Origin: Nitrospirales bacterium
GTDB lineage: Bacteria > Nitrospirota > Nitrospiria > Nitrospirales > UBA8639
Direction: 5' to 3'
NCBI GenBank assembly: GCA_021604005.1
Contig: BQIV01000017.1
Span: forward strand, 1 to 64,000
Length of the DNA stretch: 64,000 nt
The position numbers were made by a program, and so were the translations under genes. Shown here one piece after another: positions 1 through 64,000 of the stretch. The notes beneath the pieces were generated by a model. It worked only from the letters and a program-made list of their open reading frames with translations. It ran no database searches and was not told the DNA's origin. How positions within the stretch are numbered: the first letter of the stretch is position 1; each line of letters begins with the position of its first letter.

Positions 1-74
1 CCCTTTAGCACACGTAAGACCAGGGCGGCTCGTCGTTTCGCGGTCCATCGTTCAATCGGTTCGTCCTGTCCCAT
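1..74 (-). CDS. Transposase N-terminus (IS3 OrfA-like), cut by window edge
   Basis: Only the first 24 codons are inside the window, starting at the ATG at 74 and running off the left edge. The readable start MGQDEPIERWTAKRRAALVL, followed by RVLKG, matches what I remember of the helix-turn-helix N-terminus of IS3-type transposase subunits. A good Shine-Dalgarno (GGAGG on the minus strand, about 79-84) precedes the ATG. The rest of the element lies outside, so its completeness cannot be judged. It marks the left border of the window as mobile DNA. Confidence 0.6.
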   Translation of the reverse strand, partial: MGQDEPIERWTAKRRAALVLRVLK

Positions 75-616
75 CGATTCCCTCCTTTAAGCAGTGGGTT
101 CTGTCTTAAAGGTGGTCTCACTTTCAAGGGGAGCAGTATAAACCTTCCTTATAATATTGAGGCGGTACCGCACGGAGTTCGTGGTATTTTACTGCTTGGA
201 ACGTATATGGACTCGCGATGCTTGTGTGCACAGAACATGTTCACATTTCGTGGTCACCTTATGGGTGAGGGAAGATGTGAACATGTTTTCGGCGCAGGAA
301 GATCTGCCATGGAAAGCCTAGCCACGATTGTTTCGTGTTCCATGCCATGATAAGAGGACAGCCTTAGTTGAACGTCTCGTTGCGGCCCACTCTTTGTATT
401 TCAGGTAGCCAGATGTGCAGACGTTCGTGATCCAACAGCCGTTTCGAGGTTTAACTCCGTGTGATCCTGCAAGTCGAAGACCCGATCACTATATAGTCTG
501 GCAATATGAAGAATTTGCGAAAAATGGAAAAGATAATTCCCCAGTCTGTTCACTCGTTTTGACAGTCTTTACACGGGTATGGTATCTAAAATTACATATT
601 CACAGGATGTTCGGTT
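75..616. other. Gene-free stretch with a long inverted repeat
   Basis: No credible gene is seen. The part next to the transposase start (about 100-160) would be where the end of an insertion sequence lies, but I cannot place a terminal repeat with certainty. A perfect 13-bp inverted repeat sits at 234-246 and 275-287. An open frame at 415-657 overlaps the next gene and has no recognisable product. Confidence 0.5.
234..287. repeat. Two-tier inverted repeat (13-bp perfect arms plus inner stem)
   Basis: AACATGTTCACAT at 234-246 is the exact reverse complement of ATGTGAACATGTT at 275-287. Inside the loop, TCACC (254-258) pairs with GGTGA (264-268) around a 5-base loop, so the whole segment can fold as a stem with an inner stem. 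The outer arm itself contains the palindrome AACATGTT. No T-run follows, so it does not look like a Rho-independent terminator. Operator, element end or structured RNA are all possible. Confidence 0.6.
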
Positions 617-838
617 ATGGAAGAAGACCAAGAAAACACACTTTTAGTTCGACGTGATAAAGATGGCGCCGTCACGCTCTATGCTGATGAAGATTGGGCT
701 ATAGAACGGGGCGTCGATCCGTCTGAGCTCATTACCGTCCCTATACCGCGGGAGCTCTTCGCATCGGGGACCGTCCAGCAACTCCGTGAGCATGCAGCGA
801 CATACCTGGAAACATTGAATGAGTCACAAGAATCCTAA
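617..838 (+). CDS. Small hypothetical protein (73 aa)
   Basis: An acidic 73-residue protein with no signal peptide or membrane segment. ATG at 617 has an AGGA about ten bases upstream. The sequence contains LLVRRDKDGAVTLYADEDW and a C-terminal helix-like part; I do not recognise the family. It is followed after 54 bases by another unrecognised gene on the same strand, so the two may be co-transcribed. Reality of the gene is supported by a clean start, plausible composition and lack of a better frame. Confidence 0.55.
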   Translation: MEEDQENTLLVRRDKDGAVTLYADEDWAIERGVDPSELITVPIPRELFASGTVQQLREHAATYLETLNESQES

Positions 839-892
839 CTTTTAGACGATTCCTTCTCACGGAACTTGCAACGTGTAGATAACGGATACCAC

Positions 893-2080
893 ATGCCAAC
901 GTTAGCCTATAATCATATTGAGTCATCTTTGAATGAGCTTCCCATTCAAAATCGCACAATGCTTCGCTTGTTGCTGCTCCAGTATTTCCCGCTGGCTCAA
1001 GAGGAAATTGAGTTTATGGCAGCAGACCAACCAGACTCCCGCTTTATGTCTGGCGAACAACCCAAAGAAAACCTGTTCTCAAAAGAAGCAATCGTGAACG
1101 TTTCAAATCGTGCATCACAGTATCAAACGTACCTTCGTCAAAAGCGAGAGCGGCCTGGGTTGCAAGTGGAATGCCTTGAGCAACTCATGGCATACACGGC
1201 CAAAGAACTCAAAGTGCTAGAACAATTAATGACGGAGGAATTTGCGATTGATCGGCACACACAAGATGACTATAAAACCCAAGCTATGACGGCTTTAGTC
1301 AAACAAAATCTGAGAAAACTGAGTCGCGCTTTTGAAGAAGGGGAGGTTTCCGACGAAGATTATCAAAAAAAACGGCTCCTCCTTGAGTACCAACTCCTCC
1401 TTAGAAGGCAGCAGCGACAACGACGACAACTCATGGCTGCCAAACAAGATTTCCAGCTCTCCGGAAAAAGCCCGCTCAAGGACCATGAGATTGCCCACAT
1501 ATGGGGTATTCCTCTAGGCAGCTTGGCCGCTCGAAAAGTCAAAGCACTTCACCTGTACTTAACCTCAATACAGAAATGCCTCCATAACACCAATGGTCAT
1601 TCCGAGGCATCAGGATCACCTGAAGCATCGGAAGTCAGGCCTGATTTTTGGCAGCAAACACTTCAAACACTATCCACACGGCCACTTGAACGATCCGTCG
1701 TCGCCTATGGAGGCCAGGAACGGACGGAGGAACAGCTTATGGAGAAGCTTGAAGCATTTGTCATGCGAAAATTTCCAGAAGAGGAGGAAACAAAGTTTTG
1801 GGCTTCAATAAGCAAAATCCATGACAGTGAACATGCTGGCATGTGGACGTCTCATGAGCGTGCAATTTACTCGTTACAACGTCTTTCGGCTATCCTAAAT
1901 GAAGTTGATCAATCAGACGAGGCGATTGCAGAGGACTTACAAAACAGGACAGCACCCCCAACTTCTGCAGAACAGCTCCCAGAACCTGAAGAGACAGAAG
2001 ATACGGGTGAACTCAACGAAGAAACAATTGGGATATTACAGAAATTGGTTGGAGAACTTGACGATAAGCGACGAACGTAA
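893..2080 (+). CDS. Hypothetical protein, charged and helical (about 395 aa)
   Basis: A long, clearly coding frame without a recognised domain. The N-terminal part (LNELPIQNRTMLRLLLLQYF) looks helical. Residues about 130-190 are rich in Lys, Arg and Gln and probably form a coiled coil. A segment near residue 210 (DHEIAHIWGIPLGSLAARKV) resembles a DNA-binding helix pair, but this is only suggestive. The C-terminus is rich in Glu. No signal peptide, so cytoplasmic. The frame is open back to a TTG at 866; I prefer the ATG at 893, though neither has a strong ribosome site. Function unknown. Confidence 0.7.
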   Translation: MPTLAYNHIESSLNELPIQNRTMLRLLLLQYFPLAQEEIEFMAADQPDSRFMSGEQPKENLFSKEAIVNVSNRASQYQTYLRQKRERPGLQVECLEQLMAYTAKELKVLEQLMTEEFAIDRHTQDDYKTQAMTALVKQNLRKLSRAFEEGEVSDEDYQKKRLLLEYQLLLRRQQRQRRQLMAAKQDFQLSGKSPLKDHEIAHIWGIPLGSLAARKVKALHLYLTSIQKCLHNTNGHSEASGSPEASEVRPDFWQQTLQTLSTRPLERSVVAYGGQERTEEQLMEKLEAFVMRKFPEEEETKFWASISKIHDSEHAGMWTSHERAIYSLQRLSAILNEVDQSDEAIAEDLQNRTAPPTSAEQLPEPEETEDTGELNEETIGILQKLVGELDDKRRT

Positions 2081-2142
2081 TCAATCGACACCAGCCCCAG
2101 GCCGTTCGGCCGATCAGACTATTTTCACCAAACTCTACATCA

Positions 2143-2282
2143 GGTCACCTCTAAAAACCAGGATTTTTTCGTGAGGGCAAGGAAGCCGCGCGCGCAAAAC
2201 CGCAGTGTATAGAGGCATACATGAGGATTTGAGCACGCGGCTGACGCCGCCATCGCGGAAAGGGACGGTTTTTAAAGGTACC
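2143..2282. mobile_element. MITE-like element with terminal inverted repeats
   Basis: The left end GGTCACCTCTAAAAACC (2143-2159) and the right end GGTTTTTAAAGGTACC (2267-2282) are inverted repeats with one mismatch and one gap. Inside, AGCCGCGCGC (from 2184) pairs with GCACGCGGCT (2233-2242) with one mismatch. The element is about 140 bp, has no gene and lies between convergent genes. A degenerate copy of its left 45 bp occurs near 45716. This is the layout of a non-autonomous element or a large palindromic intergenic repeat; no target duplication was established. Confidence 0.6.
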
Positions 2283-2321
2283 CATCACTCAGAACCAACG
2301 GTCTCGAGACAAGCACCTGGC

Positions 2322-3557
2322 TTACCCCCGCATACTTGACAGGATCTGCGTTGACCAGCCGATTGCTTCAATGTAGGCATTCTGAAGAACAGAAGGGTCA
2401 ATGTGCACACAAGACACGTCTTGCCACTTTCCTTGCTCAAAGGCAATCACGCAATCCAATACCTGCCCTAACAATCCTGTTCGCTCCAAAAGTGCCCCTT
2501 TCACTTCCGGCGATAATGGTAACGAGTCAAGGACTTCGGACAATTCACAATCAAAAAATCCATCCAGGACCGAAAATAAACCAATCGTAAAAAACTGATC
2601 GACGGCATCCTGCTGAAGCGCGCGTCCAAGTTGTTCGCACATAGAGGCACGAACCGTGGCCGTGACTAGTAATTCAAATGGTTTTTCCTCCATGCTGGCT
2701 AAGCTCATTAACGTGACCCACATCCTAAGCTTATCGATCCCCACCATACACGCCGCTTGCGCAATGGAATCAACCTTTCGGGGCAACCCGCAATATGCGG
2801 AGTTCACATATCGCAACAGTTTATAACTCAACGAGACATCGCTCTTGATTTCTTTTTCAATCTGGGTGATTTCAATATCACGTTCTTGTAATTTTGCAAG
2901 CAACATGAGAATTGCCATGCGATTCGCAGGCACCTTCGCCCCGGCAATGACATTCGGTTTACAAAAGAAATACCCTTGAAAATAATCAAACCCAAGACCT
3001 TGGCAAAATTCGAAGTCTTCATGGGTTTCAACTTTTTCAGCTAAGAGTTTCAGTGGATGTTGGCGGAGCCAGAGCACATGCTCTTCAATCTCTTCACGCG
3101 ACAACGCCATCACATCGACCTTGACGATATGCGCAATATCGACTAGCGGCTGCAAGGAATCATGATAAATAAAGTCGTCAAGCGCGATGGTGTATCCTTG
3201 CTTCGCTAACTCTGTGAGCGCTTCGATAATCGGCTCCGTCGGCTCAACATCTTCTAGAATCTCCAGCACAACTTGCTCTTTGGGCAATGTCTGACACAGC
3301 TGGCCCAAAATCAGATTAGCCGTGATGTTAATAAACGCGAGACGATTGCCAACGATCGGCTCCAGACCAATTTCCAACATCGCATTAAGCATGACATTGG
3401 CTGTCGCGGCATCCCCATCGACAAAATTGGCCTGATTCGCGCCTCCACCGCGATATAACAATTCGTAAGCAAACACGTCTACGCGACTTCCATATATTGG
3501 CTGACGCCCAACCAGCGCAGTCGTATTATTCACAGAGGAGGTATTAGTCATTGGCAT
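2322..3557 (-). CDS. EAL-HDOD signalling protein (YuxH type)
   Basis: A 411-residue cytoplasmic protein with an EAL domain (about 15-215) followed by an HDOD domain (about 215-400). The EAL signature is YELLYR with Glu32. Other family positions remain visible: FINIT, LEILEDVE, ALDDF, KVDVM, AEKVET and FQGYFF. Proteins of this layout are thought to act in cyclic-di-GMP signalling, often as regulators rather than phosphodiesterases; activity here cannot be read from sequence. The HDOD part contains the helical run typical of the fold (IEKEIKSDVSLSYKLLRYVN). The gene stands alone with an AT-rich upstream region and ends next to the MITE-like element. Confidence 0.85.
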   Translation of the reverse strand: MPMTNTSSVNNTTALVGRQPIYGSRVDVFAYELLYRGGGANQANFVDGDAATANVMLNAMLEIGLEPIVGNRLAFINITANLILGQLCQTLPKEQVVLEILEDVEPTEPIIEALTELAKQGYTIALDDFIYHDSLQPLVDIAHIVKVDVMALSREEIEEHVLWLRQHPLKLLAEKVETHEDFEFCQGLGFDYFQGYFFCKPNVIAGAKVPANRMAILMLLAKLQERDIEITQIEKEIKSDVSLSYKLLRYVNSAYCGLPRKVDSIAQAACMVGIDKLRMWVTLMSLASMEEKPFELLVTATVRASMCEQLGRALQQDAVDQFFTIGLFSVLDGFFDCELSEVLDSLPLSPEVKGALLERTGLLGQVLDCVIAFEQGKWQDVSCVHIDPSVLQNAYIEAIGWSTQILSSMRG

Positions 3558-3920
3558 AGAATACGGAACCTAGTAAATATGGACACAATTCATATGTGTT
3601 ACGATCGGTTACTCTATATATCGGTCATATATACTACGGAAATATAGTGAATACGATAAGATCATATGGATGTGCTATTTAACCCTATTTTGAGACTCCT
3701 TATCGGTATTTAAAATTCCTAGCTTGAGGAAAAGAGCGCGTCAACCGGTAAAAATAGGTGAAAAAGTAACACAGTCTCTTTTAGCACGTATTTGGCTTCC
3801 AAATAATTTCTCTCTATGACGTTTTTCCCGTAAGCAGAATTGAGAGAACGCCCAGACCTATGGTATAGAGAGGTGATCGAGTATTGCCAAAGACTATCGA
3901 AACGGGTGTCATTCGTACGT
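3558..3920. other. AT-rich intergenic region before tRNA-Met
   Basis: No gene is seen. The stretch next to the EAL-HDOD gene (3590-3700) is AT-rich with TATATA-type words and must carry that gene's promoter on the minus strand and probably the tRNA promoter on the plus strand. I could not assign convincing -35/-10 pairs. Confidence 0.45.
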
Positions 3921-3996
3921 GGCGGTGTAGCTCAGGTGGTAGAGCAGCGGACTCATAAGCCGCGGGCCGGGGGTTCGAGACCCTCCACCGCCACCA
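3921..3996 (+). tRNA. tRNA-Met (anticodon CAT), CCA encoded
   Basis: A 76-base cloverleaf. Acceptor arms GGCGGTG (3921-3927) and CACCGCC (3986-3992) pair fully, followed by A and an encoded CCA. The D arm is GCTC/GAGC, the T arm contains GGTTCGAGACC, and the anticodon loop reads CTCATAA. CAT can mean elongator Met, initiator Met or lysidine-modified Ile2. The first base pair is G-C, which argues against an initiator, and the body looks most like elongator Met. The anticodon stem GCGGA/GCCGC has an A-G mismatch at its loop-closing pair (31-39). Confidence 0.9.
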
Positions 3997-4108
3997 TTCC
4001 TTCTTTCAGCCCACAGCATTACCAACTCTCCAAGAAATAGTGCCACGAACCGTCTTCCCTCCTTTTGTGGTATTTACCTCCAGGTATCAATGACGCCACA
4101 CTGATTCG

Positions 4109-4522
4109 ATGAACACCGTTCCGCGGAAATGGATAAAAGGATTAGTCGGGGGTATGGCAGGACTCCTTGCCTGGACCCTTTCACTCCATATAGTACCGGT
4201 GCAACTTGACGCTCAACAGAAAACCATTGGCCAATGCCATACCCCAACCATCAATCAACAGATCTTTCAAAGTATGACAGAGGGTATCGTGACGCACATG
4301 TGGAATAATGGGATTATTCTCTCCATTACCGTCTCAGAAGACTGGAATTCATTAAGTCCGCATTCGCAAGAACATCTCTATCGTGCTCTTGGATGCCTCG
4401 CCCATGGAAAGCGCGTAGCCTTTCAGATCATTCCATCGTGGATTCGCGCATTAGGAGGACCCGTACCACACGCAACCTCGCCAGGCAGTACCACTAACAT
4501 CTATCAGGCCAACCAATTGTAA
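4109..4522 (+). CDS. Secreted or membrane-anchored hypothetical protein (137 aa)
   Basis: The N-terminus MNTVPRKWIKGLVGGMAGLL continues with a hydrophobic stretch and an Ala-Gln junction near residue 35, as in a signal peptide or anchor. The mature part includes CHTPTINQQIFQSMTEGIV and two Cys residues (in GQCHT and LGCLA) that could form a disulphide. I do not recognise the family. It lies just after tRNA-Met and converges on the methyltransferase gene with a gap of 16 bases. The start at 4109 is the first ATG; no strong ribosome site is visible. Confidence 0.6.
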   Translation: MNTVPRKWIKGLVGGMAGLLAWTLSLHIVPVQLDAQQKTIGQCHTPTINQQIFQSMTEGIVTHMWNNGIILSITVSEDWNSLSPHSQEHLYRALGCLAHGKRVAFQIIPSWIRALGGPVPHATSPGSTTNIYQANQL

Positions 4523-4538
4523 GAAGACAGAGAAAAAA

Positions 4539-6032
4539 TTAGAAGTGTGCGGACGACTGCATTTCCGCGAGTGATTCGTGGTAGTACGCGGCTAACCAAT
4601 CATCATGACCAGAATCCACAAGCATCAATTGTCGTTGATCGTAGGTATTCGCCCAGTAGATATACGTGAATGGCCCACTCCGTCCCAATTCAATGTGCAT
4701 CGCACGGCCGTCAGACTCATGAAACGTTTGTTCTTCCTGAATTGAACGATCCGGTAAGGCAGACCACACCTCCTGAGCGGCAATGGTATGATTTTCATAA
4801 GCAGGAATGGGGTCTTGCGAAGGAGTTGGATCCTCATTTCCCCATATCTGCTGAATCGATTCTAGAACGTCTGACTCCGACATCTGTGCAAAGCGTGTCC
4901 AGCTCTGAACAATGATCGAAGCATCACGTACGCTTCCCAGTAACATTCCATGAAATCCAGCAGTCGTTGTCACCCATCCATAGGCAAGAGCCTTTCGCCA
5001 TATCCCGACTTGTAACGTACAAGATCCAATCACCTGATTGAGTTGAACATCGTGAGACATCGCGCCTTGCACAACATTTAAGGCGGCGCTCAGGTGAGCT
5101 GCCGTGTCGCCGGAACAGTCATAGAGGCTTTGCCCTTCTTTCCATTCGGGCTCCTCATGCCACGCCAATGTCCGCTCCTGTCCTTGACGAACAAGCTCAT
5201 ACAACGGTCCGTCTTCTACCTGCACCCCAACCATGTCATACCCTAATAACGACGGCGTCGACATAGGGTAAAATTCTCGCCGTGCAAACGCCCGTTGAAG
5301 CAACAGTCTGCGTCCTAGATGCCGCGTTTTTTCACAAAGGACCATCTTCCCAGTCGGAGACATGAGACCGCATAGGGCATCGATACGTTCTCCAATACCT
5401 GTGGCTTCTTCAACCGCAAGCTGACGGGCTGAGTCATGACTTCGTGCAAACGTATTCCAATCTGCACTAGAGAGCCCTGGAGAGTCTTCAGCTTGAAACA
5501 AGGCATGCGTCGAGACAATGCAGTCATGCGTTCCCGTCATCGCATCATAGGGAATCTGACGGCATTCAAAACGAATATTCCGTAACCCGCGGTGAGACAC
5601 TTGATTCGAGGCAGCTTCAATAGAATGCGATGAACGATCAATACCCAGAAATTCTATGTCCGGAAACAGGGAAGCCCAAAACGTGGTCAAAATGCCAACC
5701 CCACACCCAAAATCAAGCACACGTCGCACTGTGAAGAGTCGCTGAGCAATGGCGACGCCAACTTCAGCAAAGAAGTTATACCGTTGGCTATACAACACGG
5801 GAAGGATATCTGCATTCGCCGCTAAATCGTAAAATTGAATATCTGCGGTTGGGTCAGTTTGATCTTGTCGATACTGAATCAATTGATGAAGAGACGACAG
5901 ATCTGTTGGCGACAGCACGTTCCGCTGCCACGCAAAGTAATCAGCTTCATCCTTGAACAGTTTGAGTCCCCACGACTGCAAATGCTGCTCAATCCGATGC
6001 GAAAGTTCAACGCGCGAAAGTGGAGTACCCAT
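4539..6032 (-). CDS. Class I SAM-dependent methyltransferase (497 aa)
   Basis: Residues about 105-113 read VLDFGCGVG, the SAM-binding motif I, followed by LGID (Asp132), which binds the ribose. The core runs to about residue 240; an N-terminal part of 100 residues and a C-terminal part of 250 residues are extra and not recognised. The substrate is unknown. No membrane segment. The gene runs in the same direction as the upstream ProA-like gene, 114 bases away, so they may share a transcript. The C-terminal extension could hold the acceptor site or a second domain. Confidence 0.75.
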   Translation of the reverse strand: MGTPLSRVELSHRIEQHLQSWGLKLFKDEADYFAWQRNVLSPTDLSSLHQLIQYRQDQTDPTADIQFYDLAANADILPVLYSQRYNFFAEVGVAIAQRLFTVRRVLDFGCGVGILTTFWASLFPDIEFLGIDRSSHSIEAASNQVSHRGLRNIRFECRQIPYDAMTGTHDCIVSTHALFQAEDSPGLSSADWNTFARSHDSARQLAVEEATGIGERIDALCGLMSPTGKMVLCEKTRHLGRRLLLQRAFARREFYPMSTPSLLGYDMVGVQVEDGPLYELVRQGQERTLAWHEEPEWKEGQSLYDCSGDTAAHLSAALNVVQGAMSHDVQLNQVIGSCTLQVGIWRKALAYGWVTTTAGFHGMLLGSVRDASIIVQSWTRFAQMSESDVLESIQQIWGNEDPTPSQDPIPAYENHTIAAQEVWSALPDRSIQEEQTFHESDGRAMHIELGRSGPFTYIYWANTYDQRQLMLVDSGHDDWLAAYYHESLAEMQSSAHF

Positions 6033-6146
6033 AGGTCAAAATACGGCAGACGTCATGCCAAGCCTTCGGTCAAGAGAAGGCACGCAACAAATGTGACACG
6101 CAAATCACGGCTCCAGGATTCATCATCTGCGATTAGGAGTAACAAG

Positions 6147-7502
6147 TTAAAATTTGGATGATAACATCATGGCATCTTGATAGGTCTGGGGCACTGGATG
6201 CGGTTGTTGGAGTTGTCCCGTTCCAAGTACAATAAACTTTTCAGTCGTCAATGTCTCAAAGGTCACGGGGCCACGCGCATGAAAATGCGTAGTATTCATC
6301 CCAACTTCAGGTCCTAGCCCCAACTGCTCACCGCTATGAAGGCGTGTCGACGCATTCACCAGCACAGCGCTGGAATCGACTTCTTGCACAAACCGCATGG
6401 CCGTCTCATAATTCCGCGTCACAATCGAATCCGTGTGCCCCGGGCTGAATTGCGCAATGTGGGCAAGGGCTTCATCCAGATCATTGACGACTTTGATGTT
6501 CATCGATAACGATTGATATTTCTTGCTCCAGTCTTTCTCGGTCGCCTCTTTAATCCCCAAATGGCCGGTCATTGCCATGATGCCCATAATCGACACCGTC
6601 TTTGGACAGCCCGTAAGCGTCACCTTAAATTCGTCTAGCAAACGCCGCATTAATCCTGGAAGAAGATGCCGGACAACTTTTTGATTGATCAGTACCGTAT
6701 CGGCGGCATTGGATGCCTCGGGATTTTGGACTTTCGCATTCACCACGATGGTTTGAGCCAACGGAATATCAACATCGCCATCCACATACACATGCGACAG
6801 ACCACCGTCGTACCCCAAAACGGGCACTTTCGCTTGCTCTAAAATACCTTTTCGCAGAGACGTTTTCCCTCGAGGAATGACCGCATCTATATATGACACC
6901 AACCGGACCAATTCTAAGGCAGCCTCCGGCTGTGGCCGGTCGATAAATGTCATCACACCGTCCGGCAGGCCACTCTCAGAGCCAGCCGTGATGAAACACT
7001 CTGCAATGGCCGTGTTGGTATACAACCATTCACTGCCTCCTCGATAGAGACAGACGTTTCCGGTTTTTAGGCACATGGCAAAGGCTTCGATCATGACATG
7101 CGGGGCCATATCCGAAATAACCGCAATGACCCCCAGCGGCGCCCGGACACGACCAACGTGCATCCCATCGACCGTCATCCACATTGAGGACATATCTCCA
7201 ATGGGGTCCGGATAGTCGATAACCCGTCTGAACCATTCCATCATCTGCTCCAACGACTCCTCGGTCACTCGAACACGTTCTACCATTTGACGGTATACTT
7301 GCTTATCGATATCTTTGGAAATCTGCTCCAAGTCCTGCCGGTTCGCCTCAAGAATGCTCTGTTTCTTTTCAGAAAACGCTGAAAGCATGGCGTCGAGCCC
7401 TTGGGCTTTGGCTTGGCTAGAAAGACGGGCAAAAGGCCGCGCCGCCGCTTTTGCTTTCTTCGCTAGACCTTGAATATATAATTTCGCCGGAATTTCAACC
7501 AT
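6147..7502 (-). CDS. ProA-like aldehyde dehydrogenase, catalytic Cys replaced by Ser
   Basis: Clearly related to glutamate-5-semialdehyde dehydrogenase (ProA): CLKTGN..LYRGGSE (about 144-158), DAVIPRGKTSL (206-216), VVNAKVQNP (253-261) and HARGPVTFETLTTEKF near the C-terminus align along the length. At the position of the family's catalytic Cys (usual PGVCNA) the protein has PEASNA with Ser264, read from a TCC codon. At 451 residues it is longer than typical ProA (about 417). The usual ProA step reduces glutamyl phosphate in proline synthesis; without the Cys thiol this activity is doubtful. It may be a paralogue with another substrate or a non-enzymatic role. No proB is adjacent. Confidence 0.8.
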   Translation of the reverse strand: MVEIPAKLYIQGLAKKAKAAARPFARLSSQAKAQGLDAMLSAFSEKKQSILEANRQDLEQISKDIDKQVYRQMVERVRVTEESLEQMMEWFRRVIDYPDPIGDMSSMWMTVDGMHVGRVRAPLGVIAVISDMAPHVMIEAFAMCLKTGNVCLYRGGSEWLYTNTAIAECFITAGSESGLPDGVMTFIDRPQPEAALELVRLVSYIDAVIPRGKTSLRKGILEQAKVPVLGYDGGLSHVYVDGDVDIPLAQTIVVNAKVQNPEASNAADTVLINQKVVRHLLPGLMRRLLDEFKVTLTGCPKTVSIMGIMAMTGHLGIKEATEKDWSKKYQSLSMNIKVVNDLDEALAHIAQFSPGHTDSIVTRNYETAMRFVQEVDSSAVLVNASTRLHSGEQLGLGPEVGMNTTHFHARGPVTFETLTTEKFIVLGTGQLQQPHPVPQTYQDAMMLSSKF

Positions 7503-7844
7503 CGTTCACATCCCCTTCTTCCCATAACAGTGGAACGGTTCACCGGACAAACGTGTGGACTATACAGAGGCACAAACAAGGGAGTCAAAGAAATGCAACA
7601 GAACAGTTTCAACTGATCCTCCCCCTATGCTCCCTACCAGAGTCTTTACGTGCTTGAATTCATGAAGACTCTATGCTAATCTTTCTAAGTTTGTGAATGT
7701 AAAAGTCTTTTCGTAAAGTCTTCTCAGCCACCTGGCAACTTTTCTTTCTCGAACACGGATCAGCATAGCCAAGAATATTCTGTCACGAACTCGTGATAAT
7801 AATTGTTTTTTCCAATTACATGAAAGGGGGTGGGAAAGCTTTTT
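7503..7844. other. Divergent intergenic region, leader of the rpsB operon
   Basis: No gene is accepted here. The region separates the ProA-like gene (minus) from rpsB (plus) and must hold promoters for both. A possible rpsB promoter is listed separately. The 160 bases from the proposed promoter to rpsB form a long leader that might be structured, as ribosomal protein leaders often are, but I did not find a known motif. Confidence 0.45.
7654..7682 (+). promoter_or_regulatory. Possible sigma-70-type promoter of rpsB operon
   Basis: TTGAAT (7654-7659) and TAATCT (7677-7682) are separated by exactly 17 bases, with a TGC just before the second box. The match to consensus is partial (four of six and three of six), so this is a weak prediction. 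Confidence 0.3.
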
Positions 7845-8624
7845 ATGGTAACGATTAAATCTCTCTTGGAAGCCGGCGTACATTTTGGGCATCAAACGAA
7901 TCGATGGGACCCCAAAATGAAACCCTATATTTTTGGCGAACGAAACGGCATTTATATTATCGATCTGCAAATCACCCTGCATCTGTTTACAAAGGCCTAT
8001 CACTTTGTGCGAGATACGGTCGCTTCCGGTGAGTCGGTGTTATTTGTCGGTACAAAACGCCAGGCCATGGATATCGTCGAAGAAGAAGCCACGCGATGTG
8101 ACATGTTCTACGTCAACCAACGATGGTTGGGTGGGATGCTCACCAACTTCCAAACACTTCGAAAAAGCATCGGACAGCTCAAAAAACTCGAAGCGGCCGA
8201 AACTGACGGCACCTATGAACGACTCAAGAAAAAAGAAATCGTCCGCATGGAAAAAGAGCGGGGCAAGTTACAGAAATACCTTAACGGAATCAAGGAAATG
8301 TCAAGCCTTCCAGGCTGCATTTTTGTCCTTGATACCAGAATTCAGCATATCGCCGTGAAAGAAGCGAATCGTTTGGGAATTCCGGTCATTGCGATTGTTG
8401 ACACAAATTGCGACCCCCATGGAATTGACTATCCCATTCCTGGGAACGATGATGCGATCCGTTCACTTAAACTCTTTTCAGCAAGCATTGCCGATGCCTG
8501 TCTCGAAGGCATTGAACTTCGCAAGAAGCAGGAACAGTCGACTGAAGGCGAAGATGGCGTCATGGCGGAAATGCTCTCGGTCAGAACTGCGACTGACAGT
8601 ACGGAAAGTGTACAAACGCCCTAA
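7845..8624 (+). CDS. rpsB: 30S ribosomal protein S2
   Basis: Typical S2: [17 protein letters not shown] at the start, [21 protein letters not shown], and [21 protein letters not shown] in the second half. The frame is open to a GTG at 7830, but the family begins close to the [10 protein letters not shown] motif, so I take the ATG at 7845 (259 residues); a purine-rich stretch (7823-7838) precedes it. The C-terminus has a short acidic, Ser/Thr-rich tail. First gene of the conserved order rpsB-tsf-pyrH-frr. Confidence 0.97.
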
Positions 8625-8695
8625 CGTATAGTCCTGTGTATCATAACATAGCGTAACGACTCACACCTACACATACAAAAAGGAGAGGTTCACTC

Positions 8696-9292
8696 ATGGC
8701 TAGTTCTGCTGCCTTGGTGAAAGAGCTTCGTGGCAAGACCGGGGCAGGGATCCTTGATTGTCAAAAAGCTCTTCAAGAAAATGATAATGATATCGAAAAA
8801 GCCATTGACCATTTACGGCAAAAAGGGTTGGCGGCAGCGCAAAAAAAGGTTGGACGCGAGACCAAAGAAGGACTCATTTATGCCTATATCCATCCTGGCT
8901 CTAAAATTGGGGTGATGCTGGAAATTAATTGCGAAACGGATTTTGTCGCCCGCAACGAAGAATTCTCTGCTCTCTCAAAAGATTTGGCCCTTCAAATCGC
9001 AGCGGCCAATCCAAACTACGTGAAACGAGAAGACGTCCCTGAAGACATCATTACGCGCGAAAAATCCGTCTACGAGGGACAAGCCAAAGAAATGGGAAAA
9101 CCCGAAGCAGCCTGGGAGAAAATCATTCAGGGGAAGCTTGAAAAATTCTTTCAAGAACAATGTTTGCTTGAGCAAGGTTTTGTCAAAGATCCCAACACAT
9201 CCATCAAAGAATTGCTCACGCAAAAGATCTCCAAACTCGGTGAAAATATTATTGTGACACGGTTTATCCGCTATCAGTTGGGACAGGAATGA
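8696..9292 (+). CDS. tsf: Elongation factor Ts
   Basis: EF-Ts recharges EF-Tu by exchanging GDP for GTP. The N-terminal UBA-like part ([19 protein letters not shown]) and the core motif [15 protein letters not shown] are present. At 198 residues it is the short form, with one core subdomain reduced. A strong ribosome site (AAGGAGAGG) lies before the ATG at 8696. It starts 71 bases after rpsB and its stop overlaps the pyrH start by four bases, showing translational coupling. Confidence 0.97.
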
Positions 9293-10020
9293 ACCCTCCT
9301 CAATATCGGCGCATTCTCCTCAAAATTAGTGGAGAAATGTTAGCTGGTGATCAAGGCTACGGCATCCAGCCTTCAATCCTTGATAATTTGGCCTCTGAAA
9401 TTTCGGATGTCATGGCGATGGACGTGGAAATCGCACTTGTCATTGGTGGAGGAAATATTTTCAGAGGGTTGGCGGCAAGCGCCTCTGGAATGGAGCGAGC
9501 TTCCGCAGACTATATGGGCATGCTCGCGACACTCCTCAATGCACTGGCATTGCAAAATGCCCTGGAGGCCAAAGACGTTGCTACGCGAGTTCTTTCGGCC
9601 ATTGAGATGCGGCAATTAGCGGAAGGGTATATTCGTCGTCGAGCCATCAGACACTTAGAAAAAAAACGCGTCGTTATTTTTGCCGCCGGTACGGGAAATC
9701 CCTATTTCACTACCGACACCGCTGCCGCCCTCAGAGCCATGGAAATTGGGGCAAATGTCATCCTGAAGGGGACAAAGGTAGATGGCATTTATGATGCCGA
9801 CCCCGTGACCCATCCGGAAGCCAAACGGTTCACGGAATTGCCGTTCCTCTCTGTTCTTAATAAAAATTTGAAGGTTATGGATGCAACCGCCATTACCTTA
9901 TGCATGGACAATAATCTTCCCATTATTGTTTTTGATTTGACTAAGTCCGGCAATATCCGTCGCTTGCTGGAAGGACAAACCATTGGGACTCGTGTTGCCC
10001 ATAATGCTATAATTCAGTAA
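9289..10020 (+). CDS. pyrH: UMP kinase
   Basis: Phosphorylates UMP to UDP in pyrimidine nucleotide synthesis. Family marks: [13 protein letters not shown] at the start, [10 protein letters not shown] (about 52-61), [30 protein letters not shown] (about 131-147) and [13 protein letters not shown]. Length 243 is typical. The start overlaps the tsf stop (ATGA), and frr follows after 14 bases, so it sits inside one operon. Confidence 0.97.
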
Positions 10021-10034
10021 AAGGACGTTTTGTC

Positions 10035-10592
10035 ATGGCACATCCATCGCTTCAAAAAGTCACACAACTCATGGAGGGAGCGATTGAACATCTCAAGCGG
10101 GAGTTCACGACATTACGCACAGGCCGGGCATCAGTCGCCCTCCTCGACCATATTACGGTCGAATACTACGGAACCCCCACACCACTCAAGCAAGTCGCCA
10201 ATCTTTCTGTTCCGGAAAGCCGTCTCATTCACATACAGCCGTGGGATCCGTCAATCATTAAAGATATTGAGCGGGCGTTAACGGCATCGGAATTAGGCGT
10301 CACACCTTCAAACGATGGGAAAATCATTCGCTTGCCCATTCCGCCGCTGAGTGAAGAGCGACGGAAAGAACTCGTGAAATTGTGCAAGAAATATGGAGAA
10401 GAGACCAAAATTCAAATTCGAGGATTTCGTCGAGATGGGAATGACGAGTTAAAACATCTTCAGAAAGATGGGGAAATTTCCGAAGATGATCTTCATCGCG
10501 CTGAAGCCGAGAACCAGAAATTGACCGATACATATATACATAAGGTCGATGATTTGTTAAAGAAAAAAGAAGAGGAGATACTCGAAATTTAG
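10035..10592 (+). CDS. frr: Ribosome recycling factor
   Basis: Releases ribosomes from mRNA after termination, together with EF-G. The 185-residue length and the motifs EFTTLRTGRASVALLDHI, EYYGTPTPL, PWDPS and IPPLSEERRKELVKLCKKYGEE are diagnostic. It follows pyrH closely. The next gene, alr, starts two bases after its stop, suggesting the operon continues. Confidence 0.97.
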   Translation: MAHPSLQKVTQLMEGAIEHLKREFTTLRTGRASVALLDHITVEYYGTPTPLKQVANLSVPESRLIHIQPWDPSIIKDIERALTASELGVTPSNDGKIIRLPIPPLSEERRKELVKLCKKYGEETKIQIRGFRRDGNDELKHLQKDGEISEDDLHRAEAENQKLTDTYIHKVDDLLKKKEEEILEI

Positions 10593-10593
10593 A

Positions 10594-11763
10594 GTGCATT
10601 TTGTGATACCACCATCCACCGTCGCCAGACCGTCAACGACCCTCGACCTTTCTCCTATAACCGCCACGATTACCCTTTCGGCGCTAGCCCATAATCTTTC
10701 GGAACTCCGACGTCTTGTGCACCCAACATGCGATATTCTTGCCGTTGTAAAAGCCGATGCCTATGGCCACGGCGCCCCAACCATTACCCAGGCACTCATT
10801 GACCTGGGCATTCAGCGTTTCGGAGTTGCAACCGTTCAAGAAGGCAGTGCGTTACGTGCACATGGAGTAACTCAACCCATTCTCGTCATGGGAGGTCTTA
10901 TCCCGAGTCACATTCCTGAACTGATCCACCAACGATTGACTCCGGTGCTTTCTCATGAAGACATGATTTATGCCTTGGCTGAAAGCCTTCCCCGTCATGC
11001 CCCACCGTACCCCGTTCATACGAAGGTTGATACCGGAATGCGGCGATTGGGGTTCAATCCAGAATCGGTCGTATCATGGCTTGACTCAAAACCGTTTGAG
11101 TCGAAACTAGCCATCGAAGGGGTCATGACACATCTTGCAGATGCCGATGACTCCAACCAGGAATTTACCGAACAGCAATTAGCCTGCTTCCAAACGGTGC
11201 TGACACACGTGAAACGTGCGGGGCATTCTATCGCCTTGATTCATGCCGCCAATAGCGCCGGAATCATGTATCACCCTTCATCGCATTTTACGATGGTTCG
11301 CCCGGGACTGATGCTGTATGGCTACACGACCAGAAAACCGCGAAACTCAGATATCGCCTTACAACCCGTGATGAACGTTTCAACGCATGTCGTCCACGTT
11401 CGCTCTGCCAAACCGGAAGAATTCATTGGCTATAGTCGCGGGTTTAAGACCACCAGAACATCAAAAATCGCGGTCTTGCCAGTGGGGTATGCCCATGGGT
11501 ACTCGCGCAGTCTCTCCAACCGAGGTATGGTGCTTATTCAAGGGCAACGAGTACCCATTATCGGAAAAATCTGTATGGATATGATGCTGGTCGATGTGAC
11601 CGACCTCGCACATGTCGGCATCGGCGAAGAAGTGGTATTAGTCGGGAAACAAGAACATGAGGAAATCTCGGTGGAAGAGATCGCTGACAGCCTAGGCACG
11701 CTGCCCTATGAAGTCTTATGCAACATTGGCACTCGAGCCCATCATGTGTATCGACCTCATTGA
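10594..11763 (+). CDS. alr: Alanine racemase
   Basis: A PLP enzyme that makes D-alanine for peptidoglycan. AVVKADAYGHGA carries the PLP lysine (Lys53 with this start), and EFIGYSRGF (about residue 280) carries the second catalytic Tyr. HTKVDTGMRRLGF and MTHLADAD are further family marks. Start GTG at 10594 leaves one base after frr; a second GTG at 10603 is possible. GAGGAG in the end of frr can serve as ribosome site. Linkage to translation genes is unusual but simple; co-transcription with frr is inferred from spacing. Confidence 0.93.
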   Translation: MHFVIPPSTVARPSTTLDLSPITATITLSALAHNLSELRRLVHPTCDILAVVKADAYGHGAPTITQALIDLGIQRFGVATVQEGSALRAHGVTQPILVMGGLIPSHIPELIHQRLTPVLSHEDMIYALAESLPRHAPPYPVHTKVDTGMRRLGFNPESVVSWLDSKPFESKLAIEGVMTHLADADDSNQEFTEQQLACFQTVLTHVKRAGHSIALIHAANSAGIMYHPSSHFTMVRPGLMLYGYTTRKPRNSDIALQPVMNVSTHVVHVRSAKPEEFIGYSRGFKTTRTSKIAVLPVGYAHGYSRSLSNRGMVLIQGQRVPIIGKICMDMMLVDVTDLAHVGIGEEVVLVGKQEHEEISVEEIADSLGTLPYEVLCNIGTRAHHVYRPH

Positions 11764-11803
11764 ACGGCACTTCCGCATGTAGGCAATTGTGAGGGGCCGC
11801 TTG

Positions 11804-12112
11804 TCAGGTGTGTAATTTTCGCTTGAGTCGCTTTTCCACACTGGCCACTTTTCCGCCTAATCGACCTTTTTTGCCTCGACGGTAATCGACCTTCATCACA
11901 CAGGATACACGCCCGCAATCTTTTTTCATGCATTCATAACATTGTTTGACGACATCAAAGACTTCATCCCACTCCCCTTCGAGAACCGTACCCATCGGAT
12001 TCAGCCGGTAATCCACGCCGCTTTTGTCGATAATATCGAGAGACCGCGACACATATTTACTGACACTTTCCCCTTTTCCAAGTGGCGACATACTGAATTC
12101 TAACAGCACCAT
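11804..12112 (-). CDS. MTH1187 family thiamine-binding protein
   Basis: A 102-residue ferredoxin-like-fold protein. LLEFSMSPLGKGESVSKYV, DYRLNPMGTVLEGEWDEVF and the Cys-rich segment YECMKKDCGRVSC fit the YqgV/MTH1187 family, members of which bind thiamine. The C-terminal tail is very basic (GKVASVEKRLKRKLHT). It starts three bases after the sirohaem gene on the same strand, so they form a two-gene operon, and it converges on alr. Confidence 0.85.
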   Translation of the reverse strand: MVLLEFSMSPLGKGESVSKYVSRSLDIIDKSGVDYRLNPMGTVLEGEWDEVFDVVKQCYECMKKDCGRVSCVMKVDYRRGKKGRLGGKVASVEKRLKRKLHT

Positions 12113-12115
12113 AGT

Positions 12116-12763
12116 CTATGACTCCTTTACGGCATGAGCGAGCCGTTGTTCTTGCCAGGCCTTCGGATATTCAAGCGTACCAGAAAGACGGAAGCCCTCG
12201 ATAATCTGTTGAAGTTGCTCTCGTCGTTTGCGTTCACTTGGTTCAGAATCACGAAGATTCGCACGAACCGTAGAAAGCCAGTCGAGGATGTCGACCAGTT
12301 CTTCATCGAGCACAGTGTCTAAATCTTGCCGAAGCGCCTTCGCGAGTGATGGTGAGGCCCCACTCGTACTAATGGCCACGCGCAAATGCCCACGTTTAAC
12401 CAAGGCGGGCATCGTAAATGTGGAAAGATCGGGTTGGTCAATGGACCACACGAGAAAATGTTCAGTTTTTGAGAGCTCATAGAGCTGTTTTGCCAGATCA
12501 TGATCTCCAGCTACGGTATTCATTACCGCAGTCACTCCATTTTGGACATCGGTGATACGAAACATTCTTCCGCGATGAATGATTCTTCCGGAAGCGGTAT
12601 ATTTTCGAAGAATGGCATGAAGCGTCGGATGGATAACCGTGACTTTGGCTCCGGCATCCAACAACCGTTCAATTTTCTCAACAGCTTCGTCTTCCCCCCC
12701 AAGAACAAGACATGATCGACCTTGCACATTTAACGACACTTGAAACCCTGGGTTAAACTCCAT
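12116..12763 (-). CDS. Precorrin-2 dehydrogenase / sirohydrochlorin ferrochelatase
   Basis: Two-step enzyme that oxidises precorrin-2 and inserts iron to make sirohaem, cofactor of sulphite and nitrite reductases. The N-terminal Rossmann part has CLVLGGEDEAVEKIERLLDA (about 18-37) and VTVIHP; STFTMPALVKRG and VAISTSGASPSLAKALRQDL are hallmark stretches in the middle. Length 215 matches the stand-alone CysG N-terminal domain. A good ribosome site (AAGGAAA) precedes the ATG at 12763. Confidence 0.92.
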   Translation of the reverse strand: MEFNPGFQVSLNVQGRSCLVLGGEDEAVEKIERLLDAGAKVTVIHPTLHAILRKYTASGRIIHRGRMFRITDVQNGVTAVMNTVAGDHDLAKQLYELSKTEHFLVWSIDQPDLSTFTMPALVKRGHLRVAISTSGASPSLAKALRQDLDTVLDEELVDILDWLSTVRANLRDSEPSERKRREQLQQIIEGFRLSGTLEYPKAWQEQRLAHAVKES

Positions 12764-12899
12764 TGTCTATTTCCTTTCAGTTCAAAAACATCACTGAAAG
12801 CCATATTACCTGAGAGGAAGTCGTCAGGAAAAGGTATCGCACGATATCTACTCGTCTGCAAACGAAAATAGGAAGGTGGGGTAAGCAGGAACCGACCAA

Positions 12900-13442
12900 T
12901 TACAGCAATGGATCTGAAATGACTGACTCCCCTGTTTCACCTGTCATCTCATCCGCCTGGTCCGGTTCATGTTGCCCATCCGGCTCAGACTGTTCATCAG
13001 TGGGCGGAGCAGGTTCAGGTAGAATGGGAGGAGGAGAAACCGGCAATTCACGATCGATAGGAGTTTCATCCAATGAAGGACCGAGTTCCGGGGAAGAAAA
13101 TTCTCCTGATTTTTTCACACGCAGTATTGGCGGATCAGTCACAAATGGCGCATAGACTCTGGTATCCAACGTGACAACATCCCCTTCATCCACCAACAAA
13201 GAAATTTCCGTGATTTTTTTTTCAAACGTCGCCAACAACGCACCGTCTGGAGCGGAAATGGTGAGTAAGAGACGGGCTTCTTCAGATTGTTTTTTGACAA
13301 CAACACCTTCTACCCCAGCGCGTGTTGCTGAAAGTCCCGTTGGAAAATACTGACCAAGATATTGAGGCGCAAGAGAAGGCGCACCAAGCCCAAGCCCTAT
13401 ACCAACGAGAAAAATGAAAAGGAAAAGCCACAATTTCTTCAT
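12900..13442 (-). CDS. Membrane-anchored protein with Pro/Glu-rich C-terminus
   Basis: Starting at the ATG at 13442 the protein (180 aa) begins MKKLWLFLFIFLVGIGLGLG, a signal anchor, followed by a probably beta-rich periplasmic part (residues 35-115) and a Pro-, Glu- and Asp-rich tail with PPPILPEPAPPTDE. The frame is open further upstream to 13532, but that extension does not look like protein. No family recognised. The disordered acidic tail suggests a spacer or interaction segment. It is a single gene, transcribed toward the sirohaem pair. Confidence 0.65.
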   Translation of the reverse strand: MKKLWLFLFIFLVGIGLGLGAPSLAPQYLGQYFPTGLSATRAGVEGVVVKKQSEEARLLLTISAPDGALLATFEKKITEISLLVDEGDVVTLDTRVYAPFVTDPPILRVKKSGEFSSPELGPSLDETPIDRELPVSPPPILPEPAPPTDEQSEPDGQHEPDQADEMTGETGESVISDPLL

Positions 13443-13657
13443 ACGACGCTCAGACGGCAGCCCACGAGTCCTTCCTCCCCGAACGAGACTATTGTCATGA
13501 CAGGATATCCAGTCCCACGGCGATTCGTACAATACGAAATGTCAAGACACGGGAAAATCTGCAAGTACGAATCAACAATTTCCTATTTTAACACGATCGT
13601 CAGTCTTGGGAAGAAACTCTTCACACAGATTGTCGGAGTTTCTGGTAGAATCCGTGG

Positions 13658-14221
13658 ATGTGTGCATCTCGACTCGCTCTGTACCTCTGCACGTGTTGCA
13701 TGTTCTGTATTCAGGCATGCACCTCTTCATCCCTTATCATCCCGGAAGCTCTCGAATCCCGAGTCGACAAACAGCTAGTGTTTTCCAAAGTCATCCAAAA
13801 TCCAGACGCGTATACTGGAAAATGGCTGCTCATTGGCGGTGAGGTCCTGCATACTCATAGCCTGCACGATAGAACTCGTCTTGAAATTCTTCAATTACCA
13901 CTCAATGAATGGCAGCAACCGCAACCTCAACGATCTGCCTCTCATGGACGATTCCTTGCGCTTCATACAGCATTCGTAGATCCAGCCACCATTCCTTCCA
14001 ATACGCGCGTCACTCTTGTCGGTGAAATGACAGGCTCGGAACGTGCTTTACTTGATGAGATGGAATACCAATACCCCACATTGACGATTCAACACCTGCA
14101 TGTTTGGGAACACGACACGTCAACGCGTTCCACACACAATAAACCTCGCTGGAGTCTATTTGGCGGCGGAGGGACAGGAGGTCGATCCGGAGGCGGATTC
14201 AGTATTGGATTCGGCTTTTAA
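13658..14221 (+). CDS. Slp-family outer-membrane lipoprotein
   Basis: The N-terminus has a hydrophobic stretch ending in CIQAC, a lipobox with the modified Cys near residue 21. LVFSKVIQNPDAYTGKWLLI and GGEV resemble the Slp (starvation-inducible lipoprotein) family, as do RFLALH and VTLVGEMTG. The C-terminus (GGGGTGGRSGGGFSIGFGF) is Gly-rich and ends in Phe, which is unusual for a lipoprotein of this type. Likely anchored in the outer membrane, facing the periplasm. Stands alone between two minus-strand genes. Confidence 0.82.
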   Translation: MCASRLALYLCTCCMFCIQACTSSSLIIPEALESRVDKQLVFSKVIQNPDAYTGKWLLIGGEVLHTHSLHDRTRLEILQLPLNEWQQPQPQRSASHGRFLALHTAFVDPATIPSNTRVTLVGEMTGSERALLDEMEYQYPTLTIQHLHVWEHDTSTRSTHNKPRWSLFGGGGTGGRSGGGFSIGFGF

Positions 14222-14493
14222 GCGTTCTTCGCCCCTAGAAGTTAGCCGGACGAATTGAACACACCCGCCTCGGCATGATCACGTCATAAGAACAAACCTG
14301 CTCTTGTTATAGTAAAAGACGGCGGTTCACGTTGCCATATTCATCAAAATCTTTTGTACACCGGCATCGGGAAAAGAACGTGTTGTTAGAGGTGCCCTTA
14401 TAAATGTGGAAGTCCCATGTCGTGATGCCAACAATACCCCAACAACGCCAACCGGGTCCGCGAAGTTTTCATGATATCATACGCATGAGCGCA

Positions 14494-16686
14494 TCACCCT
14501 GCCGACTCAATCGGCTCACTAGAGTCTGACGATTGACTCTCTGCGCGTACAAGCGGAATATAAAATTTATCGACATATTCTTTTAACATTCGACGAGCGC
14601 TAAACTGCGGAGCATTCGTGCGAATGGCATTCTTGACAATCGTCACCCAACCATGAGGGACTCGATCCTGGTCACATTGATAATACAGGGGTATGACTTC
14701 TTCTTCCAGAACAGTATACAGGACATTCGCATCATGGTCATCCTGAGCCTGTTCATCTAATGGTTTCGATGTCGTGGGGAATGCCCACCCATTTGAACCG
14801 TCATACCCTTCTTTCCACCAACCATCCAAGACACTGAGATTCGGCACGCCATTTAAGGCGGCTTTTTGGCCGCTCGTCCCACTGGCCTCGAACGGAGCAC
14901 GCGGATTGTTCAACCACACATCGACGCCTTGGACGAGAAATTTTGCCACATGCATATCGTAATCTTCCAAGAAGGCGATACGACCTCCCATCTCACGTGA
15001 TTGTGCATAGCGATAAACTTCGTGGATCAGTTGCTTTCCAGGTTCATCTGCAGGGTGCGCTTTACCGGCAAAAATAAATTGCACCGGCCGCCATCGATCT
15101 TTCAGAATAGCTCGCAGTCGATCGAGATCACGAAACAAGAGATTCGCCCGCTTATACGTCGCAAACCGTCGCCCAAATCCAATCGTGAGGACATAGGGAT
15201 CAAGGAAGGTTCCTCCAGGCAAAACCTGCTCGGCATGAAGACGCCCAGATACCCACCCCGAACGAATACGGTGTCGAATGAAATTTAACAGCTTCCGCTT
15301 GAGGACTTGGCGGACTTCCCAAATTTCATGATCCGGAACCTCAAGAATTCGCTGCCACATCGCAGAATTATCCGACTCCGACATCCAATCTGGACCAAGA
15401 TATTTACTGTATAAATGATTCATTTCAGATGCGATCCACGTTGGCACATGCACCCCATTCGTCACATGTTGGATGGGCACATCCCGTTCTTGAAGGTCTG
15501 GCCAGAGACACTGCCACATTCGACGAGACACACGCCCATGTTCGGCACTTACGCCATTTACGAGGGAAGAAAAATAGATCCCTAAGGCCGTCATATGAAA
15601 ATGCTCTACAGAGTCATTGGGATGCTTGCCAAACTCCAAGAACGCTTGCTTTGAAAACCCACATTGTTTCCAAAATCCGGCAAAGTACTCCTCTATAAGC
15701 TGATGTGAAAAGAAATCGTGACCAGCCTCCACAGGGGTATGGGTCGTAAAGACTGAATTTTGCCGAATCGCTTCAATGGCCCTGGGAATCGCCATTCCTT
15801 GCTGTACATACTCTTGAAGCCGTTCGACGTGGAGAAATGCCGCATGGCCTTCATTCGCATGCCAGGCCTGAGGATGAATGCCTAGAGCCCTGAGCGCCTT
15901 CACCCCCCCCATGCCCAAGATCATTTCTTGCGCCAATCGAACAGGCTTATCTCCACCATACAGACGAGCCGACAATTGACGATCGTCAGGCGTATTCTCC
16001 GGGACATCCGTATCAAGCAGGTATAAGCACGTACGCCCGACGAACACTTTCCAGACTACACATGTGACCGAGCGATGACTCAATTCCACGGCGATACGGC
16101 ATTGCGTTCCTGAGGCTGTGAGCGCCGGCTGAACCGGTAAATCTTGTTGATTGAGATTTTCATATTTCGCCACCTGCCATCCATCCAGCCCGATAACTTG
16201 TCGAAAGTAGGATTGGCGATACATAAAACTGACGCCTACCAATGGAACACCGAGATCGCTGGCTTCCTTCAAATGGTCTCCCGCCAAAATGCCGAGGCCT
16301 CCGCTATAAATCGGCACGGAATTATGGAGCCCGAATTCAGCAGAAAAATAAGCAATCGGCGCTTTCGCATGCATTGGATAGTTTGTGCCGAACCAATGCT
16401 CGTTCGTAGCCAGGTATTCATCAAAGGCCTTAAACGCCTCCACATACCGACGGCGAAACACAACATCTTCGGCCAGATGGTGTAAACGTGCCTGCTTGAT
16501 CTCCTGAAGTTGTTTGACGGGATTATGATGGGTTAGACGCCAGAGGGTTTGGTCTAAGGCTTCAAACAGGTGTCGACTCTTGGGAGTCCAACTCCACCAA
16601 AGATTATTGGATAACTCATGAAGTCGTGGAACGCAGTCGCGCATGAACATGTCATTGGAAGAATCTGTGCTTGAGATGTCGGTCAT
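14494..16686 (-). CDS. glgP: Alpha-glucan (glycogen) phosphorylase, GT35
   Basis: Cleaves alpha-1,4-glucans with phosphate to glucose-1-phosphate. It belongs to the bacterial/archaeal branch: AYFSAEFGLH, IYSGGLGILAGDHLKEASDL, HANEGHAAF, NSVFTTHTPVEAGHD, TNGVHVPTW and the PLP site SGTSGQKAALNG with Lys near residue 608. Typical members are about 850 residues; this one is about 730. The frame is open to a TTG at 16713; the ATG at 16686 has GGAG five bases upstream and is preferred. The pgm gene at 49-50.7 kb could take its product to glucose-6-phosphate. Confidence 0.93.
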   Translation of the reverse strand: MTDISSTDSSNDMFMRDCVPRLHELSNNLWWSWTPKSRHLFEALDQTLWRLTHHNPVKQLQEIKQARLHHLAEDVVFRRRYVEAFKAFDEYLATNEHWFGTNYPMHAKAPIAYFSAEFGLHNSVPIYSGGLGILAGDHLKEASDLGVPLVGVSFMYRQSYFRQVIGLDGWQVAKYENLNQQDLPVQPALTASGTQCRIAVELSHRSVTCVVWKVFVGRTCLYLLDTDVPENTPDDRQLSARLYGGDKPVRLAQEMILGMGGVKALRALGIHPQAWHANEGHAAFLHVERLQEYVQQGMAIPRAIEAIRQNSVFTTHTPVEAGHDFFSHQLIEEYFAGFWKQCGFSKQAFLEFGKHPNDSVEHFHMTALGIYFSSLVNGVSAEHGRVSRRMWQCLWPDLQERDVPIQHVTNGVHVPTWIASEMNHLYSKYLGPDWMSESDNSAMWQRILEVPDHEIWEVRQVLKRKLLNFIRHRIRSGWVSGRLHAEQVLPGGTFLDPYVLTIGFGRRFATYKRANLLFRDLDRLRAILKDRWRPVQFIFAGKAHPADEPGKQLIHEVYRYAQSREMGGRIAFLEDYDMHVAKFLVQGVDVWLNNPRAPFEASGTSGQKAALNGVPNLSVLDGWWKEGYDGSNGWAFPTTSKPLDEQAQDDHDANVLYTVLEEEVIPLYYQCDQDRVPHGWVTIVKNAIRTNAPQFSARRMLKEYVDKFYIPLVRAESQSSDSSEPIESAG

Positions 16687-17156
16687 GAACGCTCCGTTAT
16701 CGTTAAGTGGCAATGTTGAGGAGTAGAAATTTCAAGTCAATAGTCAATGCCTCTCTTGACACAGTCTACCCGTACGCATTTCCGCAGAGGTAAAAGATAC
16801 AGGATACTGCACACATCAAGAAAACGGACTTTAACATTCGGCAACTTTAAATTGCCACGTGTCAGATGATTCTTAGACTTTGCTCTGTGTCACAACCTTG
16901 GATACCCCAATAGTACCACAAAATCTGTTTTACATAGAACACAATTTTCGGTAAATTACAGTGAACGCATAGCAACATCTGAATAAATCCGCCGAAGCAA
17001 CGATCGTTTCTGATCCAGAGGTCGTACCGTTTTTTGAGAGACAACTACGTACACGGCACGCAAGTGGGCCAGTTGTACCGGATCCTGACAGGCTATTCAA
17101 CCATACTCCCATCACTTCGAATGTCTATAAAAAACCTTCAATATCGAGACGCCCAT
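16687..17156. other. Intergenic region upstream of glgP
   Basis: Separates divergent genes, so it must hold promoters for glgP (minus) and the small secreted protein at 17157 (plus). I saw TTGAC-like words on both strands but no pair with a convincing -10 box. No gene is supported. Confidence 0.4.
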
Positions 17157-17528
17157 ATGAAAAACACTTTGATCATGTGCATCGTAGGTGGAGTCTTCAT
17201 TGCAACCCAAGCAATAGGAAATGCTCAAGGGACAATTCCCAGTGACTACCAGGGAATGTGGGGAGCCGGGGGATGCACCCACGCGAAATATTATATGCGC
17301 ATTGAAGGGCATGGGATGCACATGTATGCGGCAGATAAGCAATTGCCATTGGGCGATTGGAAGGTTCCCACCGTGCACACCAACGGGACAACACTCATTA
17401 TTGATACACAAGAGACAAATTCCCAACAAGATACACATATGGAACTCACCAAACTTTCAAACGGGCATCTTACCTTGCTCCTGAATATCGGAGGCAACGG
17501 TGGGACAGATGAACTCGTTGGATGTTAA
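17157..17528 (+). CDS. Small secreted hypothetical protein (123 aa)
   Basis: MKNTLIMCIVGGVFIATQAI is a signal peptide with a likely cleavage after GNA (about residue 24). The mature protein has GMWGAGGCTHAKYYMRIEGH near its start and ends in LVGC, so two Cys could form a disulphide. The pattern resembles small periplasmic proteins with a beta-sheet fold, but I do not recognise the family. The frame is open to 17034, but the signal peptide fixes the start at 17157. Confidence 0.65.
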   Translation: MKNTLIMCIVGGVFIATQAIGNAQGTIPSDYQGMWGAGGCTHAKYYMRIEGHGMHMYAADKQLPLGDWKVPTVHTNGTTLIIDTQETNSQQDTHMELTKLSNGHLTLLLNIGGNGGTDELVGC

Positions 17529-17612
17529 GGCCCTATCCCGCTCACGCCGGTCTGCTCACACATGCATCTGTGCATATAACCTTCCCTTCATCACACTGAG
17601 TAAGAGAACCAC

Positions 17613-17966
17613 GTGACTCACCCGACGCTTGACATCGAACATTTTCGTGAGCGGCTCCTCTCGCTTCGTGACGACATTTTGCAAATCGAAGCCACGGGTG
17701 ATGAAGCGGCGCAAACCGTCGAGTTAGACCAAAGTAAAATTGGCCGTGTCTCACGAATGGATGCCCTTCAACATCAAGCGATGGCCAAAGAGTCACAACA
17801 ACGAAGACAACTACGAAAGCAGCGAATTGAATCCGCCCTACAACGTATAGCAGCACAGACATTCGGAATGTGCATACGATGCGAAGAAGACATTCACCCT
17901 AAACGGCTGGCATTCGACCCTACCGTTCTCTTATGTATTGACTGTGCGAATCACGACGAACGATAA
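17613..17966 (+). CDS. TraR/DksA-family zinc-finger protein
   Basis: A 117-residue protein with an N-terminal coiled coil (LLSLRDDILQIEATGDEAA) and a C-terminal four-Cys zinc finger CIRC....LCIDC (about residues 91-112). The family binds RNA polymerase in its secondary channel and alters initiation, or is of unknown role. Start is a GTG at 17613. A methyltransferase gene follows closely, so the two may form an operon. Confidence 0.88.
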   Translation: MTHPTLDIEHFRERLLSLRDDILQIEATGDEAAQTVELDQSKIGRVSRMDALQHQAMAKESQQRRQLRKQRIESALQRIAAQTFGMCIRCEEDIHPKRLAFDPTVLLCIDCANHDER

Positions 17967-17991
17967 CCTCCACTCGTTCTCAGTCCATCCT

Positions 17992-18648
17992 ATGGTTCCA
18001 AACTCTCGGTGTCCTCTCTGCCATCATGCCACTATTCAGGACACCTATCACCGTGACCACAGACGAAACTTTTACTTATGTCATACATGCCAGCTCGTCT
18101 TTGTCCCGCCACATCAATTTCTTTCAACTGAAGCGGAAAAATCCGCCTATGACCATCACCAAAATTCACCGGAAGATCTCGCCTACCGGTCTTTTCTGAG
18201 CCGCCTGTTTATCCCCATGCACCGGCAAATTCCTCCCCATAGTCAGGGTCTCGACTTTGGTTCAGGCCCAGGCCCGACGTTATCCGTCATGTTCGAAGAA
18301 GCCGGACATTCCGTTGCACTCTACGATTGTTTTTTTGCAGATGATCGTTCAGTTTTTCAAGAAACGTACGATTTCATCACGGCATCCGAAGTCGTTGAAC
18401 ATCTTCACCATCCTCAAGAAGAGCTAGATGCCTTATGGAATATTCTCAAGCCTGGAGGCCTCTTCGGCATCATGACAAAACGCGTGTATAATCAACAGGC
18501 CTTCACAACCTGGCATTATAAAAACGACTTGACGCACGTCTGCTTTTTTTCACAGCCGACCTTTCAATGGTTAGCGGAGAAATGGAAAGCGCAGCTAGTA
18601 GTTGTCGGCCAAGATGTCGTGTTGTTTAAAAAATCTATGGACACATGA
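17992..18648 (+). CDS. SAM-dependent methyltransferase with N-terminal zinc ribbon
   Basis: From the ATG at 17992 the protein (218 aa) begins with a zinc ribbon, CPLCHH and CHTCQ (about 7-43), followed by a class I methyltransferase domain: GLDFGSGPGPTLSVM (motif I, about 85-99), ASEVVEHLHHP (motif near the active site) and ILKPGGLFGIM. The frame is open back to a TTG at 17938 that would overlap the DksA-like gene by 29 bases. Substrate unknown; the combination resembles methyltransferases acting on small molecules or glycans. Confidence 0.8.
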   Translation: MVPNSRCPLCHHATIQDTYHRDHRRNFYLCHTCQLVFVPPHQFLSTEAEKSAYDHHQNSPEDLAYRSFLSRLFIPMHRQIPPHSQGLDFGSGPGPTLSVMFEEAGHSVALYDCFFADDRSVFQETYDFITASEVVEHLHHPQEELDALWNILKPGGLFGIMTKRVYNQQAFTTWHYKNDLTHVCFFSQPTFQWLAEKWKAQLVVVGQDVVLFKKSMDT

Positions 18649-18985
18649 CTTTGAGCGATGACATGCAACCAAGACAGCACGCTTATGCTCAATACGATTA
18701 CCACGAAAGAACAACGTGAGAGCATGTGTGCAGCTCCATGAATCGTATCCACCGCCTGGATATTCCACGCATGTATCCCCTCCATGTTCTTGCTTTCATA
18801 AAGAGATTCATGGTTAAATGTAAGCCCCCTCTAAAATTCTCCCTCATCTACGTAAAAAGGTTCACAACAACAGGCGGAAACTTCCGTTTTTTCGAGCAGA
18901 ATGTCGAACATCGATAGTAACCGTCAGGCATGGGCCATATTTTACTCATAATTAATACCTTCTTATTTGAATTGGAGAAAATACA
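18649..18985. other. Intergenic region before the repeat protein
   Basis: No gene is supported. The last 60 bases before 18986 are AT-rich (ATAATTAATACC) and end in a ribosome site TTGGAGAAAAT, so the promoter of the repeat protein probably lies here. Short frames in the region have no plausible product. Confidence 0.4.
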
Positions 18986-19420
18986 ATGAGATCCACGTAC
19001 CTCAGTATTGCACCGCTCGTGTTCTGCTCGTGTTTATTGGCCTCTCACGCTATGGCCCAAAGTACCCATGGCGACTATTGTGACACCCATCAGGATGATT
19101 TTGGCAAAAATGGAAGACTGACGTTAGAGAATCATAAGAAGATGTATTTAGATGGGGCAGACTGGTGGTTTGACTCAAATACTCGGGAATGGAAAGAATG
19201 GCCATCGAGAAATACGTCTCATAGTTTAGAAGAGTATAAAGACCTGTATCTAAGTGGTCCGGAATGGTGGTCTGACTCCGCGTCTCGACCCCAGGAATGG
19301 CGCGAATGGCCCAATAATTCCATTCAAAAAACATTGGATTGCCACAAGAAACTCCATCTCAATGGTCCTGATTGGTGGTTTGACTCGAACACCCAGGAAT
19401 GGAAACAATGGCCAAACTAA
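18986..19420 (+). CDS. Secreted protein of three Trp-rich repeats
   Basis: A signal peptide (cleavage near SHAMA, residue 24) is followed by three copies of a 34-36-residue unit. Each has a Lys-rich helix-like lead (LENHKKMYLDG, LEEYKDLYLSG, LDCHKKLHLNG), then a core such as PDWWFDSNTQEWKQWPN. The WW pairs fall at residues 60-61, 94-95 and 130-131. Each unit thus carries four Trp. I do not recognise the repeat. Trp-rich surfaces on a secreted protein would suit binding of sugars, peptidoglycan or membranes, but that is inference. Single gene with a good ribosome site. Confidence 0.75.
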   Translation: MRSTYLSIAPLVFCSCLLASHAMAQSTHGDYCDTHQDDFGKNGRLTLENHKKMYLDGADWWFDSNTREWKEWPSRNTSHSLEEYKDLYLSGPEWWSDSASRPQEWREWPNNSIQKTLDCHKKLHLNGPDWWFDSNTQEWKQWPN

Positions 19421-19475
19421 CCTCGTAACACGCTTCACGCTCAAGCGTCGCTTCAGGAACAACGCCTTCAATTTC

Positions 19476-19509
19476 GTTGGAGCTGGTGATCTTCTGAACC
19501 AGCTCCAAC
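19476..19509. terminator. Perfect 12-bp hairpin after the repeat protein
   Basis: GTTGGAGCTGGT (19476-19487) and ACCAGCTCCAAC (19498-19509) are exact inverted repeats around a 10-base loop. It lies 56 bases after the stop of the repeat protein. No T-run follows, so termination would be non-classical; mRNA 3'-end protection is an equal possibility. Confidence 0.45.
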
Positions 19510-19589
19510 CACCTTCTCCACAACATATTTTCTACAATATCCAATCTTCAATTATGTGTTTCTTCCGTCGAGCATCTCCGTTACGATAT

Positions 19590-19665
19590 CGCGAATCCAA
19601 ATACGTTCCAACTGAGGTCGATCAACGAACTCCGCGTAATACACCGTGAACATTAAGGAAGGTTA
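19590..19665. repeat. Dispersed intergenic repeat, copy A
   Basis: Aligns without gaps over about 76 bases to 32699-32774. The first 22 of 23 bases after GCGAATCCAAATA agree except one, and a second block ACGAACTCCGCG falls at the same offset in both. The end of each copy (GGAAGGTTAT versus CGGAAGTTAT) also matches. The origin is unknown. Confidence 0.55.
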
Positions 19666-19807
19666 TGCCCGCCTGGATGACCTGCAGACGATTGATGGTT
19701 CAATCACGAAGGGGCAATCAGTTGACCTGTAGATTCGTCATAACTGAAACGGCTATAACGAAATTCGGTGCACTATCCCCTTCACGCGCTATCATTGATA
19801 CGTCAAA

Positions 19808-21091
19808 ATGCCTGCTGATATTCAGATTGCCATCGTTGGCGCCGGAGCTGCAGGCTTAGCTGCGGCTATCTTCGCCTCCGAAGCCAGGCCAGACCTGCAT
19901 GTCGTGCTCTTCGACAGCGCTCGTTCACTTGGCGCAAAGATTTTAGTATCGGGCGGAGGCCGGTGTAATGTGACGAATGTAGACGTGGCCTCCAAGGACT
20001 TCCATGCGCCATCTCGAATCGTCTCACGCATCTTACAACGATTTACCGAACGTGACACCGTACAATGGTTTGAATCCATGGGCGTCTCTTTGAAACAAGA
20101 ATCCACGGGGAAGATGTTTCCCGTTTCCAATAAAGCTAGAACCGTCCTCCAGGCCCTCCTCCATCGATGTGAGAAGCTCGGTGTGGAAATACGAACACAT
20201 CACCGTATCCAAGGTGTGAGAAAAACCCATAATCACTTTGCTCTTCAAACAGACAAGGGAATATTCACGGCGCAACATATCATTATGGCAACCGGTGGAC
20301 GGTCATTGCCCAAATCGGGATCGGATGGGTCAGGCTGGAACATCATGCACCATCTTGGTCATACAATCACCGAATGTGATCCAGCACTGGTTCCGCTTGT
20401 ACTTTCCGAAGGTTTTTTCCACCAAGATCTCTCTGGGACATCACATGAAGCCACACTCACAACGACCATAGACGGAAAAGTTACCGACCGTCGAACCGGA
20501 AGTTTACTCTGGACACACTTCGGCATTAGCGGCCCGGTTACGATGGATGCTAGCCGATTTTGGGTGAAGGGACATACCCAAGGGGCGGACACAACACTTT
20601 CGATGTCATTTTTTCCAACACAATCATTTGAAGAAGTGGATCGCTGGCTGGTACATGAAGCCGCACATGATCGTCAAACATCACTTATGGCACTCCTTTC
20701 GAAACACCTTCCTCACCGTGTCGCGAAAACATTATGTGCCTACCTCACAATGAACGGTACGTTACCGGTTCCTCCCCATGCTGCTAACAATGCGTGTTCT
20801 GCCGTATCACTCCGTCAACTGTCACGCACCACTCGACGGCGAGTCACCCACGTGTTAACGGGCTTATGTCTTCCCGTTGAGCGAGCCCGTGGATGGAATT
20901 TTGCTGAAGTCACAGCCGGCGGTATACCCTTACACGAGGTCAATGTCAATTCAATGGAATCACGAAAAGTCCCAGGTCTCTATGTCGTTGGCGAAATGCT
21001 TGATTGTGACGGACGTATAGGAGGGTTTAACTTTCAGTGGGCTTGGGCCACTGGTTATATCGCCGGCAGCAAGGTTGGACGAGGGCTCTAA
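19808..21091 (+). CDS. BaiN/YhiN-type FAD-dependent oxidoreductase
   Basis: A 427-residue flavoprotein of the HI0933-like family. IAIVGAGAAGLAAAIFA (about 7-23) binds FAD, LGAKILVSGGGRCNVTN (about 40-56) is the family hallmark, and the C-terminus CDGRIGGFNFQWAWATGYIAG closes the FAD site. Natural substrates of the family are mostly unknown. No membrane segment. Start ATG at 19808 is just before the beta-strand of the Rossmann fold. No partner gene adjacent. Confidence 0.9.
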   Translation: MPADIQIAIVGAGAAGLAAAIFASEARPDLHVVLFDSARSLGAKILVSGGGRCNVTNVDVASKDFHAPSRIVSRILQRFTERDTVQWFESMGVSLKQESTGKMFPVSNKARTVLQALLHRCEKLGVEIRTHHRIQGVRKTHNHFALQTDKGIFTAQHIIMATGGRSLPKSGSDGSGWNIMHHLGHTITECDPALVPLVLSEGFFHQDLSGTSHEATLTTTIDGKVTDRRTGSLLWTHFGISGPVTMDASRFWVKGHTQGADTTLSMSFFPTQSFEEVDRWLVHEAAHDRQTSLMALLSKHLPHRVAKTLCAYLTMNGTLPVPPHAANNACSAVSLRQLSRTTRRRVTHVLTGLCLPVERARGWNFAEVTAGGIPLHEVNVNSMESRKVPGLYVVGEMLDCDGRIGGFNFQWAWATGYIAGSKVGRGL

Positions 21092-21164
21092 CCCCTTGAT
21101 CCTGTGATGTTCTTGACAGGCCTTCCAAATTATACGTAGGATGTCACACAAGGCCTGCATGAAT

Positions 21165-21491
21165 ATGAAACGTATAGTCCATCCTGTCCTCAATCTCACA
21201 CTGTTGGCATGTTTCCTGTTTGTTAGCGGAACACTTACCGTACAGGCCACTACTCACAGCCCACACCACACCGCTCATCATAAGGCCACCACACATTCGA
21301 ATACTATTTGTTCATGGATGTGTGCTGCAGGCCACGTTCTGCAAACCATCGACTTTGAATTACGTGAGCCGGTGCAGACCAATATTGACATTGATCTGCC
21401 CATCCTGACTTCAGTCACAATCGTCTTGTCTCGATATTCCAACCCTCGTGCACCTCCTTCTGATGTTTCCCCAGTTGTAACCTTCTCTTAA
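21165..21491 (+). CDS. Small His-rich secreted protein
   Basis: From the ATG at 21165 the product (108 aa) has a signal peptide (VLNLTLLACFLFVSGTLTVQ) followed by a His-rich stretch, HSPHHTAHHKATTHS, and a CSWMCAAGH segment with two Cys. Such composition suggests binding of a transition metal. It is followed by a beta-barrel gene and a cupredoxin-like gene on the same strand, all exported, so I read them as one functional cluster. I do not recognise the family. Confidence 0.6.
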   Translation: MKRIVHPVLNLTLLACFLFVSGTLTVQATTHSPHHTAHHKATTHSNTICSWMCAAGHVLQTIDFELREPVQTNIDIDLPILTSVTIVLSRYSNPRAPPSDVSPVVTFS

Positions 21492-21620
21492 TTGCAAACA
21501 GAGAGACATGCTTGAGCTCTGTCGGTCAGCGTATTGGACTGCATGCATTCGCCATACGTGACCGTGCAACATCATTATTTATAAATATCTTTTACGCAAT
21601 TCGAAGGAATATTGTTTGTT

Positions 21621-22784
21621 ATGTACCACTATTTAAAAAGATCACATACATGGCGTCAGATACAGCGAACTCTCACACTGGCCTGCGTCCTCTTTTTTAC
21701 CATCAGTAGTAGCAATGGCTTTGCGGCGCTTCTCGATGGCATGTTCGATGGATTCGAAGAATCCCTATCCCAACGGCTTGCGAAGAATGGCGAACAACTG
21801 ACGATCGGAAATTTTTATACTCCAGAACGCGCAGACTCTCACGGCCCGATTGGCATGATGGGCGAGCATACGCACAACACAGGCGAACTGATGTTCTCCT
21901 ACCGTTACATGCAGATGGAAATGAACGGGATTCGAGACGGAACCTCAGGATTATCTCCCATGGACGTGCGTGCCCAAGGCTTTGCCGTGGTTCCCACATT
22001 CATGAGAATGGAAATGCATATGTTCGGCGCCATGTATGGCGTGAACGATACCCTCACGCTTACCGCCATGTTGCCATATCTCCGTAACAAAATGGACCAT
22101 GTCGCTGGCATGCCACTCGGAGCAGCCAAATTTCAGACACGAACGGAAGGAGCCGGTGACTTAAAGATCGGGTCGTTGTGGCGACTCTATGCCTTTGAAG
22201 CACCAAGTATTGGAGCACACCGGTTCCATTTAAACTTCAACGTGAGCTTACCCACCGGCGACATTACGCATAAAGGGACAACCCCACTCGGAGTCATTAG
22301 ACTCCCCTACCCCATGCAACTTGGGTCTGGCACAGTCGATCTTCTTCCCGGCCTTACCTACGGAGGAGCCAAAGGAAATGCCTCTTGGGGATTTCAAACG
22401 CTGGGTACCTATCGAATCGCTAGGAATAAAGCGGGATATTCGAAAGGTGATGCCTATGAAGTTGGCGCGTATGGAGCCTATGCCTGGACAAATTGGATCA
22501 GCAATTCCGTCCGGTTTAGATGGCGGCATTGGTTTGATTACGACGGGCAAGATACCAAAATCACCAGACCTGCGGCTCAACAATTGGTGTTTACCGCAGA
22601 CCCTGATCTTCGTGGCGGAAAACAACTCGATATTATGGGTGGAGTGAACTTCTTATTGCCCGAAGTTCTTGGATTGGAACATCGACTCGGGGTCGAAGGC
22701 GGCGTACCGATCTATCAAAACTTAGACGGGCCTCAACTGGAAACTGACTGGGCCGTGACCGTTGGCTGGCAGGTCATTCATTAA
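21621..22784 (+). CDS. Outer-membrane beta-barrel, phenol-degradation/transporter-like
   Basis: An exported protein of 387 residues. After the signal peptide (ending near SSSNGFA) comes a His/Met-rich stretch, GPIGMMGEHTHNTGELMFSY, and then alternating beta-strands with many Gly, Tyr and Trp to the C-terminus. The pattern VGVNDTLTLTAMLPY-like, VSLPTGDI and FGGVNF-like fits the PF13557 'MetA-pathway' barrel family, often annotated as transporter. The ATG at 21621 has AAGGA upstream; the frame opens at a TTG at 21612. Neighbours suggest a role in metal handling at the outer membrane. Confidence 0.75.
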   Translation: MYHYLKRSHTWRQIQRTLTLACVLFFTISSSNGFAALLDGMFDGFEESLSQRLAKNGEQLTIGNFYTPERADSHGPIGMMGEHTHNTGELMFSYRYMQMEMNGIRDGTSGLSPMDVRAQGFAVVPTFMRMEMHMFGAMYGVNDTLTLTAMLPYLRNKMDHVAGMPLGAAKFQTRTEGAGDLKIGSLWRLYAFEAPSIGAHRFHLNFNVSLPTGDITHKGTTPLGVIRLPYPMQLGSGTVDLLPGLTYGGAKGNASWGFQTLGTYRIARNKAGYSKGDAYEVGAYGAYAWTNWISNSVRFRWRHWFDYDGQDTKITRPAAQQLVFTADPDLRGGKQLDIMGGVNFLLPEVLGLEHRLGVEGGVPIYQNLDGPQLETDWAVTVGWQVIH

Positions 22785-22836
22785 TACCCGGTATACCCAT
22801 GCGGCTGTGGGCTAGGATTGTATAAGGAGCATGATC

Positions 22837-23643
22837 ATGAATGCGAGATACATAATTTGGGGCAGTATCCTCTTGGTAAGTCTTGGGGCATGGAACCCGA
22901 CATTTGCCTATGAGACAACCGAAGTAGTCAATCCAGGCACACTCAGAGGTCATGTGAATTTTGAAGGGAAAATCCTAGCCCCACGCACATTTACCGTACA
23001 AAAAAATCCGGAAATTTGTGGTGAAACACGGTCGTTAACCAAAGTGTCTGTGAACGATGGAAAATTACAAGGAGCCGTCATTGCCCTCGAAGGCATCACG
23101 CACGGCAAAGCATTTGAAGAAACCCATCTACGAGCCAATCTCCCTGGACAGGGAGAATTTTACTACCGTGCAGGCAAAACCCTCAATCTTGAAGTACGGA
23201 CCAAAAATTGTAATTTTGGGCCATTTACTGGCGTGCTCGCTCGAAATGAACCCATTCAATTTACCAATCACGATTCAATCAAACACACACTTCACACCTA
23301 TGTGTTGCGTGGGAAGACGGCAAAAATTCTGAAAACCGTTCATAATCGAGGCATCCCTCCCTCAGGAACTCTCCAGGAAACATTTACGCACAAGACGTTA
23401 AAGAAACCTGGTGTCGTCGCTATTACCTGCGATCGGCATGATTTCATGGAGAATTGGCTGTACGTCGCCGACTCTCCATATTTTGCAATTTCGGATGAGC
23501 AGGGGCAGTTCACCATCGACCAAATACCTCCAGGAACTTACACTATGGTTGTGTGGCATCCAGTTCTTGGATCTCAAGAACACAGGGTGACCATTACCCC
23601 AGAACAGGACTTGGTCCAGAACGTAGAATTCGTCAAACGGTAA
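22837..23643 (+). CDS. Periplasmic cupredoxin-like / carboxypeptidase-regulatory protein
   Basis: Signal peptide ending near NPTFA, a first beta-rich domain with CGETR, a cupredoxin-like middle (about 140-215: EPIQFTNHDSIKHTLHTYVL and ITCDRHDFMENWLYV), and a C-terminal carboxypeptidase-regulatory fold (FTIDQIPPGTYTMVVWHP). His and Cys placed as HTLH...CDRHDFM look like a type 1 copper site, though I cannot confirm it. AAGGAG at 22824-22829 fits the ATG at 22837 and not the ATG at 22831. A paralogue lies at 34119-34919. Confidence 0.75.
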   Translation: MNARYIIWGSILLVSLGAWNPTFAYETTEVVNPGTLRGHVNFEGKILAPRTFTVQKNPEICGETRSLTKVSVNDGKLQGAVIALEGITHGKAFEETHLRANLPGQGEFYYRAGKTLNLEVRTKNCNFGPFTGVLARNEPIQFTNHDSIKHTLHTYVLRGKTAKILKTVHNRGIPPSGTLQETFTHKTLKKPGVVAITCDRHDFMENWLYVADSPYFAISDEQGQFTIDQIPPGTYTMVVWHPVLGSQEHRVTITPEQDLVQNVEFVKR

Positions 23644-23699
23644 GGCCGATCGAAACATATCTCTGTCGCCAAACAACCGTTCCTCCTCTGGCTATTTTG

Positions 23700-23719
23700 G
23701 CATCAGACCCGTCTGATGC
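23700..23719. promoter_or_regulatory. 20-bp palindrome, possible operator or hairpin
   Basis: GCATCAGAC (23700-23708) and GTCTGATGC (23711-23719) are perfect inverted repeats separated by CC. The short centre fits a dimeric repressor site better than an RNA loop. No T-run follows. Confidence 0.45.
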
Positions 23720-23832
23720 ATAAGGTCAACACGATCCGCGAAACAGTCGTTTCTAGAATGATTCATGTTGACGCAAATCTCCTTACGTGATGGCCAAAAA
23801 TTTCTTCGCGTAGATACATATCTCAAATTCAT

Positions 23833-23890
23833 CGACTATGGTATAGTCGCGAAATCATGATGATGCGAATCCTGCCCATGGCATCATCAT
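23833..23890. repeat. Two adjacent perfect inverted repeats
   Basis: CGACTAT-GGT-ATAGTCG occupies 23833-23849. Eight bases later ATGATGATGC (23857-23866) pairs exactly with GCATCATCAT (23881-23890) over a 14-base loop. Together they could form two stems in the leader of the CBS gene or be protein-binding sites. Confidence 0.5.
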
Positions 23891-23977
23891 ACTATTGATA
23901 TATGCTGAGGCGAACCGTGCCCTCATGCTTTGACACCATCATGCTATCGTGAGAGATATCACCCTACAGGAGGACCT

Positions 23978-24823
23978 ATGAGTACCCTGCCGCCCGCACC
24001 GATTGCCGACTTTATGCAACAAGATCTTGAAACCGTGAGTGAACACACGAGTGCAAAAGAGGCAGCGGCAAAGATGGCCGAACAACGCATAGGGTGCTTG
24101 ATGGTTCACCGAGAAAACTCTGTTGGTGAGCATCCCCCGATTATGGGCATGTTCTCTGAAACCGACTTGGTTCGCAAAGTCATGACCCACGATCACACCG
24201 ATTCCGTAACTCCTGTCTCAAAAATCATGACGACTCCTCTCCATACGATTGCCTCCGATCGTTCCATGCTTGACGCCAGTCATTTCATGGAACAACACGG
24301 CGTCCGCCACCTTTGCGTGGCTGAAGGAGATCAGATCGTGGGGTTAATTTCCATCCGCGACCTCGTGAGGCATTTTGTCTACGCAGATTCAGGCCCGATT
24401 CGCGAACTTGATAATGTCTACCGTCCGTTGAGTGTGCTCATGCGGCGACACATTGAACAGATTTCTGGAGAGGAAACCATTTTCACTGCCGCACAACGAA
24501 TGGCGGAGAAACAAATCGGTGCGTTACTCGTGACAGAAAACTCAGCCATGATCGGCATTGTGACGGAACGGGATTTGATTCAGAAGGTCATGGCGTTCAA
24601 TCACGATCCCAAGCACGTTCTTGTCAGTGCAACGATGAACCAACCACTCATTGATATCGATATCAACAGAACGGTTCACGACGCCAGCGACTTAATGGCG
24701 GAAAAATGGATCCGCCACTTACCGGTCACAGAAAATGGCCACATTGTCGGAATACTTTCCGTCAGAGACCTCATACGAATGGTTGCCCTCAGAGATCGCC
24801 CAAGATTTTTACGGCAACAATAG
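23978..24823 (+). CDS. Protein of four CBS domains
   Basis: A 281-residue cytoplasmic protein made only of CBS repeats. Each pair has the pattern of a helix, GCLMV/GALLV-type strand and a 'xxTERDLI/SxRDLV' ending: FSETDLVRKVM, SIRDLVRHFV, TERDLIQKVM and SVRDLIRMV. CBS pairs bind adenosine nucleotides and sense energy state. No catalytic domain is attached, so it probably acts on a partner. The ATG at 23978 follows AGGAGG by four bases. Confidence 0.88.
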   Translation: MSTLPPAPIADFMQQDLETVSEHTSAKEAAAKMAEQRIGCLMVHRENSVGEHPPIMGMFSETDLVRKVMTHDHTDSVTPVSKIMTTPLHTIASDRSMLDASHFMEQHGVRHLCVAEGDQIVGLISIRDLVRHFVYADSGPIRELDNVYRPLSVLMRRHIEQISGEETIFTAAQRMAEKQIGALLVTENSAMIGIVTERDLIQKVMAFNHDPKHVLVSATMNQPLIDIDINRTVHDASDLMAEKWIRHLPVTENGHIVGILSVRDLIRMVALRDRPRFLRQQ

Positions 24824-24887
24824 CGAATCACTTTCGGTCTTCATTCTACACAGCTCATTACGTCATGATGTGTGAATAGGGTTTTCT

Positions 24888-26696
24888 ATGGCAGCGCTTA
24901 TTTACGGACAGAAACTCTCAAAAGCCTTCGGCGTGAAACAGTTATTTCATGATTTAACGCTTGGCGTCTCAGAACAAGATCGCATCGGCATCATCGGTCC
25001 CAATGGATCAGGCAAAAGCACCCTTCTCAAGATTTTTGCCGATTTCGAACAACCGGATGATGGAACCATCACTCGACGCCAGCATCTTCGAATGGCTTAT
25101 GTTCCACAACAACCGGAATTTACACCAGGATCGACAATCATAGAAGAAATGGAACATTCGGCCATTGACTCTGGCATGGAGAGCACTGAAACTGTGGTTC
25201 GTGTGCAAGAGATTTTAGGAAAGACTGGATTTGAGGATGGGGATCAACCCGTTGCGCCATTATCCGGCGGTTGGCGAAAACGGCTGGCGATTGCCTGCGG
25301 CTTTGTCCAAGATCCGGACATCATGTTGCTGGATGAACCCACGAACCACTTGGATCTGGAAGGCTTGCAGTGGTTAGAACACATGATGTCACAAGCACCA
25401 TGGCCATGGATCATGGTCAGCCATGATCGGTGGTTCCTTCAACATGCAACCAACAAAATTGCGGAAATCAACACACGATACGTCGATGGCCTTTTGCTAG
25501 TCACGGGCACCTATGATCAATTCCTGCGGCAACGCGAAGAACATCATCACACTCAAAATCAACAAGCTCAAGCATTGGCCGGGAAAGTCCGTCGTGAGGA
25601 AGAATGGCTTCGCCGTGGCCCCAAAGCACGAAACACTAAGGCCAAATATCGCATCGATTCCGCACATGCACTTCAAGCCGAATTCGCGGAAACCGCCACA
25701 CGTCTCCGACAGGAAGAGACGACAATCGACTTCGTCGCATCGGGACGCCGCACCAAGCAGTTAATTGAGGTTACGGACGTTTCAAAATCCTTTGGACCAT
25801 GTAGGCTCATCCACAATCTTGAGCTTTTGCTTTCACCGGGAATGGCCATGGGCGTCGTCGGGCACAACGGCTCTGGAAAGTCCACCTTGCTCAAACTCCT
25901 CGCAAAAGAACTTGCTCCCGATCACGGCACCGTTCGACATGCTGAAAACCTCAAAATTGTCTACTTTGATCAAAACCGTGCGCAACTTGACCCGGAAAAA
26001 ACTTTACGACGAACGTTGTCGGATACGGGGCAGTCCGTGGAATACCGTGGAAACACCATTCATATCACCGGTTGGGCCAAACGCTTTCGATTTCAACCTG
26101 AGCAGTTGGATCTCCCGACACGACTCCTCTCTGGTGGCGAACAGGCCCGAGCCGTTATCGCACGCCTGATGTTACAACCAGCCGATGTGTTGATTGTCGA
26201 TGAGCCGACCAATGACCTAGATATCCCTACCCGAGAAACGCTAGAGGAAAGTTTGCTGGAATTTTCTGGAGCTTTGGTCCTGGTTACGCATGACCGTTTT
26301 ATGCTCACGAAAGTCTGTACGCAATTTATCGGACTAGACGGGCATGGCGCATACGGGCTCTTTGCCGAATATGAACAATGGGAATCATGGCTTCGAAAGA
26401 AAAAAGCGAAAAAACAAAAAAACAAAACCCTGGCGATAACAGGAGACGAAACATCCACACCAAAAGTTAAAGCGAAAAAGCTATCCTTTAAAGAGCAGAA
26501 AGAATACGACGCCATGGAGTCTCGAATCCTCAAGGCTGAAACCTCACGTGACTCCTGGCTTGCCCAAACGGAAGATCCCGACGTCGCATCTAATCACGTG
26601 AAATTGCAGGAAGCTTACGACAAACTTAAAGCGGCCACACAAGTCGTCGAACAGCTCTACGCACGATGGGCTGCGTTAGAAGCTAAAAAATCATAA
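24888..26696 (+). CDS. uup: ABC-F ATPase, Uup type
   Basis: Two ABC ATPase domains in one soluble chain: Walker A GPNGSGKS (about 42) and GHNGSGKS (about 325), signatures LSGGWRKR and LSGGEQAR, Walker B MLLDEPTNHLD and LIVDEPTNDLD. No membrane part. The C-terminal Lys-rich linker and coiled coil (about 505-602, SFKEQKEYDAMESRI) mark the Uup branch, linked to ribosome function and structured DNA. Length 602 fits. It lies 64 bases after the CBS gene but without a shared role that I know. Confidence 0.9.
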   Translation: MAALIYGQKLSKAFGVKQLFHDLTLGVSEQDRIGIIGPNGSGKSTLLKIFADFEQPDDGTITRRQHLRMAYVPQQPEFTPGSTIIEEMEHSAIDSGMESTETVVRVQEILGKTGFEDGDQPVAPLSGGWRKRLAIACGFVQDPDIMLLDEPTNHLDLEGLQWLEHMMSQAPWPWIMVSHDRWFLQHATNKIAEINTRYVDGLLLVTGTYDQFLRQREEHHHTQNQQAQALAGKVRREEEWLRRGPKARNTKAKYRIDSAHALQAEFAETATRLRQEETTIDFVASGRRTKQLIEVTDVSKSFGPCRLIHNLELLLSPGMAMGVVGHNGSGKSTLLKLLAKELAPDHGTVRHAENLKIVYFDQNRAQLDPEKTLRRTLSDTGQSVEYRGNTIHITGWAKRFRFQPEQLDLPTRLLSGGEQARAVIARLMLQPADVLIVDEPTNDLDIPTRETLEESLLEFSGALVLVTHDRFMLTKVCTQFIGLDGHGAYGLFAEYEQWESWLRKKKAKKQKNKTLAITGDETSTPKVKAKKLSFKEQKEYDAMESRILKAETSRDSWLAQTEDPDVASNHVKLQEAYDKLKAATQVVEQLYARWAALEAKKS

Positions 26697-26895
26697 CTCT
26701 CATACAAGCCATCTTCAAAGAAGAAAAACTTGGTAAGCAGTTAGGCATGAAAAGGCCTGTCCCACCATCTCCACCGATAAATACAAAATTTTTGAATGTG
26801 ATAAGACTCAATATCTGACTCCCATGACACGCAATATATGATCATCGACTTAAAAAATTATCTGGTGCCAGAAACCCGAATACGTATACCTTTAA

Positions 26896-28482
26896 TCAGG
26901 TCCATGGCCGAACTTCGATGCGTAACTTGCCAAGCAGACCTGGGCGAACTTTTTGCTCGATGGGAATATCAAATGTGAGTCCTGCACTCAATTTACCCTT
27001 GATGATTGGGCGTGTCTCTACGGAGACACCGGGTTTGCCGGGATTAATATCCTGAAATCCATACTTGATACGCCACCCTGATGGCTGCGTCTCATCGGGA
27101 AATGCCTCAACAAGAATCAATTCACGAAAAATAAATCCCCCCTCGTAATGCCGTTTCAAGAACAACACACCATCCACGACATAGTCGGGAACCAGCACCT
27201 TCATATCGAAAGCGAAGCTGACCGACTTGGATGTCTTCACGCTCTTGTTTGGATCAAGGAACAGAGAAAAAAGCTGCGGACTTTTGGCACGATCTGGCGG
27301 ACGCTTGGCGCCAGCCTTTCCGGGAAATAATTCGTCGTAGCTGCGGAAGATTGCGGAATGTTCACGAACCTCACGTCGCGTCATCTGCCACTGACAACCT
27401 CGGACGCTGGCCACGATTTCGAACTGGTAGGACGCGCGTATTGTTTTGCCTTCTTCGTGGGCCTTCTGCACTTCGACCGGCAGCGTGATGTCGTCGATGT
27501 CCATTATACCGTCAACACGTAGCTCGCCGAAAAGAAAGCGTGTGAGATTTTGATAACCTTCCTCGGAATTCACAATGCCATAATGGCCTGAATGGCTTCG
27601 GTGCACAAAAGCGCGGGGCGAACTCACATCTTTACCATCCGGGCCCGGCCCATGCGTAGTCGCGTTCTCGATACGCACGAGGCCGTCACTAGAGTCGCCT
27701 GCCGCCCAAGCCGAAATACCACCAGCCACGGTGTAATCGCCAGGATTGGTACCGACCAGATTGAAAATTCGCTCGGGAGGAAAGTTTTTAACAACTGAAA
27801 CGTCATCACCCTTGGGCACCGCTAAGTATTTAGACATTTTCTCACGATTGAAATTGTTGATGTCGCCAAACGAAAGCCAGCCCGGCACGTTTCTCACGAT
27901 GCGCATATCGATGCCGTTGTGCGGGGTCGCATAAGTAAAGAGCTTGTCGACTGCCTTTCGTGCTTCAGACGAACCGAGCTTCGAATTCTGGAGGAAGGCT
28001 CGGCAAACTAGCCCGCCCATGGAGTGAGCCACAAGATGCACTCGAAAGTCTTTGGGGGTGACCTTGTTGTCCTTATTCGCGCAGACTTTTTTTTGTAAAC
28101 GCAGGATGAGGTCGCCCAGACCTTTAGCGAAGTGCTCGATGGGAGGAGTCTTGCCGTCTCCAAAGTCCTTCGACGCTTCATCGTAATAGCGGTAGATGAT
28201 AATGCAGCGATACGGCACCAGTTTGTCTTCACGTTCGGCCGCCACCAAATCGTCCCCATCCACGAATACGTCCTCATAATGGTGATCACCCATCAAACGC
28301 ACGAGTGGAGACTCGAAGAAAAAGCGCTTCACGTCACCAGTCCAGGCCACACGGGACTTGGTCGAGCCGATGTTAAAGCCCATATAGGGGTCAGCGACGG
28401 TTTCTTCTATTTCCCCCTGAGTGGCTGCGAAACCCCGAACGTAGATAATGGGATGGAAAGGATGCTGTGACGTGGGTGCCAT
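26896..28482 (-). CDS. Alpha/beta-hydrolase (lipase/esterase-like), 528 aa
   Basis: The N-terminal half has a lipase-type fold: PIIYVRGFAA (oxyanion strand), VHLVAHSMGGLVCRAFL with nucleophile Ser154, TYATPHNGID, and SDGLVRIENA with HRSHSGHYG containing likely Asp and His. The C-terminal 200 residues are beta-rich and not recognised. No signal peptide. The base composition looks richer in GC than its neighbours and the gene sits next to a peroxidase relic, which suggests a transferred segment. A GGAG precedes the ATG at 28482. Confidence 0.8.
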   Translation of the reverse strand: MAPTSQHPFHPIIYVRGFAATQGEIEETVADPYMGFNIGSTKSRVAWTGDVKRFFFESPLVRLMGDHHYEDVFVDGDDLVAAEREDKLVPYRCIIIYRYYDEASKDFGDGKTPPIEHFAKGLGDLILRLQKKVCANKDNKVTPKDFRVHLVAHSMGGLVCRAFLQNSKLGSSEARKAVDKLFTYATPHNGIDMRIVRNVPGWLSFGDINNFNREKMSKYLAVPKGDDVSVVKNFPPERIFNLVGTNPGDYTVAGGISAWAAGDSSDGLVRIENATTHGPGPDGKDVSSPRAFVHRSHSGHYGIVNSEEGYQNLTRFLFGELRVDGIMDIDDITLPVEVQKAHEEGKTIRASYQFEIVASVRGCQWQMTRREVREHSAIFRSYDELFPGKAGAKRPPDRAKSPQLFSLFLDPNKSVKTSKSVSFAFDMKVLVPDYVVDGVLFLKRHYEGGFIFRELILVEAFPDETQPSGWRIKYGFQDINPGKPGVSVETRPIIKGKLSAGLTFDIPIEQKVRPGLLGKLRIEVRPWT

Positions 28483-28980
28483 AATAATTTCTCCAAATTA
28501 GAATTGCCGCAGTGGCAATGAGAAGGAATGTTTTTCAAGTAACTGTAATGCTTAAATACGCCGTCCCCTTATAATGATATCTTCAAAAGAAACCACGAAC
28601 ATCGGTTCTCCTGCGGTAGTAAAAATCATCGTGTCTTCTTGCGCGCTTTCCTTCCTTTGACATCACATATGTCATGCATCTTCATGTAACTTCTATCCCG
28701 CCTTGGATCCCAACGTTGAGTCCAGACAAATTTTTGGTCAAACGAATAAATAAGTCAAGTTGTAGATCTGCCAAAATAGGATAGGAATGTGGAGTTGGCC
28801 GTGACTATGACTAGCAGAAGCAACTAGTTTGCTGGGCGTTAACTTAACTGAACCTTCAGCATACACGATCTATCGTCGCCCACCCGTAGACTCACAATTT
28901 CGGGTATTAGGTTCTAGACCTGTAAAATTGGTCAATCATATACCTGCAAGTTCATGCAGGCATGTGATCATTATGAGTAA
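28483..28980. other. Intergenic region beside the peroxidase relic
   Basis: No intact gene. It must hold the promoter of the hydrolase (minus) and may hold further decayed peroxidase sequence that I cannot read. A short hairpin CCTGCA/TGCAGG lies at 28943-28960. Confidence 0.4.
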
Positions 28981-29623
28981 ACAATCCATGACATTGATCT
29001 CACAAAGGGGCGCACCCCACGGAACCCTATAACATTACGATTCCAACCGGAGATATGCATTTTGACCCACACAGTACGGGCACCAAAATTATGCCATTTA
29101 CTCGGTCGACGTATGCTGACACCCCAAACAAACCTCGGCAACGTATGTCATCGACGACGTGAGAAACTTTCTTTTCGGACTTTCAGGAAACGGTGGTTTT
29201 GATCTGGCTTCACTGAATATCCAACGAGGACGAGACCACGGCCTCCAAAGCTATAATGGCATTCGAATTGCCATGGGCATGAATCCGGTAACCTCATTCG
29301 CCGACATTACATTTGACGTTGCTCTACAGAAACGCCTTACGAACGCCTATCTGTTGGTCGAAGATGTTGAGGTCTGGGTTGGGGGACTCGCAGAAGATCA
29401 TCAACGGCGAACCATGGACGGAAAATTGTTTTTTACGATCCTCAAAGATCAATTTGAGCGTCTCAGAGACAGTAATCGACTTTGGTACCAACATTCATTT
29501 TGCCGAAGACAAGTGGCAAAATTAGAGAACACCACATTGGCCGATATAATTCGTTGGAATACTCTTATCACCCATGAAATTCCCGATAATGTCTTCCTGT
29601 ATAGGAAAGCAGTACATTACTAA
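28981..29623 (+). pseudogene. Animal-type haem peroxidase relic (frameshifts, central deletion)
   Basis: Three fragments of one haem peroxidase are readable in order. Frame 1 at 28984 gives IHDIDLTKG, matching the distal-His region. After a frameshift, 29010 onward gives AHPTEPYNITIPTGD, then HFDPHSTGTK and FTRSTY, ending at PRQ near 29140. From about 29150 a third frame gives DDVRNFLFG, FDLASLNIQRGRDHGL, SFADIT, WVGGLAED and FFTILKDQFERLRD to the stop at 29623. The 300 or so residues usually between PRQ and DDVRNFLFG, including the proximal His, are missing. The last fragment is open for 154 codons, but the protein cannot be functional as a peroxidase. Confidence 0.85.
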
Positions 29624-29643
29624 ACCTTACAGCGCCTCTTAAT

Positions 29644-29667
29644 AGCCCCGACTCTCTGTCGGGACTA
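29644..29667. terminator. Stem-loop between convergent genes
   Basis: CCCGAC and GTCGGG (about 29647-29663) pair over TCTCT, extended by TAG/CTA with one mismatch. It lies between the peroxidase relic and the convergent aldo/keto reductase. No U-run on either strand, so a terminator is only possible. Confidence 0.35.
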
Positions 29668-29691
29668 GAGCTCTTCGGCACGCACGCTCTC

Positions 29692-30666
29692 TCACCATGC
29701 ATAGGCTTCTGGAGCAGGCCCTCCTGGGCCAGGAAACATTACATCCAGTTTCTTGAGCGTATCCTCCGACAACGTGAGTTCCTTCGCTCGCATCGTGCTA
29801 TTCAATTGTTCCAACGTGCGAGGTCCAATAATCGGTGAGGTGACAGCCTTCTGATGAAGCAACCACGCCAATGCCACGATTGCCGGTTCTTCTCCAAGCG
29901 TTCGACACAGATCTTCATAGGCTTCCAGTTGAGGACGATGCGTCTCTATAGTCTTCTGTAGATCTTCATCTGCCCGACGGCCCCTGGTGACAGGATTGAG
30001 CACCCCTGCCAGTAAACCACGAGCCACCGGACTCCAGGGAATGAGCCCAATGCCATAGGCTTCACATGCGGGAATGACTTCCAGCTCAATCATTCGATCA
30101 TTCAAATTATATAAACTCTGCTCGGAAACCAGACCTAAAAAGTGACGGCTCTTGGCCATTTCCTGCGCTTGCGCCAGATGCCAACCTGCAAAATTACTAC
30201 TGCCAACATACAAGACTTTCCCTTCACGACATAACTGTTCCATGGCTTGCCACACTTCTTCCCATGGCGACTCACGATCAATATGATGCATTTGATACAA
30301 ATCGATATAGTCGGTCTGTAAACGCCGCAAACTCTCTTCACAAGCCTGCTTAATATGCCGTGCTGAGAGCCGGGACTGATTCGGTCGTTCACCCATTCGG
30401 CCAAACACCTTTGTTGCGAGTACAATGTTGTCTCGACGGCCGTTCCCTTGCGCCAGCCATCGTCCCACAATCTGCTCCGTAATCCCTTCCCCGGTTTTCC
30501 ACCCATAGACATTTGCCGTATCAAAGAAATTCACTCCTAATTCCAGCGCTCGATCCATGATTGTAAAGCTATCAGGCTCCGTCGTCTCCGGACCAAAGTT
30601 CATGGTTCCGAGGCAAAGGCGACTCACCTTCAGACCAGATCGTCCCAGATGCACATACTTCATCAT
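29692..30666 (-). CDS. Aldo/keto reductase
   Basis: A 324-residue NADPH-type reductase. The catalytic tetrad is visible: Asp49 (NFFDTANVYG), Tyr54, Lys86 (LATKVFG) and His127 (YQMHHID). SNFAGWHLAQA and the late GPRTLEQL bind the cofactor. Substrate unknown. AGGAG lies five bases before the ATG at 30666. It is divergent from an alcohol dehydrogenase gene 160 bases away; both handle carbonyl compounds, and a shared control region is plausible. Confidence 0.92.
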   Translation of the reverse strand: MMKYVHLGRSGLKVSRLCLGTMNFGPETTEPDSFTIMDRALELGVNFFDTANVYGWKTGEGITEQIVGRWLAQGNGRRDNIVLATKVFGRMGERPNQSRLSARHIKQACEESLRRLQTDYIDLYQMHHIDRESPWEEVWQAMEQLCREGKVLYVGSSNFAGWHLAQAQEMAKSRHFLGLVSEQSLYNLNDRMIELEVIPACEAYGIGLIPWSPVARGLLAGVLNPVTRGRRADEDLQKTIETHRPQLEAYEDLCRTLGEEPAIVALAWLLHQKAVTSPIIGPRTLEQLNSTMRAKELTLSEDTLKKLDVMFPGPGGPAPEAYAW

Positions 30667-30826
30667 ACGTTCTCCTGATCAAATCCAAGATAAAAAATTC
30701 ATGAACCCGCACATGTCATCGACCATATTACCTCGACGAATCATACGTGATTATGTCATCATGAGTAACATTTTTCATCTGTTCACACATCGCCAGATTA
30801 CACTGCCAGTCAGGAGGACGACTACG

Positions 30827-31873
30827 ATGCTCGCGACCAAAGGATTTGCCGCGTTACAAGCCGGACGCGATCTTGAGCCTTTCAACTTCGAACGCCGGAC
30901 ACTCGGCACACATGATGTCTTAATCAACATTCGATATTGTGGCGTGTGTCATTCGGATATCCATCAAGCCAGAGATGAATGGGGCGACTCACTATTCCCA
31001 ATGGTCCCTGGACATGAAATTGTCGGAACCATTCAAGACGTTGGATCGGCAGTCACAACATTTCAAGAAGGCGATATCGTTGGCGTTGGGTGTTTTGTGG
31101 ATTCCTGCCGCACCTGTACGTTTTGCACGCAGGGACAGGAACAATACTGCGAGCCCGGAATGACGTTCACCTACAATGGGCGGGACAAACAAGGCGAGAT
31201 GACATATGGAGGTTATTCCAATCATATCGTTGTCGATGCAGGATACGTCTTGCGCATTCCTTCCGAACTCGCAATTGAAGAAACCGCGCCACTGCTCTGT
31301 GCAGGAATCACGACATATTCCCCACTTCGCCAATGGGGTGTTGGAAAGGGGCATCGATTGGCCGTCATGGGACTTGGAGGCCTTGGACATATGGCGGTAA
31401 AACTTGGACGCGCGCTCGGAGCTGACGTGACGGTCTTCAGTCGTACTGACAGCAAGCAGGAAGACGCCAAACGTCTTGGGGCTACAGACTATGTGAAGAC
31501 CTCTCAAGACGGTGCCTTCGTACGCTATGCACGAAACTTTGACTTTATGATTGATACGATTTCTGCGCCCCATGACCTCAATGCGAATCTCGAGCTCCTC
31601 AAAACCGATGGGACCTTAATCGTCGTCGGCGTACCGGAACACCCACTATCAATCGATCCGTTTTCACTGATTCTTCGTCGTCGACGCGTCGTCGGGTCAC
31701 TCATTGGCGGCATCCGTGAGACTCAAGAGATGTTGGACTTCTGTGGAAACCATGGGATTACGTCGGATGTCGAAATCATTTCCATCCAGGACATTAATCA
31801 CGCCTATGCACGTATCGTACGCGGAGACGTGCGTTTTCGATTTGTCATCGATATGGCTACGTTAGAATATTAA
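30827..31873 (+). CDS. Zinc-dependent alcohol dehydrogenase (CAD/AdhC-like)
   Basis: Medium-chain dehydrogenase of 348 residues. Catalytic zinc ligands Cys38 (YCGVCHSD), His63 (PGHE) and a later Cys (PLLCAG); structural zinc ligands Cys94, Cys97, Cys100 and Cys108. GLGGLGHMAVKLGRALG binds NAD(P). This is the cinnamyl-alcohol/AdhC branch, usually NADPH-dependent aldehyde reduction. AGGAGG at 30812-30817 fixes the ATG at 30827; the frame is open far upstream, overlapping the divergent gene, but that part is not protein-like. Confidence 0.92.
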   Translation: MLATKGFAALQAGRDLEPFNFERRTLGTHDVLINIRYCGVCHSDIHQARDEWGDSLFPMVPGHEIVGTIQDVGSAVTTFQEGDIVGVGCFVDSCRTCTFCTQGQEQYCEPGMTFTYNGRDKQGEMTYGGYSNHIVVDAGYVLRIPSELAIEETAPLLCAGITTYSPLRQWGVGKGHRLAVMGLGGLGHMAVKLGRALGADVTVFSRTDSKQEDAKRLGATDYVKTSQDGAFVRYARNFDFMIDTISAPHDLNANLELLKTDGTLIVVGVPEHPLSIDPFSLILRRRRVVGSLIGGIRETQEMLDFCGNHGITSDVEIISIQDINHAYARIVRGDVRFRFVIDMATLEY

Positions 31874-32019
31874 GGGTATGTTTTCATAATTCGACAAGAG
31901 AGAATTTTTCAATCGCTAAAGCCGCCGTTGCCTAAAACCTGGCAAACACGTTAAAAATCAACACTTTTTCTACCCATCCATCTTTATATGTTTCACGACC
32001 TTAGGCAAGGAGGCCCACC

Positions 32020-32691
32020 ATGAGGAAGAGAAACAACTCACCAGTCATCATAGTGTCGGCGTTAAACTGTTTTGCCCTCATGCTGTTCATGGGAACACTC
32101 ACACCTGCCAATGCGGTATCCTTGACGGCCGTTCTTGATAGTTCACAAGAAGTCGCACCTGCTGGCTCAACGAATTCTCCACTTACTGGTTCAGCTCAGC
32201 TCACTCTCACCCAGAGCAATAGCGCCTTTTCCTTATCCTTCATGATCATGTTGGATAGTGGATTTGATTTCAAGAACTTTGGCGCGCCAAATCCACTGGG
32301 AGGAGAGACGGTTTCGGCGCTTCACTTTCATAATCAAGACCGGGGATTCAATGGACCGGTTGCCTTTGGAATTTTTGGACCAAGTTCAGATGTGGATGGC
32401 GACACCATGGCCAATGTCAATGCCAATGGCACCACCACAGTCACAGGAGAATGGGACCAAACCGAAGGGAATGGAGGTGCGACGCTGACAGACTTTCTTC
32501 CAGCGCTCTTGACTGCACAAGCCGGTCAAGATGTCCCACTGTACCTCAATCTTCATACTGAAAATGATCCATCAGGAGCAATTCGAGGACAAGTGTCTGC
32601 CGTTCCCGAACCAGGAACACTCCTCTTGCTGGGCAGTGGACTGCTTGGCCTTTGGGGATATCGCCAATTTCGGCCTACAAGCTATAAATAG
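32020..32691 (+). CDS. CHRD-domain protein with PEP-CTERM sorting tail
   Basis: Signal peptide (ending near TPANA), a CHRD beta-domain (about 33-190, with SALHFHNQD and LYLNLHTENDPSGAIRG), and a C-terminal VPEPGTLLLLGSGLLGLWGY plus Arg, the PEP-CTERM signal recognised by exosortase. Such proteins are exported and processed at the envelope, often with extracellular polysaccharide. A strong ribosome site AAGGAGG precedes the ATG. The exosortase gene itself is not in the window. Confidence 0.9.
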   Translation: MRKRNNSPVIIVSALNCFALMLFMGTLTPANAVSLTAVLDSSQEVAPAGSTNSPLTGSAQLTLTQSNSAFSLSFMIMLDSGFDFKNFGAPNPLGGETVSALHFHNQDRGFNGPVAFGIFGPSSDVDGDTMANVNANGTTTVTGEWDQTEGNGGATLTDFLPALLTAQAGQDVPLYLNLHTENDPSGAIRGQVSAVPEPGTLLLLGSGLLGLWGYRQFRPTSYK

Positions 32692-32698
32692 ACTATAG

Positions 32699-32774
32699 CG
32701 AATCCAAATAAGTTCCAACCAGGAGAATATCACGAACTCCGCGCGGTACCATGTTTCAACGAGCGGAAGTTATT
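32699..32774. repeat. Dispersed intergenic repeat, copy B
   Basis: Gap-free match to copy A at 19590-19665. It starts eight bases after the CHRD gene stop and ends at a perfect 18-bp palindrome. Confidence 0.55.
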
Positions 32775-32776
32775 TG

Positions 32777-32794
32777 AACCGGCTATAGCCGGTT
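32777..32794. repeat. Perfect 18-bp palindrome
   Basis: AACCGGCTATAGCCGGTT is fully self-complementary. It abuts copy B of the dispersed repeat, between the CHRD gene and a convergent small gene. It could be a hairpin end or binding site. Confidence 0.5.
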
Positions 32795-32824
32795 GACGAT
32801 GAAAGCTTGGGGAAACTCGACTTA

Positions 32825-33145
32825 TCAAGTTGGAGGAATCAATGGGCCGGCCCACTGACCTTTGACACGCTGCACATCGACCAGATTGTTCGGAGGCCCT
32901 AAATCGGCCATCAGTTTTGTATCAATCCGTCCGTGCCCCACATGTAGAAGCTGCGGGTCGCCGACACCCGGCGCTTTAAACCAATACCATCCTGGACAAT
33001 CGGGAAGTCGATCAGTCCACGTAGGAATGATGTGGCGAAGGTCACGTTCTATCTTGGCTTTGACCTGATCAGCTTCATGATTCCCCAAGAACGCTTTCAG
33101 CCCATCATATAGCGCCTCAACATGCGCACGTATGTTCATACTCAT
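32825..33145 (-). CDS. Hypothetical protein with PGWYWFK motif (106 aa)
   Basis: A small soluble protein. The middle reads DCPGWYWFKAPG and the end QWAGPLIPP, a pattern I have seen in small proteins of unknown role, some in phages. The start overlaps the stop of the cupin gene by four bases (ATGA), so the two are translationally coupled. No function assigned. Confidence 0.6.
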   Translation of the reverse strand: MSMNIRAHVEALYDGLKAFLGNHEADQVKAKIERDLRHIIPTWTDRLPDCPGWYWFKAPGVGDPQLLHVGHGRIDTKLMADLGPPNNLVDVQRVKGQWAGPLIPPT

Positions 33146-33540
33146 ACCTGTTTAGAGCGTTCCTTCTGTCCCATGCTCTCTGCATCACGATGAACCGTGT
33201 CGGGAGAAAATGCAGGGACGCAGACTGTGACATATTCTGCTCCCTCAGACTCAGGGGTACTATAGCGCACCCACTCTCCAGCTTCACAGATCACGGCTTG
33301 CCCAGCACGCACATCGAATACACCATGCGTGTGCTCAACTCGTAGCATCCCCTTGAGCACAACTTTGGTTTCCGTGAACTCCGGTTGCTGACCAACTTCA
33401 GACCATCCCGCTGGGCACACAATTCTTGCCAGGCTCAACACATCTGTGTGCGTTGCAACTCGTCCAGCATACTCTTCAATGAGTTTTGGGGTCTTCCCGG
33501 GTGGTGGAATTACAGAGGGTTGTTCAATAAATTTTGACAC
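33142..33540 (-). CDS. Cupin-domain protein, copy 1
   Basis: A single cupin barrel of 132 residues: GWSEVGQQPEFTETKVVLKG, then LRVEHTHGVFDVRAGQAVI and CEAGEWVRYSTPE. The first cupin motif has few His, so a metal site is uncertain; His113 region (TVHRD) is near the end. Start is GTG at 33540 with GAGGA seven bases upstream. A close paralogue lies at 46215-46580. Coupled to the downstream PGWYWFK gene. Confidence 0.8.
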   Translation of the reverse strand: MSKFIEQPSVIPPPGKTPKLIEEYAGRVATHTDVLSLARIVCPAGWSEVGQQPEFTETKVVLKGMLRVEHTHGVFDVRAGQAVICEAGEWVRYSTPESEGAEYVTVCVPAFSPDTVHRDAESMGQKERSKQV

Positions 33541-33549
33541 AATAATTCC

Positions 33550-34023
33550 TCAAGGAGTAGATACATGAGAGTCCGAAGACGACAACGGCGTTATGGCATT
33601 CCCTTCAAACTCATCTCCTGAAACAGATTTCGACTGAAAACTCCCTCCGCTCCGACGATGAAGCGTGAATGTGATAATCGATACTTGATTATCAGGTTGA
33701 TCAACAGTAAACGGTGCGCTTTTGGAGTAACTGTACTCTTTGGGCCCGCTGCCGTAGCGCACTAAGACATGATAGTCCCCTTCAGCAACACGAACGATGC
33801 GCTTTTGGCCTCGGACAAGACTGACGACCACCTTCGTTGGGCCGATCAACTTCACCACAGCATTTTGTCCAGAATGGTTTTCAAACGTAATTTTATTTTG
33901 AGGCAATTGCGCCGACCATACAATCGACGTTCCACAAAACACGCAAAACAGAATGAGGCCAAACAGAAACATTCGAATATTCCGTAATATGGTGATCTGT
34001 CTCTGCATAAAATTTCGTATCAT
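33550..34023 (-). CDS. Exported hypothetical protein with single beta-domain
   Basis: A hydrophobic segment (MFLFGLILFCVFCGTSIVWS) precedes a beta-rich domain with KITFENHSGQNAVVKLIGPT and GDYHVLVRYGSGPKEYSY; the tail is Ser/Gly-rich. Start is uncertain: ATG codons at 34023, 34008 and 33972 are possible and the frame is open to 34119. I recall similar proteins from Nitrospira-like genomes, unnamed. It follows the cupredoxin-like gene on the same strand, so may share its transcript. Confidence 0.6.
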   Translation of the reverse strand: MIRNFMQRQITILRNIRMFLFGLILFCVFCGTSIVWSAQLPQNKITFENHSGQNAVVKLIGPTKVVVSLVRGQKRIVRVAEGDYHVLVRYGSGPKEYSYSKSAPFTVDQPDNQVSIITFTLHRRSGGSFQSKSVSGDEFEGNAITPLSSSDSHVSTP

Positions 34024-34118
34024 GGTCCAAGTCTGTGCCTTTCTTTCTATCGCGTGGATAACGGGCATCATCCTACAACCGGTATTCCGGGCGTCGCCTA
34101 ACCGACACAACAAGAGCA

Positions 34119-34919
34119 TTATGAGGGATTAGCCTCAGAAATTTCATACAAAAAACTAAAGTCGTGCTGTTGACCGCTCTTAAGAGTCAGCATTTGTTCA
34201 AGATATCCCAGCGATGGGTGCCATGCGCTTATGGTATACGTCCCAGCCGGAATATCGGTAATGGTAAAGTGTCCCGCCTCATCTGTCGTCGCAAAGTACG
34301 GATTGAGTGGGACCAGGATCCAGGCTTGCATGAATCGATGTTGATCACATTCCACCTTTACCATACCGCTACGTCTGGTTGTCAGCTTCGATAATTTCTC
34401 TTCGCCGGTCTCTAAATTGGGGTAGGTAAACAGTGGAATTCGCCCGTTGTTCAACATTTCCCATCCTCTCAGCGGATGAAGAACCGAATCATTCATCAGG
34501 ATGCGCAATGGGGAACCGTCCATACCGGCCATCACAAGTTGATCGAATTGACATCGATTCACGGTGAGCGTTGGAATCTCCACCGCACGTGGCTTTCCCT
34601 GTTCCACTCCTTGGATAAAGACCACAACATCGGCCACTTCATGAGCCGGTGAAACACGTGCGCGCGGCAAGAGGACCGTTCCCTCTTGATCCGCGATCGC
34701 TTGACAGTGCTCCGGATAGGCTCCCATCGTTACTTGAAAACGAAAGGGAGGCGGCACTGGTCCGGATAGTGTCACGGCCCCACGAATCGTTGCACCGTTT
34801 TTTACCGTAATTTCTTCATAGGCCGACACAACGCCATGTCCGACTATGGGCATTGCCAACAAGGCCACACATACAATTTTGCCTATCATCTTCAACGTAT
34901 GCAATGCATCACTCCTCAT
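34119..34919 (-). CDS. Periplasmic cupredoxin-like protein, paralogue of 22837-23643
   Basis: Signal peptide, ATIRGAVTLSGPVPPPF early domain, middle with LRILMNDSVLHPLRGWEML and KVECDQHRFMQAWILV, and end with FTITDIPAGTYTISAWHPSL. The order of domains equals that of the protein at 22837 (CDRHDFMENWLYV there versus CDQHRFMQAWILV here). The HTLH of the first copy is LHPL here, so one candidate metal His differs. Start taken at the ATG at 34919 without a clear ribosome site. Confidence 0.72.
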   Translation of the reverse strand: MRSDALHTLKMIGKIVCVALLAMPIVGHGVVSAYEEITVKNGATIRGAVTLSGPVPPPFRFQVTMGAYPEHCQAIADQEGTVLLPRARVSPAHEVADVVVFIQGVEQGKPRAVEIPTLTVNRCQFDQLVMAGMDGSPLRILMNDSVLHPLRGWEMLNNGRIPLFTYPNLETGEEKLSKLTTRRSGMVKVECDQHRFMQAWILVPLNPYFATTDEAGHFTITDIPAGTYTISAWHPSLGYLEQMLTLKSGQQHDFSFLYEISEANPS

Positions 34920-34982
34920 TTAAAATACAACAGGATATTAAAACATTTTCATGATATGTCGGCTGTTCACAGGACACATACT

Positions 34983-35351
34983 TTACATGACTTTTCCCCT
35001 TCGTGAATACACAAAACTATAGAGGCTAAGATTCAGAAGAATCACGAAAAACCCAAGGTACCATTGTATCGATGAAGTCAGTCCGGCTGGATAGATGATC
35101 GGCACCAGATAGTGCTCAATAAACCCACCTGAATACCCAGACTCACTACTGGCCCGCCTCAGGCTGTTCTCAAGTGGTGTAAGCGGGCAGATCCAACCGC
35201 CAAATCCAAGGGCCACAGCCCACAGCACAGCAGGGAGATGAAACCACGGCATCCAACGCCAACGCAAACACAACAAACCACCCAGAAGCACAAAGAGAAT
35301 GAACCCTAGGTGCACGACGAGGACAAGGTCAGCGAAACCCTGAAACCACAT
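34983..35351 (-). CDS. DUF2784 membrane protein
   Basis: Small integral membrane protein of 122 residues with three or four helices. FADLVLVVHLGFILFVLLGG, GWICPLTPLENSLRR and SGYSGGFIEHYLVPIIYP are the family's conserved stretches. Role unknown. Single gene between the cupredoxin-like gene and the divergent regulator gene. Confidence 0.88.
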   Translation of the reverse strand: MWFQGFADLVLVVHLGFILFVLLGGLLCLRWRWMPWFHLPAVLWAVALGFGGWICPLTPLENSLRRASSESGYSGGFIEHYLVPIIYPAGLTSSIQWYLGFFVILLNLSLYSFVYSRRGKVM

Positions 35352-35548
35352 GTGGTTGTTTCACATTCACGTAATGGTCGACATGCACATATCCAGAACT
35401 AAAAAACGAACAATCTGACTCCGGCCTATCATAAAAAGAAGAACTTTATCCGAAAACTCTATACAGCAGCCTGCCAGGTTGTATCTCATACGATTATAAA
35501 CACCATCAGCGTGGACTAACAAACAACAACGAAACGTATCGAACATCA

Positions 35549-36844
35549 ATGTCCCAAATGCCTGCTCCAAACTTCGGAAAAATTCTCTTAGTCGAACACA
35601 TGCCAGACAACCTGGACACTCTCCTTCAATGTTTTTCGGCTTTTGGATTTGAACTGTTCGTGGCGCATGATGGCGAAACTGCCTTACAACAATGCAAATT
35701 ACTACAGCCTGATTTAATTCTCTTGGATGTCAATACACCTGGCATGAATGGATTCGAAGTCTGCCGGCGGCTCAAGGCGCAAGACATGATTCATGACATT
35801 CCCGTCATTTTCATGAAGTCTCCCAATGACCATGTTAGCCTCGTCAAAGGCTTTTCTGTCGGAGCCGTGGATTACGTCAATAAGCCTCTCCAATTAGAAG
35901 AAACATTCGCCAGAATGACCTCGCATTTAAAAGTACGCCACCTACAAATACAGCTCGAAGAGACGATTGTCACACTGCAACAAGAAATCCGTGAACGTCA
36001 ACGTGCAGAAGAAGCAGCTAGACTCGCGATGCAACAGACTCAACACGCCAATGAACGAATGCGGCAAGACTTGGCTGCCGCCGCACGTGTGCAACAAGCC
36101 TTACTGCCGGATGTCGCTCCAAACATCCCAGGAGCAACATTTGCCTGGACCTATCGTCCCTGTGCAGAGCTCGGAGGCGATTCATTAAACGTGTTCTCTC
36201 TCACTGATCATCAAGTCGGCATGTATGTGTTAGATGTAACGGGACATGGTGTACCAGCATCCTTGCTCTCCGTCACACTTAGCCGTGTCCTCATCCCGCG
36301 CAGTGATCCGTCTTGTTTATTTGTCGAGTCAAACACTAGGAATGGAATGCCCGTACTCACCGCACCCGCAGAAGTCGCGACGCGCCTCAATGAGATGTTT
36401 CCCATGAATAAAGGTGGACATCAATACTTCACCCTTGTCTATGGCATTCTCGACACACGGGACGGGACATTTCGATATGTCTGTGCTGGTCATCCACCAC
36501 CAATTGTATACCCGAAAGACCAAGTTCCGATCATCTGTGAAGCTCCTAGCCTGCCAATTGGACTCTTCGAAGACGAACACTATGAAGATTGCACGATTCA
36601 ACTTGAATCCGACTCTCGCCTCTATCTGTACTCTGACGGCGTCATTGAAGCAATGAATACTCAACGAGAAATATTTGGCCAAGCCCGATTAGCTGACGCG
36701 CTTCAACACACACGACACATCAATCTCCAAGCAAGCGTCGAGTCTATCGCCACGGCTTCATCCAACTGGACTCAGCAGGGTCACATGCACGATGACCTTT
36801 CGATCCTTGCGGTGGAACATCCTTCAGGATCACACGACACATGA
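35549..36844 (+). CDS. Response regulator with PP2C-type phosphatase (RsbU-like)
   Basis: Receiver domain (about 10-125), coiled coil (about 130-180, QQEIRERQRAEEAARLAMQQ) and a SpoIIE/RsbU phosphatase domain (about 185-425: AELGGDS, VLDVTGHGVPASLLSV, CAGHPPPI, LYLYSDGVIEA, HDDLSILAV). The phospho-acceptor is Asp in LLDVNTPGMNG and the late Lys in NKPLQ is kept, but the usual acidic pair DD near the N-terminus is EH (LLVEHMPDN). Such enzymes dephosphorylate STAS proteins in partner-switch systems. Its stop overlaps the start of the kinase gene by four bases. Confidence 0.9.
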   Translation: MSQMPAPNFGKILLVEHMPDNLDTLLQCFSAFGFELFVAHDGETALQQCKLLQPDLILLDVNTPGMNGFEVCRRLKAQDMIHDIPVIFMKSPNDHVSLVKGFSVGAVDYVNKPLQLEETFARMTSHLKVRHLQIQLEETIVTLQQEIRERQRAEEAARLAMQQTQHANERMRQDLAAAARVQQALLPDVAPNIPGATFAWTYRPCAELGGDSLNVFSLTDHQVGMYVLDVTGHGVPASLLSVTLSRVLIPRSDPSCLFVESNTRNGMPVLTAPAEVATRLNEMFPMNKGGHQYFTLVYGILDTRDGTFRYVCAGHPPPIVYPKDQVPIICEAPSLPIGLFEDEHYEDCTIQLESDSRLYLYSDGVIEAMNTQREIFGQARLADALQHTRHINLQASVESIATASSNWTQQGHMHDDLSILAVEHPSGSHDT

Positions 36845-37278
36845 ACCATTTCGATACGCCCACGTCTGATCATGACGCACTCGTCCATCGATTTCCGGCT
36901 CGGGCAAAGAACCTCAAAGACACACGGACCAAGGTGAGAGCAACACTGACGCAATTGGGATACTGTCCCGACACGATTGAGCAGGTCGTGATCGCCATTG
37001 ATGAAGCCTGTCAAAACATTATTCGACATGCGTACGGACAGGAAACCGAAGAAGCAATCGTCTTGCGTATACAATACCAGCAACATGACTTACATATTAC
37101 TTTGCGAGACTATGCCCCGCCGGTTGACGCAGATTGCATAAAACTCCGTGATCTACGAGACATTCGTCCAGGAGGGCTCGGAGGACATTTTATGCATCAC
37201 ATTATGGATGAGATTTCGGTGGAATGTGCACCTGAGGGAAACGGCAATATTCTTCAGATGCATAAGCGATTTGCATAA
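36841..37278 (+). CDS. RsbW-like serine kinase / anti-sigma factor
   Basis: A GHKL-type ATP-binding domain of 145 residues: VVIAIDEACQNIIRHAYG (N box, with Glu and Asn), LRDYAPPVDAD (G1 box) and PGGLGGHFMHHIMDEI (G2 box). In partner switching such proteins phosphorylate a STAS antagonist and bind a sigma factor. Start overlaps the phosphatase stop (ATGA). The STAS gene follows after 30 bases. No sigma factor gene is nearby. Confidence 0.88.
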   Translation: MNHFDTPTSDHDALVHRFPARAKNLKDTRTKVRATLTQLGYCPDTIEQVVIAIDEACQNIIRHAYGQETEEAIVLRIQYQQHDLHITLRDYAPPVDADCIKLRDLRDIRPGGLGGHFMHHIMDEISVECAPEGNGNILQMHKRFA

Positions 37279-37308
37279 TTTACACGCATCTGGAAAAAGA
37301 GGAATGCT

Positions 37309-37641
37309 ATGGAACATTCTGTACACGTACAACCGAATGGTCACATTGTGTCTTTCAGTGGTGAAATTGACCTTGAGAATTCACCCGCAGCACGCACACG
37401 ACTTTTAGAGGTCGTCGAGTACGCGACAACAGTTTTTGTCGACCTGACCGCCGTGACCTACATGGACAGCTCAGGTATTGCCAGTCTCGTGGAAGCCTAT
37501 CAACGGGCGAAGAAAACCAATGTCGCATTCGTACTCATTTCAACAAGCCCTGCCGTCTTACGTGTGTTGCAAATGGCACGCCTCGACAAGGTCTTTACGA
37601 TTCATGAAACTTTGGAACATGCACAACATGCCAAGCACTAA
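37309..37641 (+). CDS. STAS-domain protein (anti-anti-sigma or MlaB-like)
   Basis: A single STAS domain of 110 residues: VSFSGEIDLENSPAARTRL and VDLTAVTYMDSSGIASLVEA, with the phosphorylatable Ser in MDSSGI. It could be the antagonist dephosphorylated by the RsbU-like protein. However, its 3' end overlaps the mlaE start by 14 bases, and in Mla transporters the subunit MlaB is itself a STAS protein. Both roles are open; the overlap makes the MlaB role at least as likely. Confidence 0.88.
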   Translation: MEHSVHVQPNGHIVSFSGEIDLENSPAARTRLLEVVEYATTVFVDLTAVTYMDSSGIASLVEAYQRAKKTNVAFVLISTSPAVLRVLQMARLDKVFTIHETLEHAQHAKH

Positions 37642-38446
37642 CCTTCCATCACATCCAGTCATTCGAAAAGTCGAAGCCTTAGGACAGCGGACGATTCAGG
37701 TGATTGATGCAATTGGTTTTGGCGCATCGCTTTTGTATCAAACCGGCTACTGGCTCCTGCTTGGCCGTCGATATCATCAAGTCGTTCGCCTGGCACCAAT
37801 TGTCGAGCAGATGATGGAAATCGGGATTCGAGCTATTCCAATTATTGTCCTTGTCTCCCTAACCATCGGGTTGATGTTGGCCATTCAAGGCGTGCATGCC
37901 CTCAAAACGTTTGGAGCAGAACAGCAAGTGACGTATGGCGTCGCACTCTCAGTTGTTAGAGAATTTTCCCCACTCATGACGGGAATTTTAGTGGCCGGGC
38001 GTTCGGGGGCGGCATTAGCTGCGCGCCTGAGTACGATGACCATTCACAGCGAAGTGGACGCCTTACGAGTCATGGGAATCAATCCAGTTCGTTTCTTAGT
38101 GGTTCCAAATTTGATCGCCATGCTGATCATGCTTCCGGCTTTGACTTGGTTATCGGATCTCATCGCCCTCACCGGAGCGGGGCTGTATATCACGACAGAC
38201 CTTGAAATTTCATTCAGCCGATACCTTCAACAAACGATGTACATATTACGCATAGATGATGTGCTCCATGGGGTAAGCAAAAGCGTTGTGTTCGGCGCCC
38301 TTATTACCCTCGTCGGAGTCATGAATGGAACATCGGTGACCGGAGGCGCAGAAGGTGTCGGACGCGTAACAACACATTCCGTTGTGCATTCAATCCTGGC
38401 GATTATCCTGGCGGACTTACTCATTGTCTTCATACTGACAAGATAG
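37628..38446 (+). CDS. mlaE: MlaE-family ABC permease
   Basis: Inner-membrane permease of the phospholipid/Mce transport family, 272 residues with five to six helices. VVREFSPLMTGILVAGRSGAALAA-type stretch (residues about 112-135), SEVDALRVMGINPVRFLVVP and the long hydrophobic C-terminal helices are diagnostic. The start at 37628 lies inside the STAS gene; the upstream part of the open frame is a shadow of that gene. With mlaF and mlaD it forms a transporter moving lipids between membranes. Confidence 0.93.
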   Translation: MPSTNLPSHPVIRKVEALGQRTIQVIDAIGFGASLLYQTGYWLLLGRRYHQVVRLAPIVEQMMEIGIRAIPIIVLVSLTIGLMLAIQGVHALKTFGAEQQVTYGVALSVVREFSPLMTGILVAGRSGAALAARLSTMTIHSEVDALRVMGINPVRFLVVPNLIAMLIMLPALTWLSDLIALTGAGLYITTDLEISFSRYLQQTMYILRIDDVLHGVSKSVVFGALITLVGVMNGTSVTGGAEGVGRVTTHSVVHSILAIILADLLIVFILTR

Positions 38447-38475
38447 TGAGAACGATGACGACTGAGGTGAGAAAT

Positions 38476-39267
38476 ATGATACCGGTGATCGAAGTGAAAG
38501 ACGTCGTGACGCATTATGGGTCTCGCAAAATTCTCAATCACGTGAATGTCGATATTCAGCCTGGGGAAATCATGGTCGTGATGGGAGGGAGCGGTTCAGG
38601 GAAAAGCACGTTATTACGGCATCTTATTGGATTAGAACGCGTGAGCGCAGGAAGCATTCGGCTTCTTGATCAAGACATCGGACACATGAGTCATCATGAA
38701 CTCACACGGTTTTACCGAAAATTGGGTGTGGCCTTTCAAGGAGGAGCCCTCTTCAGTTCAATGACAGTCGGAGAAAATATCATGCTTCCGCTTCGTGAAC
38801 ACACCAATCTGGACGAAAAGACCATGGCCATCATGGTACGCATGAAATTAGAAGTCGTCAATCTTGCAGGATTCGAACATCTCATGCCATCTGAGTTATC
38901 TGGCGGCATGCTCAAACGTGCTGCCTTCGCGAGAGCCGTCATCATGGACCCGGCATTACTGTTTTGCGATGAACCCTCAGCTGGTCTCGACCCTGTCGTC
39001 TCTTCATCATTAGATGAACTCATCCTGCAACTCCGTGACGCGCTCAACATGACGATTGTCGTCGTCACGCATGAGCTCGACAGTGCATTTCGAATTGCCG
39101 ACCGGATTACCGTCCTCGATAAAGGCGAAGTCCTCACCATCGGATCAGTTGATCAAGTGCGGGCATCCACACATACACGAATTCAAGATCTACTCAATCG
39201 GCGTTTTGAAGAAACAATACTCGATCCCGATGAATATCTGGCTCGGCTCACAGGGGAATCCATCTAA
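38476..39267 (+). CDS. mlaF: MlaF-type ABC ATPase
   Basis: ATPase partner of MlaE. Walker A GGSGSGKSTLLRHL, signature ELSGGMLKRAAFARA, Walker B LLFCDEPSAGLDPV and the VTHELDSAF switch His. Length 263. The frame begins at a GTG at 38446 overlapping the mlaE stop; other ATGs are at 38455 and 38476. GAGG at 38464-38467 favours 38476. MlaD follows after 17 bases. Confidence 0.93.
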   Translation: MIPVIEVKDVVTHYGSRKILNHVNVDIQPGEIMVVMGGSGSGKSTLLRHLIGLERVSAGSIRLLDQDIGHMSHHELTRFYRKLGVAFQGGALFSSMTVGENIMLPLREHTNLDEKTMAIMVRMKLEVVNLAGFEHLMPSELSGGMLKRAAFARAVIMDPALLFCDEPSAGLDPVVSSSLDELILQLRDALNMTIVVVTHELDSAFRIADRITVLDKGEVLTIGSVDQVRASTHTRIQDLLNRRFEETILDPDEYLARLTGESI

Positions 39268-39284
39268 AAACCTCGGGACAACCT

Positions 39285-40229
39285 ATGCGTGATTCTCGAA
39301 CAAACTACCTCATCGTCGGCACCGTGCTGTTAACGTTGCTCGGGACATTAGTGGTGTGGCTGGGCATGCTGTCTGGAATAGCTCAACCAACCAACCACTA
39401 CTATCTAGAATTTGAGAATGTGATGGGTCTGACCGAAGGCGCGCAGATCCTCTATGAAGGCTATCCAATTGGGAGGATTGAAACGATTCAATTCACTCGG
39501 CGACCGGATCTTTCGGCATATCGCTTAGGCATTACCGTTCGCGAGGACTGGAATATTCCAAAGGATAGTCTCGCCGTCATCACCCAAGCTGGTTTTCTTT
39601 CTGCCATGGTCATTGATATACAGAATGGCCATTCGACCGAAATACTGAAACCCGGAGATCAAATTCCCAGTCAAGGGGCCACGAATATCCTCACCACGAT
39701 GACCACGGTTGCGCATCAACTTGGAGAGCTGGCCAACACCAGCCTCAAGCCCTTACTCGACAATCTCACAGACGGAACCGACTCACTGGAAGCGCTGGCC
39801 CACGATGCTCCAATTATTCTGGGCAATCTCAAAATTTTCACAGCCCAGTTGAATGACACCACCAGTCAACTGAATACACTCATCAAGCAAAGTGGAGGTC
39901 ATGTCGACACAATTCTCAGCGATGTCGAGTCCGCATCCGGTGATGTCTCAGATCTCACCGCCGATTTTCGCAAAACCTCAAAACGTGTGGACCGGCTTGT
40001 CTATTCGATGAATGCGCTTTTGGCAAAAAATCAGCAAAATATCGACCAGTCTATCAGCGACCTCCATCACACATTGGAGGTCATGGCGAGTCATGTGCAA
40101 GAAGTCAGCTATAACCTGGAAACCACAACACGAAACCTGAACGAATTCACTTCCGAGCTGAGACGAAATCCAGGGGTCATTATTCGGGGCAAGAAATTTC
40201 GAGACGATCACGCCCTTGTGCACGATTAA
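39285..40229 (+). CDS. mlaD: MlaD-family MCE-domain protein
   Basis: N-terminal membrane helix (LIVGTVLLTLLGTLVVWLGM), an MCE domain (about 40-120: EFENVMGLTEGAQILYEGYP), then a long helical tail (about 140-300) rich in coiled-coil positions such as DTTSQLNTLIKQSGGHVDTI. MCE proteins make rings that carry lipids across the periplasm; the long tail resembles proteins that reach further than E. coli MlaD. Same operon as mlaE and mlaF. Confidence 0.92.
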   Translation: MRDSRTNYLIVGTVLLTLLGTLVVWLGMLSGIAQPTNHYYLEFENVMGLTEGAQILYEGYPIGRIETIQFTRRPDLSAYRLGITVREDWNIPKDSLAVITQAGFLSAMVIDIQNGHSTEILKPGDQIPSQGATNILTTMTTVAHQLGELANTSLKPLLDNLTDGTDSLEALAHDAPIILGNLKIFTAQLNDTTSQLNTLIKQSGGHVDTILSDVESASGDVSDLTADFRKTSKRVDRLVYSMNALLAKNQQNIDQSISDLHHTLEVMASHVQEVSYNLETTTRNLNEFTSELRRNPGVIIRGKKFRDDHALVHD

Positions 40230-40335
40230 TTTGTAAGTCAAAGAAAATGGCACACATGATAGGCTCCGTAGCAAAATTGAGTCTGTTTCACCGATAGCGA
40301 TACAACGTCACTTCATCGTCGATGAGTAGGGAATC

Positions 40336-40977
40336 ATGATGATACGCATGGTCACACAATACATTTCGCCACTCATATTCAGTACAGCATTGCTGTTAGA
40401 AGGATGTCTCGGTGGACCAGCTCCACAAGATCACTTTTATCGTTTAGAACTCCCAACACCGCAATCATCATTCACCTCTCCTCTGTTACAAGGCACACTC
40501 CAAATCACTCGACCCTGGGCGGATGCCCTCACCAGGGAACGGCAACTGCTCTACCGTACGACGACGAGAACAGCCCAAGTCCAGCGTCATACCTATCATC
40601 ATTGGATCGACTCACCAACATTGATCGTCCAACAACAAATCGCCCAGTACCTACGTCATTCAGGTATGGCAACACAGGTTGTCACGCCCGACTTACGCGT
40701 CAACGCAGACTACCGACTTTCATGCCACATGACAAAACTCGAACGCATTGTCGATGACCCACCACGCGTCATCATGGAAATGGAGCTGGGATTGTCGCAC
40801 ATACGAGAACGTGAAGTAGTTCTGCTGCGCACGTATCATGTCGAAGAACCCGCACATGGGTATAACATTACTGCCACGATTGAAGCCTATAATCATGCAC
40901 TCACAAATATTCTTGATCAATTTCTCGCTGATACCTCGTCCATACCGATGGCCAGACGGGTAACGCACCAGCCCTAA
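40336..40977 (+). CDS. PqiC/ABC-transport auxiliary lipoprotein
   Basis: Lipoprotein of 213 residues with lipobox LLLEGC (Cys near residue 24). HFYRLELPTP is the typical start of the ABC_trans_aux (PqiC-like) domain; LQITRPWADALTRERQLLY and RVNADYRLSCHM follow. It sits in the outer membrane and contacts MCE tubes. It lies 106 bases after mlaD on the same strand, so it likely completes the transport operon. Confidence 0.85.
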   Translation: MMIRMVTQYISPLIFSTALLLEGCLGGPAPQDHFYRLELPTPQSSFTSPLLQGTLQITRPWADALTRERQLLYRTTTRTAQVQRHTYHHWIDSPTLIVQQQIAQYLRHSGMATQVVTPDLRVNADYRLSCHMTKLERIVDDPPRVIMEMELGLSHIREREVVLLRTYHVEEPAHGYNITATIEAYNHALTNILDQFLADTSSIPMARRVTHQP

Positions 40978-41141
40978 CCGTGCGTCTACATTGAGACGGG
41001 TATCGTTCTAACAGGCATTCGAAAGAATCGTGTTCGTATCGCAAAGATCATCTCAGATAACGAAAAACGTCGCGGACTTCACAGATGTGAGAAAACGATA
41101 CAACATCATACTCATCCGTTTGTTTCACAACAGGTCAACAG

Positions 41142-42092
41142 ATGCAGCTCGAACAAGCCTTGACCACACGCATCCTGCTAAAAGAACACCATCCCCTTCA
41201 TAGAGCGGTTTTCTATGGGAAACTGTTCATTGGGATAGGACTGGTCTTCGTCATCTTGAGTCTCTCCGTTCTTTTCATTGGCATGAGATGGATGGAGGAC
41301 TCACTATTTCCAGTCCATATCCCGCTCTGGGTGATTGGAGTTCTGTGCGGAACGGGTGTAGGCGGAGGTGTCTGGCTTATCGTATCTGGATTACGGGACG
41401 TACAACGTATTTGGAATAGAAATCATGGGCAACAGCAATTCCCCTCAAGTCCTTGGCTCTGGGACTATCCTTGGCAAGCGTGGGGTGTCACTGACAATTT
41501 CTTGAAGAGTGCCCTTCGAAGTCTCGTCGCACTGATCTTGTTCAGCCTGTTTCTTTCACCGTTTCATTGGATTGCCTTTGCCTGGGAAGAACGTTCATTC
41601 TTTTGGCAGGGTATCGTAGGTCTGCTCGACCTCGTGATCATCTTGAGTGTAGGCGACCGATTCGTGATGAAACTCAAACAATACCTCAGATATGGCAATA
41701 GCCAACTCGAATTTCACGATTTCCCATTTTTCCTGGGAAACCCACTGTCCCTGACGCTCAAAAATGTCCCCTCGACTATTTCAACGCTTCACCTCACGCT
41801 GCGATGTATTGAAGAAGCCTATTTATCAGATAACACAAGTCAAAATACACAGTCGGTCGTCGTCTGCTATCAGATTTACCAAGACAGCCAAATGATCGAA
41901 CAGGGAGATGTGCATGCCGGAGCTGACCTTGACCTGCTCTGGATGCTTCCGGAAGACCCCACCCTCTCCTCGACACCCAGCGAACGGCCGGCGACCTATT
42001 GGGAACTGGAAGTCACAGCCGAACAACAGGACGTGAACTATCAGAGCCGCTTTCTTTTACCCATCTATGCTGAACCTGTTGAGTTCACATAA
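41142..42092 (+). CDS. Membrane hypothetical protein (316 aa)
   Basis: Four predicted helices in the first 175 residues, in two pairs (about 22-45 and 58-82; 125-148 and 155-172), then a beta-rich soluble part to the end with VVVCYQIYQDSQMIEQG and YWELEVTAEQQDVNYQSRF. The overall look is like DUF3592-type proteins, though I cannot confirm this. No operon partner; it follows the Mla operon by 165 bases on the same strand. Confidence 0.7.
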   Translation: MQLEQALTTRILLKEHHPLHRAVFYGKLFIGIGLVFVILSLSVLFIGMRWMEDSLFPVHIPLWVIGVLCGTGVGGGVWLIVSGLRDVQRIWNRNHGQQQFPSSPWLWDYPWQAWGVTDNFLKSALRSLVALILFSLFLSPFHWIAFAWEERSFFWQGIVGLLDLVIILSVGDRFVMKLKQYLRYGNSQLEFHDFPFFLGNPLSLTLKNVPSTISTLHLTLRCIEEAYLSDNTSQNTQSVVVCYQIYQDSQMIEQGDVHAGADLDLLWMLPEDPTLSSTPSERPATYWELEVTAEQQDVNYQSRFLLPIYAEPVEFT

Positions 42093-42300
42093 CGTGAATA
42101 GGCTTAATAAATAAGGCAGCAAACACAGTGAGAAATCGTCCTCTTGCAAATGACCAGTCAGAGTGGTATCGGTATCATACGCGGTGAAAAAGATTTAAAG
42201 TCTGATCGAAACGAAATACACACCTGCTCATGAACGAAACAGAAAAAAGCCGTAGGTGGAAAGACCATCAGATAACATCAAGTTCTCCCAACGTACATTC

Positions 42301-42816
42301 ATGACAACACAATCTTCTATGCCTCATAATCAAAGGTCAGTCGCGTTCATCTGTTATTGGCTTCCGCTATTCGTCTATGCCGGTACGGTTGCCTTCATCT
42401 CCTCATTATCGATGCCCAAAATGCATTTCGAAACATTTGCCCAGGACTATCTCTCAATTTCAGTTGGCTTCTTTACGAAAATGAACGATAAACTCGTTCA
42501 TCTCATTGAATATACAATACTCGGCTTACTGACCTATCGAGCCATTCGATTCTCCTGGGGAACGCAACTTGGGCCGTTGGCGGCGTGTCTCACCGTCTTC
42601 GTTGTCGCACTCTTCGGGTGCACCGATGAGTTTCATCAATGGTTTATCCCACTGCGCAGCACTGAAGTCCTTGATCTGATGGCAGACATTGTGGGAAGTG
42701 TGGTTGGCATAGCACTGTGGGAGTGGGGACGAACGCTACCAGCCATTCGATTGCTCGAAGAACAACTCCCTTGCAAACTCCAACTCATCAAAAGTTTTGC
42801 GGCCTCAAAGTTTTAA
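42301..42816 (+). CDS. VanZ-family membrane protein
   Basis: 171 residues with about four helices. DKLVHLIEYTILGLL and FGCTDEFHQWFIPLRSTEVLD, then DIVGSVVG, are the VanZ-like signature. Function is unclear in most members; some affect glycopeptide susceptibility or exopolysaccharide. The frame is open to 42256, but the ATG at 42301 precedes the first helix properly. Single gene. Confidence 0.87.
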   Translation: MTTQSSMPHNQRSVAFICYWLPLFVYAGTVAFISSLSMPKMHFETFAQDYLSISVGFFTKMNDKLVHLIEYTILGLLTYRAIRFSWGTQLGPLAACLTVFVVALFGCTDEFHQWFIPLRSTEVLDLMADIVGSVVGIALWEWGRTLPAIRLLEEQLPCKLQLIKSFAASKF

Positions 42817-43067
42817 GACACCCACACGTCTCTGCTGATTTACGAAAACACAGTAGAATAACTGACACCAACGACATCCCCATTACTCGTAGTCACCTCA
42901 CCCAGTTCATCAAACTTCCAGCATAGTGTCAGGAACAACGAATCTGCCTATCAGGTTACGATGGCCTAGGAACCCTCATCTCTTAAGAATTTGATAAAAG
43001 TGACCGAAATATACAAGAAAATACACAACCAAATTGTTTACGAACCACAACCGATCAAGCGCCCTGA

Positions 43068-43961
43068 GTGAACACTGACCTTCTCATTCGCATATCAGTC
43101 TTCTTGAGTCTTCTCATATTGATGGGATGCTGGGAAGCCCTTGCTCCACGACGCCAAACTCATTCACGGAAATCAACACGTTGGATGATCAATTTGGGGA
43201 TATCCGGCATCAATGTCCTGATCTTGCGCATGTTCTTTCTGTCTGGGGGAGTTGGGACGGCGATCTTCGCTGAAACAACTGGGTGGGGATTCTTTAACCT
43301 CGTCATGTGGCCAACCTGGGTCGAAGGTCTCATGGCCCTCATTCTTCTCGATCTCGTCGTATATGGACAGCACGTACTCTTTCACACCATTCCACTCTTC
43401 TGGTGTTTGCATAAAGTTCATCATTCCGATACTGAACTCGATGTGACCACCGGCGTGCGCTTTCATCCAGGTGAAATGGGTATCTCTATGCTCATCAAAA
43501 TGGGAACGATTATAGTAATTGGCGTCTCACCAGGTATGGTGTTGATGTTTGAATTACTGCTCAATGCGACAGCGATGTTTAACCATAGTAATGTTCGAAT
43601 TCCGTTATCGCTGGACCAGTGGCTGCGATGGATTGTGGTTACACCGGACATGCATCGTATCCATCATTCGGTACTCGCAGAAGAGACAAATCACAACTAT
43701 GGGTTTCATCTGTCATGGTGGGATCGTGCCTTTCGGACGTACCAGCGCCAGCCATCGTTGAGTCATGAACACATGCCTCTCGGGCTCGAACAGTTTCGAG
43801 ACCCGGCGCAACTTACCTGGCTACACCTTCTCGCCTTACCGTTTATGAAGGAAGCAGAATATCAATCCACCAACCACGAAGCCTTCAATACAGGTACGCA
43901 TGCCAGCCCCCAAAGTTATGTCCCAAAAACTGTGAACCCCGAAGTAAAAGTCTTAACCTAG
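43068..43961 (+). CDS. Sterol desaturase / fatty acid hydroxylase family protein
   Basis: An integral membrane di-iron enzyme, 297 residues. Histidine boxes: HVLFH (about 104-108), HKVHH (about 117-121), FNHSN and HRIHH (about 193-199). TPDMHRIHHS and TNHNYGFHLSWWDRAF-like stretches are typical. Start is a GTG at 43068 just before the first helix (ISVFLSLLILMGCWEAL). The lipid substrate is unknown; a role in membrane lipids fits with the nearby Mla genes only loosely. Confidence 0.9.
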   Translation: MNTDLLIRISVFLSLLILMGCWEALAPRRQTHSRKSTRWMINLGISGINVLILRMFFLSGGVGTAIFAETTGWGFFNLVMWPTWVEGLMALILLDLVVYGQHVLFHTIPLFWCLHKVHHSDTELDVTTGVRFHPGEMGISMLIKMGTIIVIGVSPGMVLMFELLLNATAMFNHSNVRIPLSLDQWLRWIVVTPDMHRIHHSVLAEETNHNYGFHLSWWDRAFRTYQRQPSLSHEHMPLGLEQFRDPAQLTWLHLLALPFMKEAEYQSTNHEAFNTGTHASPQSYVPKTVNPEVKVLT

Positions 43962-44100
43962 AAAGTTCAGAACGCCAATATCTAACCTGAAAACTCGTCA
44001 AGACTCCACAGCATTGCAGCAAGGCTCTCTCCTCGTGAACCAGAGCTTCGGGTCGTTGGTCATGTCTCTCCATACATCACCCTACCCTACACTCAATAGC

Positions 44101-44310
44101 CTACAACGACGAAAATATACGTGAGCGAAGCTTGAAGACAGTATACGGAGCAAGGTAATAGGCCAAGACGGAATGACCCACGCCCCACATCGCTCCGGAT
44201 AATCCATGAAGAAAGACTCCAGCGAAAGGAAGGAGAAACACGATGAGAATCATCGCAATCGCGATGCGAATATGCTGCTCATAAAAACGCTGACGTTGAG
44301 CACTGTGCAA
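44101..44310 (-). CDS. Possible small membrane protein (69 aa)
   Basis: A TTG-started frame with a convincing hydrophobic part, IAIAMILIVFLLPFAGVFLHG, then a second weaker helix. No ribosome site is visible and I do not recognise the protein. The hydrophobic pattern supports a real gene, but a chance frame is not excluded. Confidence 0.35.
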   Translation of the reverse strand: MHSAQRQRFYEQHIRIAIAMILIVFLLPFAGVFLHGLSGAMWGVGHSVLAYYLAPYTVFKLRSRIFSSL

Positions 44311-44471
44311 GGAGTCAGCAAATCAAACATCAGGAGGAGAGGCCATGAGGATAGAACACGAACCTAGAGAGCGTAAAGAATGGATCAGGGGAAATCGGCC
44401 TTGCGCACAACTGTTGTGTCACGAATAACCAACGGGATATTTCGGGGCATTGAAACAGAAATATAAGACCC

Positions 44472-44831
44472 CTAACTTTCCATCATCTCTAACCGGGCAT
44501 CAAACTCATGACCACAGGAGACGCAACGGATGCAATCAGATTCCACGATCGGTTCGTCATCCCGGATGCCCATACCTCCACAATCTGGACATTGCGACAG
44601 GTGCAGAACTTCGTCTTGGAGATTTTCATAGCGGGTACCACGTAAGCAGTAAATCGGTTGTCCATCAAGCATCCACGGTTCGCAAGCTTTATTCACGACA
44701 GGCAGAGCAATGTAATGATGATTGGCATAGTCTTGAATTTCCTGATGAGTATTCAACCCATCTTTAATGAGCTTATCGGTTTTCGCGTCATAAATAGCAC
44801 CATCTTTCACCACAGCTTTTGTTGGTCCCAT
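44472..44831 (-). CDS. Small protein with C-terminal zinc ribbon
   Basis: 119 residues. The C-terminus has CPDCGGMG and CIRCVSCGHEFDARLE, a four-Cys zinc ribbon; one or two extra Cys (NKACEPW, PIYCLRG) lie upstream. The N-terminal half (AVVKDGAIYDAKTDKLIKDG) is not recognised. GGAGG lies seven bases before the ATG at 44831. Could bind nucleic acid or act as an electron carrier; nothing decides. Confidence 0.72.
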   Translation of the reverse strand: MGPTKAVVKDGAIYDAKTDKLIKDGLNTHQEIQDYANHHYIALPVVNKACEPWMLDGQPIYCLRGTRYENLQDEVLHLSQCPDCGGMGIRDDEPIVESDCIRCVSCGHEFDARLEMMES

Positions 44832-45089
44832 GAGACACCTCCATTGGAAATGATAGACCTATTTAAAAATCTGTGTATTCGGACAAGTATGCCATAAACA
44901 CCTCTCACAAAAACAACATAGGAGTGCACATAGCCTCGCCATCCAAGATAGGCGACGGAAAGGCACAGTTACCAGCACAGGAATATCCACACACTTCCAG
45001 ATCAAAAAGGCCGTTCCCTCGTCAATACAAAAGAGTAAAACGATAAGGATCTAAATGACCCCTTGACGTTGCTCGTACAAAAACGTCAC

Positions 45090-45413
45090 TTATTTACTTT
45101 TCTTCTTTGTGGATTTCCCCCACGTTTCTTTTAAGACCGACTTCCACTCATCACGAGACACGGCTGGCATCGTCTTAATGCGGATATGCCCCATTGAAGC
45201 ATTGAGGACCCCGGCCTTTATGGCAGCGCGATTATGCGGAAATTCCAAGATAGCCACCACATCATATTCACCCAGACAATAATACGCATGCACCAACTTG
45301 CCACCCAAGGATTCCACATTCTTCTTCACCATGTCAGACCGTGCGATACCTTTCGCCTTCATGGTCTTCAACCCTTCGTGTGTAAAGTTCACTAAGCTCA
45401 CATAGACAGGCAT
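45090..45413 (-). CDS. GYD-domain protein
   Basis: 107 residues of the GYD family (PF08734), a ferredoxin-like fold: MPVYVSLVNFTHEGLKTMK, AYYCLGEYDVVAILEFP and a Lys-rich tail (GKSTKKKSK). The GYD name comes from a Gly-Tyr/Glu-Tyr-Asp motif, here GEYD. Role unknown. A strong ribosome site (AGGAGG) precedes the ATG at 45413. Confidence 0.87.
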   Translation of the reverse strand: MPVYVSLVNFTHEGLKTMKAKGIARSDMVKKNVESLGGKLVHAYYCLGEYDVVAILEFPHNRAAIKAGVLNASMGHIRIKTMPAVSRDEWKSVLKETWGKSTKKKSK

Positions 45414-45715
45414 GGTGCACCTCCTGTTGATGTAATAAATAATGAAAACGTCTCTTCTCGAAATAGCATAAGAGTATCCTAAAGAAAAAGCTCGAGGAAG
45501 GATAGTCTTTTTTGTCTAGAGCCTCGAGTTACGAGCGCAACGGAGAAATCCCCAGCAAGGTAATTGCGTAAAAAATAGGATCACTCACCAAAGATTCAAT
45601 CAAAGAAAACGTGGTAGGTGAAATATGGAAGTGAGGCAAGCACACAAGAATTGATGTCGAGAGTATTGAAGAATTTAACTCGTCGATAGCGAGCTAGTCC
45701 TGACATTCATTAAAG

Positions 45716-45760
45716 GGTGCCTCTAAAAAATCTGGTTTTTGGTGTGAGTGCAAGAACGCT
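45716..45760. repeat. Degenerate left end of the MITE-like element
   Basis: GGTGCCTCTAAAAAATCTGG and the following GTGAGTGCAAGAA align with GGTCACCTCTAAAAACCAGG and GTGAGGGCAAGGA at 2143-2184. The inner and right parts are absent, so this is a truncated or decayed copy. Confidence 0.45.
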
Positions 45761-46081
45761 ACCCGAGCAACTTGGGCACCTGTTATCGTTCTCGTGGAAA
45801 GGAGAATCCATCCCAACAACGGAAAGATGGCAGTACCGTCTGCCCTCTGGCCCATCGTGCCCAAGGCCACTGCCCTAAGCTTTGGCTCATCTTCCATTTC
45901 GTCGACGTGAACAGAGACGGCCATTTGCGAGGGAAGACTTCATGATCCACGATGCAACAAATACGAGCCAAGTACCATGACGGCCAGTAGAGCAAAGAGG
46001 ACTGCCACAGCGTCATGAACCGTCTCAAGTTTGACTATAGCCGTCTCAACTATAGCGAAACCGCATAACGTTCAGCCGAAT

Positions 46082-46119
46082 GTACATCACGTACACAGCG
46101 CAACAGTACACATTGTACA
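46082..46119. promoter_or_regulatory. Regular array of four GTACA words
   Basis: GTACA begins at 46082, 46091, 46106 and 46115, giving spacings of 9, 15 and 9: two GTACA-N4-GTACA units whose starts are 24 bases apart. Such phasing suits binding of a dimeric or cooperative protein. It lies in a gene-poor region, not directly before a known start. Confidence 0.3.
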
Positions 46120-46214
46120 AGCAAAAGTTAAAAGGTACGGCTATAACTTACACTGAGGACAATGAAGATAAGGGCGAGCAAAGACCGCGTTTGACGATCA
46201 GATAAAAGAGTTGA

Positions 46215-46580
46215 TCACTCTGGGTCACGATGAACCGTGTCGAGGGAAAAAGCGGGCACACAGACAGCCACGTATTCAGCCCCACCCTGTTCTGGAGAGC
46301 TGTACCGCACCCATTCTCCTGGCGAACAGACAATGGCTTGACCAGCGAGAACATCAAAAGCTCCCTGCTCATGCTCGACACGGAGCATGCCTTTCAACAC
46401 CACCGTCGTTTCGGTGAAGTCCGGGCGCTGTCCAGGTTCCACCCAGCCTTGAGGCGAGACCATCTTGGCAACACTGATCGATTCATCGTTGGTTGCGACG
46501 CGTCCTGTATATTCTTCAATACGTTTTGGTTTATTACCAGCGGAGGTTATCACCGAAGGGTCTTCAATCAATCGCGGCAT
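46215..46580 (-). CDS. Cupin-domain protein, copy 2
   Basis: 121 residues, closely matching the cupin at 33142-33540: both have VVLKGMLRVEH, GEWVRYS, GAEYV.VCVPAFS and TVHRD. The ATG at 46580 follows GGAGG, fixing the start; the longer open frame to 46700 is not protein-like. Unlike copy 1 it has no coupled downstream gene. Role unknown; a small-molecule or metal-binding barrel. Confidence 0.82.
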   Translation of the reverse strand: MPRLIEDPSVITSAGNKPKRIEEYTGRVATNDESISVAKMVSPQGWVEPGQRPDFTETTVVLKGMLRVEHEQGAFDVLAGQAIVCSPGEWVRYSSPEQGGAEYVAVCVPAFSLDTVHRDPE

Positions 46581-46781
46581 CGAGAGGTCCTCCTTATGAC
46601 ATTCAGCATAACGTAGGCCACAAACCCTAATCAGCTCGTACGTAGGTGTCAAGAACTTTAGAAAAATATTTGGAGAAACATACGACATACAAGGAGACAA
46701 ATTTTAGGGGTATGTTGAGCACATCCTGTGATATGGTGAGACCATCGTTCCATATACAAGCCACAAGGATTGAGACACGCC

Positions 46782-48935
46782 ATGAAACCAGAAACATATG
46801 TCCACACAATTGCCACGGAACTGGGGATCACGAACAAGCAGGTAACCGTCACGATGGAGCTATTGGATGATGGCGCCACTGTTCCCTTTCTCGCACGCTA
46901 CCGAAAAGAAAAAACTGGAGGGCTCGATGAGGTTGTGATTACGTCCATTCGAGATCGAGTGGCTCAACTGCGAGAGTTAGACAAACGTCGTGCGGCCATT
47001 TTGTCTTCACTTGAAGAACAAGGCAATCTCACAGACGATCTCCAAGGCCACGTTCAAGGTGCCACTTCGATGGCGGAATTAGAGGACCTGTACCTACCCT
47101 ACCGACCCAAACGTCGCACCCGCGCCATGATCGCCAAAGAAAAAGGGTTAGAACCGCTAGCCAAAATCCTCTGGGATCAAGGTACGCAGCTGGATGTTGT
47201 GGCAGAAGCCGGCACGTATCTCAATGAAGACAAGGGCGTGGAGTCGCAAGAAGACGCGTTGGCAGGCGCACGTGATATTATGGCTGAATGGATCAACGAA
47301 GATCAGCAAGCTCGCGCAGCCATGCGCGCGCTGTTTTTAGAACACGGCATGTTCAAGACCACCGGCATGCGAGGAAAAGATATTCAAGCAAGCAAATATC
47401 GGGATTATGCGGAATGGGAAGAACCGGTGGCGACGGCACCATCCCATCGGGTACTCGCGATGCGCCGGGGAGAACAGGAAGAGTTCTTGAGCCTTCGTAT
47501 CGTTGTGCCGGAACACACAGCGCACTCTTTATTACAACGCCTGTTTGTAAAAGGAAGTGGGCTGTCAACAGACCAGGTAATCATGGCCATCCAAGATAGC
47601 TTCACTCGACTCCTGTCCCTCTCCATGGAGACGGAAACCCGTGTGGCAACCAAAGCTCGGGCGGATCAGACTGCCATTGAAGTGTTTGCACAAAACGTCC
47701 AGCAGCTACTCATGGCCTCACCTTTGGGCCAGAAAGCGGTGCTAGCCATCGATCCAGGGTTTCGCACCGGATGTAAAGTCGTCTGTCTTGATAGACAAGG
47801 CAATTTGCTCTATACGGATACCATTTACCCTCATCAGGGAACGGGCGCTGCTTCCAAAGCAGGAGACACGATCAGAGAGTTATGCAAGAAATTTGAAATT
47901 GAAGCCATTGCCATTGGAAATGGAACGGCAGGACGGGAAACCGAAACGTTTCTTCGCACATTGTCCTTACCCCCAGTCATTTCCCTCGTGATGGTCAATG
48001 AAAGCGGGGCCTCTGTCTATTCCGCTTCAGCCGTCGCACGTGAAGAATTTCCCGATCAAGATGTGACAGTACGTGGTGCAGTCTCCATCGGTCGGCGACT
48101 GATGGATCCACTAGCCGAACTCGTCAAGATCGACCCCAAAGCCATCGGAGTTGGGCAATATCAACACGATGTCGATCAGGGCATCTTGAAGCAACGTCTC
48201 CAGGATGTGGTCATTCGTTGCGTAAATCGGGTTGGAGTCGATGTCAATATGGCTAGTCCGCAACTCCTTACCGCTGTGTCTGGTGTCGGTCCACAACTGG
48301 CTCAGAACATCGTCACGTATCGACAGGAATATGGCCCCTTTCGAAATCGAACGGCTTTAAAAAAAGTTCCGCGATTGGGAGCGAAAGCATTTGAACAAGC
48401 AGCAGGATTTTTACGCATTACCGATGGCGATCATCCACTAGATGCCAGCGCAGTGCATCCGGAGCGATATCCAGTGGTCAATACCATGGCTAAAGATTTA
48501 GGCTGTACGGTGAAAGAATTAATGAACGACCTGGAGCAACAACAATCGATCAATCTCAATCAATACATCACAGAGGAAGTCGGGAAGCCGACATTAACCG
48601 ATATTCTGACCGAATTGGCGAAACCAGGTCGTGATCCACGCGAACAATTTGAACCAGTACGTTTCAATGAAGACGTGCAATCCATCGAACAAGTCGAACC
48701 CGGCATGGTTCTTTCTGGTGTTATCACCAATGTGACGGCTTTTGGTGCCTTCGTCGATATCGGCGTGCATCAAGATGGCCTCGTCCATATTAGTCAACTG
48801 GCCAATAGATATATTCGCGATCCGAACGACGTTGTCCACGTCAATCAACAAGTCAAAGTGACGGTCATGGAAGTCGATATTCCACGCAAGCGTATTGCGT
48901 TGTCGATGAAAGCTAGCTCAACCGAAACACACTGA
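46782..48935 (+). CDS. tex: Transcription accessory protein Tex
   Basis: 717 residues. N-terminal helical part (TVPFLARYRKEKTGGLDEV), a YqgF/RuvC-like domain (KAVLAIDPGFRTGCKVVCLD), two helix-hairpin-helix repeats (TAVSGVGPQLAQNIVTYRQE) and a C-terminal S1 domain (about 645-712: GVITNVTAFGAFVDIGVHQD). Tex binds RNA and RNA polymerase. The start is the ATG at 46782 with AAGGA upstream, preferred over the TTG at 46770. Fragments of its S1 region recur at 50866-51000 and 53170-53215. Confidence 0.95.
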   Translation: MKPETYVHTIATELGITNKQVTVTMELLDDGATVPFLARYRKEKTGGLDEVVITSIRDRVAQLRELDKRRAAILSSLEEQGNLTDDLQGHVQGATSMAELEDLYLPYRPKRRTRAMIAKEKGLEPLAKILWDQGTQLDVVAEAGTYLNEDKGVESQEDALAGARDIMAEWINEDQQARAAMRALFLEHGMFKTTGMRGKDIQASKYRDYAEWEEPVATAPSHRVLAMRRGEQEEFLSLRIVVPEHTAHSLLQRLFVKGSGLSTDQVIMAIQDSFTRLLSLSMETETRVATKARADQTAIEVFAQNVQQLLMASPLGQKAVLAIDPGFRTGCKVVCLDRQGNLLYTDTIYPHQGTGAASKAGDTIRELCKKFEIEAIAIGNGTAGRETETFLRTLSLPPVISLVMVNESGASVYSASAVAREEFPDQDVTVRGAVSIGRRLMDPLAELVKIDPKAIGVGQYQHDVDQGILKQRLQDVVIRCVNRVGVDVNMASPQLLTAVSGVGPQLAQNIVTYRQEYGPFRNRTALKKVPRLGAKAFEQAAGFLRITDGDHPLDASAVHPERYPVVNTMAKDLGCTVKELMNDLEQQQSINLNQYITEEVGKPTLTDILTELAKPGRDPREQFEPVRFNEDVQSIEQVEPGMVLSGVITNVTAFGAFVDIGVHQDGLVHISQLANRYIRDPNDVVHVNQQVKVTVMEVDIPRKRIALSMKASSTETH

Positions 48936-49081
48936 GCAAACATGCCTTCCCTCTCCATTAAAAAGAACGTGAGCGGAAGTGCGAACAAGGAATGTGCTTC
49001 GAGAGTTACGTCATCCACATTGAGAAACTGAAGGAACACAACCATTTGAATGATATTTTGTACGATGGGAAAGCAGAGTTC

Positions 49082-50734
49082 CTACGATGCCGATGCTAAG
49101 ATCTTTGAAATCAGAGCCTGCGCTTCTTTTTGAATGTCTCTAAGATGCGGCTCACCTCGAAAACTCTCTGCATAAATCTTATAGACATCTTCCGTTCCCG
49201 ACGGGCGAGCAGCAAACCACCCATTCTCCGTCATCACCTTTAAGCCACCAATCGCACTCCCCGTTCCAGGCGCTTCAGTCAAAATGTTGGTTATCCTCTC
49301 CCCTGCTAACTCCGATGCTTGAATCTGCTGAGGCGTAAGTTGCTTGAGAATGGCTTTCTGCGCAGGCGTGGCTGGCGCATCAATGCGTTCATAGACTGGA
49401 GTCCCTAGCTCTTTCGTCAGATCGAGATACAGTTGACCCGGATCACGACCGGTAGAAGCCATCATCTCTGCCGCCAGCAGATCCATGATGATTCCATCTT
49501 TATCGGTTGTCCACACCGTTCCATCACGACGAAGTAACGAGGCCCCGGCACTCTCTTCTCCCCCAAAACCAATAGAGCCATCACGCAGTCCATTCACAAA
49601 CCACTTAAATCCAACAGGGACTTCAACGAGACGCCGCCCTAACTTGGCCGCCACTCGATCAATCATCCCGCTACTAACGACCGTCTTCCCAACCGCAGCA
49701 TCCTTTCCCCAGCCAGAGCGTTGGGTGAACAGATAAGAAATAGCCACCGATAGATAGTGGTTGGGATTCATCAATCCCGCACTCCGCGTCACAATCCCAT
49801 GCCGGTCGTGATCGGTGTCATTTGCAAACGCAATATCAAAACGATCCTTCAAGGCAATGAGCCCGGCCATGGCGTGCGAGGAAGAGCAGTCCATGCGAAT
49901 CTTCCCATCCCAATCCAAATTCATAAAGCGAAACGTTGGATCCACATCTTCATGCACAACAGTAACGGCAAAGTTATATCGCTCGGCAATGGGTCCCCAA
50001 TAAGCCACTCCCGCTCCACCGAGCGGGTCAACCCCAATGGACAGTTGCGCACCCCGGATCAATTCCATATCGATCACTGAGCCTAAATCTTCAACAAACG
50101 CACCCACATAGTCATACGGCTTTGTGGTCGATGCTCGACGGGCCTTCTCATATGAAATGCGTCTCACCTCGCGCAAGTCGTCAGCCAGTAACGCATTGGC
50201 CTGCTTTTCAATCCAGGTGGTGACCTCGGAATCCGCCGGACCGCCATGAGGCGGGTTGTACTTAAAGCCGCCATCTTCTGGTGGGTTGTGTGAAGGGGTA
50301 ATCACGATGCCGTCGGCAACTCCCGTCTTCCGACCTTGATTGTAGGCCAGGATGGCATGAGAAATAACCGGAGTCGGCGTGTACCCATTGTCACGGTCCA
50401 CCATCACCACCACGCCATTGGCAGCCAACACTTCAAGCGTACTGACCAAAGCCGGTTCTGAAAGCGCATGCGTATCCATTCCTAAAAAAAGTGGTCCGTC
50501 AATGCGTTGTTGCTGACGATACAGACAGATCGCCTGAGCCGTTGCCAAAATATGGGCTTCATTAAATGATAACTTCAACGAGGAACCCCGATGCCCCGAT
50601 GTCCCAAAGGCCACTCGTTGTTCAGGCACCGACGGGTCTGGACGAGCAGTGTAATAGGCGGTGACTAATCGAGGAATATTGGCAAGCATGGAAGGTTCGG
50701 TTGGTTTTCCAGCGAGGGGGCTGAGGTTTTTCAT
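49082..50734 (-). CDS. pgm: Phosphoglucomutase (alpha-D-glucose specific)
   Basis: Interconverts glucose-1- and glucose-6-phosphate. 550 residues, four domains: [13 protein letters not shown] at the start, active Ser in [18 protein letters not shown] (about 145), metal loop NDTDHDRHG (about 300), sugar loop FGGEESAG (about 395) and phosphate loop [15 protein letters not shown] near the end. It can consume the product of the glycogen phosphorylase in this window. Ribosome site GGAG before the ATG at 50734. Confidence 0.95.
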
Positions 50735-51088
50735 ACAATCTCCACGTTCATAAAAAGGTAAACGTCACAACGCTTGAGGTTTCAACGAGACAAGACAGAC
50801 CATACCGATATTCACCGACATATTCAAAGGTACTTTCCTTCGTCACTTTCCCGCTTGGTTTGCTCTAAAGTCGTCACCATGTGACTGCGCTTTGGAGCCT
50901 TTGTCGATATCGAAGTGCATCAGGATAGCCTCGTCCATATTCAGTCTACCTGAGAATCGATGTCTTAGCATTCCCAATACAATCGTCTAAGTCAACCAAT
51001 AAAACAACGTATGATCTTTCTATGTAGACAGAGCTGAAGTGAGGGCAAGCCATGAACCTGTATGAGAGAAATTCTCAATAAGTCTGAC
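50735..51088. other. Intergenic region with a tex relic
   Basis: Holds the pgm promoter on the minus strand and a decayed piece of the tex S1 coding region (listed separately). No intact gene. Confidence 0.6.
50866..51000 (+). pseudogene. Relic of the tex S1-domain region (fragment 1)
   Basis: TTTGTCGATATC, GTGCATCA and GCCTCGTCCATATT at 50900-50941 align with 48750-48791 of tex at roughly four of five bases. Translation reads FVDIEVHQDSLVHI in one frame, against FVDIGVHQDGLVHI in Tex, but the frame shifts just before and a TGA follows. Similarity fades by about 51000. It is too diverged from tex to be a recent copy. Confidence 0.7.
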
Positions 51089-51502
51089 TTATGTGGGCAG
51101 AACTAACACCTTCGCCGACAAACACGTTTTCCGAAGTTTACTGTCGAGAGTCGCTAATGGCATATCACGTCGCTTGGCAAGTTCAAGGTATGAGGCATCG
51201 TAGGTCGTTAAGTCATACTTTTTAGCCAACGACAGGGTATCATTAAGCGATTCTTCTGTAGAGGCATCATCAATCTCCACTGGTAACGCACGAAATTCTC
51301 TGACCAGACGACTCATGTCCCGGACCGTCAATCTTCCTCGCCTCACAGCAACCAGTAATACATTGCCAATCTCCAACGGCCAAACGGGCGGCGCAACGAC
51401 TAACTCGGTGCTCAGACGATCAGCTAAGGGGTCAAGGATGGGGTTGGATTCGTCAGGGAGAGCCCATGCTAATGCGACAGAACTATCCAGCACAAACGAC
51501 AT
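51089..51502 (-). CDS. vapC: PIN-domain toxin (VapC type)
   Basis: 137 residues, PIN ribonuclease fold. Acidic metal ligands: Asp6 (VLDSSVALAW), Glu44 (PLEIGNVL), Asp98 region (TYDASYLELA) and the later ATLDSKL. It overlaps the antitoxin stop by one base (TGATG). VapC toxins cleave tRNA or rRNA and are held by the antitoxin. The pair sits in an accessory island between two tex fragments. Confidence 0.9.
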   Translation of the reverse strand: MSFVLDSSVALAWALPDESNPILDPLADRLSTELVVAPPVWPLEIGNVLLVAVRRGRLTVRDMSRLVREFRALPVEIDDASTEESLNDTLSLAKKYDLTTYDASYLELAKRRDMPLATLDSKLRKTCLSAKVLVLPT

Positions 51503-51774
51503 CAGTAGCGGTGTCCTTGGTGGGCTAAATTACGAAGCCTTTCACCTTTCTTCAGTAATCTTTGCATTTGCATTCCACGTTTACGCAGAGTCTCGCGAAA
51601 TACACGAATATTGGAAATCGTCCGACGCACCGCCTCACCATCCGTCCGAGTCACAGGGACAAGTTCAGCGACTGGCCGGCCATGTTTCGTGATCACAAAG
51701 TGCTCACCTTTTTGGGTACGTTCCAGTAATTGCGGCAAATGGGTTTTTGCATCATACGCGCCAACTTCTGGCAT
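51502..51774 (-). CDS. vapB: Phd/VapB-type antitoxin
   Basis: 90 residues: VGAYDAKTHLPQLLERTQKG and HFVITKHGRPVAELVPV are the Phd/YefM DNA-binding fold. The C-terminal basic part wraps the toxin. The ATG at 51774 follows AAGGAG. It lies upstream of vapC and probably autoregulates the operon through the inverted repeat at 51805-51825. Confidence 0.9.
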   Translation of the reverse strand: MPEVGAYDAKTHLPQLLERTQKGEHFVITKHGRPVAELVPVTRTDGEAVRRTISNIRVFRETLRKRGMQMQRLLKKGERLRNLAHQGHRY

Positions 51775-51804
51775 ACATCACACTCCTTCATTATTCAGAC
51801 TAGC

Positions 51805-51825
51805 CTTAGACTAGTTTATTCTAAG
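51805..51825. promoter_or_regulatory. Inverted repeat upstream of the antitoxin gene
   Basis: CTTAGA (51805-51810) and TCTAAG (51820-51825) are exact inverted repeats around nine bases. AGACTAG also occurs twice directly within 51797-51813. Position just upstream of the antitoxin start fits an autoregulatory operator. Confidence 0.4.
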
Positions 51826-51977
51826 TTCTCTTCCACGTCAATATCAAAGGACGCTAAGGAAAATTGGCCAAAGGCGCGTATTCATCAGATGCTCACAACG
51901 TTTCGCTGCTACACATCGTCATAACTGGGTCATTTTCCCAGTTGGATTTTGCATCTTCATCCAAAAGATCGACCGGT

Positions 51978-52706
51978 CTACACAGACTTAATCTGTTCTC
52001 GAACCCATTCGTGAATGATCTTGACCATCTCCGGTGTGTGCTCGGAAAACACGTGGTCTGCACCTTCAATCTGCAGAAGCTGCTTGGGGTCATTGGCTTG
52101 TTCGTAAATATCGAGCGAGTCCTGGAGAGGGACCACGTCATCTGCCGTTCCGTGGACGAGCAGCCAGGGAACCTGAATCGATAGGGCGCAGGGAAGAACG
52201 GTTCCAATGGTCTCGGTGTCATCAATAAACGCCTGCGATAGCGGACATGTCGGCTCGTCCCACATACAGCCCGTATCCGGCATCACGTCACTGAACTCGC
52301 GTTGCGCGAACGCTTTCGTATGCACCATTCCGGCAAGTGAAACGAGTCTGACAATACGAGTGTCTGTGCTAGCTCGAAGCACACCGACGGCTCCTCCCAT
52401 ACTATGGCCAACATACAGGATGTTCCATCCGTCAAGCGCGTCGATCACGCAACCAAGGTCTTCCACTTCCTTTGAGATCGTAGAGTCCTCGAATCGACCT
52501 TCCGAATCGCCGTTGCCGGAAAACGACATTCTGAGCGCTGGAATACCATCGGTTGACAATGCTTCAGCCAACGCGACGACGAACGGGCGATCCTTATTAC
52601 CCGTGACCCCATGCCCGATGACCACGACGACCTTCTTACCTGCCTCGCCTTGGTGGAATGTGTAGTCGATCTTTTCGCCTTCAACATTGCGAATAGTTCC
52701 AAACAT
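51978..52706 (-). CDS. Alpha/beta-hydrolase (242 aa)
   Basis: VVVIGHGVTGNKDRPF forms the first strand and oxyanion loop, LYVGHSMGGAVGV holds the nucleophile Ser (about 98), LLVHGTADDVVP the Asp and GADHVF the His. Typical small serine hydrolase, cytoplasmic. Substrate unknown. GGGG ribosome site before the ATG at 52706. It lies between two antitoxin genes; a link to them is not evident. Confidence 0.9.
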   Translation of the reverse strand: MFGTIRNVEGEKIDYTFHQGEAGKKVVVVIGHGVTGNKDRPFVVALAEALSTDGIPALRMSFSGNGDSEGRFEDSTISKEVEDLGCVIDALDGWNILYVGHSMGGAVGVLRASTDTRIVRLVSLAGMVHTKAFAQREFSDVMPDTGCMWDEPTCPLSQAFIDDTETIGTVLPCALSIQVPWLLVHGTADDVVPLQDSLDIYEQANDPKQLLQIEGADHVFSEHTPEMVKIIHEWVREQIKSV

Positions 52707-52829
52707 GATTTCCCCTGTGATCCGTTAAGATTCTAGTGAATGGAAGCAAGATGCGAGCAGGAACAGTCCGAAGCTCTGGGCCTTCACCCAGGGAGTGGCT
52801 TCACTCGTCCCCGAAAACAACTGCGCAAT

Positions 52830-53114
52830 CTATCTAGACGTTATTTTTTGAAATAGTCGCTCTGCAGGAACGGATTTTCTTATAGCATATTCTTTTCGTG
52901 CCCGTTTGATTTGCCTAAGTAACTTCTTATCCTTCAATTCATCGATGGCTTCGACTAAGTCCAGCATGTCGATAGAAGGAACAAGGAATGATACAGGTTT
53001 GCCACGAAATACAACTAACGAGGGAACTTTTGATTTGATCAGCTTAGAGAGTTGTGACCGCGCTTCTAGAACGTTAACCGGCTTGGCTTTGTGCAGTAGA
53101 TTGTATGCACCCAT
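52830..53114 (-). CDS. Orphan Phd/YefM-like antitoxin
   Basis: 94 residues: VNVLEARSQLSKLIKSK, then VVFRGKPVSFLVPS, the Phd fold, and a Lys-rich C-terminus (KDKKLLRQIKRARKEYA). GAGG precedes the ATG at 53114. No toxin gene follows within the 120 bases before the hydrolase, and none precedes it. It may be the remains of a toxin-antitoxin pair or may act in trans. Confidence 0.8.
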   Translation of the reverse strand: MGAYNLLHKAKPVNVLEARSQLSKLIKSKVPSLVVFRGKPVSFLVPSIDMLDLVEAIDELKDKKLLRQIKRARKEYAIRKSVPAERLFQKITSR

Positions 53115-53169
53115 ATGATACCTCTATCTACATTGCAGTATATAGACATTAGTAGATATCGAGTCAATT

Positions 53170-53215
53170 AACAAGGTCGAACCCGGTATGACCCTGTCAG
53201 GAGCTGTCATCATTT
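53170..53215 (+). pseudogene. Relic of tex S1-domain region (fragment 2)
   Basis: AACAAGGTCGAACCCGGTAT and the following CTGTCAGGAGCTGTCATCA align with 48688-48729 of tex (Tex residues around EQVEPGMVLSGVI). One extra G shifts the frame and TGA follows. It corresponds to the part of tex just before that matched by fragment 1, yet lies 2.2 kb to the right of it. Confidence 0.6.
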
Positions 53216-53340
53216 GAGGACCGCCTACTTATCATGAAACACGCGGCTTGCCCATCTGTTTGGTGATGCCTGGAATAGATTCCTTATAGGAATATGAGTA
53301 TAAAACTAGGGCCCCAAGGCCGTGCGCGCAAATAAGTGTT

Positions 53341-54558
53341 TTAATTGATGGTTGCGTTTTCATCATCGTTTTTCGCAATCAATGCTTGGGCTTTTTGGAG
53401 AAACAAATTATAGTTATCCATTTCTTTCCAACCGAATATCTGTCTTGCTGCATTACAAGAAAGTAAAACTGATTCTGCAGAAAATCCTCCAATCTCTCCT
53501 ATTATTTGAGGGTCGTCATTATGGAAATGAATTAAGAATGTGTTTTCATCTGATTTTTTTACTCGATACGCGTGAGCCCCTGTAGTGCCATAAACCATTT
53601 GGTGCGATAAGAGATAAGTCCAATACGAGTTTAAGTTTCGAAAACGCACCGAAGCATCCTTTTCGGAAGAAAACGTTCCTAAGCGCTGAATTCCTATATC
53701 TCTTGCAAAACGCTGAAGTTTTTCTCTTCGATTTTCAAGCATCTCCAGCGTCTCGCGAACATTCTTTTCCAACCCAAGATTTGAAGCCTCGAGAATCAGC
53801 TTTCTGTCGGTGCTTATTGACTGATTTTCCCATCCAAGTAGTTTAGCCGCTTTTTGATCTTTTGAAGCAGCCAATTCCAGTAAGTGCAGAGACTCTATGT
53901 ACAATGATCGAGCTAAAATCATTCCCTCTTCAGAAATTTTATTTTTCAAAAGAAGAGTAATGCCTTCAAAGAGGCCAAGAGCACGAGAAAACTTTAATAA
54001 AACCAGCGTGTCAGTTGGATTAGTTTCACAATAGCCCTTTGGCACATAACTAGTTACAGCATTCTTGACACTCTCAAGGAATTCAATAGTTTCTTTAAAT
54101 TCAAGTTTGTCAGTTGGTTTGGAAACGATTGGTTTAATGTGTTCCCTTTTTGGCTGTGGATCCACAATAATTCCCTCGGGACCAAAAATTTCAATTGAGC
54201 TTGCTTGTAAAGACACTCCTTCTCCTACACGAGGAGATATTTCTTGCTCGTAAGAAAGATTAAACTTTCCATCATCTGAAATAGAGAAGGACTTAACTTG
54301 GAATTTCCAATTCAATATTGGATATTTTTGGTCTGTGGCAGCCAAGTCATCGTGCTCTGACAGCAGATATCCATTAAATTGACGGATATATCCAGTTGTT
54401 CCTAGGGGTTTGTCGTATGGAGATTGGAAGAATTCTTTTAGATCTTCGGTAAATTCTAAGAGTGCTACAATTGCCTGCCTGAGATAGGAAGCAGTCTTAT
54501 CCCTAACGGTCTCAGCTAAAGGGAGAATTTCAGAAAAGGATAAAAATCCGTGTTCCAT
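53341..54558 (-). CDS. C-terminal part of a split, unrecognised protein (405 aa)
   Basis: A long frame with clear coding character but no known motif; the segment EGITLLLKNKISEEGMILAR with LYIESLHLLELAA is helical and faintly like DUF5677 proteins. The ATG at 54558 has no ribosome site. The frame is open further upstream without a stop, to the A-run near 54615, where it meets the end of the next upstream frame. I therefore read it as the 3' part of one gene of 652 codons (55296 to 53341) interrupted twice. Base composition is markedly AT-rich against the rest of the window, as in transferred DNA. Confidence 0.7.
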   Translation of the reverse strand: MEHGFLSFSEILPLAETVRDKTASYLRQAIVALLEFTEDLKEFFQSPYDKPLGTTGYIRQFNGYLLSEHDDLAATDQKYPILNWKFQVKSFSISDDGKFNLSYEQEISPRVGEGVSLQASSIEIFGPEGIIVDPQPKREHIKPIVSKPTDKLEFKETIEFLESVKNAVTSYVPKGYCETNPTDTLVLLKFSRALGLFEGITLLLKNKISEEGMILARSLYIESLHLLELAASKDQKAAKLLGWENQSISTDRKLILEASNLGLEKNVRETLEMLENRREKLQRFARDIGIQRLGTFSSEKDASVRFRNLNSYWTYLLSHQMVYGTTGAHAYRVKKSDENTFLIHFHNDDPQIIGEIGGFSAESVLLSCNAARQIFGWKEMDNYNLFLQKAQALIAKNDDENATIN

Positions 54559-54598
54559 TCCATCGCTAGCTCGTTTTGCATCTCTATGACAGGCTAAG

Positions 54599-55117
54599 TC
54601 ATTTTGAAAAAGATTTTTTTTTAATTGTTGAGTCGAGGTCCTTCAAAGGAATTTTCCAGCTTTCAGCAAGTTTTCCCGGTTCTTGTAGATTGGCTTTTTC
54701 TAATTCTTTTAGGAGTGCCACACGAACTAGGGCCTCCATTCCCATGTAAAGATGAGATGTAGCAAGAATTTCCCCACCTTTGAACCAGTTCTTTAGAGTC
54801 AACTCGTATTGAACGATTGCTCGTCTTATACGATCTGAATCTTTGTGAGTGCTTAAAGCATCAATAATTCTAACTACTACTTTGGGATTAATTTTTCTTG
54901 AGGGAATTGGTAGACCACGTTTCCACGTTTGAAAGTTCTCAAAAAACTCCCTTTTCCTTTTACCCGGAGTATTATCGAATGCTATATGCAGCTGACATTC
55001 CCCGGCATATCCGTTACTACAGAAAGAAATTAAAGTTGAAAAAAACTGAGCAGCAGACCAAAAAGCTTCGATTGCCGATGAAAGCGAAGGCGCAGGTCCT
55101 CTGGCATCAACCCACAA
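54599..55117 (-). CDS. Middle part of the same split protein (172 aa)
   Basis: The frame starts at a TTG (55117) in conventional reading, but its sense continues upstream without stop to the A AAA AAG site near 55181 (VILTFRTLYENEG, then SQVPRELWVDARGP). Its downstream end lies in a nine-A run (ATT AAA AAA AAA TCT); one A fewer would join it to the following 405-residue frame. Motifs are not recognised (IEAFWSAAQFFSTLISF; ATSHLYMGMEALVRVALLKE). AT-rich like its neighbour. Confidence 0.6.
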   Translation of the reverse strand: MWVDARGPAPSLSSAIEAFWSAAQFFSTLISFCSNGYAGECQLHIAFDNTPGKRKREFFENFQTWKRGLPIPSRKINPKVVVRIIDALSTHKDSDRIRRAIVQYELTLKNWFKGGEILATSHLYMGMEALVRVALLKELEKANLQEPGKLAESWKIPLKDLDSTIKKKSFSK

Positions 55118-55176
55118 TTCCCTTGGTACTTGTGAGTCAAACCCTTCATTTTCATAAAGAGTCCTGAATGTTAAAA

Positions 55177-55296
55177 TTACTTTTTTCCCTCAATTGAAAT
55201 TTCTCCGCTCAATTTTTCGTCCGGCTTTAATCTGAGGCGAGAGCCAGCCCTGGTTACTACAACAAATTGGGTATCCTTATCTTTTTCTCTATTCAT
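55177..55296 (-). CDS. N-terminal part of the split protein (39 codons)
   Basis: ATG at 55296, then MNREKDKDTQFVVVTRAGSR and LKPDEKLSGEISIEGKK to a TAA at 55177. The last codons are GGA AAA AAG, which form the slippery heptamer A AAA AAG. A -1 shift here enters the frame of the 172-residue part exactly. Too short to be a likely gene on its own and without a clear ribosome site. Confidence 0.5.
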   Translation of the reverse strand: MNREKDKDTQFVVVTRAGSRLRLKPDEKLSGEISIEGKK

Positions 55297-55733
55297 TATT
55301 GCTTAGCTATGTACCATAGTTTGGGATAATCGGAGATTTTGAAGAATTGTTACAGGTAAAGATAGTGCTGTTTGGCCTAATTGAAATGATGCCGAGTCTC
55401 ATGAAAAAAAATTAAGAAACAGGTCTTGCGCTCCAACATTGGTTATTTATTACCTATATTGGCTACGAACTTTCCAGGCCCCAATCTTACTTTCAAAATC
55501 ATTTTTTTTCGAACTCATCAAAAACTCAAGCCAACGTATTACAAAAACAAGAATTTGAGTTCTCGTTTTTACTAGGCTTTTGACCATGTCAATGATGCTA
55601 CCCAACCTTTAGAAAAATGTATAGGGATTGGCTCGTGATTAACTCTTTGTAAATTCGTGAGGACTTTGAATCGTTTGATATAATCAAACACCATATCTCG
55701 TGCCTGAATCGTAGATTATTGGATACCCTGAAC
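55297..55733. other. AT-rich intergenic region
   Basis: No gene is supported. Contains several A- and T-runs and must hold the promoters for the split gene (minus) and the lipoprotein gene (plus). No clear promoter pair or repeat was identified. Confidence 0.45.
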
Positions 55734-56339
55734 ATGCATAGCATACGAATCATGGTCGTCAGCACTGTCATGTTGTTGTCGGGTTGCGTCACGTATATCC
55801 CGAGCAACCCTGATAACATTTGTCATATTTTCTTTGGTGAAACTGACTGGTATGAAGCTGCTCGGGACGCACAACAACGATGGGGAACACCCATCTATGT
55901 GATGATGGCCATCATGCACCAGGAATCCCGATTTATCGATGATGCGCAGCCGCCACGTGATTGGGCTTTAGGTTTTATTCCTTTGCCGCGTAATTCCTCC
56001 GCGTATGGGTACGCGCAAGCTCAAGATCCAGCCTGGGAGGACTATACAGAACAAACAGACAACTCGGGTGCCGATCGTGATGATTTTGAAGACGCGATTG
56101 ATTTTATTGGCTGGTACACGGACGGGACGCAGAAACGCCTCAAGCTTTCCAAGTGGGATGCCTATCGGCAGTATTTAGCCTACCATGAAGGGCGTGGCGG
56201 GTATCAGCGAAAGACGTATCAACGAAAGCCCTGGCTGAAAGGCGTCGCCCAAAAAGTGAAGCGGCGTGCCCTACGGTATAACCAACAACTCAAAACTTGC
56301 AAGGCGGAGTTAGACGATGAGGTTGATAGTTGGTTTTAA
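55734..56339 (+). CDS. Transglycosylase-SLT-like lipoprotein
   Basis: 201 residues from the ATG at 55734. Signal ends in LLSGC (lipobox). The SLT-type core has TPIYVMMAIMHQESRF with the catalytic Glu in HQESRF, and AYGYAQAQDPAWEDYTEQT. GWYTDGTQKRL and YLAYHEGRGGY follow. Family members cleave peptidoglycan at the outer membrane. The frame is open to a TTG at 55719. C-terminus Lys/Arg-rich. Confidence 0.88.
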   Translation: MHSIRIMVVSTVMLLSGCVTYIPSNPDNICHIFFGETDWYEAARDAQQRWGTPIYVMMAIMHQESRFIDDAQPPRDWALGFIPLPRNSSAYGYAQAQDPAWEDYTEQTDNSGADRDDFEDAIDFIGWYTDGTQKRLKLSKWDAYRQYLAYHEGRGGYQRKTYQRKPWLKGVAQKVKRRALRYNQQLKTCKAELDDEVDSWF

Positions 56340-56345
56340 GGACTT

Positions 56346-56834
56346 TCAAATTCGAGGAATCGACAACAAGAGATCGCCTTGTATGGGCACAAATTGTGTA
56401 GCCGCTTTCATCAAGGAAGAGGCCGTTAAGTCAGGAACGCCATAGACTTCTACGGAAACCTTGTACTCCTCGATAATCTTCGTAACCACGGCAGAAAAAT
56501 CGCCATCGCCTGAGGCTAACACAATTGTGTTCACCTCTTTTGCATACTCAAGCATATCAATCGTTATTCCGACATCCCAATCTCCCTTGGCCGAGCCATC
56601 ACGACGTTGGAGATACGGCGTCAGTTTTATTTCGAACCCCATTCTTTCAAGAATCTGCTGAAATGCCTTTTGCCGTTGATCGCCTTTATCCGTCGCATAC
56701 GCAAAAGCCTTGACGACATTCCTGTTGGCTGTCGCCTGTTTCCAAAACGCGTTGTAATCAAAGTGACAGCGATACTGCTGCTTCACGGTGTAGTACATGT
56801 TCTGCACATCGGCAAATACAGCAATGTTGTCCAT
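56346..56834 (-). CDS. NYN-domain protein (LabA/DUF88 type)
   Basis: 162 residues of PIN-like fold: IAVFADVQNMYYTVKQ, GDWDVGITIDMLEYA and LASGDGDFSAVV supply the acidic residues of a nuclease site. Related proteins are RNases or of unknown role. Converges on the lipoprotein gene with a gap of six bases. No partner gene. Confidence 0.9.
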   Translation of the reverse strand: MDNIAVFADVQNMYYTVKQQYRCHFDYNAFWKQATANRNVVKAFAYATDKGDQRQKAFQQILERMGFEIKLTPYLQRRDGSAKGDWDVGITIDMLEYAKEVNTIVLASGDGDFSAVVTKIIEEYKVSVEVYGVPDLTASSLMKAATQFVPIQGDLLLSIPRI

Positions 56835-56893
56835 AATCGTACGAATTCCCTATTCAATACATAAATTGTATGTTCTGAGAAAGACGACTCATG

Positions 56894-57634
56894 TTATTCC
56901 GGGACTCGTTGACGAAGCTTTACAGGTTTTGTACAACCCTTCCGGATTTTCGTATTGATCAATTCAACAAATACCGAGAAGGCCATAGCGAAGTAGATAT
57001 AGCCTTTGGGAATATGAAAAGAAAATCCCTCCCCGATTAACATCACGCCGACCAGCAAAAGAAAACTCAATGCCAGAATTTTGATCGTCGGATGTTCATC
57101 AATAAAATCACTGATGGCTCCGGAAGATGCCATCATCATACCCACGGCTATGATAATGGCCGTTGCCATTACCCATACTTGATCGGCCATGCCTATCGCG
57201 GTGATAACGGAATCCAAGGAAAAGACAATATCCAGTATCGCAATTTGCACAATGACTCCGGCGAACGAAGCTGCAGTGTTGGCTCCACCATGCCCCTCAT
57301 CCCCTTCCAATTTCTCATGAATTTCTAACGTGCTTTTGACAAGCAAAAACAGGCCGCCTCCAATGAGAATGACATCGCGACCCGAAAAGTCATGGTTAAA
57401 GAGGGCAAACCAAGGCGCGGTCAAGCCCATTAGCCAGGACAGCGAAAATAGCAATGCCAATCGAGAGAACATGGCCACACCGAGTCCGATCACCCTCGCA
57501 CGTGCCTGCTCCACCACCGGAAGTTTTGCGGCCAGGATTGATATGAAAATAATATTATCAATCCCAAGTACGATTTCCAGAGCGGTCAGCGTGCCGAGGG
57601 CCAACCATGCTTCAGGATCCATTAACCATTCCAT
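56894..57634 (-). CDS. TerC-family membrane protein
   Basis: 246 residues with seven helices. LEIVLGIDNIIFISILA and AILDIVFSLDSVITAIGMAD are the paired Asp-containing signatures of TerC. Linked to metal (manganese) export or tellurite resistance. GEGFSFHIPKGYIYFAMAFS near the end. AAGGAG precedes the ATG at 57634. No ter cluster nearby. Confidence 0.92.
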   Translation of the reverse strand: MEWLMDPEAWLALGTLTALEIVLGIDNIIFISILAAKLPVVEQARARVIGLGVAMFSRLALLFSLSWLMGLTAPWFALFNHDFSGRDVILIGGGLFLLVKSTLEIHEKLEGDEGHGGANTAASFAGVIVQIAILDIVFSLDSVITAIGMADQVWVMATAIIIAVGMMMASSGAISDFIDEHPTIKILALSFLLLVGVMLIGEGFSFHIPKGYIYFAMAFSVFVELINTKIRKGCTKPVKLRQRVPE

Positions 57635-57761
57635 TGCTCAAACTCCTTCTTCGACAACATGACTATCATGTGATGGAGACACAAGGAATTTAGAGAACAG
57701 GATTCAGCGTGGACCCCATGATCCATCGAATGGGTACATGATGAATGAGATTGAGGAGGTG

Positions 57762-58790
57762 TTATGGAAGTTGAACTCGGGCAATGGTATTCGCGTCGGT
57801 GCCGAACCAAATCGTTTGTGTGGGTTGGTGGTACACCATATGCCGAACCGTGCCTCCACCGCTTTCGATATTCGTGATGCTAATAACGTCTTCGGTCTTT
57901 GTATCAAAGCCGATAAGGCGATTCGGAAATGAGCCCGTTTCCACAAACCAGACCCGATCCTGACTATCGACCGTCATTCCATAGGGCGACGCCGTATCAC
58001 CACCAGGGGCAGGCCATTCCTTTACTGTTTCCGTCGAAGGGGTAAACCGGCCAAGGTAGCCTTTTGCATAATCCACGTACCAGATCGCTCCATCGGATGT
58101 CAGGCCCAATCGTCGCGGCCGTGCATCGGGACGAGGAAGAGAAATTTCTTTCACCGCGTACGTCTTCTCGTCAATGGTCCCTAGTTTATTCGATCCAAAC
58201 TCCGTAAACCACGGCACATTTGCTGTATCAACAACGATGCCATACGGTCTGGCATGAGCGGTAAAGAGCGGCATCAGCACCACGCTACCGGTATCCATAG
58301 TCAATCGTCCCACAAAATTCCCCTGCTGGACCGTAAACCAGACCTCTCCCTTCTCCCCGAACGCCAATGTATGGGGATCGGCGGCATCAGGATTGGGCAT
58401 TATATATTTGATAATATTCCCGGTGTCCGGATCGAGTTTCCCGATATGCGCAGCTCGATTGCCTGCATACCATACAAATCCTTGTGCATCGACAATAAGA
58501 TTGTGTGGACCTGTCCCAGACTCTAAAGGATAGCGGCGAAATTTTCCGGTCTTCGGCTCAAGCATGGCAACATAATCGCCCTGCTGACCGACAAACCACA
58601 CACGATGATCCTGATCCACATACGGATCACGTGGCCGTGTCTGCTCCCAGGGCACAGTCCATTCCGTAATATTGACTGGATTGCGTTCGGCTTGATTGTC
58701 ATTCGATTTGGCCGTGGCACAACCGATAGCAAAGAATAAGCTACAACACAAAATAACACCACATGCGGCGGCAACCACTTGACCCTTCAT
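57762..58790 (-). CDS. Vgb-like beta-propeller lipoprotein
   Basis: 342 residues. Signal with lipobox AIGC, then repeated blades: VWFVGQQGDYVAMLEPKTG, VWYAGNRAAHIGKLDPDTG, VWFTVQQGNFVGRLTMDTG, PWFTEFGSNKLGTID, IWYVDYAKGYLGRFTP and VWFVETGSFPNRLIGFD. The pattern is that of virginiamycin B lyase-type propellers, but as a lipoprotein its role is probably unrelated to antibiotics. GGAGG precedes the ATG at 58790. Confidence 0.88.
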   Translation of the reverse strand: MKGQVVAAACGVILCCSLFFAIGCATAKSNDNQAERNPVNITEWTVPWEQTRPRDPYVDQDHRVWFVGQQGDYVAMLEPKTGKFRRYPLESGTGPHNLIVDAQGFVWYAGNRAAHIGKLDPDTGNIIKYIMPNPDAADPHTLAFGEKGEVWFTVQQGNFVGRLTMDTGSVVLMPLFTAHARPYGIVVDTANVPWFTEFGSNKLGTIDEKTYAVKEISLPRPDARPRRLGLTSDGAIWYVDYAKGYLGRFTPSTETVKEWPAPGGDTASPYGMTVDSQDRVWFVETGSFPNRLIGFDTKTEDVISITNIESGGGTVRHMVYHQPTQTIWFGTDANTIARVQLP

Positions 58791-58836
58791 ACATAACCTC
58801 CAAGCACAATTCGCGTATAGAATAAGCTCTCAGACA

Positions 58837-58935
58837 TTACCCTTTTTTCTTCGCTTTCTTTTCGGCTCGTTTTTCCTTCATCGACTTAGACGGTTTCTTC
58901 TTGGTTTCTTTTCGTGAATCCTGACTTTTCGACAT
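58837..58935 (-). CDS. Very small Lys-rich protein (32 aa)
   Basis: MSKSQDSRKETKKKPSKSMK followed by EKRAEKKAKKKG, half Lys/Arg. GAGGAG lies ten bases before the ATG at 58935, and I recall similar small basic proteins from related genomes. Probably disordered and nucleic acid binding. Follows upstream of the propeller gene on the same strand, 46 bases away. Confidence 0.6.
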   Translation of the reverse strand: MSKSQDSRKETKKKPSKSMKEKRAEKKAKKKG

Positions 58936-59516
58936 GACGATGGCTCCTCAGGGTTTGAATGAACGTTCCTTGATTGCCGTACGGCGCGTCATCCTACCGA
59001 ACCTTTCCAGGAAAGTATAGATATCACGTAATGGGTAATTGTACGTAAAAATTACAAAACATAACATTCCGGACAGGTCTACCACACCGCATTGCGATAT
59101 ATTTCTCACGAAGCCCATCTACCCAACAGGCTCATTTATCCCAGTATGGCTGCCGCTGGAACATTATGTGAGAACAAACCAAAAATTCCTTGTAAATTCA
59201 ATGCGCATATGCGATTTCTTCCTCAGAATGACAAGAAGACTACGCCTTCGCGGCGGGCCTATACCTCACGCTCCTTCACTGTATTATTTGACTCATCACT
59301 GGGAGAATGTTACGTTAAGACACGGTTTGAGCTACGGTTACTGCTACAGAGTGCCTGACAAACATCAGAGCACCTCCCTTCTGACACGATAAGCCCCGTA
59401 GTACGTGATGCTTGAAACCTAAGTTTTCTACCATGCATATTTATGCAAGGGTACTGTAGTGTGATTCAGAACGGCACACACAGGCAGTCCCCTCACTCAG
59501 TTATGAAGGAGAGACG
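58936..59516. other. 580-bp region without a supported gene
   Basis: Open frames at 59039-59392 and 59092-59358 overlap each other and have no protein-like features or ribosome sites. A short palindrome TGCATA-TT-TATGCA lies at 59434-59447. The ribosome site AAGGAGAG ending the region belongs to the gene at 59517. Confidence 0.45.
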
Positions 59517-59816
59517 ATGAAGATGACTAAAGGTTGGCCTGCACATAAACGTCCACATAAAATAGTCCGAATCAAGGATAACCGGAGCATACCCTGGAAA
59601 ACATTAGGCCTCACAGACCCTTCTGAAGAGCAACGGTCTCGATCGATGGACGAAATCCGGCAGCAAGTTCTAATGATGTCCTCACAAGAAATTGGCTTAG
59701 GCTTTGAAGAAATTCAGTACGAAGAGCCACCGAAAGCGTCAAGTTCCCCTTCCCGTGCAAAAGCGGAACGTAAGACACGTGCTCGAACAACGAAAAAGCA
59801 AACGATCCAACGCTAG
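59517..59816 (+). CDS. Small basic protein (99 aa)
   Basis: MKMTKGWPAHKRPHKIVRIK leads into RSIPWKTLGLTDPSEEQRSR, with a helix (DEIRQQVLMMSSQEIGLGFE) and a Lys/Arg-rich tail (RAKAERKTRARTTKKQTIQR). AAGGAGAG is seven bases before the ATG. Family not recognised; the tail suggests nucleic-acid contact. A second basic gene follows on the same strand. Confidence 0.65.
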   Translation: MKMTKGWPAHKRPHKIVRIKDNRSIPWKTLGLTDPSEEQRSRSMDEIRQQVLMMSSQEIGLGFEEIQYEEPPKASSSPSRAKAERKTRARTTKKQTIQR

Positions 59817-59851
59817 GGAGAAGGAGAGGATTACCTTCTTACGCCAATGTA

Positions 59852-60043
59852 ATGGGAAAAATAAAGAAAGAAACGCAAGGCAAACGACTTCGTGAGCATG
59901 CCCAACGACTCAAACGCCAAGAAAAAGCCTTACGTCGTGAACAACGTAAGGATCAATCTGCAGCCGAACCACGACCTGTCGTCGAAGGGGAAGATCCTGA
60001 CCTTATCGGCCTTCGGTGCGGGCCTCAGCCTCCCCTGTTCTAA
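59852..60043 (+). CDS. Small Arg/Lys-rich protein (63 aa)
   Basis: MGKIKKETQGKRLREHAQRL, then KRQEKALRREQRKDQSAAEP, ending EDPDLIGLRCGPQPPLF. A charged helix with a hydrophobic end. I recall proteins with a similar EDPDI.G.R.GPQP end from Nitrospira-like bacteria, which supports it being real. The ribosome site is poor (GGAGAGG is 25 bases away). Confidence 0.5.
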   Translation: MGKIKKETQGKRLREHAQRLKRQEKALRREQRKDQSAAEPRPVVEGEDPDLIGLRCGPQPPLF

Positions 60044-60394
60044 CAATCTCGCTCTACTCCATACGCCGCAATAGCCATTACCCCTATCGGAACACAGTCT
60101 ACATTCTGATATTCCGCGCAGTCACAATAGTACATCGGCTAGAGGACCTATGTACCTCCCGCTACATTTTTATTTCACCACGTGCGATACGTTTCTTTAC
60201 AAATCATCCCATTTGAGCAAAATTTTTCAGCCCAAGACTCCATAAAAACCAACCATCTCTGCCCATCGACCGAGAACGTTCACTAACACCACGGGATAAT
60301 TATTTGAGGCGATACGTTAACCCTCCCACATAATACGCCGATATACTCTTACGTAACGAGTCTCTGCACTTCACACCGTAGAAGGGTACCGTTC
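60044..60394. other. Intergenic region, nothing identified
   Basis: No gene, repeat or clear promoter was seen. The region ends in AAGGG, the ribosome site of the DUF454 gene. Confidence 0.4.
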
Positions 60395-60820
60395 ATGATG
60401 CTTCAGTCCATGCCAATGCGCTTGGGAGTATTACTTACAGGGTGGATCTGTTTAGCCTTGGGGTTCGTAGGCCTTTTCCTTCCCATTCTCCCAACCACGC
60501 CTTTCATCCTGCTTGCAGCCTATTGTTTTTCAAAAAGTTCTCCTCAACTCCACCGCAAGCTCATCCAACAGCCAACACTGGGCCCCATGATTCAACATTG
60601 GGAACAGCATGGCAGCATCAGTAAGCGAGCCAAAATCACTGCGACCGTCACGATGGCCTTTTTATTTTCTCTCTCACTATTTATCCTGTCAGTTGGAGTA
60701 CTCTTGAAAGCAATGCTGATAGGCATCGCGACTGCAGTCTTAGCCTTTATCTGGACAAGGCCACTTCCACCCTATGAACGGGCTGAAGATACGCAGGCAA
60801 AACTTGCCAATGAAATGTAA
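60395..60820 (+). CDS. YbaN-like DUF454 membrane protein
   Basis: 141 residues with three helices. LGFVGLFLPILPTTPFILLA, AAYCFSKSSPQLH and the later helices match the DUF454/YbaN family, whose function is unknown. C-terminal acidic tail. AAGGG precedes the ATG at 60395. Confidence 0.88.
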   Translation: MMLQSMPMRLGVLLTGWICLALGFVGLFLPILPTTPFILLAAYCFSKSSPQLHRKLIQQPTLGPMIQHWEQHGSISKRAKITATVTMAFLFSLSLFILSVGVLLKAMLIGIATAVLAFIWTRPLPPYERAEDTQAKLANEM

Positions 60821-61000
60821 GGATGGCGAATCGGATAACATCCTTTACTACGAATTCCACGCCTCCTCCTCACCTTTCTCACACTTCACAAAACGATTTT
60901 CGCGGCAACTTCCCGTTGTATCACCGGACTATTTTCATTAGTCAAACGGCAATTCAGCAGGACCTCGATTCCTTGATGAAATAAGGCTAAGCCTAAATGG

Positions 61001-61384
61001 TTATTGAGCAGAACGGAATACGGCCAAGAGGTCACTGAGTGCAAGCGTCTTAATCCTGAGCGTTTCTCGTTCCTGATCTACCTGGGTCTTCAATTCAGAA
61101 TCTGTATGATTTTCGGTCAAGGCTTTTGCATTTTTCATCACCCGATCATACTCCTGCTCAATCTTTTCAGGAACGATTCTGTTCGTAGAGAGTTGTGTGA
61201 GAACAGAATGCTTCGTCTCGACTAAATGCTTTTGAAACTCTCCTTCGGAAAGAGATGACTGATATCCATCTTCCGCTCGACAACGGTCAAGGTATTGTGC
61301 AAGAAGCACATACAACCTCAAAAGGGTCTCAGTTGTTTTGATATGGTGTGGGACATCTTCTTGTCCTTGTTGTTCTTGAGACAT
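61001..61384 (-). CDS. Hypothetical helical protein (127 aa)
   Basis: AAGGAGG before the ATG at 61384 fixes the start; the frame is open to 61435. The protein is almost all helix, with LLRLYVLLAQYLDRC and NRIVPEKIEQEYDRVMKNAK, and no membrane segment. Family not recognised. It lies between the DUF454 gene and the esterase-like gene. Confidence 0.65.
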   Translation of the reverse strand: MSQEQQGQEDVPHHIKTTETLLRLYVLLAQYLDRCRAEDGYQSSLSEGEFQKHLVETKHSVLTQLSTNRIVPEKIEQEYDRVMKNAKALTENHTDSELKTQVDQERETLRIKTLALSDLLAVFRSAQ

Positions 61385-61544
61385 GATGGCCTCCTTTCGG
61401 CTTTGACTTGCCCACGGCTGCCTGATCTTCCTCATTTCAACACACAGGCCAAGTCATCGTATTGCCTTATTCCTCATTCTACCATGAAATTTCACTAGAC
61501 TGGTCACATATTTTACGTCCTCAGCCATGAATACATGGAAATTT

Positions 61545-63794
61545 CTATATACTGAATGACGACATGAACCACCGTGAAATTTCACGACCAGAAGATCTTG
61601 CCACCCCAATGGAACATTGCTCTGGACTATCTGTTCGCGCATACGAAATTCGCGTTTGGCGATACACCTTTTCAACCTGCTGGGCAGTAAGCAGTTGGTT
61701 TTGGCCATCGACACCCCCTTCTATTCGAAGTGCCCGAGGCGCCAGTGCTTCGGTAATGTCAGGAATATCTGCTACGGTGAGCAGGTCTTGAATCATTGCA
61801 TCGACCGGCTGATAGACAAAAGGCCCGTCCAGCAATGAGGCATACGAGGCAAGACCGCCATGGACATACACAGCTTGGATTTGCTGTTCGAAGAGTGTCG
61901 TAAGAAGCGACACAACCCCACCGAGCGGTTCACCTCGCTCTGGATAGGGATCTGCATCTAAAGGCACAGCAAGACTCGCGTCAGGATGGTTTGGTGCGGC
62001 TAGTGAATCTCCCCATAGTCCAACACAGTTGGCATTCATATCCTCTCGATATCTGAGATACGCGAGTACCGTCCGCAGGTCACGGACCCGAGATGTGAGT
62101 AGACATTCTCCAAACATCGAACTCGTGGCGGCGACACCTGCGCTTGGACTGAGTCTGCCTCGATAGACTTCACCCTGACGCCCATCGCCAATACCTCGCA
62201 ATTCCGCTAAACACACAATGATTCCGTCACTCAGCAACTGTCGTATCAACGATTGACGCGCCTGTTTTACACGCCGATTGCCTTCTTGCGCCAAACCGAC
62301 CACAACCGGGGATGTGAAGACATCCACGTTAGACGGCCACAAAAGCTGGATCCGTACCAAGACATTGTCCTCAACGGCTAATGTGACATATTCCGACCGG
62401 CCGATTCCCTGACGTCTTGCGTACACGCGATAGGAAGTATCGGAACTCATCGGACCAAGAACGTGGACAAGTTCTTGCTGCAACTGCATGGCGGAGGCAT
62501 CCGGCTCTAGTCTCTCCCGAAATTGGCGAGCAGTCGCGAGCGAACGCGCGCAGAGTTCCTGCGCCACAACATGAACCTTTCGCGGACTGAATACCCGATG
62601 TGCCTCGTCGGTCATACAGTGAAGTTGCTCGTTAGACAAGTATTCAGTCACTTCATAGTCCGGCATGGGAATGTTAAACCACTCATGCAGTATGGGATAA
62701 AGTTGGGCACGATGAGGAAGACCGATATTCATACAATGACTATCCAGAGGACCGCTTCTCGATACACAACCGGAACCATGGACCGCTCTGAGACTGTCGG
62801 ATTCCTCATAGAGTGCATACATCTGTCGAAGATAGTCCCAGGTTGTATCACGACCATTCCAAGCAAATTCGCGTCCATAAATGAGCCGACGAGGAGCAAG
62901 CGAGGCCAAAATAACCCACGGCCAAAATCGTAACCGAGCAGTATCGGGGAGATTTCTTGTCGTTTCCCAATCCCCCATCGCCAGATGCCCAAAATTAAAC
63001 GCAACAACGGCGGATACCCGCAAGTCCAACGCTCCAACCACCGCTGCAAGATCCCCTCCTCCCGCCACCGACCCCATGACGATAATGCGTTCGAGGTCAA
63101 TGTGTGGATCAGCGTGCAAGAGATCAATACCACGCCGTACATCCTGGACCATCCATCCCATAAGACGTTCACCCACCAACTGCAATTGCATATCAAGTAC
63201 ATACCGAAAATAGTAATCTTGCCGATCGGCACGAAATGCTCCGGAAAAGTCTTTCGGGAATTCGAAAGGATGTTGCCGCCGCTCACCATGGCCCAACAAG
63301 TCCATAATCAAGACGGTGCAACCCTGTTGCGCCCATGTCATTCCCATGCACTGCAATTCCTCTTCGGTCTTCGAATTGTGATGACTATGACAGATGATAA
63401 TTGCAGGTGTGTTCTGCGTCATGTTGACGGGACGATAGACGTTCGCCGTCACAGGAAGATCCATGTGCCCAGGAAATACAATATTCTCAATGACATATCC
63501 GATCCGCTGTACAGTACCGGTCACAAGTGAACATAGTCGAACACCTGGTCCATCACGCACATTCAACGATTGACGCAGAGCATCACGCCGAACATCACGG
63601 AAACTCTCCCACTCCGCTTTCGTATTGAGCCCCTTACAGATACCCATATCCTGCAAAACAGCCTCGTGCATTCGTGCAGAGAGTTTCATGCCAAGCTCCC
63701 GGATTCGTCTATTCCCGGCTCCGACTTTTCGCCGCCACACCCATTGACGGAAAGACGGCGGAAGGCGGTCAGTGAGCAACTGTTTCATTCCCAT
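61545..63794 (-). CDS. Two-domain acetyl-esterase-like protein, first nucleophile missing
   Basis: About 749 residues with two alpha/beta-hydrolase domains. The first has IICHSHHNSKTEEE, MDLLGHGERR and VMGSVAGGGDLAAVVGALD, where relatives carry GxSGGG; here the nucleophile position is Ala (GCG). AVVAFNFGH follows. The second domain has CVGLWGDSLAAPN with an intact Ser. Similar two-domain esterases act on acetylated sugars. The frame is open to a TTG at 63839; the ATG at 63794 is preferred. No signal peptide. Confidence 0.72.
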   Translation of the reverse strand: MGMKQLLTDRLPPSFRQWVWRRKVGAGNRRIRELGMKLSARMHEAVLQDMGICKGLNTKAEWESFRDVRRDALRQSLNVRDGPGVRLCSLVTGTVQRIGYVIENIVFPGHMDLPVTANVYRPVNMTQNTPAIIICHSHHNSKTEEELQCMGMTWAQQGCTVLIMDLLGHGERRQHPFEFPKDFSGAFRADRQDYYFRYVLDMQLQLVGERLMGWMVQDVRRGIDLLHADPHIDLERIIVMGSVAGGGDLAAVVGALDLRVSAVVAFNFGHLAMGDWETTRNLPDTARLRFWPWVILASLAPRRLIYGREFAWNGRDTTWDYLRQMYALYEESDSLRAVHGSGCVSRSGPLDSHCMNIGLPHRAQLYPILHEWFNIPMPDYEVTEYLSNEQLHCMTDEAHRVFSPRKVHVVAQELCARSLATARQFRERLEPDASAMQLQQELVHVLGPMSSDTSYRVYARRQGIGRSEYVTLAVEDNVLVRIQLLWPSNVDVFTSPVVVGLAQEGNRRVKQARQSLIRQLLSDGIIVCLAELRGIGDGRQGEVYRGRLSPSAGVAATSSMFGECLLTSRVRDLRTVLAYLRYREDMNANCVGLWGDSLAAPNHPDASLAVPLDADPYPERGEPLGGVVSLLTTLFEQQIQAVYVHGGLASYASLLDGPFVYQPVDAMIQDLLTVADIPDITEALAPRALRIEGGVDGQNQLLTAQQVEKVYRQTRISYARTDSPEQCSIGVARSSGREISRWFMSSFSI

Positions 63795-63839
63795 AGTCAC
63801 AACCCTGCTACACCGTACGGAGAAAGCGCCATACTGCAA

Positions 63840-64000
63840 ATTGAGAAAAATTCAATAGAGAAGACTGGAAAGGGTTAGGGCGACATCATGTCTCTGCCCC
63901 CATGCTTACACGAAATGATCGACACAGGTGTATCTTCAAGAAACATACTCCACACATTAACCACCACTTCCAACGTCGGTGGCTTTAATATATCCCAAAA
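63840..64000. other. Right edge, no gene seen
   Basis: 160 bases that must include the upstream region of the esterase-like gene. Nothing further is identified. Confidence 0.4.

Follow-up and report, generated by a model that had tools for sequence, protein, structure and literature searches.

Seven genes are arranged head-to-tail on the + strand of the window (the whole stretch of 64,000 nucleotides that was analyzed), at the place given for them in the initial annotation (Table 1). Genes for an MlaE permease, an MlaF-type ATPase and an MCE-domain protein are encoded together, which by Pfam is the core of an Mla/MCE lipid ABC transporter; from its sequence, the transporter is predicted to shuttle lipids between the inner and outer membrane of the cell. 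Both overlaps previously reported were found, with the phosphatase and kinase genes sharing 4 bp and the STAS and mlaE genes sharing 14 bp, such that mlaE starts inside the STAS gene; the 14-bp overlap recurs in a related locus (L061). A promoter and terminator between STAS and mlaE had been named as counter-evidence; a consensus scan, a weak method that performed no better than on shuffled sequences, detected no promoter-like site on the + strand and no credible terminator in this region.

Table 1. Features of the seven-gene locus, in window positions.
Feature	Position	Strand	Evidence
Receiver, coiled linker and SpoIIE/PP2C serine phosphatase, 431 aa	35549..36844	+	Pfam SpoIIE 3e-43, Response_reg 4e-21
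RsbW/SpoIIAB-like serine kinase (HATPase_c_2), 145 aa	36841..37278	+	Pfam HATPase_c_2 3e-24
STAS protein, SpoIIAA/RsbV-type sequence, 110 aa	37309..37641	+	Pfam STAS 2e-24, NCBIfam
Ser54 codon, first Ser of DSSG, predicted phospho-acceptor	37468..37470	+	Conservation, alignments
MlaE-type permease, 272 aa, MlaE domain 58-267, without fused STAS	37628..38446	+	Pfam MlaE 5e-68
MlaF-type ATPase with C-terminal extension ...DPDEYLARLTGE	38446..39267	+	Pfam ABC_tran 3e-28
MlaD/MCE protein, 314 aa, one MCE domain	39285..40229	+	Pfam MlaD 4e-14, NCBIfam MCE
PqiC-like auxiliary lipoprotein, 213 aa	40336..40977	+	Pfam ABC_trans_aux 1e-13

Related loci were selected on MlaE only, which yielded 80 loci from Nitrospirota, mostly Alphaproteobacteria, and some Gammaproteobacteria. 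The gene order was found to recur in other genomes, as had been proposed for verification, with all seven genes present in 65 of the 68 related loci that had enough flanking sequence. An independent sample from one alphaproteobacterial order gave a similar result, with the kinase and STAS genes in 20 of 20 loci and the complete order in 19 of 20; judged by MlaE similarity, the operon is carried by 97 of 150 sampled genomes of one alphaproteobacterial order (about two thirds). Cultured strains are among the carriers, namely Terasakiella pusilla, Dongia mobilis and a Magnetospirillum. Neither kinase nor phosphatase was detected near any of 26 control MlaE genes. Two of these controls, L197 and L198, are mla operons of the E. 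coli type, in which the weak STAS match is their own MlaB-like protein. With 65 of 68 related loci complete compared with 0 of 26 controls having a kinase or phosphatase, the gene order is far above chance. Of 20 Nitrospirota MlaE loci at a greater distance (37-45% identity), 15 also carry the switch genes, and in some of these MlaF, MlaD and the lipoprotein are not encoded alongside. A few loci count against the model presented below: at L207 neither a STAS nor a kinase gene adjoins the transporter genes, and L220, L221, and L233 have the switch and MlaE without an adjacent MlaF. Overall, the gene order in two phyla, the MlaE phylogeny, the absence of the module near other MlaE genes, and the invariant catalytic and acceptor residues provide strong support that the kinase, phosphatase, and STAS protein form a module dedicated to an MlaE-type transporter.

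The two enzymes of the module appear intact. The PP2C residues D211, D229, D363, D415, and D416 are kept in 75 to 77 of 77 homologues, the remainder being gaps, while the kinase catalytic residues E55, N59, D90, G112, and G114 were found in 80 of 80 sequences. PP2C, HATPase_c_2, and STAS domains are thus encoded side by side with their catalytic residues in place, which is the domain set of a partner switch, and the phosphatase is predicted from its sequence to dephosphorylate the STAS protein. In 62 related loci the phosphatase and kinase are a single fused protein. The input domain of the phosphatase was found to be a receiver in the clade of the window and a GAF domain in the alpha- and gammaproteobacterial members checked. 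The window kinase is the only strong stand-alone match in the genome, and a search of viral contigs with the kinase revealed no relative. The phosphatase is missing at L061 (genome G013); this locus is flanked by runs of N, and the case was not counted as evidence.

The STAS protein was examined for its acceptor residue and its relationship to MlaB. The phosphorylatable Ser noted earlier in the MDSSGI motif is present and can be refined to the first of the two, Ser54, as the expected acceptor. This residue is invariant in the STAS alignment (81 of 81), and is aligned with (i) the SpoIIAA position that is Ser in 1th8 and Ala in 1tid; and (ii) Thr52 of E. coli MlaB. The DSSG sequence is essentially invariant in the STAS proteins of the clade (YIDSSG in L261), whereas the kinase-less STAS domains examined have D[TSV]x instead. 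In sequence the protein is nearer to SpoIIAA/RsbV than to MlaB; it scores above the cut-off for the superfamily ant_ant_sig, but only 21.4 bits against the cut-off of 90 for the NCBIfam mlaB equivalog. The AlphaFold2 model (pLDDT 95) retains a C-terminal helix and matches RsbV, SpoIIAA, and P. aeruginosa MlaB with Z-scores of 17.7, 17.2, and 13.2, respectively; most other STAS domains have a C-terminus longer than that of MlaB (PMC7367683). The closeness to SpoIIAA/RsbV and the helix speak against the model presented below. In E. coli, Thr52 of MlaB sits in the MlaF interface, where T52E weakens binding, while the T52A variant is still bound yet non-functional (PMC7367683), so this position may have an importance apart from phosphorylation. 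After partialling, the STAS distances correlated with those of the kinase, PP2C, MlaE, and MlaF and hardly with those of MlaD or the lipoprotein; we place little weight on these values, as the support is weak and an odd -0.5 was obtained between PP2C and MlaF.

The C-terminal tail of MlaF provided a further link between the STAS protein and the transporter. In E. coli this tail (Y261, L265, and L266) contacts MlaB (PMC7367683). The nearest solved chains to the window ATPase are MlaF proteins, and the Y-x3-L tail was found in the window protein and in all 77 full-length MlaF sequences of the clade, a count that includes five proteins passed over by the strict pattern in which Y-x3-L is visible. 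The sister group and MlaFEDB systems of the E. coli type have a similar tail, which is lacking in systems with a STAS-MlaE fusion or with no STAS at all. The position of its gene, its fold, the MlaF tail, and the STAS-MlaE fusions of related transporters together support the free STAS protein being an MlaB-like subunit of the transporter. A second dedicated mlaB, along with a conserved sigma factor partner, had been named as counter-evidence; a second MlaE system is indeed present in the genome, but there the STAS domain forms part of that system's MlaE protein.

Based on these findings, we consider it probable that the seven genes form one unit, in which an MCE lipid transporter is combined with a dedicated phospho-switch that acts through docking of the STAS protein on MlaF. 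In this model, MlaE, MlaF, and MlaD in the inner membrane and the PqiC-like lipoprotein in the outer membrane would make up the lipid transporter. Unphosphorylated STAS would dock on MlaF, gripped by the C-terminal extension, and maintain the ATPase in its assembled, active form. Once the RsbW-like kinase phosphorylates Ser54, in the expected STAS-MlaF interface, phospho-STAS would leave MlaF and transport would stop. The PP2C phosphatase, driven by its receiver or GAF input domain, would then strip the phosphate and allow transport to restart. The initial annotation had proposed that lipid transport is switched by phosphorylation of the STAS subunit: the dedication of the module, evident from the conserved order, and the MlaB-like role of the STAS protein stood up to analysis, while switching at Ser54 remains, as it was there, something we infer, and the same applies to the binding of STAS to MlaF and to whether phosphorylation turns transport off or on.

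Other arrangements of the same parts were weighed. The kinase itself could be the effector, binding and inhibiting MlaF or the cytoplasmic face of MlaE until drawn off by unphosphorylated STAS, with STAS not a transporter subunit at all. The operon evidence fits this scheme equally well, the STAS protein is RsbV-like in sequence and fold, and RsbW-type kinases are described in an earlier report as acting in this way on sigma factors (PMC3999984). Yet it accounts neither for the MlaB-type extension of MlaF and the lack of this extension in systems with a fused STAS or none, nor for the close pairing of STAS with mlaE and the fusion of the two in related systems, and we regard it as unlikely. 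That information flows in reverse, with the transporter as a sensor whose transport state alters the exposure of STAS to the kinase and phosphatase and phospho-STAS reporting the lipid status of the envelope, is compatible with the operon data, and some STAS proteins are described as outputs on unknown targets (PMC8256260). However, no further conserved partner gene was found in the flanks of the 80 loci, and a phosphatase with its own input domain points to entry of the signal through the phosphatase; this possibility appears the most remote to us.

The best-known role of such modules is in transcription, and the switch might act on a sigma factor, or on another regulator of transcription, encoded elsewhere and simply share a transcript with the transporter; the source genome encodes several sigma-70-family proteins and has 13 other STAS matches. 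A conserved sigma partner, which the initial annotation had listed as an adverse outcome, was not found, as no sigma gene is kept in the flanks of the 80 loci. SigBFG scored above cut-off in 0 of 15 genomes (1 of 14 control genomes passes), and beside the FliA-type sigma gene of the source genome lie an RR-phosphatase and an RR-kinase of its own. A transcriptional target would, moreover, leave the co-inheritance of the switch with a single MlaE lineage across two phyla to be explained in some other way, and we judge it very improbable. Phosphoregulation of the transporter through its STAS subunit is retained as our reading. In its broader form, that the operon represents a widespread, undescribed class of MCE transporters in which the STAS subunit is reversibly phosphorylated by the operon kinase and phosphatase to control the ATPase directly instead of transcription, we favor it with some caution.

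A structural analysis of E. coli MlaFB published in 2020 raised the possibility that MlaB is controlled by phosphorylation, while noting that there was no experimental evidence for it (PMC7367683). With a kinase, a phosphatase, and a STAS protein of canonical serine encoded beside the transporter, cultured carriers included, this question becomes directly testable. If the model is true, partner switching acts on membrane lipid transport, which would hint at where Mla and Mpc systems acquired their STAS subunits. No published description of the seven-gene operon was found in the open-access literature.

The operon was also compared with known systems. Similar to Bacillus SpoIIAA-SpoIIAB-SpoIIE and RsbV-RsbW-RsbU, it has the partner-switch domain set, invariant catalytic residues, and DSSG, but a lipid ABC transporter takes the place of the sigma factor and the phosphatase and kinase are usually one fused protein in its relatives. 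Kinase/STAS modules for which a cognate sigma factor was not identified include V. fischeri SypE-SypA, R. capsulatus RbaVWY, and Bordetella Btr; none is described, in the cited portions of these reports, inside a lipid ABC transporter operon (PMC8256260, PMC3999984). Brucella MpcEFDA, a Mla-Pqi chimera, shares the MlaE/F homologues, long MCE protein, and PqiC-like lipoprotein; however, its STAS domain is on the permease MpcE (PMC12436622) rather than encoded by a separate gene. The second system of the source genome has this Brucella layout, with STAS on the permease, and the fused, Mpc-related systems examined have no kinase or phosphatase nearby and an MlaF without the extension. E. coli MlaFEDB is alike in MlaE, MlaF with the Y-x3-L extension, the MCE protein MlaD, and a separate small STAS protein. 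It differs in that the window STAS is of the SpoIIAA/RsbV type, with DSSG and the C-terminal helix, and that the operon adds a kinase, phosphatase, and PqiC-like lipoprotein; neither enzyme is encoded among the mla genes of E. coli. The mlaC and mlaA genes, part of the E. coli system, are outside the operon and elsewhere in the genome; no MlaC is encoded among the operon genes, and the only mlaC match is on another contig (C13). MlaD of the window is 314 aa compared with 183 in E. coli, and its long helical C-terminal part may possibly form a periplasmic needle.

The seven head-to-tail genes that the initial annotation had placed in one operon were found in the window, together with both overlaps that it reported, of 4 bp (ATGA) between the phosphatase and kinase genes and of 14 bp between the STAS and mlaE genes. 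Scans of the window, which are weak for signals of this type, detected no promoter-like sites on the + strand and no credible terminators between STAS and mlaE, where such elements had been named as counting against the operon. The kinase was the sole strong stand-alone HATPase_c_2 match in the window genome (G000), and the closest named relatives of the window were Nitrospirales MAGs. The gene pair behind the operon was found in that position only in the two same-genus genomes.

Coordinates of the operon and of other loci discussed
Feature	Location	Coordinates	Strand	Content
Seven-gene operon	window	35549-40977	+	receiver-PP2C phosphatase, HATPase_c_2 kinase, STAS, MlaE, MlaF, MCE/MlaD, PqiC-like lipoprotein
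Gene pair 3' of operon	window	41142-42816		316-aa protein without Pfam match; VanZ-like protein
L003, second MlaE system	G000 contig C53	4106-5275 and neighbours	-	STAS fused to MlaE; MlaF, MlaD, PqiC-like genes
L071	G000 contig C2	about 126-133 kb		RR-SpoIIE phosphatase and RR-HATPase_c_2 protein adjoining FliA-type sigma
L093	Magnetospirillum sp. UT-4	6779 onward		hydrogenase-maturation genes directly after mlaE
L207		88-3223		clade-type MlaE-MlaF-MlaD-lipoprotein, without STAS or kinase

In a search of 60 relatives, the window-operon MlaE was 67 to 82% identical in five genomes, and all other MlaE were at most 40% identical. An alignment of MlaE only was used to scan 84,980 species genomes, and 80 loci of 50 to 82% identity were kept, from Nitrospirota, many Rhodospirillales and other Alphaproteobacteria, and a few Gammaproteobacteria; gene content was read by mapping the window proteins onto each. 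Because the loci were selected on MlaE alone, the association of the switch genes with MlaE was not built in. The seven-gene order, which the initial annotation had proposed to seek in other genomes, was identical and complete at 65 of the 68 loci with sufficient flank. The exceptions were (i) L078, with an incomplete set and runs of N; (ii) L093, where mlaF, mlaD, and the lipoprotein gene are not adjacent to mlaE; and (iii) L098, with no lipoprotein match. Phosphatase and kinase were fused in one protein at 62 loci and separate at 14. When an independent sample from the order of one carrier was examined, operon-type MlaE was detected in 97 of 150 genomes, and the 20 loci fetched all had kinase and STAS, with all seven genes in 19. 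Matches occurred in 6 of 299 sampled Pseudomonadota genomes; the operon is frequent in some orders and rare overall. A MAG labelled Stygiobacter (L144) carries the operon with a STAS sequence nearest that of Magnetospirillum, possibly by contamination. At L257 the kinase, STAS, and transporter genes are intact, but the stretch preceding the kinase gene lacks an open frame for the phosphatase, a possible case of decay or frameshift.

As controls, 26 other MlaE loci were taken from carrier genomes and relatives of the window genome, and kinase and phosphatase were both absent nearby in all 26. These loci had STAS fused to MlaE, an E. coli-type arrangement with a weakly matching MlaB-like STAS, or no STAS match. 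Within a sister group of Nitrospirota loci (MlaE 37 to 45% identity), 15 of 20 sampled carried phosphatase-kinase-STAS-MlaE, mostly with MlaF and MlaD. At L220, L221, and L233 this set was present with MlaF and MlaD not adjacent, and L234, from a single-contig genome, had the STAS-MlaE pair only. L207 has ggt and mutY-like genes upstream of its transporter genes and STAS matches elsewhere in its genome. The MlaE tree supported the window clade (100, starred) and this sister group (98, starred); the fused STAS-MlaE group came out beside the first of these, a weakly supported position (84). The arrangement therefore either arose once and was afterwards changed by fusion and loss, or arose twice. 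Operons of Nitrospirales (window, L074-L082) nest inside Pseudomonadota, a placement that was not starred, and are patchy even inside the genus, which suggests lateral transfer.

The phosphorylatable Ser noted previously in STAS was retained throughout, as D53-S54-S55-G56 was invariant (81/81). Sister-group STAS proteins all had DSSG except L230 (DSSA), and the STAS domains without a kinase that were examined had D[TSV]x forms, none of them DSSG. Judged from sequence, the first Ser, Ser54, is the expected phospho-acceptor, because it aligns with a site occupied by Ser in SpoIIAA 1th8 and by Ala in 1tid and, by profile alignment, with MlaB Thr52. Kinase residues E55, N59, D90, G112, and G114 were conserved in 80 of 80, and the PP2C aspartates in 75 to 77 of 77, the remainder being gaps. 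The phosphatase input domain was a receiver in the window clade (window, L077) and GAF in the alpha/gamma members checked; a variable input with a constant remainder is the pattern expected for a signalling module with swappable input.

In E. coli, the MlaF C-terminal extension (Y261, L265, L266) touches MlaB, whose Thr52 lies close to the interface centre; the phosphomimetic T52E weakens MlaB binding, and MlaF retention on the complex requires MlaB (PMC7367683). The window MlaF ends in DPDEYLARLTGESI, and its Y-x3-L tail was present in all 77 full-length clade MlaF. Similar tails were found in sister-group MlaF and E. coli-type systems with free MlaB, and the tail comparison found none in MlaF of systems with STAS fused to MlaE or without STAS. 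The STAS structure model (pLDDT 95) matched RsbV with Z 17.7 at rmsd 1.4, and the MlaB of P. aeruginosa MlaFEBD with Z 13.2 at rmsd 1.8 over 95 residues. Partialled distance correlations, which are weak evidence, tie STAS to kinase, PP2C, MlaE, and MlaF, and hardly to MlaD or the lipoprotein. The transporter half most closely resembles Mpc-type systems, with a long MCE protein and PqiC-like lipoprotein; unlike in these, the STAS of the window operon is free and kinase-linked. The Brucella permease MpcE carries a fused STAS (PMC12436622), and the L003 system, its STAS likewise fused to the permease, has the Brucella Mpc layout. Genes for mlaC and mlaA are present elsewhere in G000.

Beyond the gene order, residues, and co-occurrence observed, we infer phosphorylation, docking, and a direction of control: most likely, kinase and phosphatase switch STAS docking on MlaF, and hence transport. 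The kinase would phosphorylate Ser54, phosphorylated STAS would depart MlaF so that transport stops, and the phosphatase would undo the modification upon signal. Alternatively, the kinase may bind the transporter directly, or the transporter may report through STAS. Partner switch and lipid transporter are, taken singly, known kinds; searches of an open-access library returned no description of a conserved operon that joins the two. The operon renders an explicitly open question testable.

Action of the switch on a sigma factor, rather than on the transporter, was not supported. The initial annotation had held that a conserved sigma partner for STAS would speak against its reading, and none was found in the flanks of the 80 loci, where no gene was common to more than 16 and the shared families (one example of each judged) were not sigma factors. 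None of 15 carrier genomes had a SigB/F/G-type sigma factor above the cut-off, which one control genome passed, and a separate FliA-linked set (RR-phosphatase, RR-kinase) sits elsewhere in G000. The L071 cluster also holds an FlhG/FleN-like gene, with a STAS match nearby; its content suggests a flagellar partner switch in G000 distinct from that of the window.
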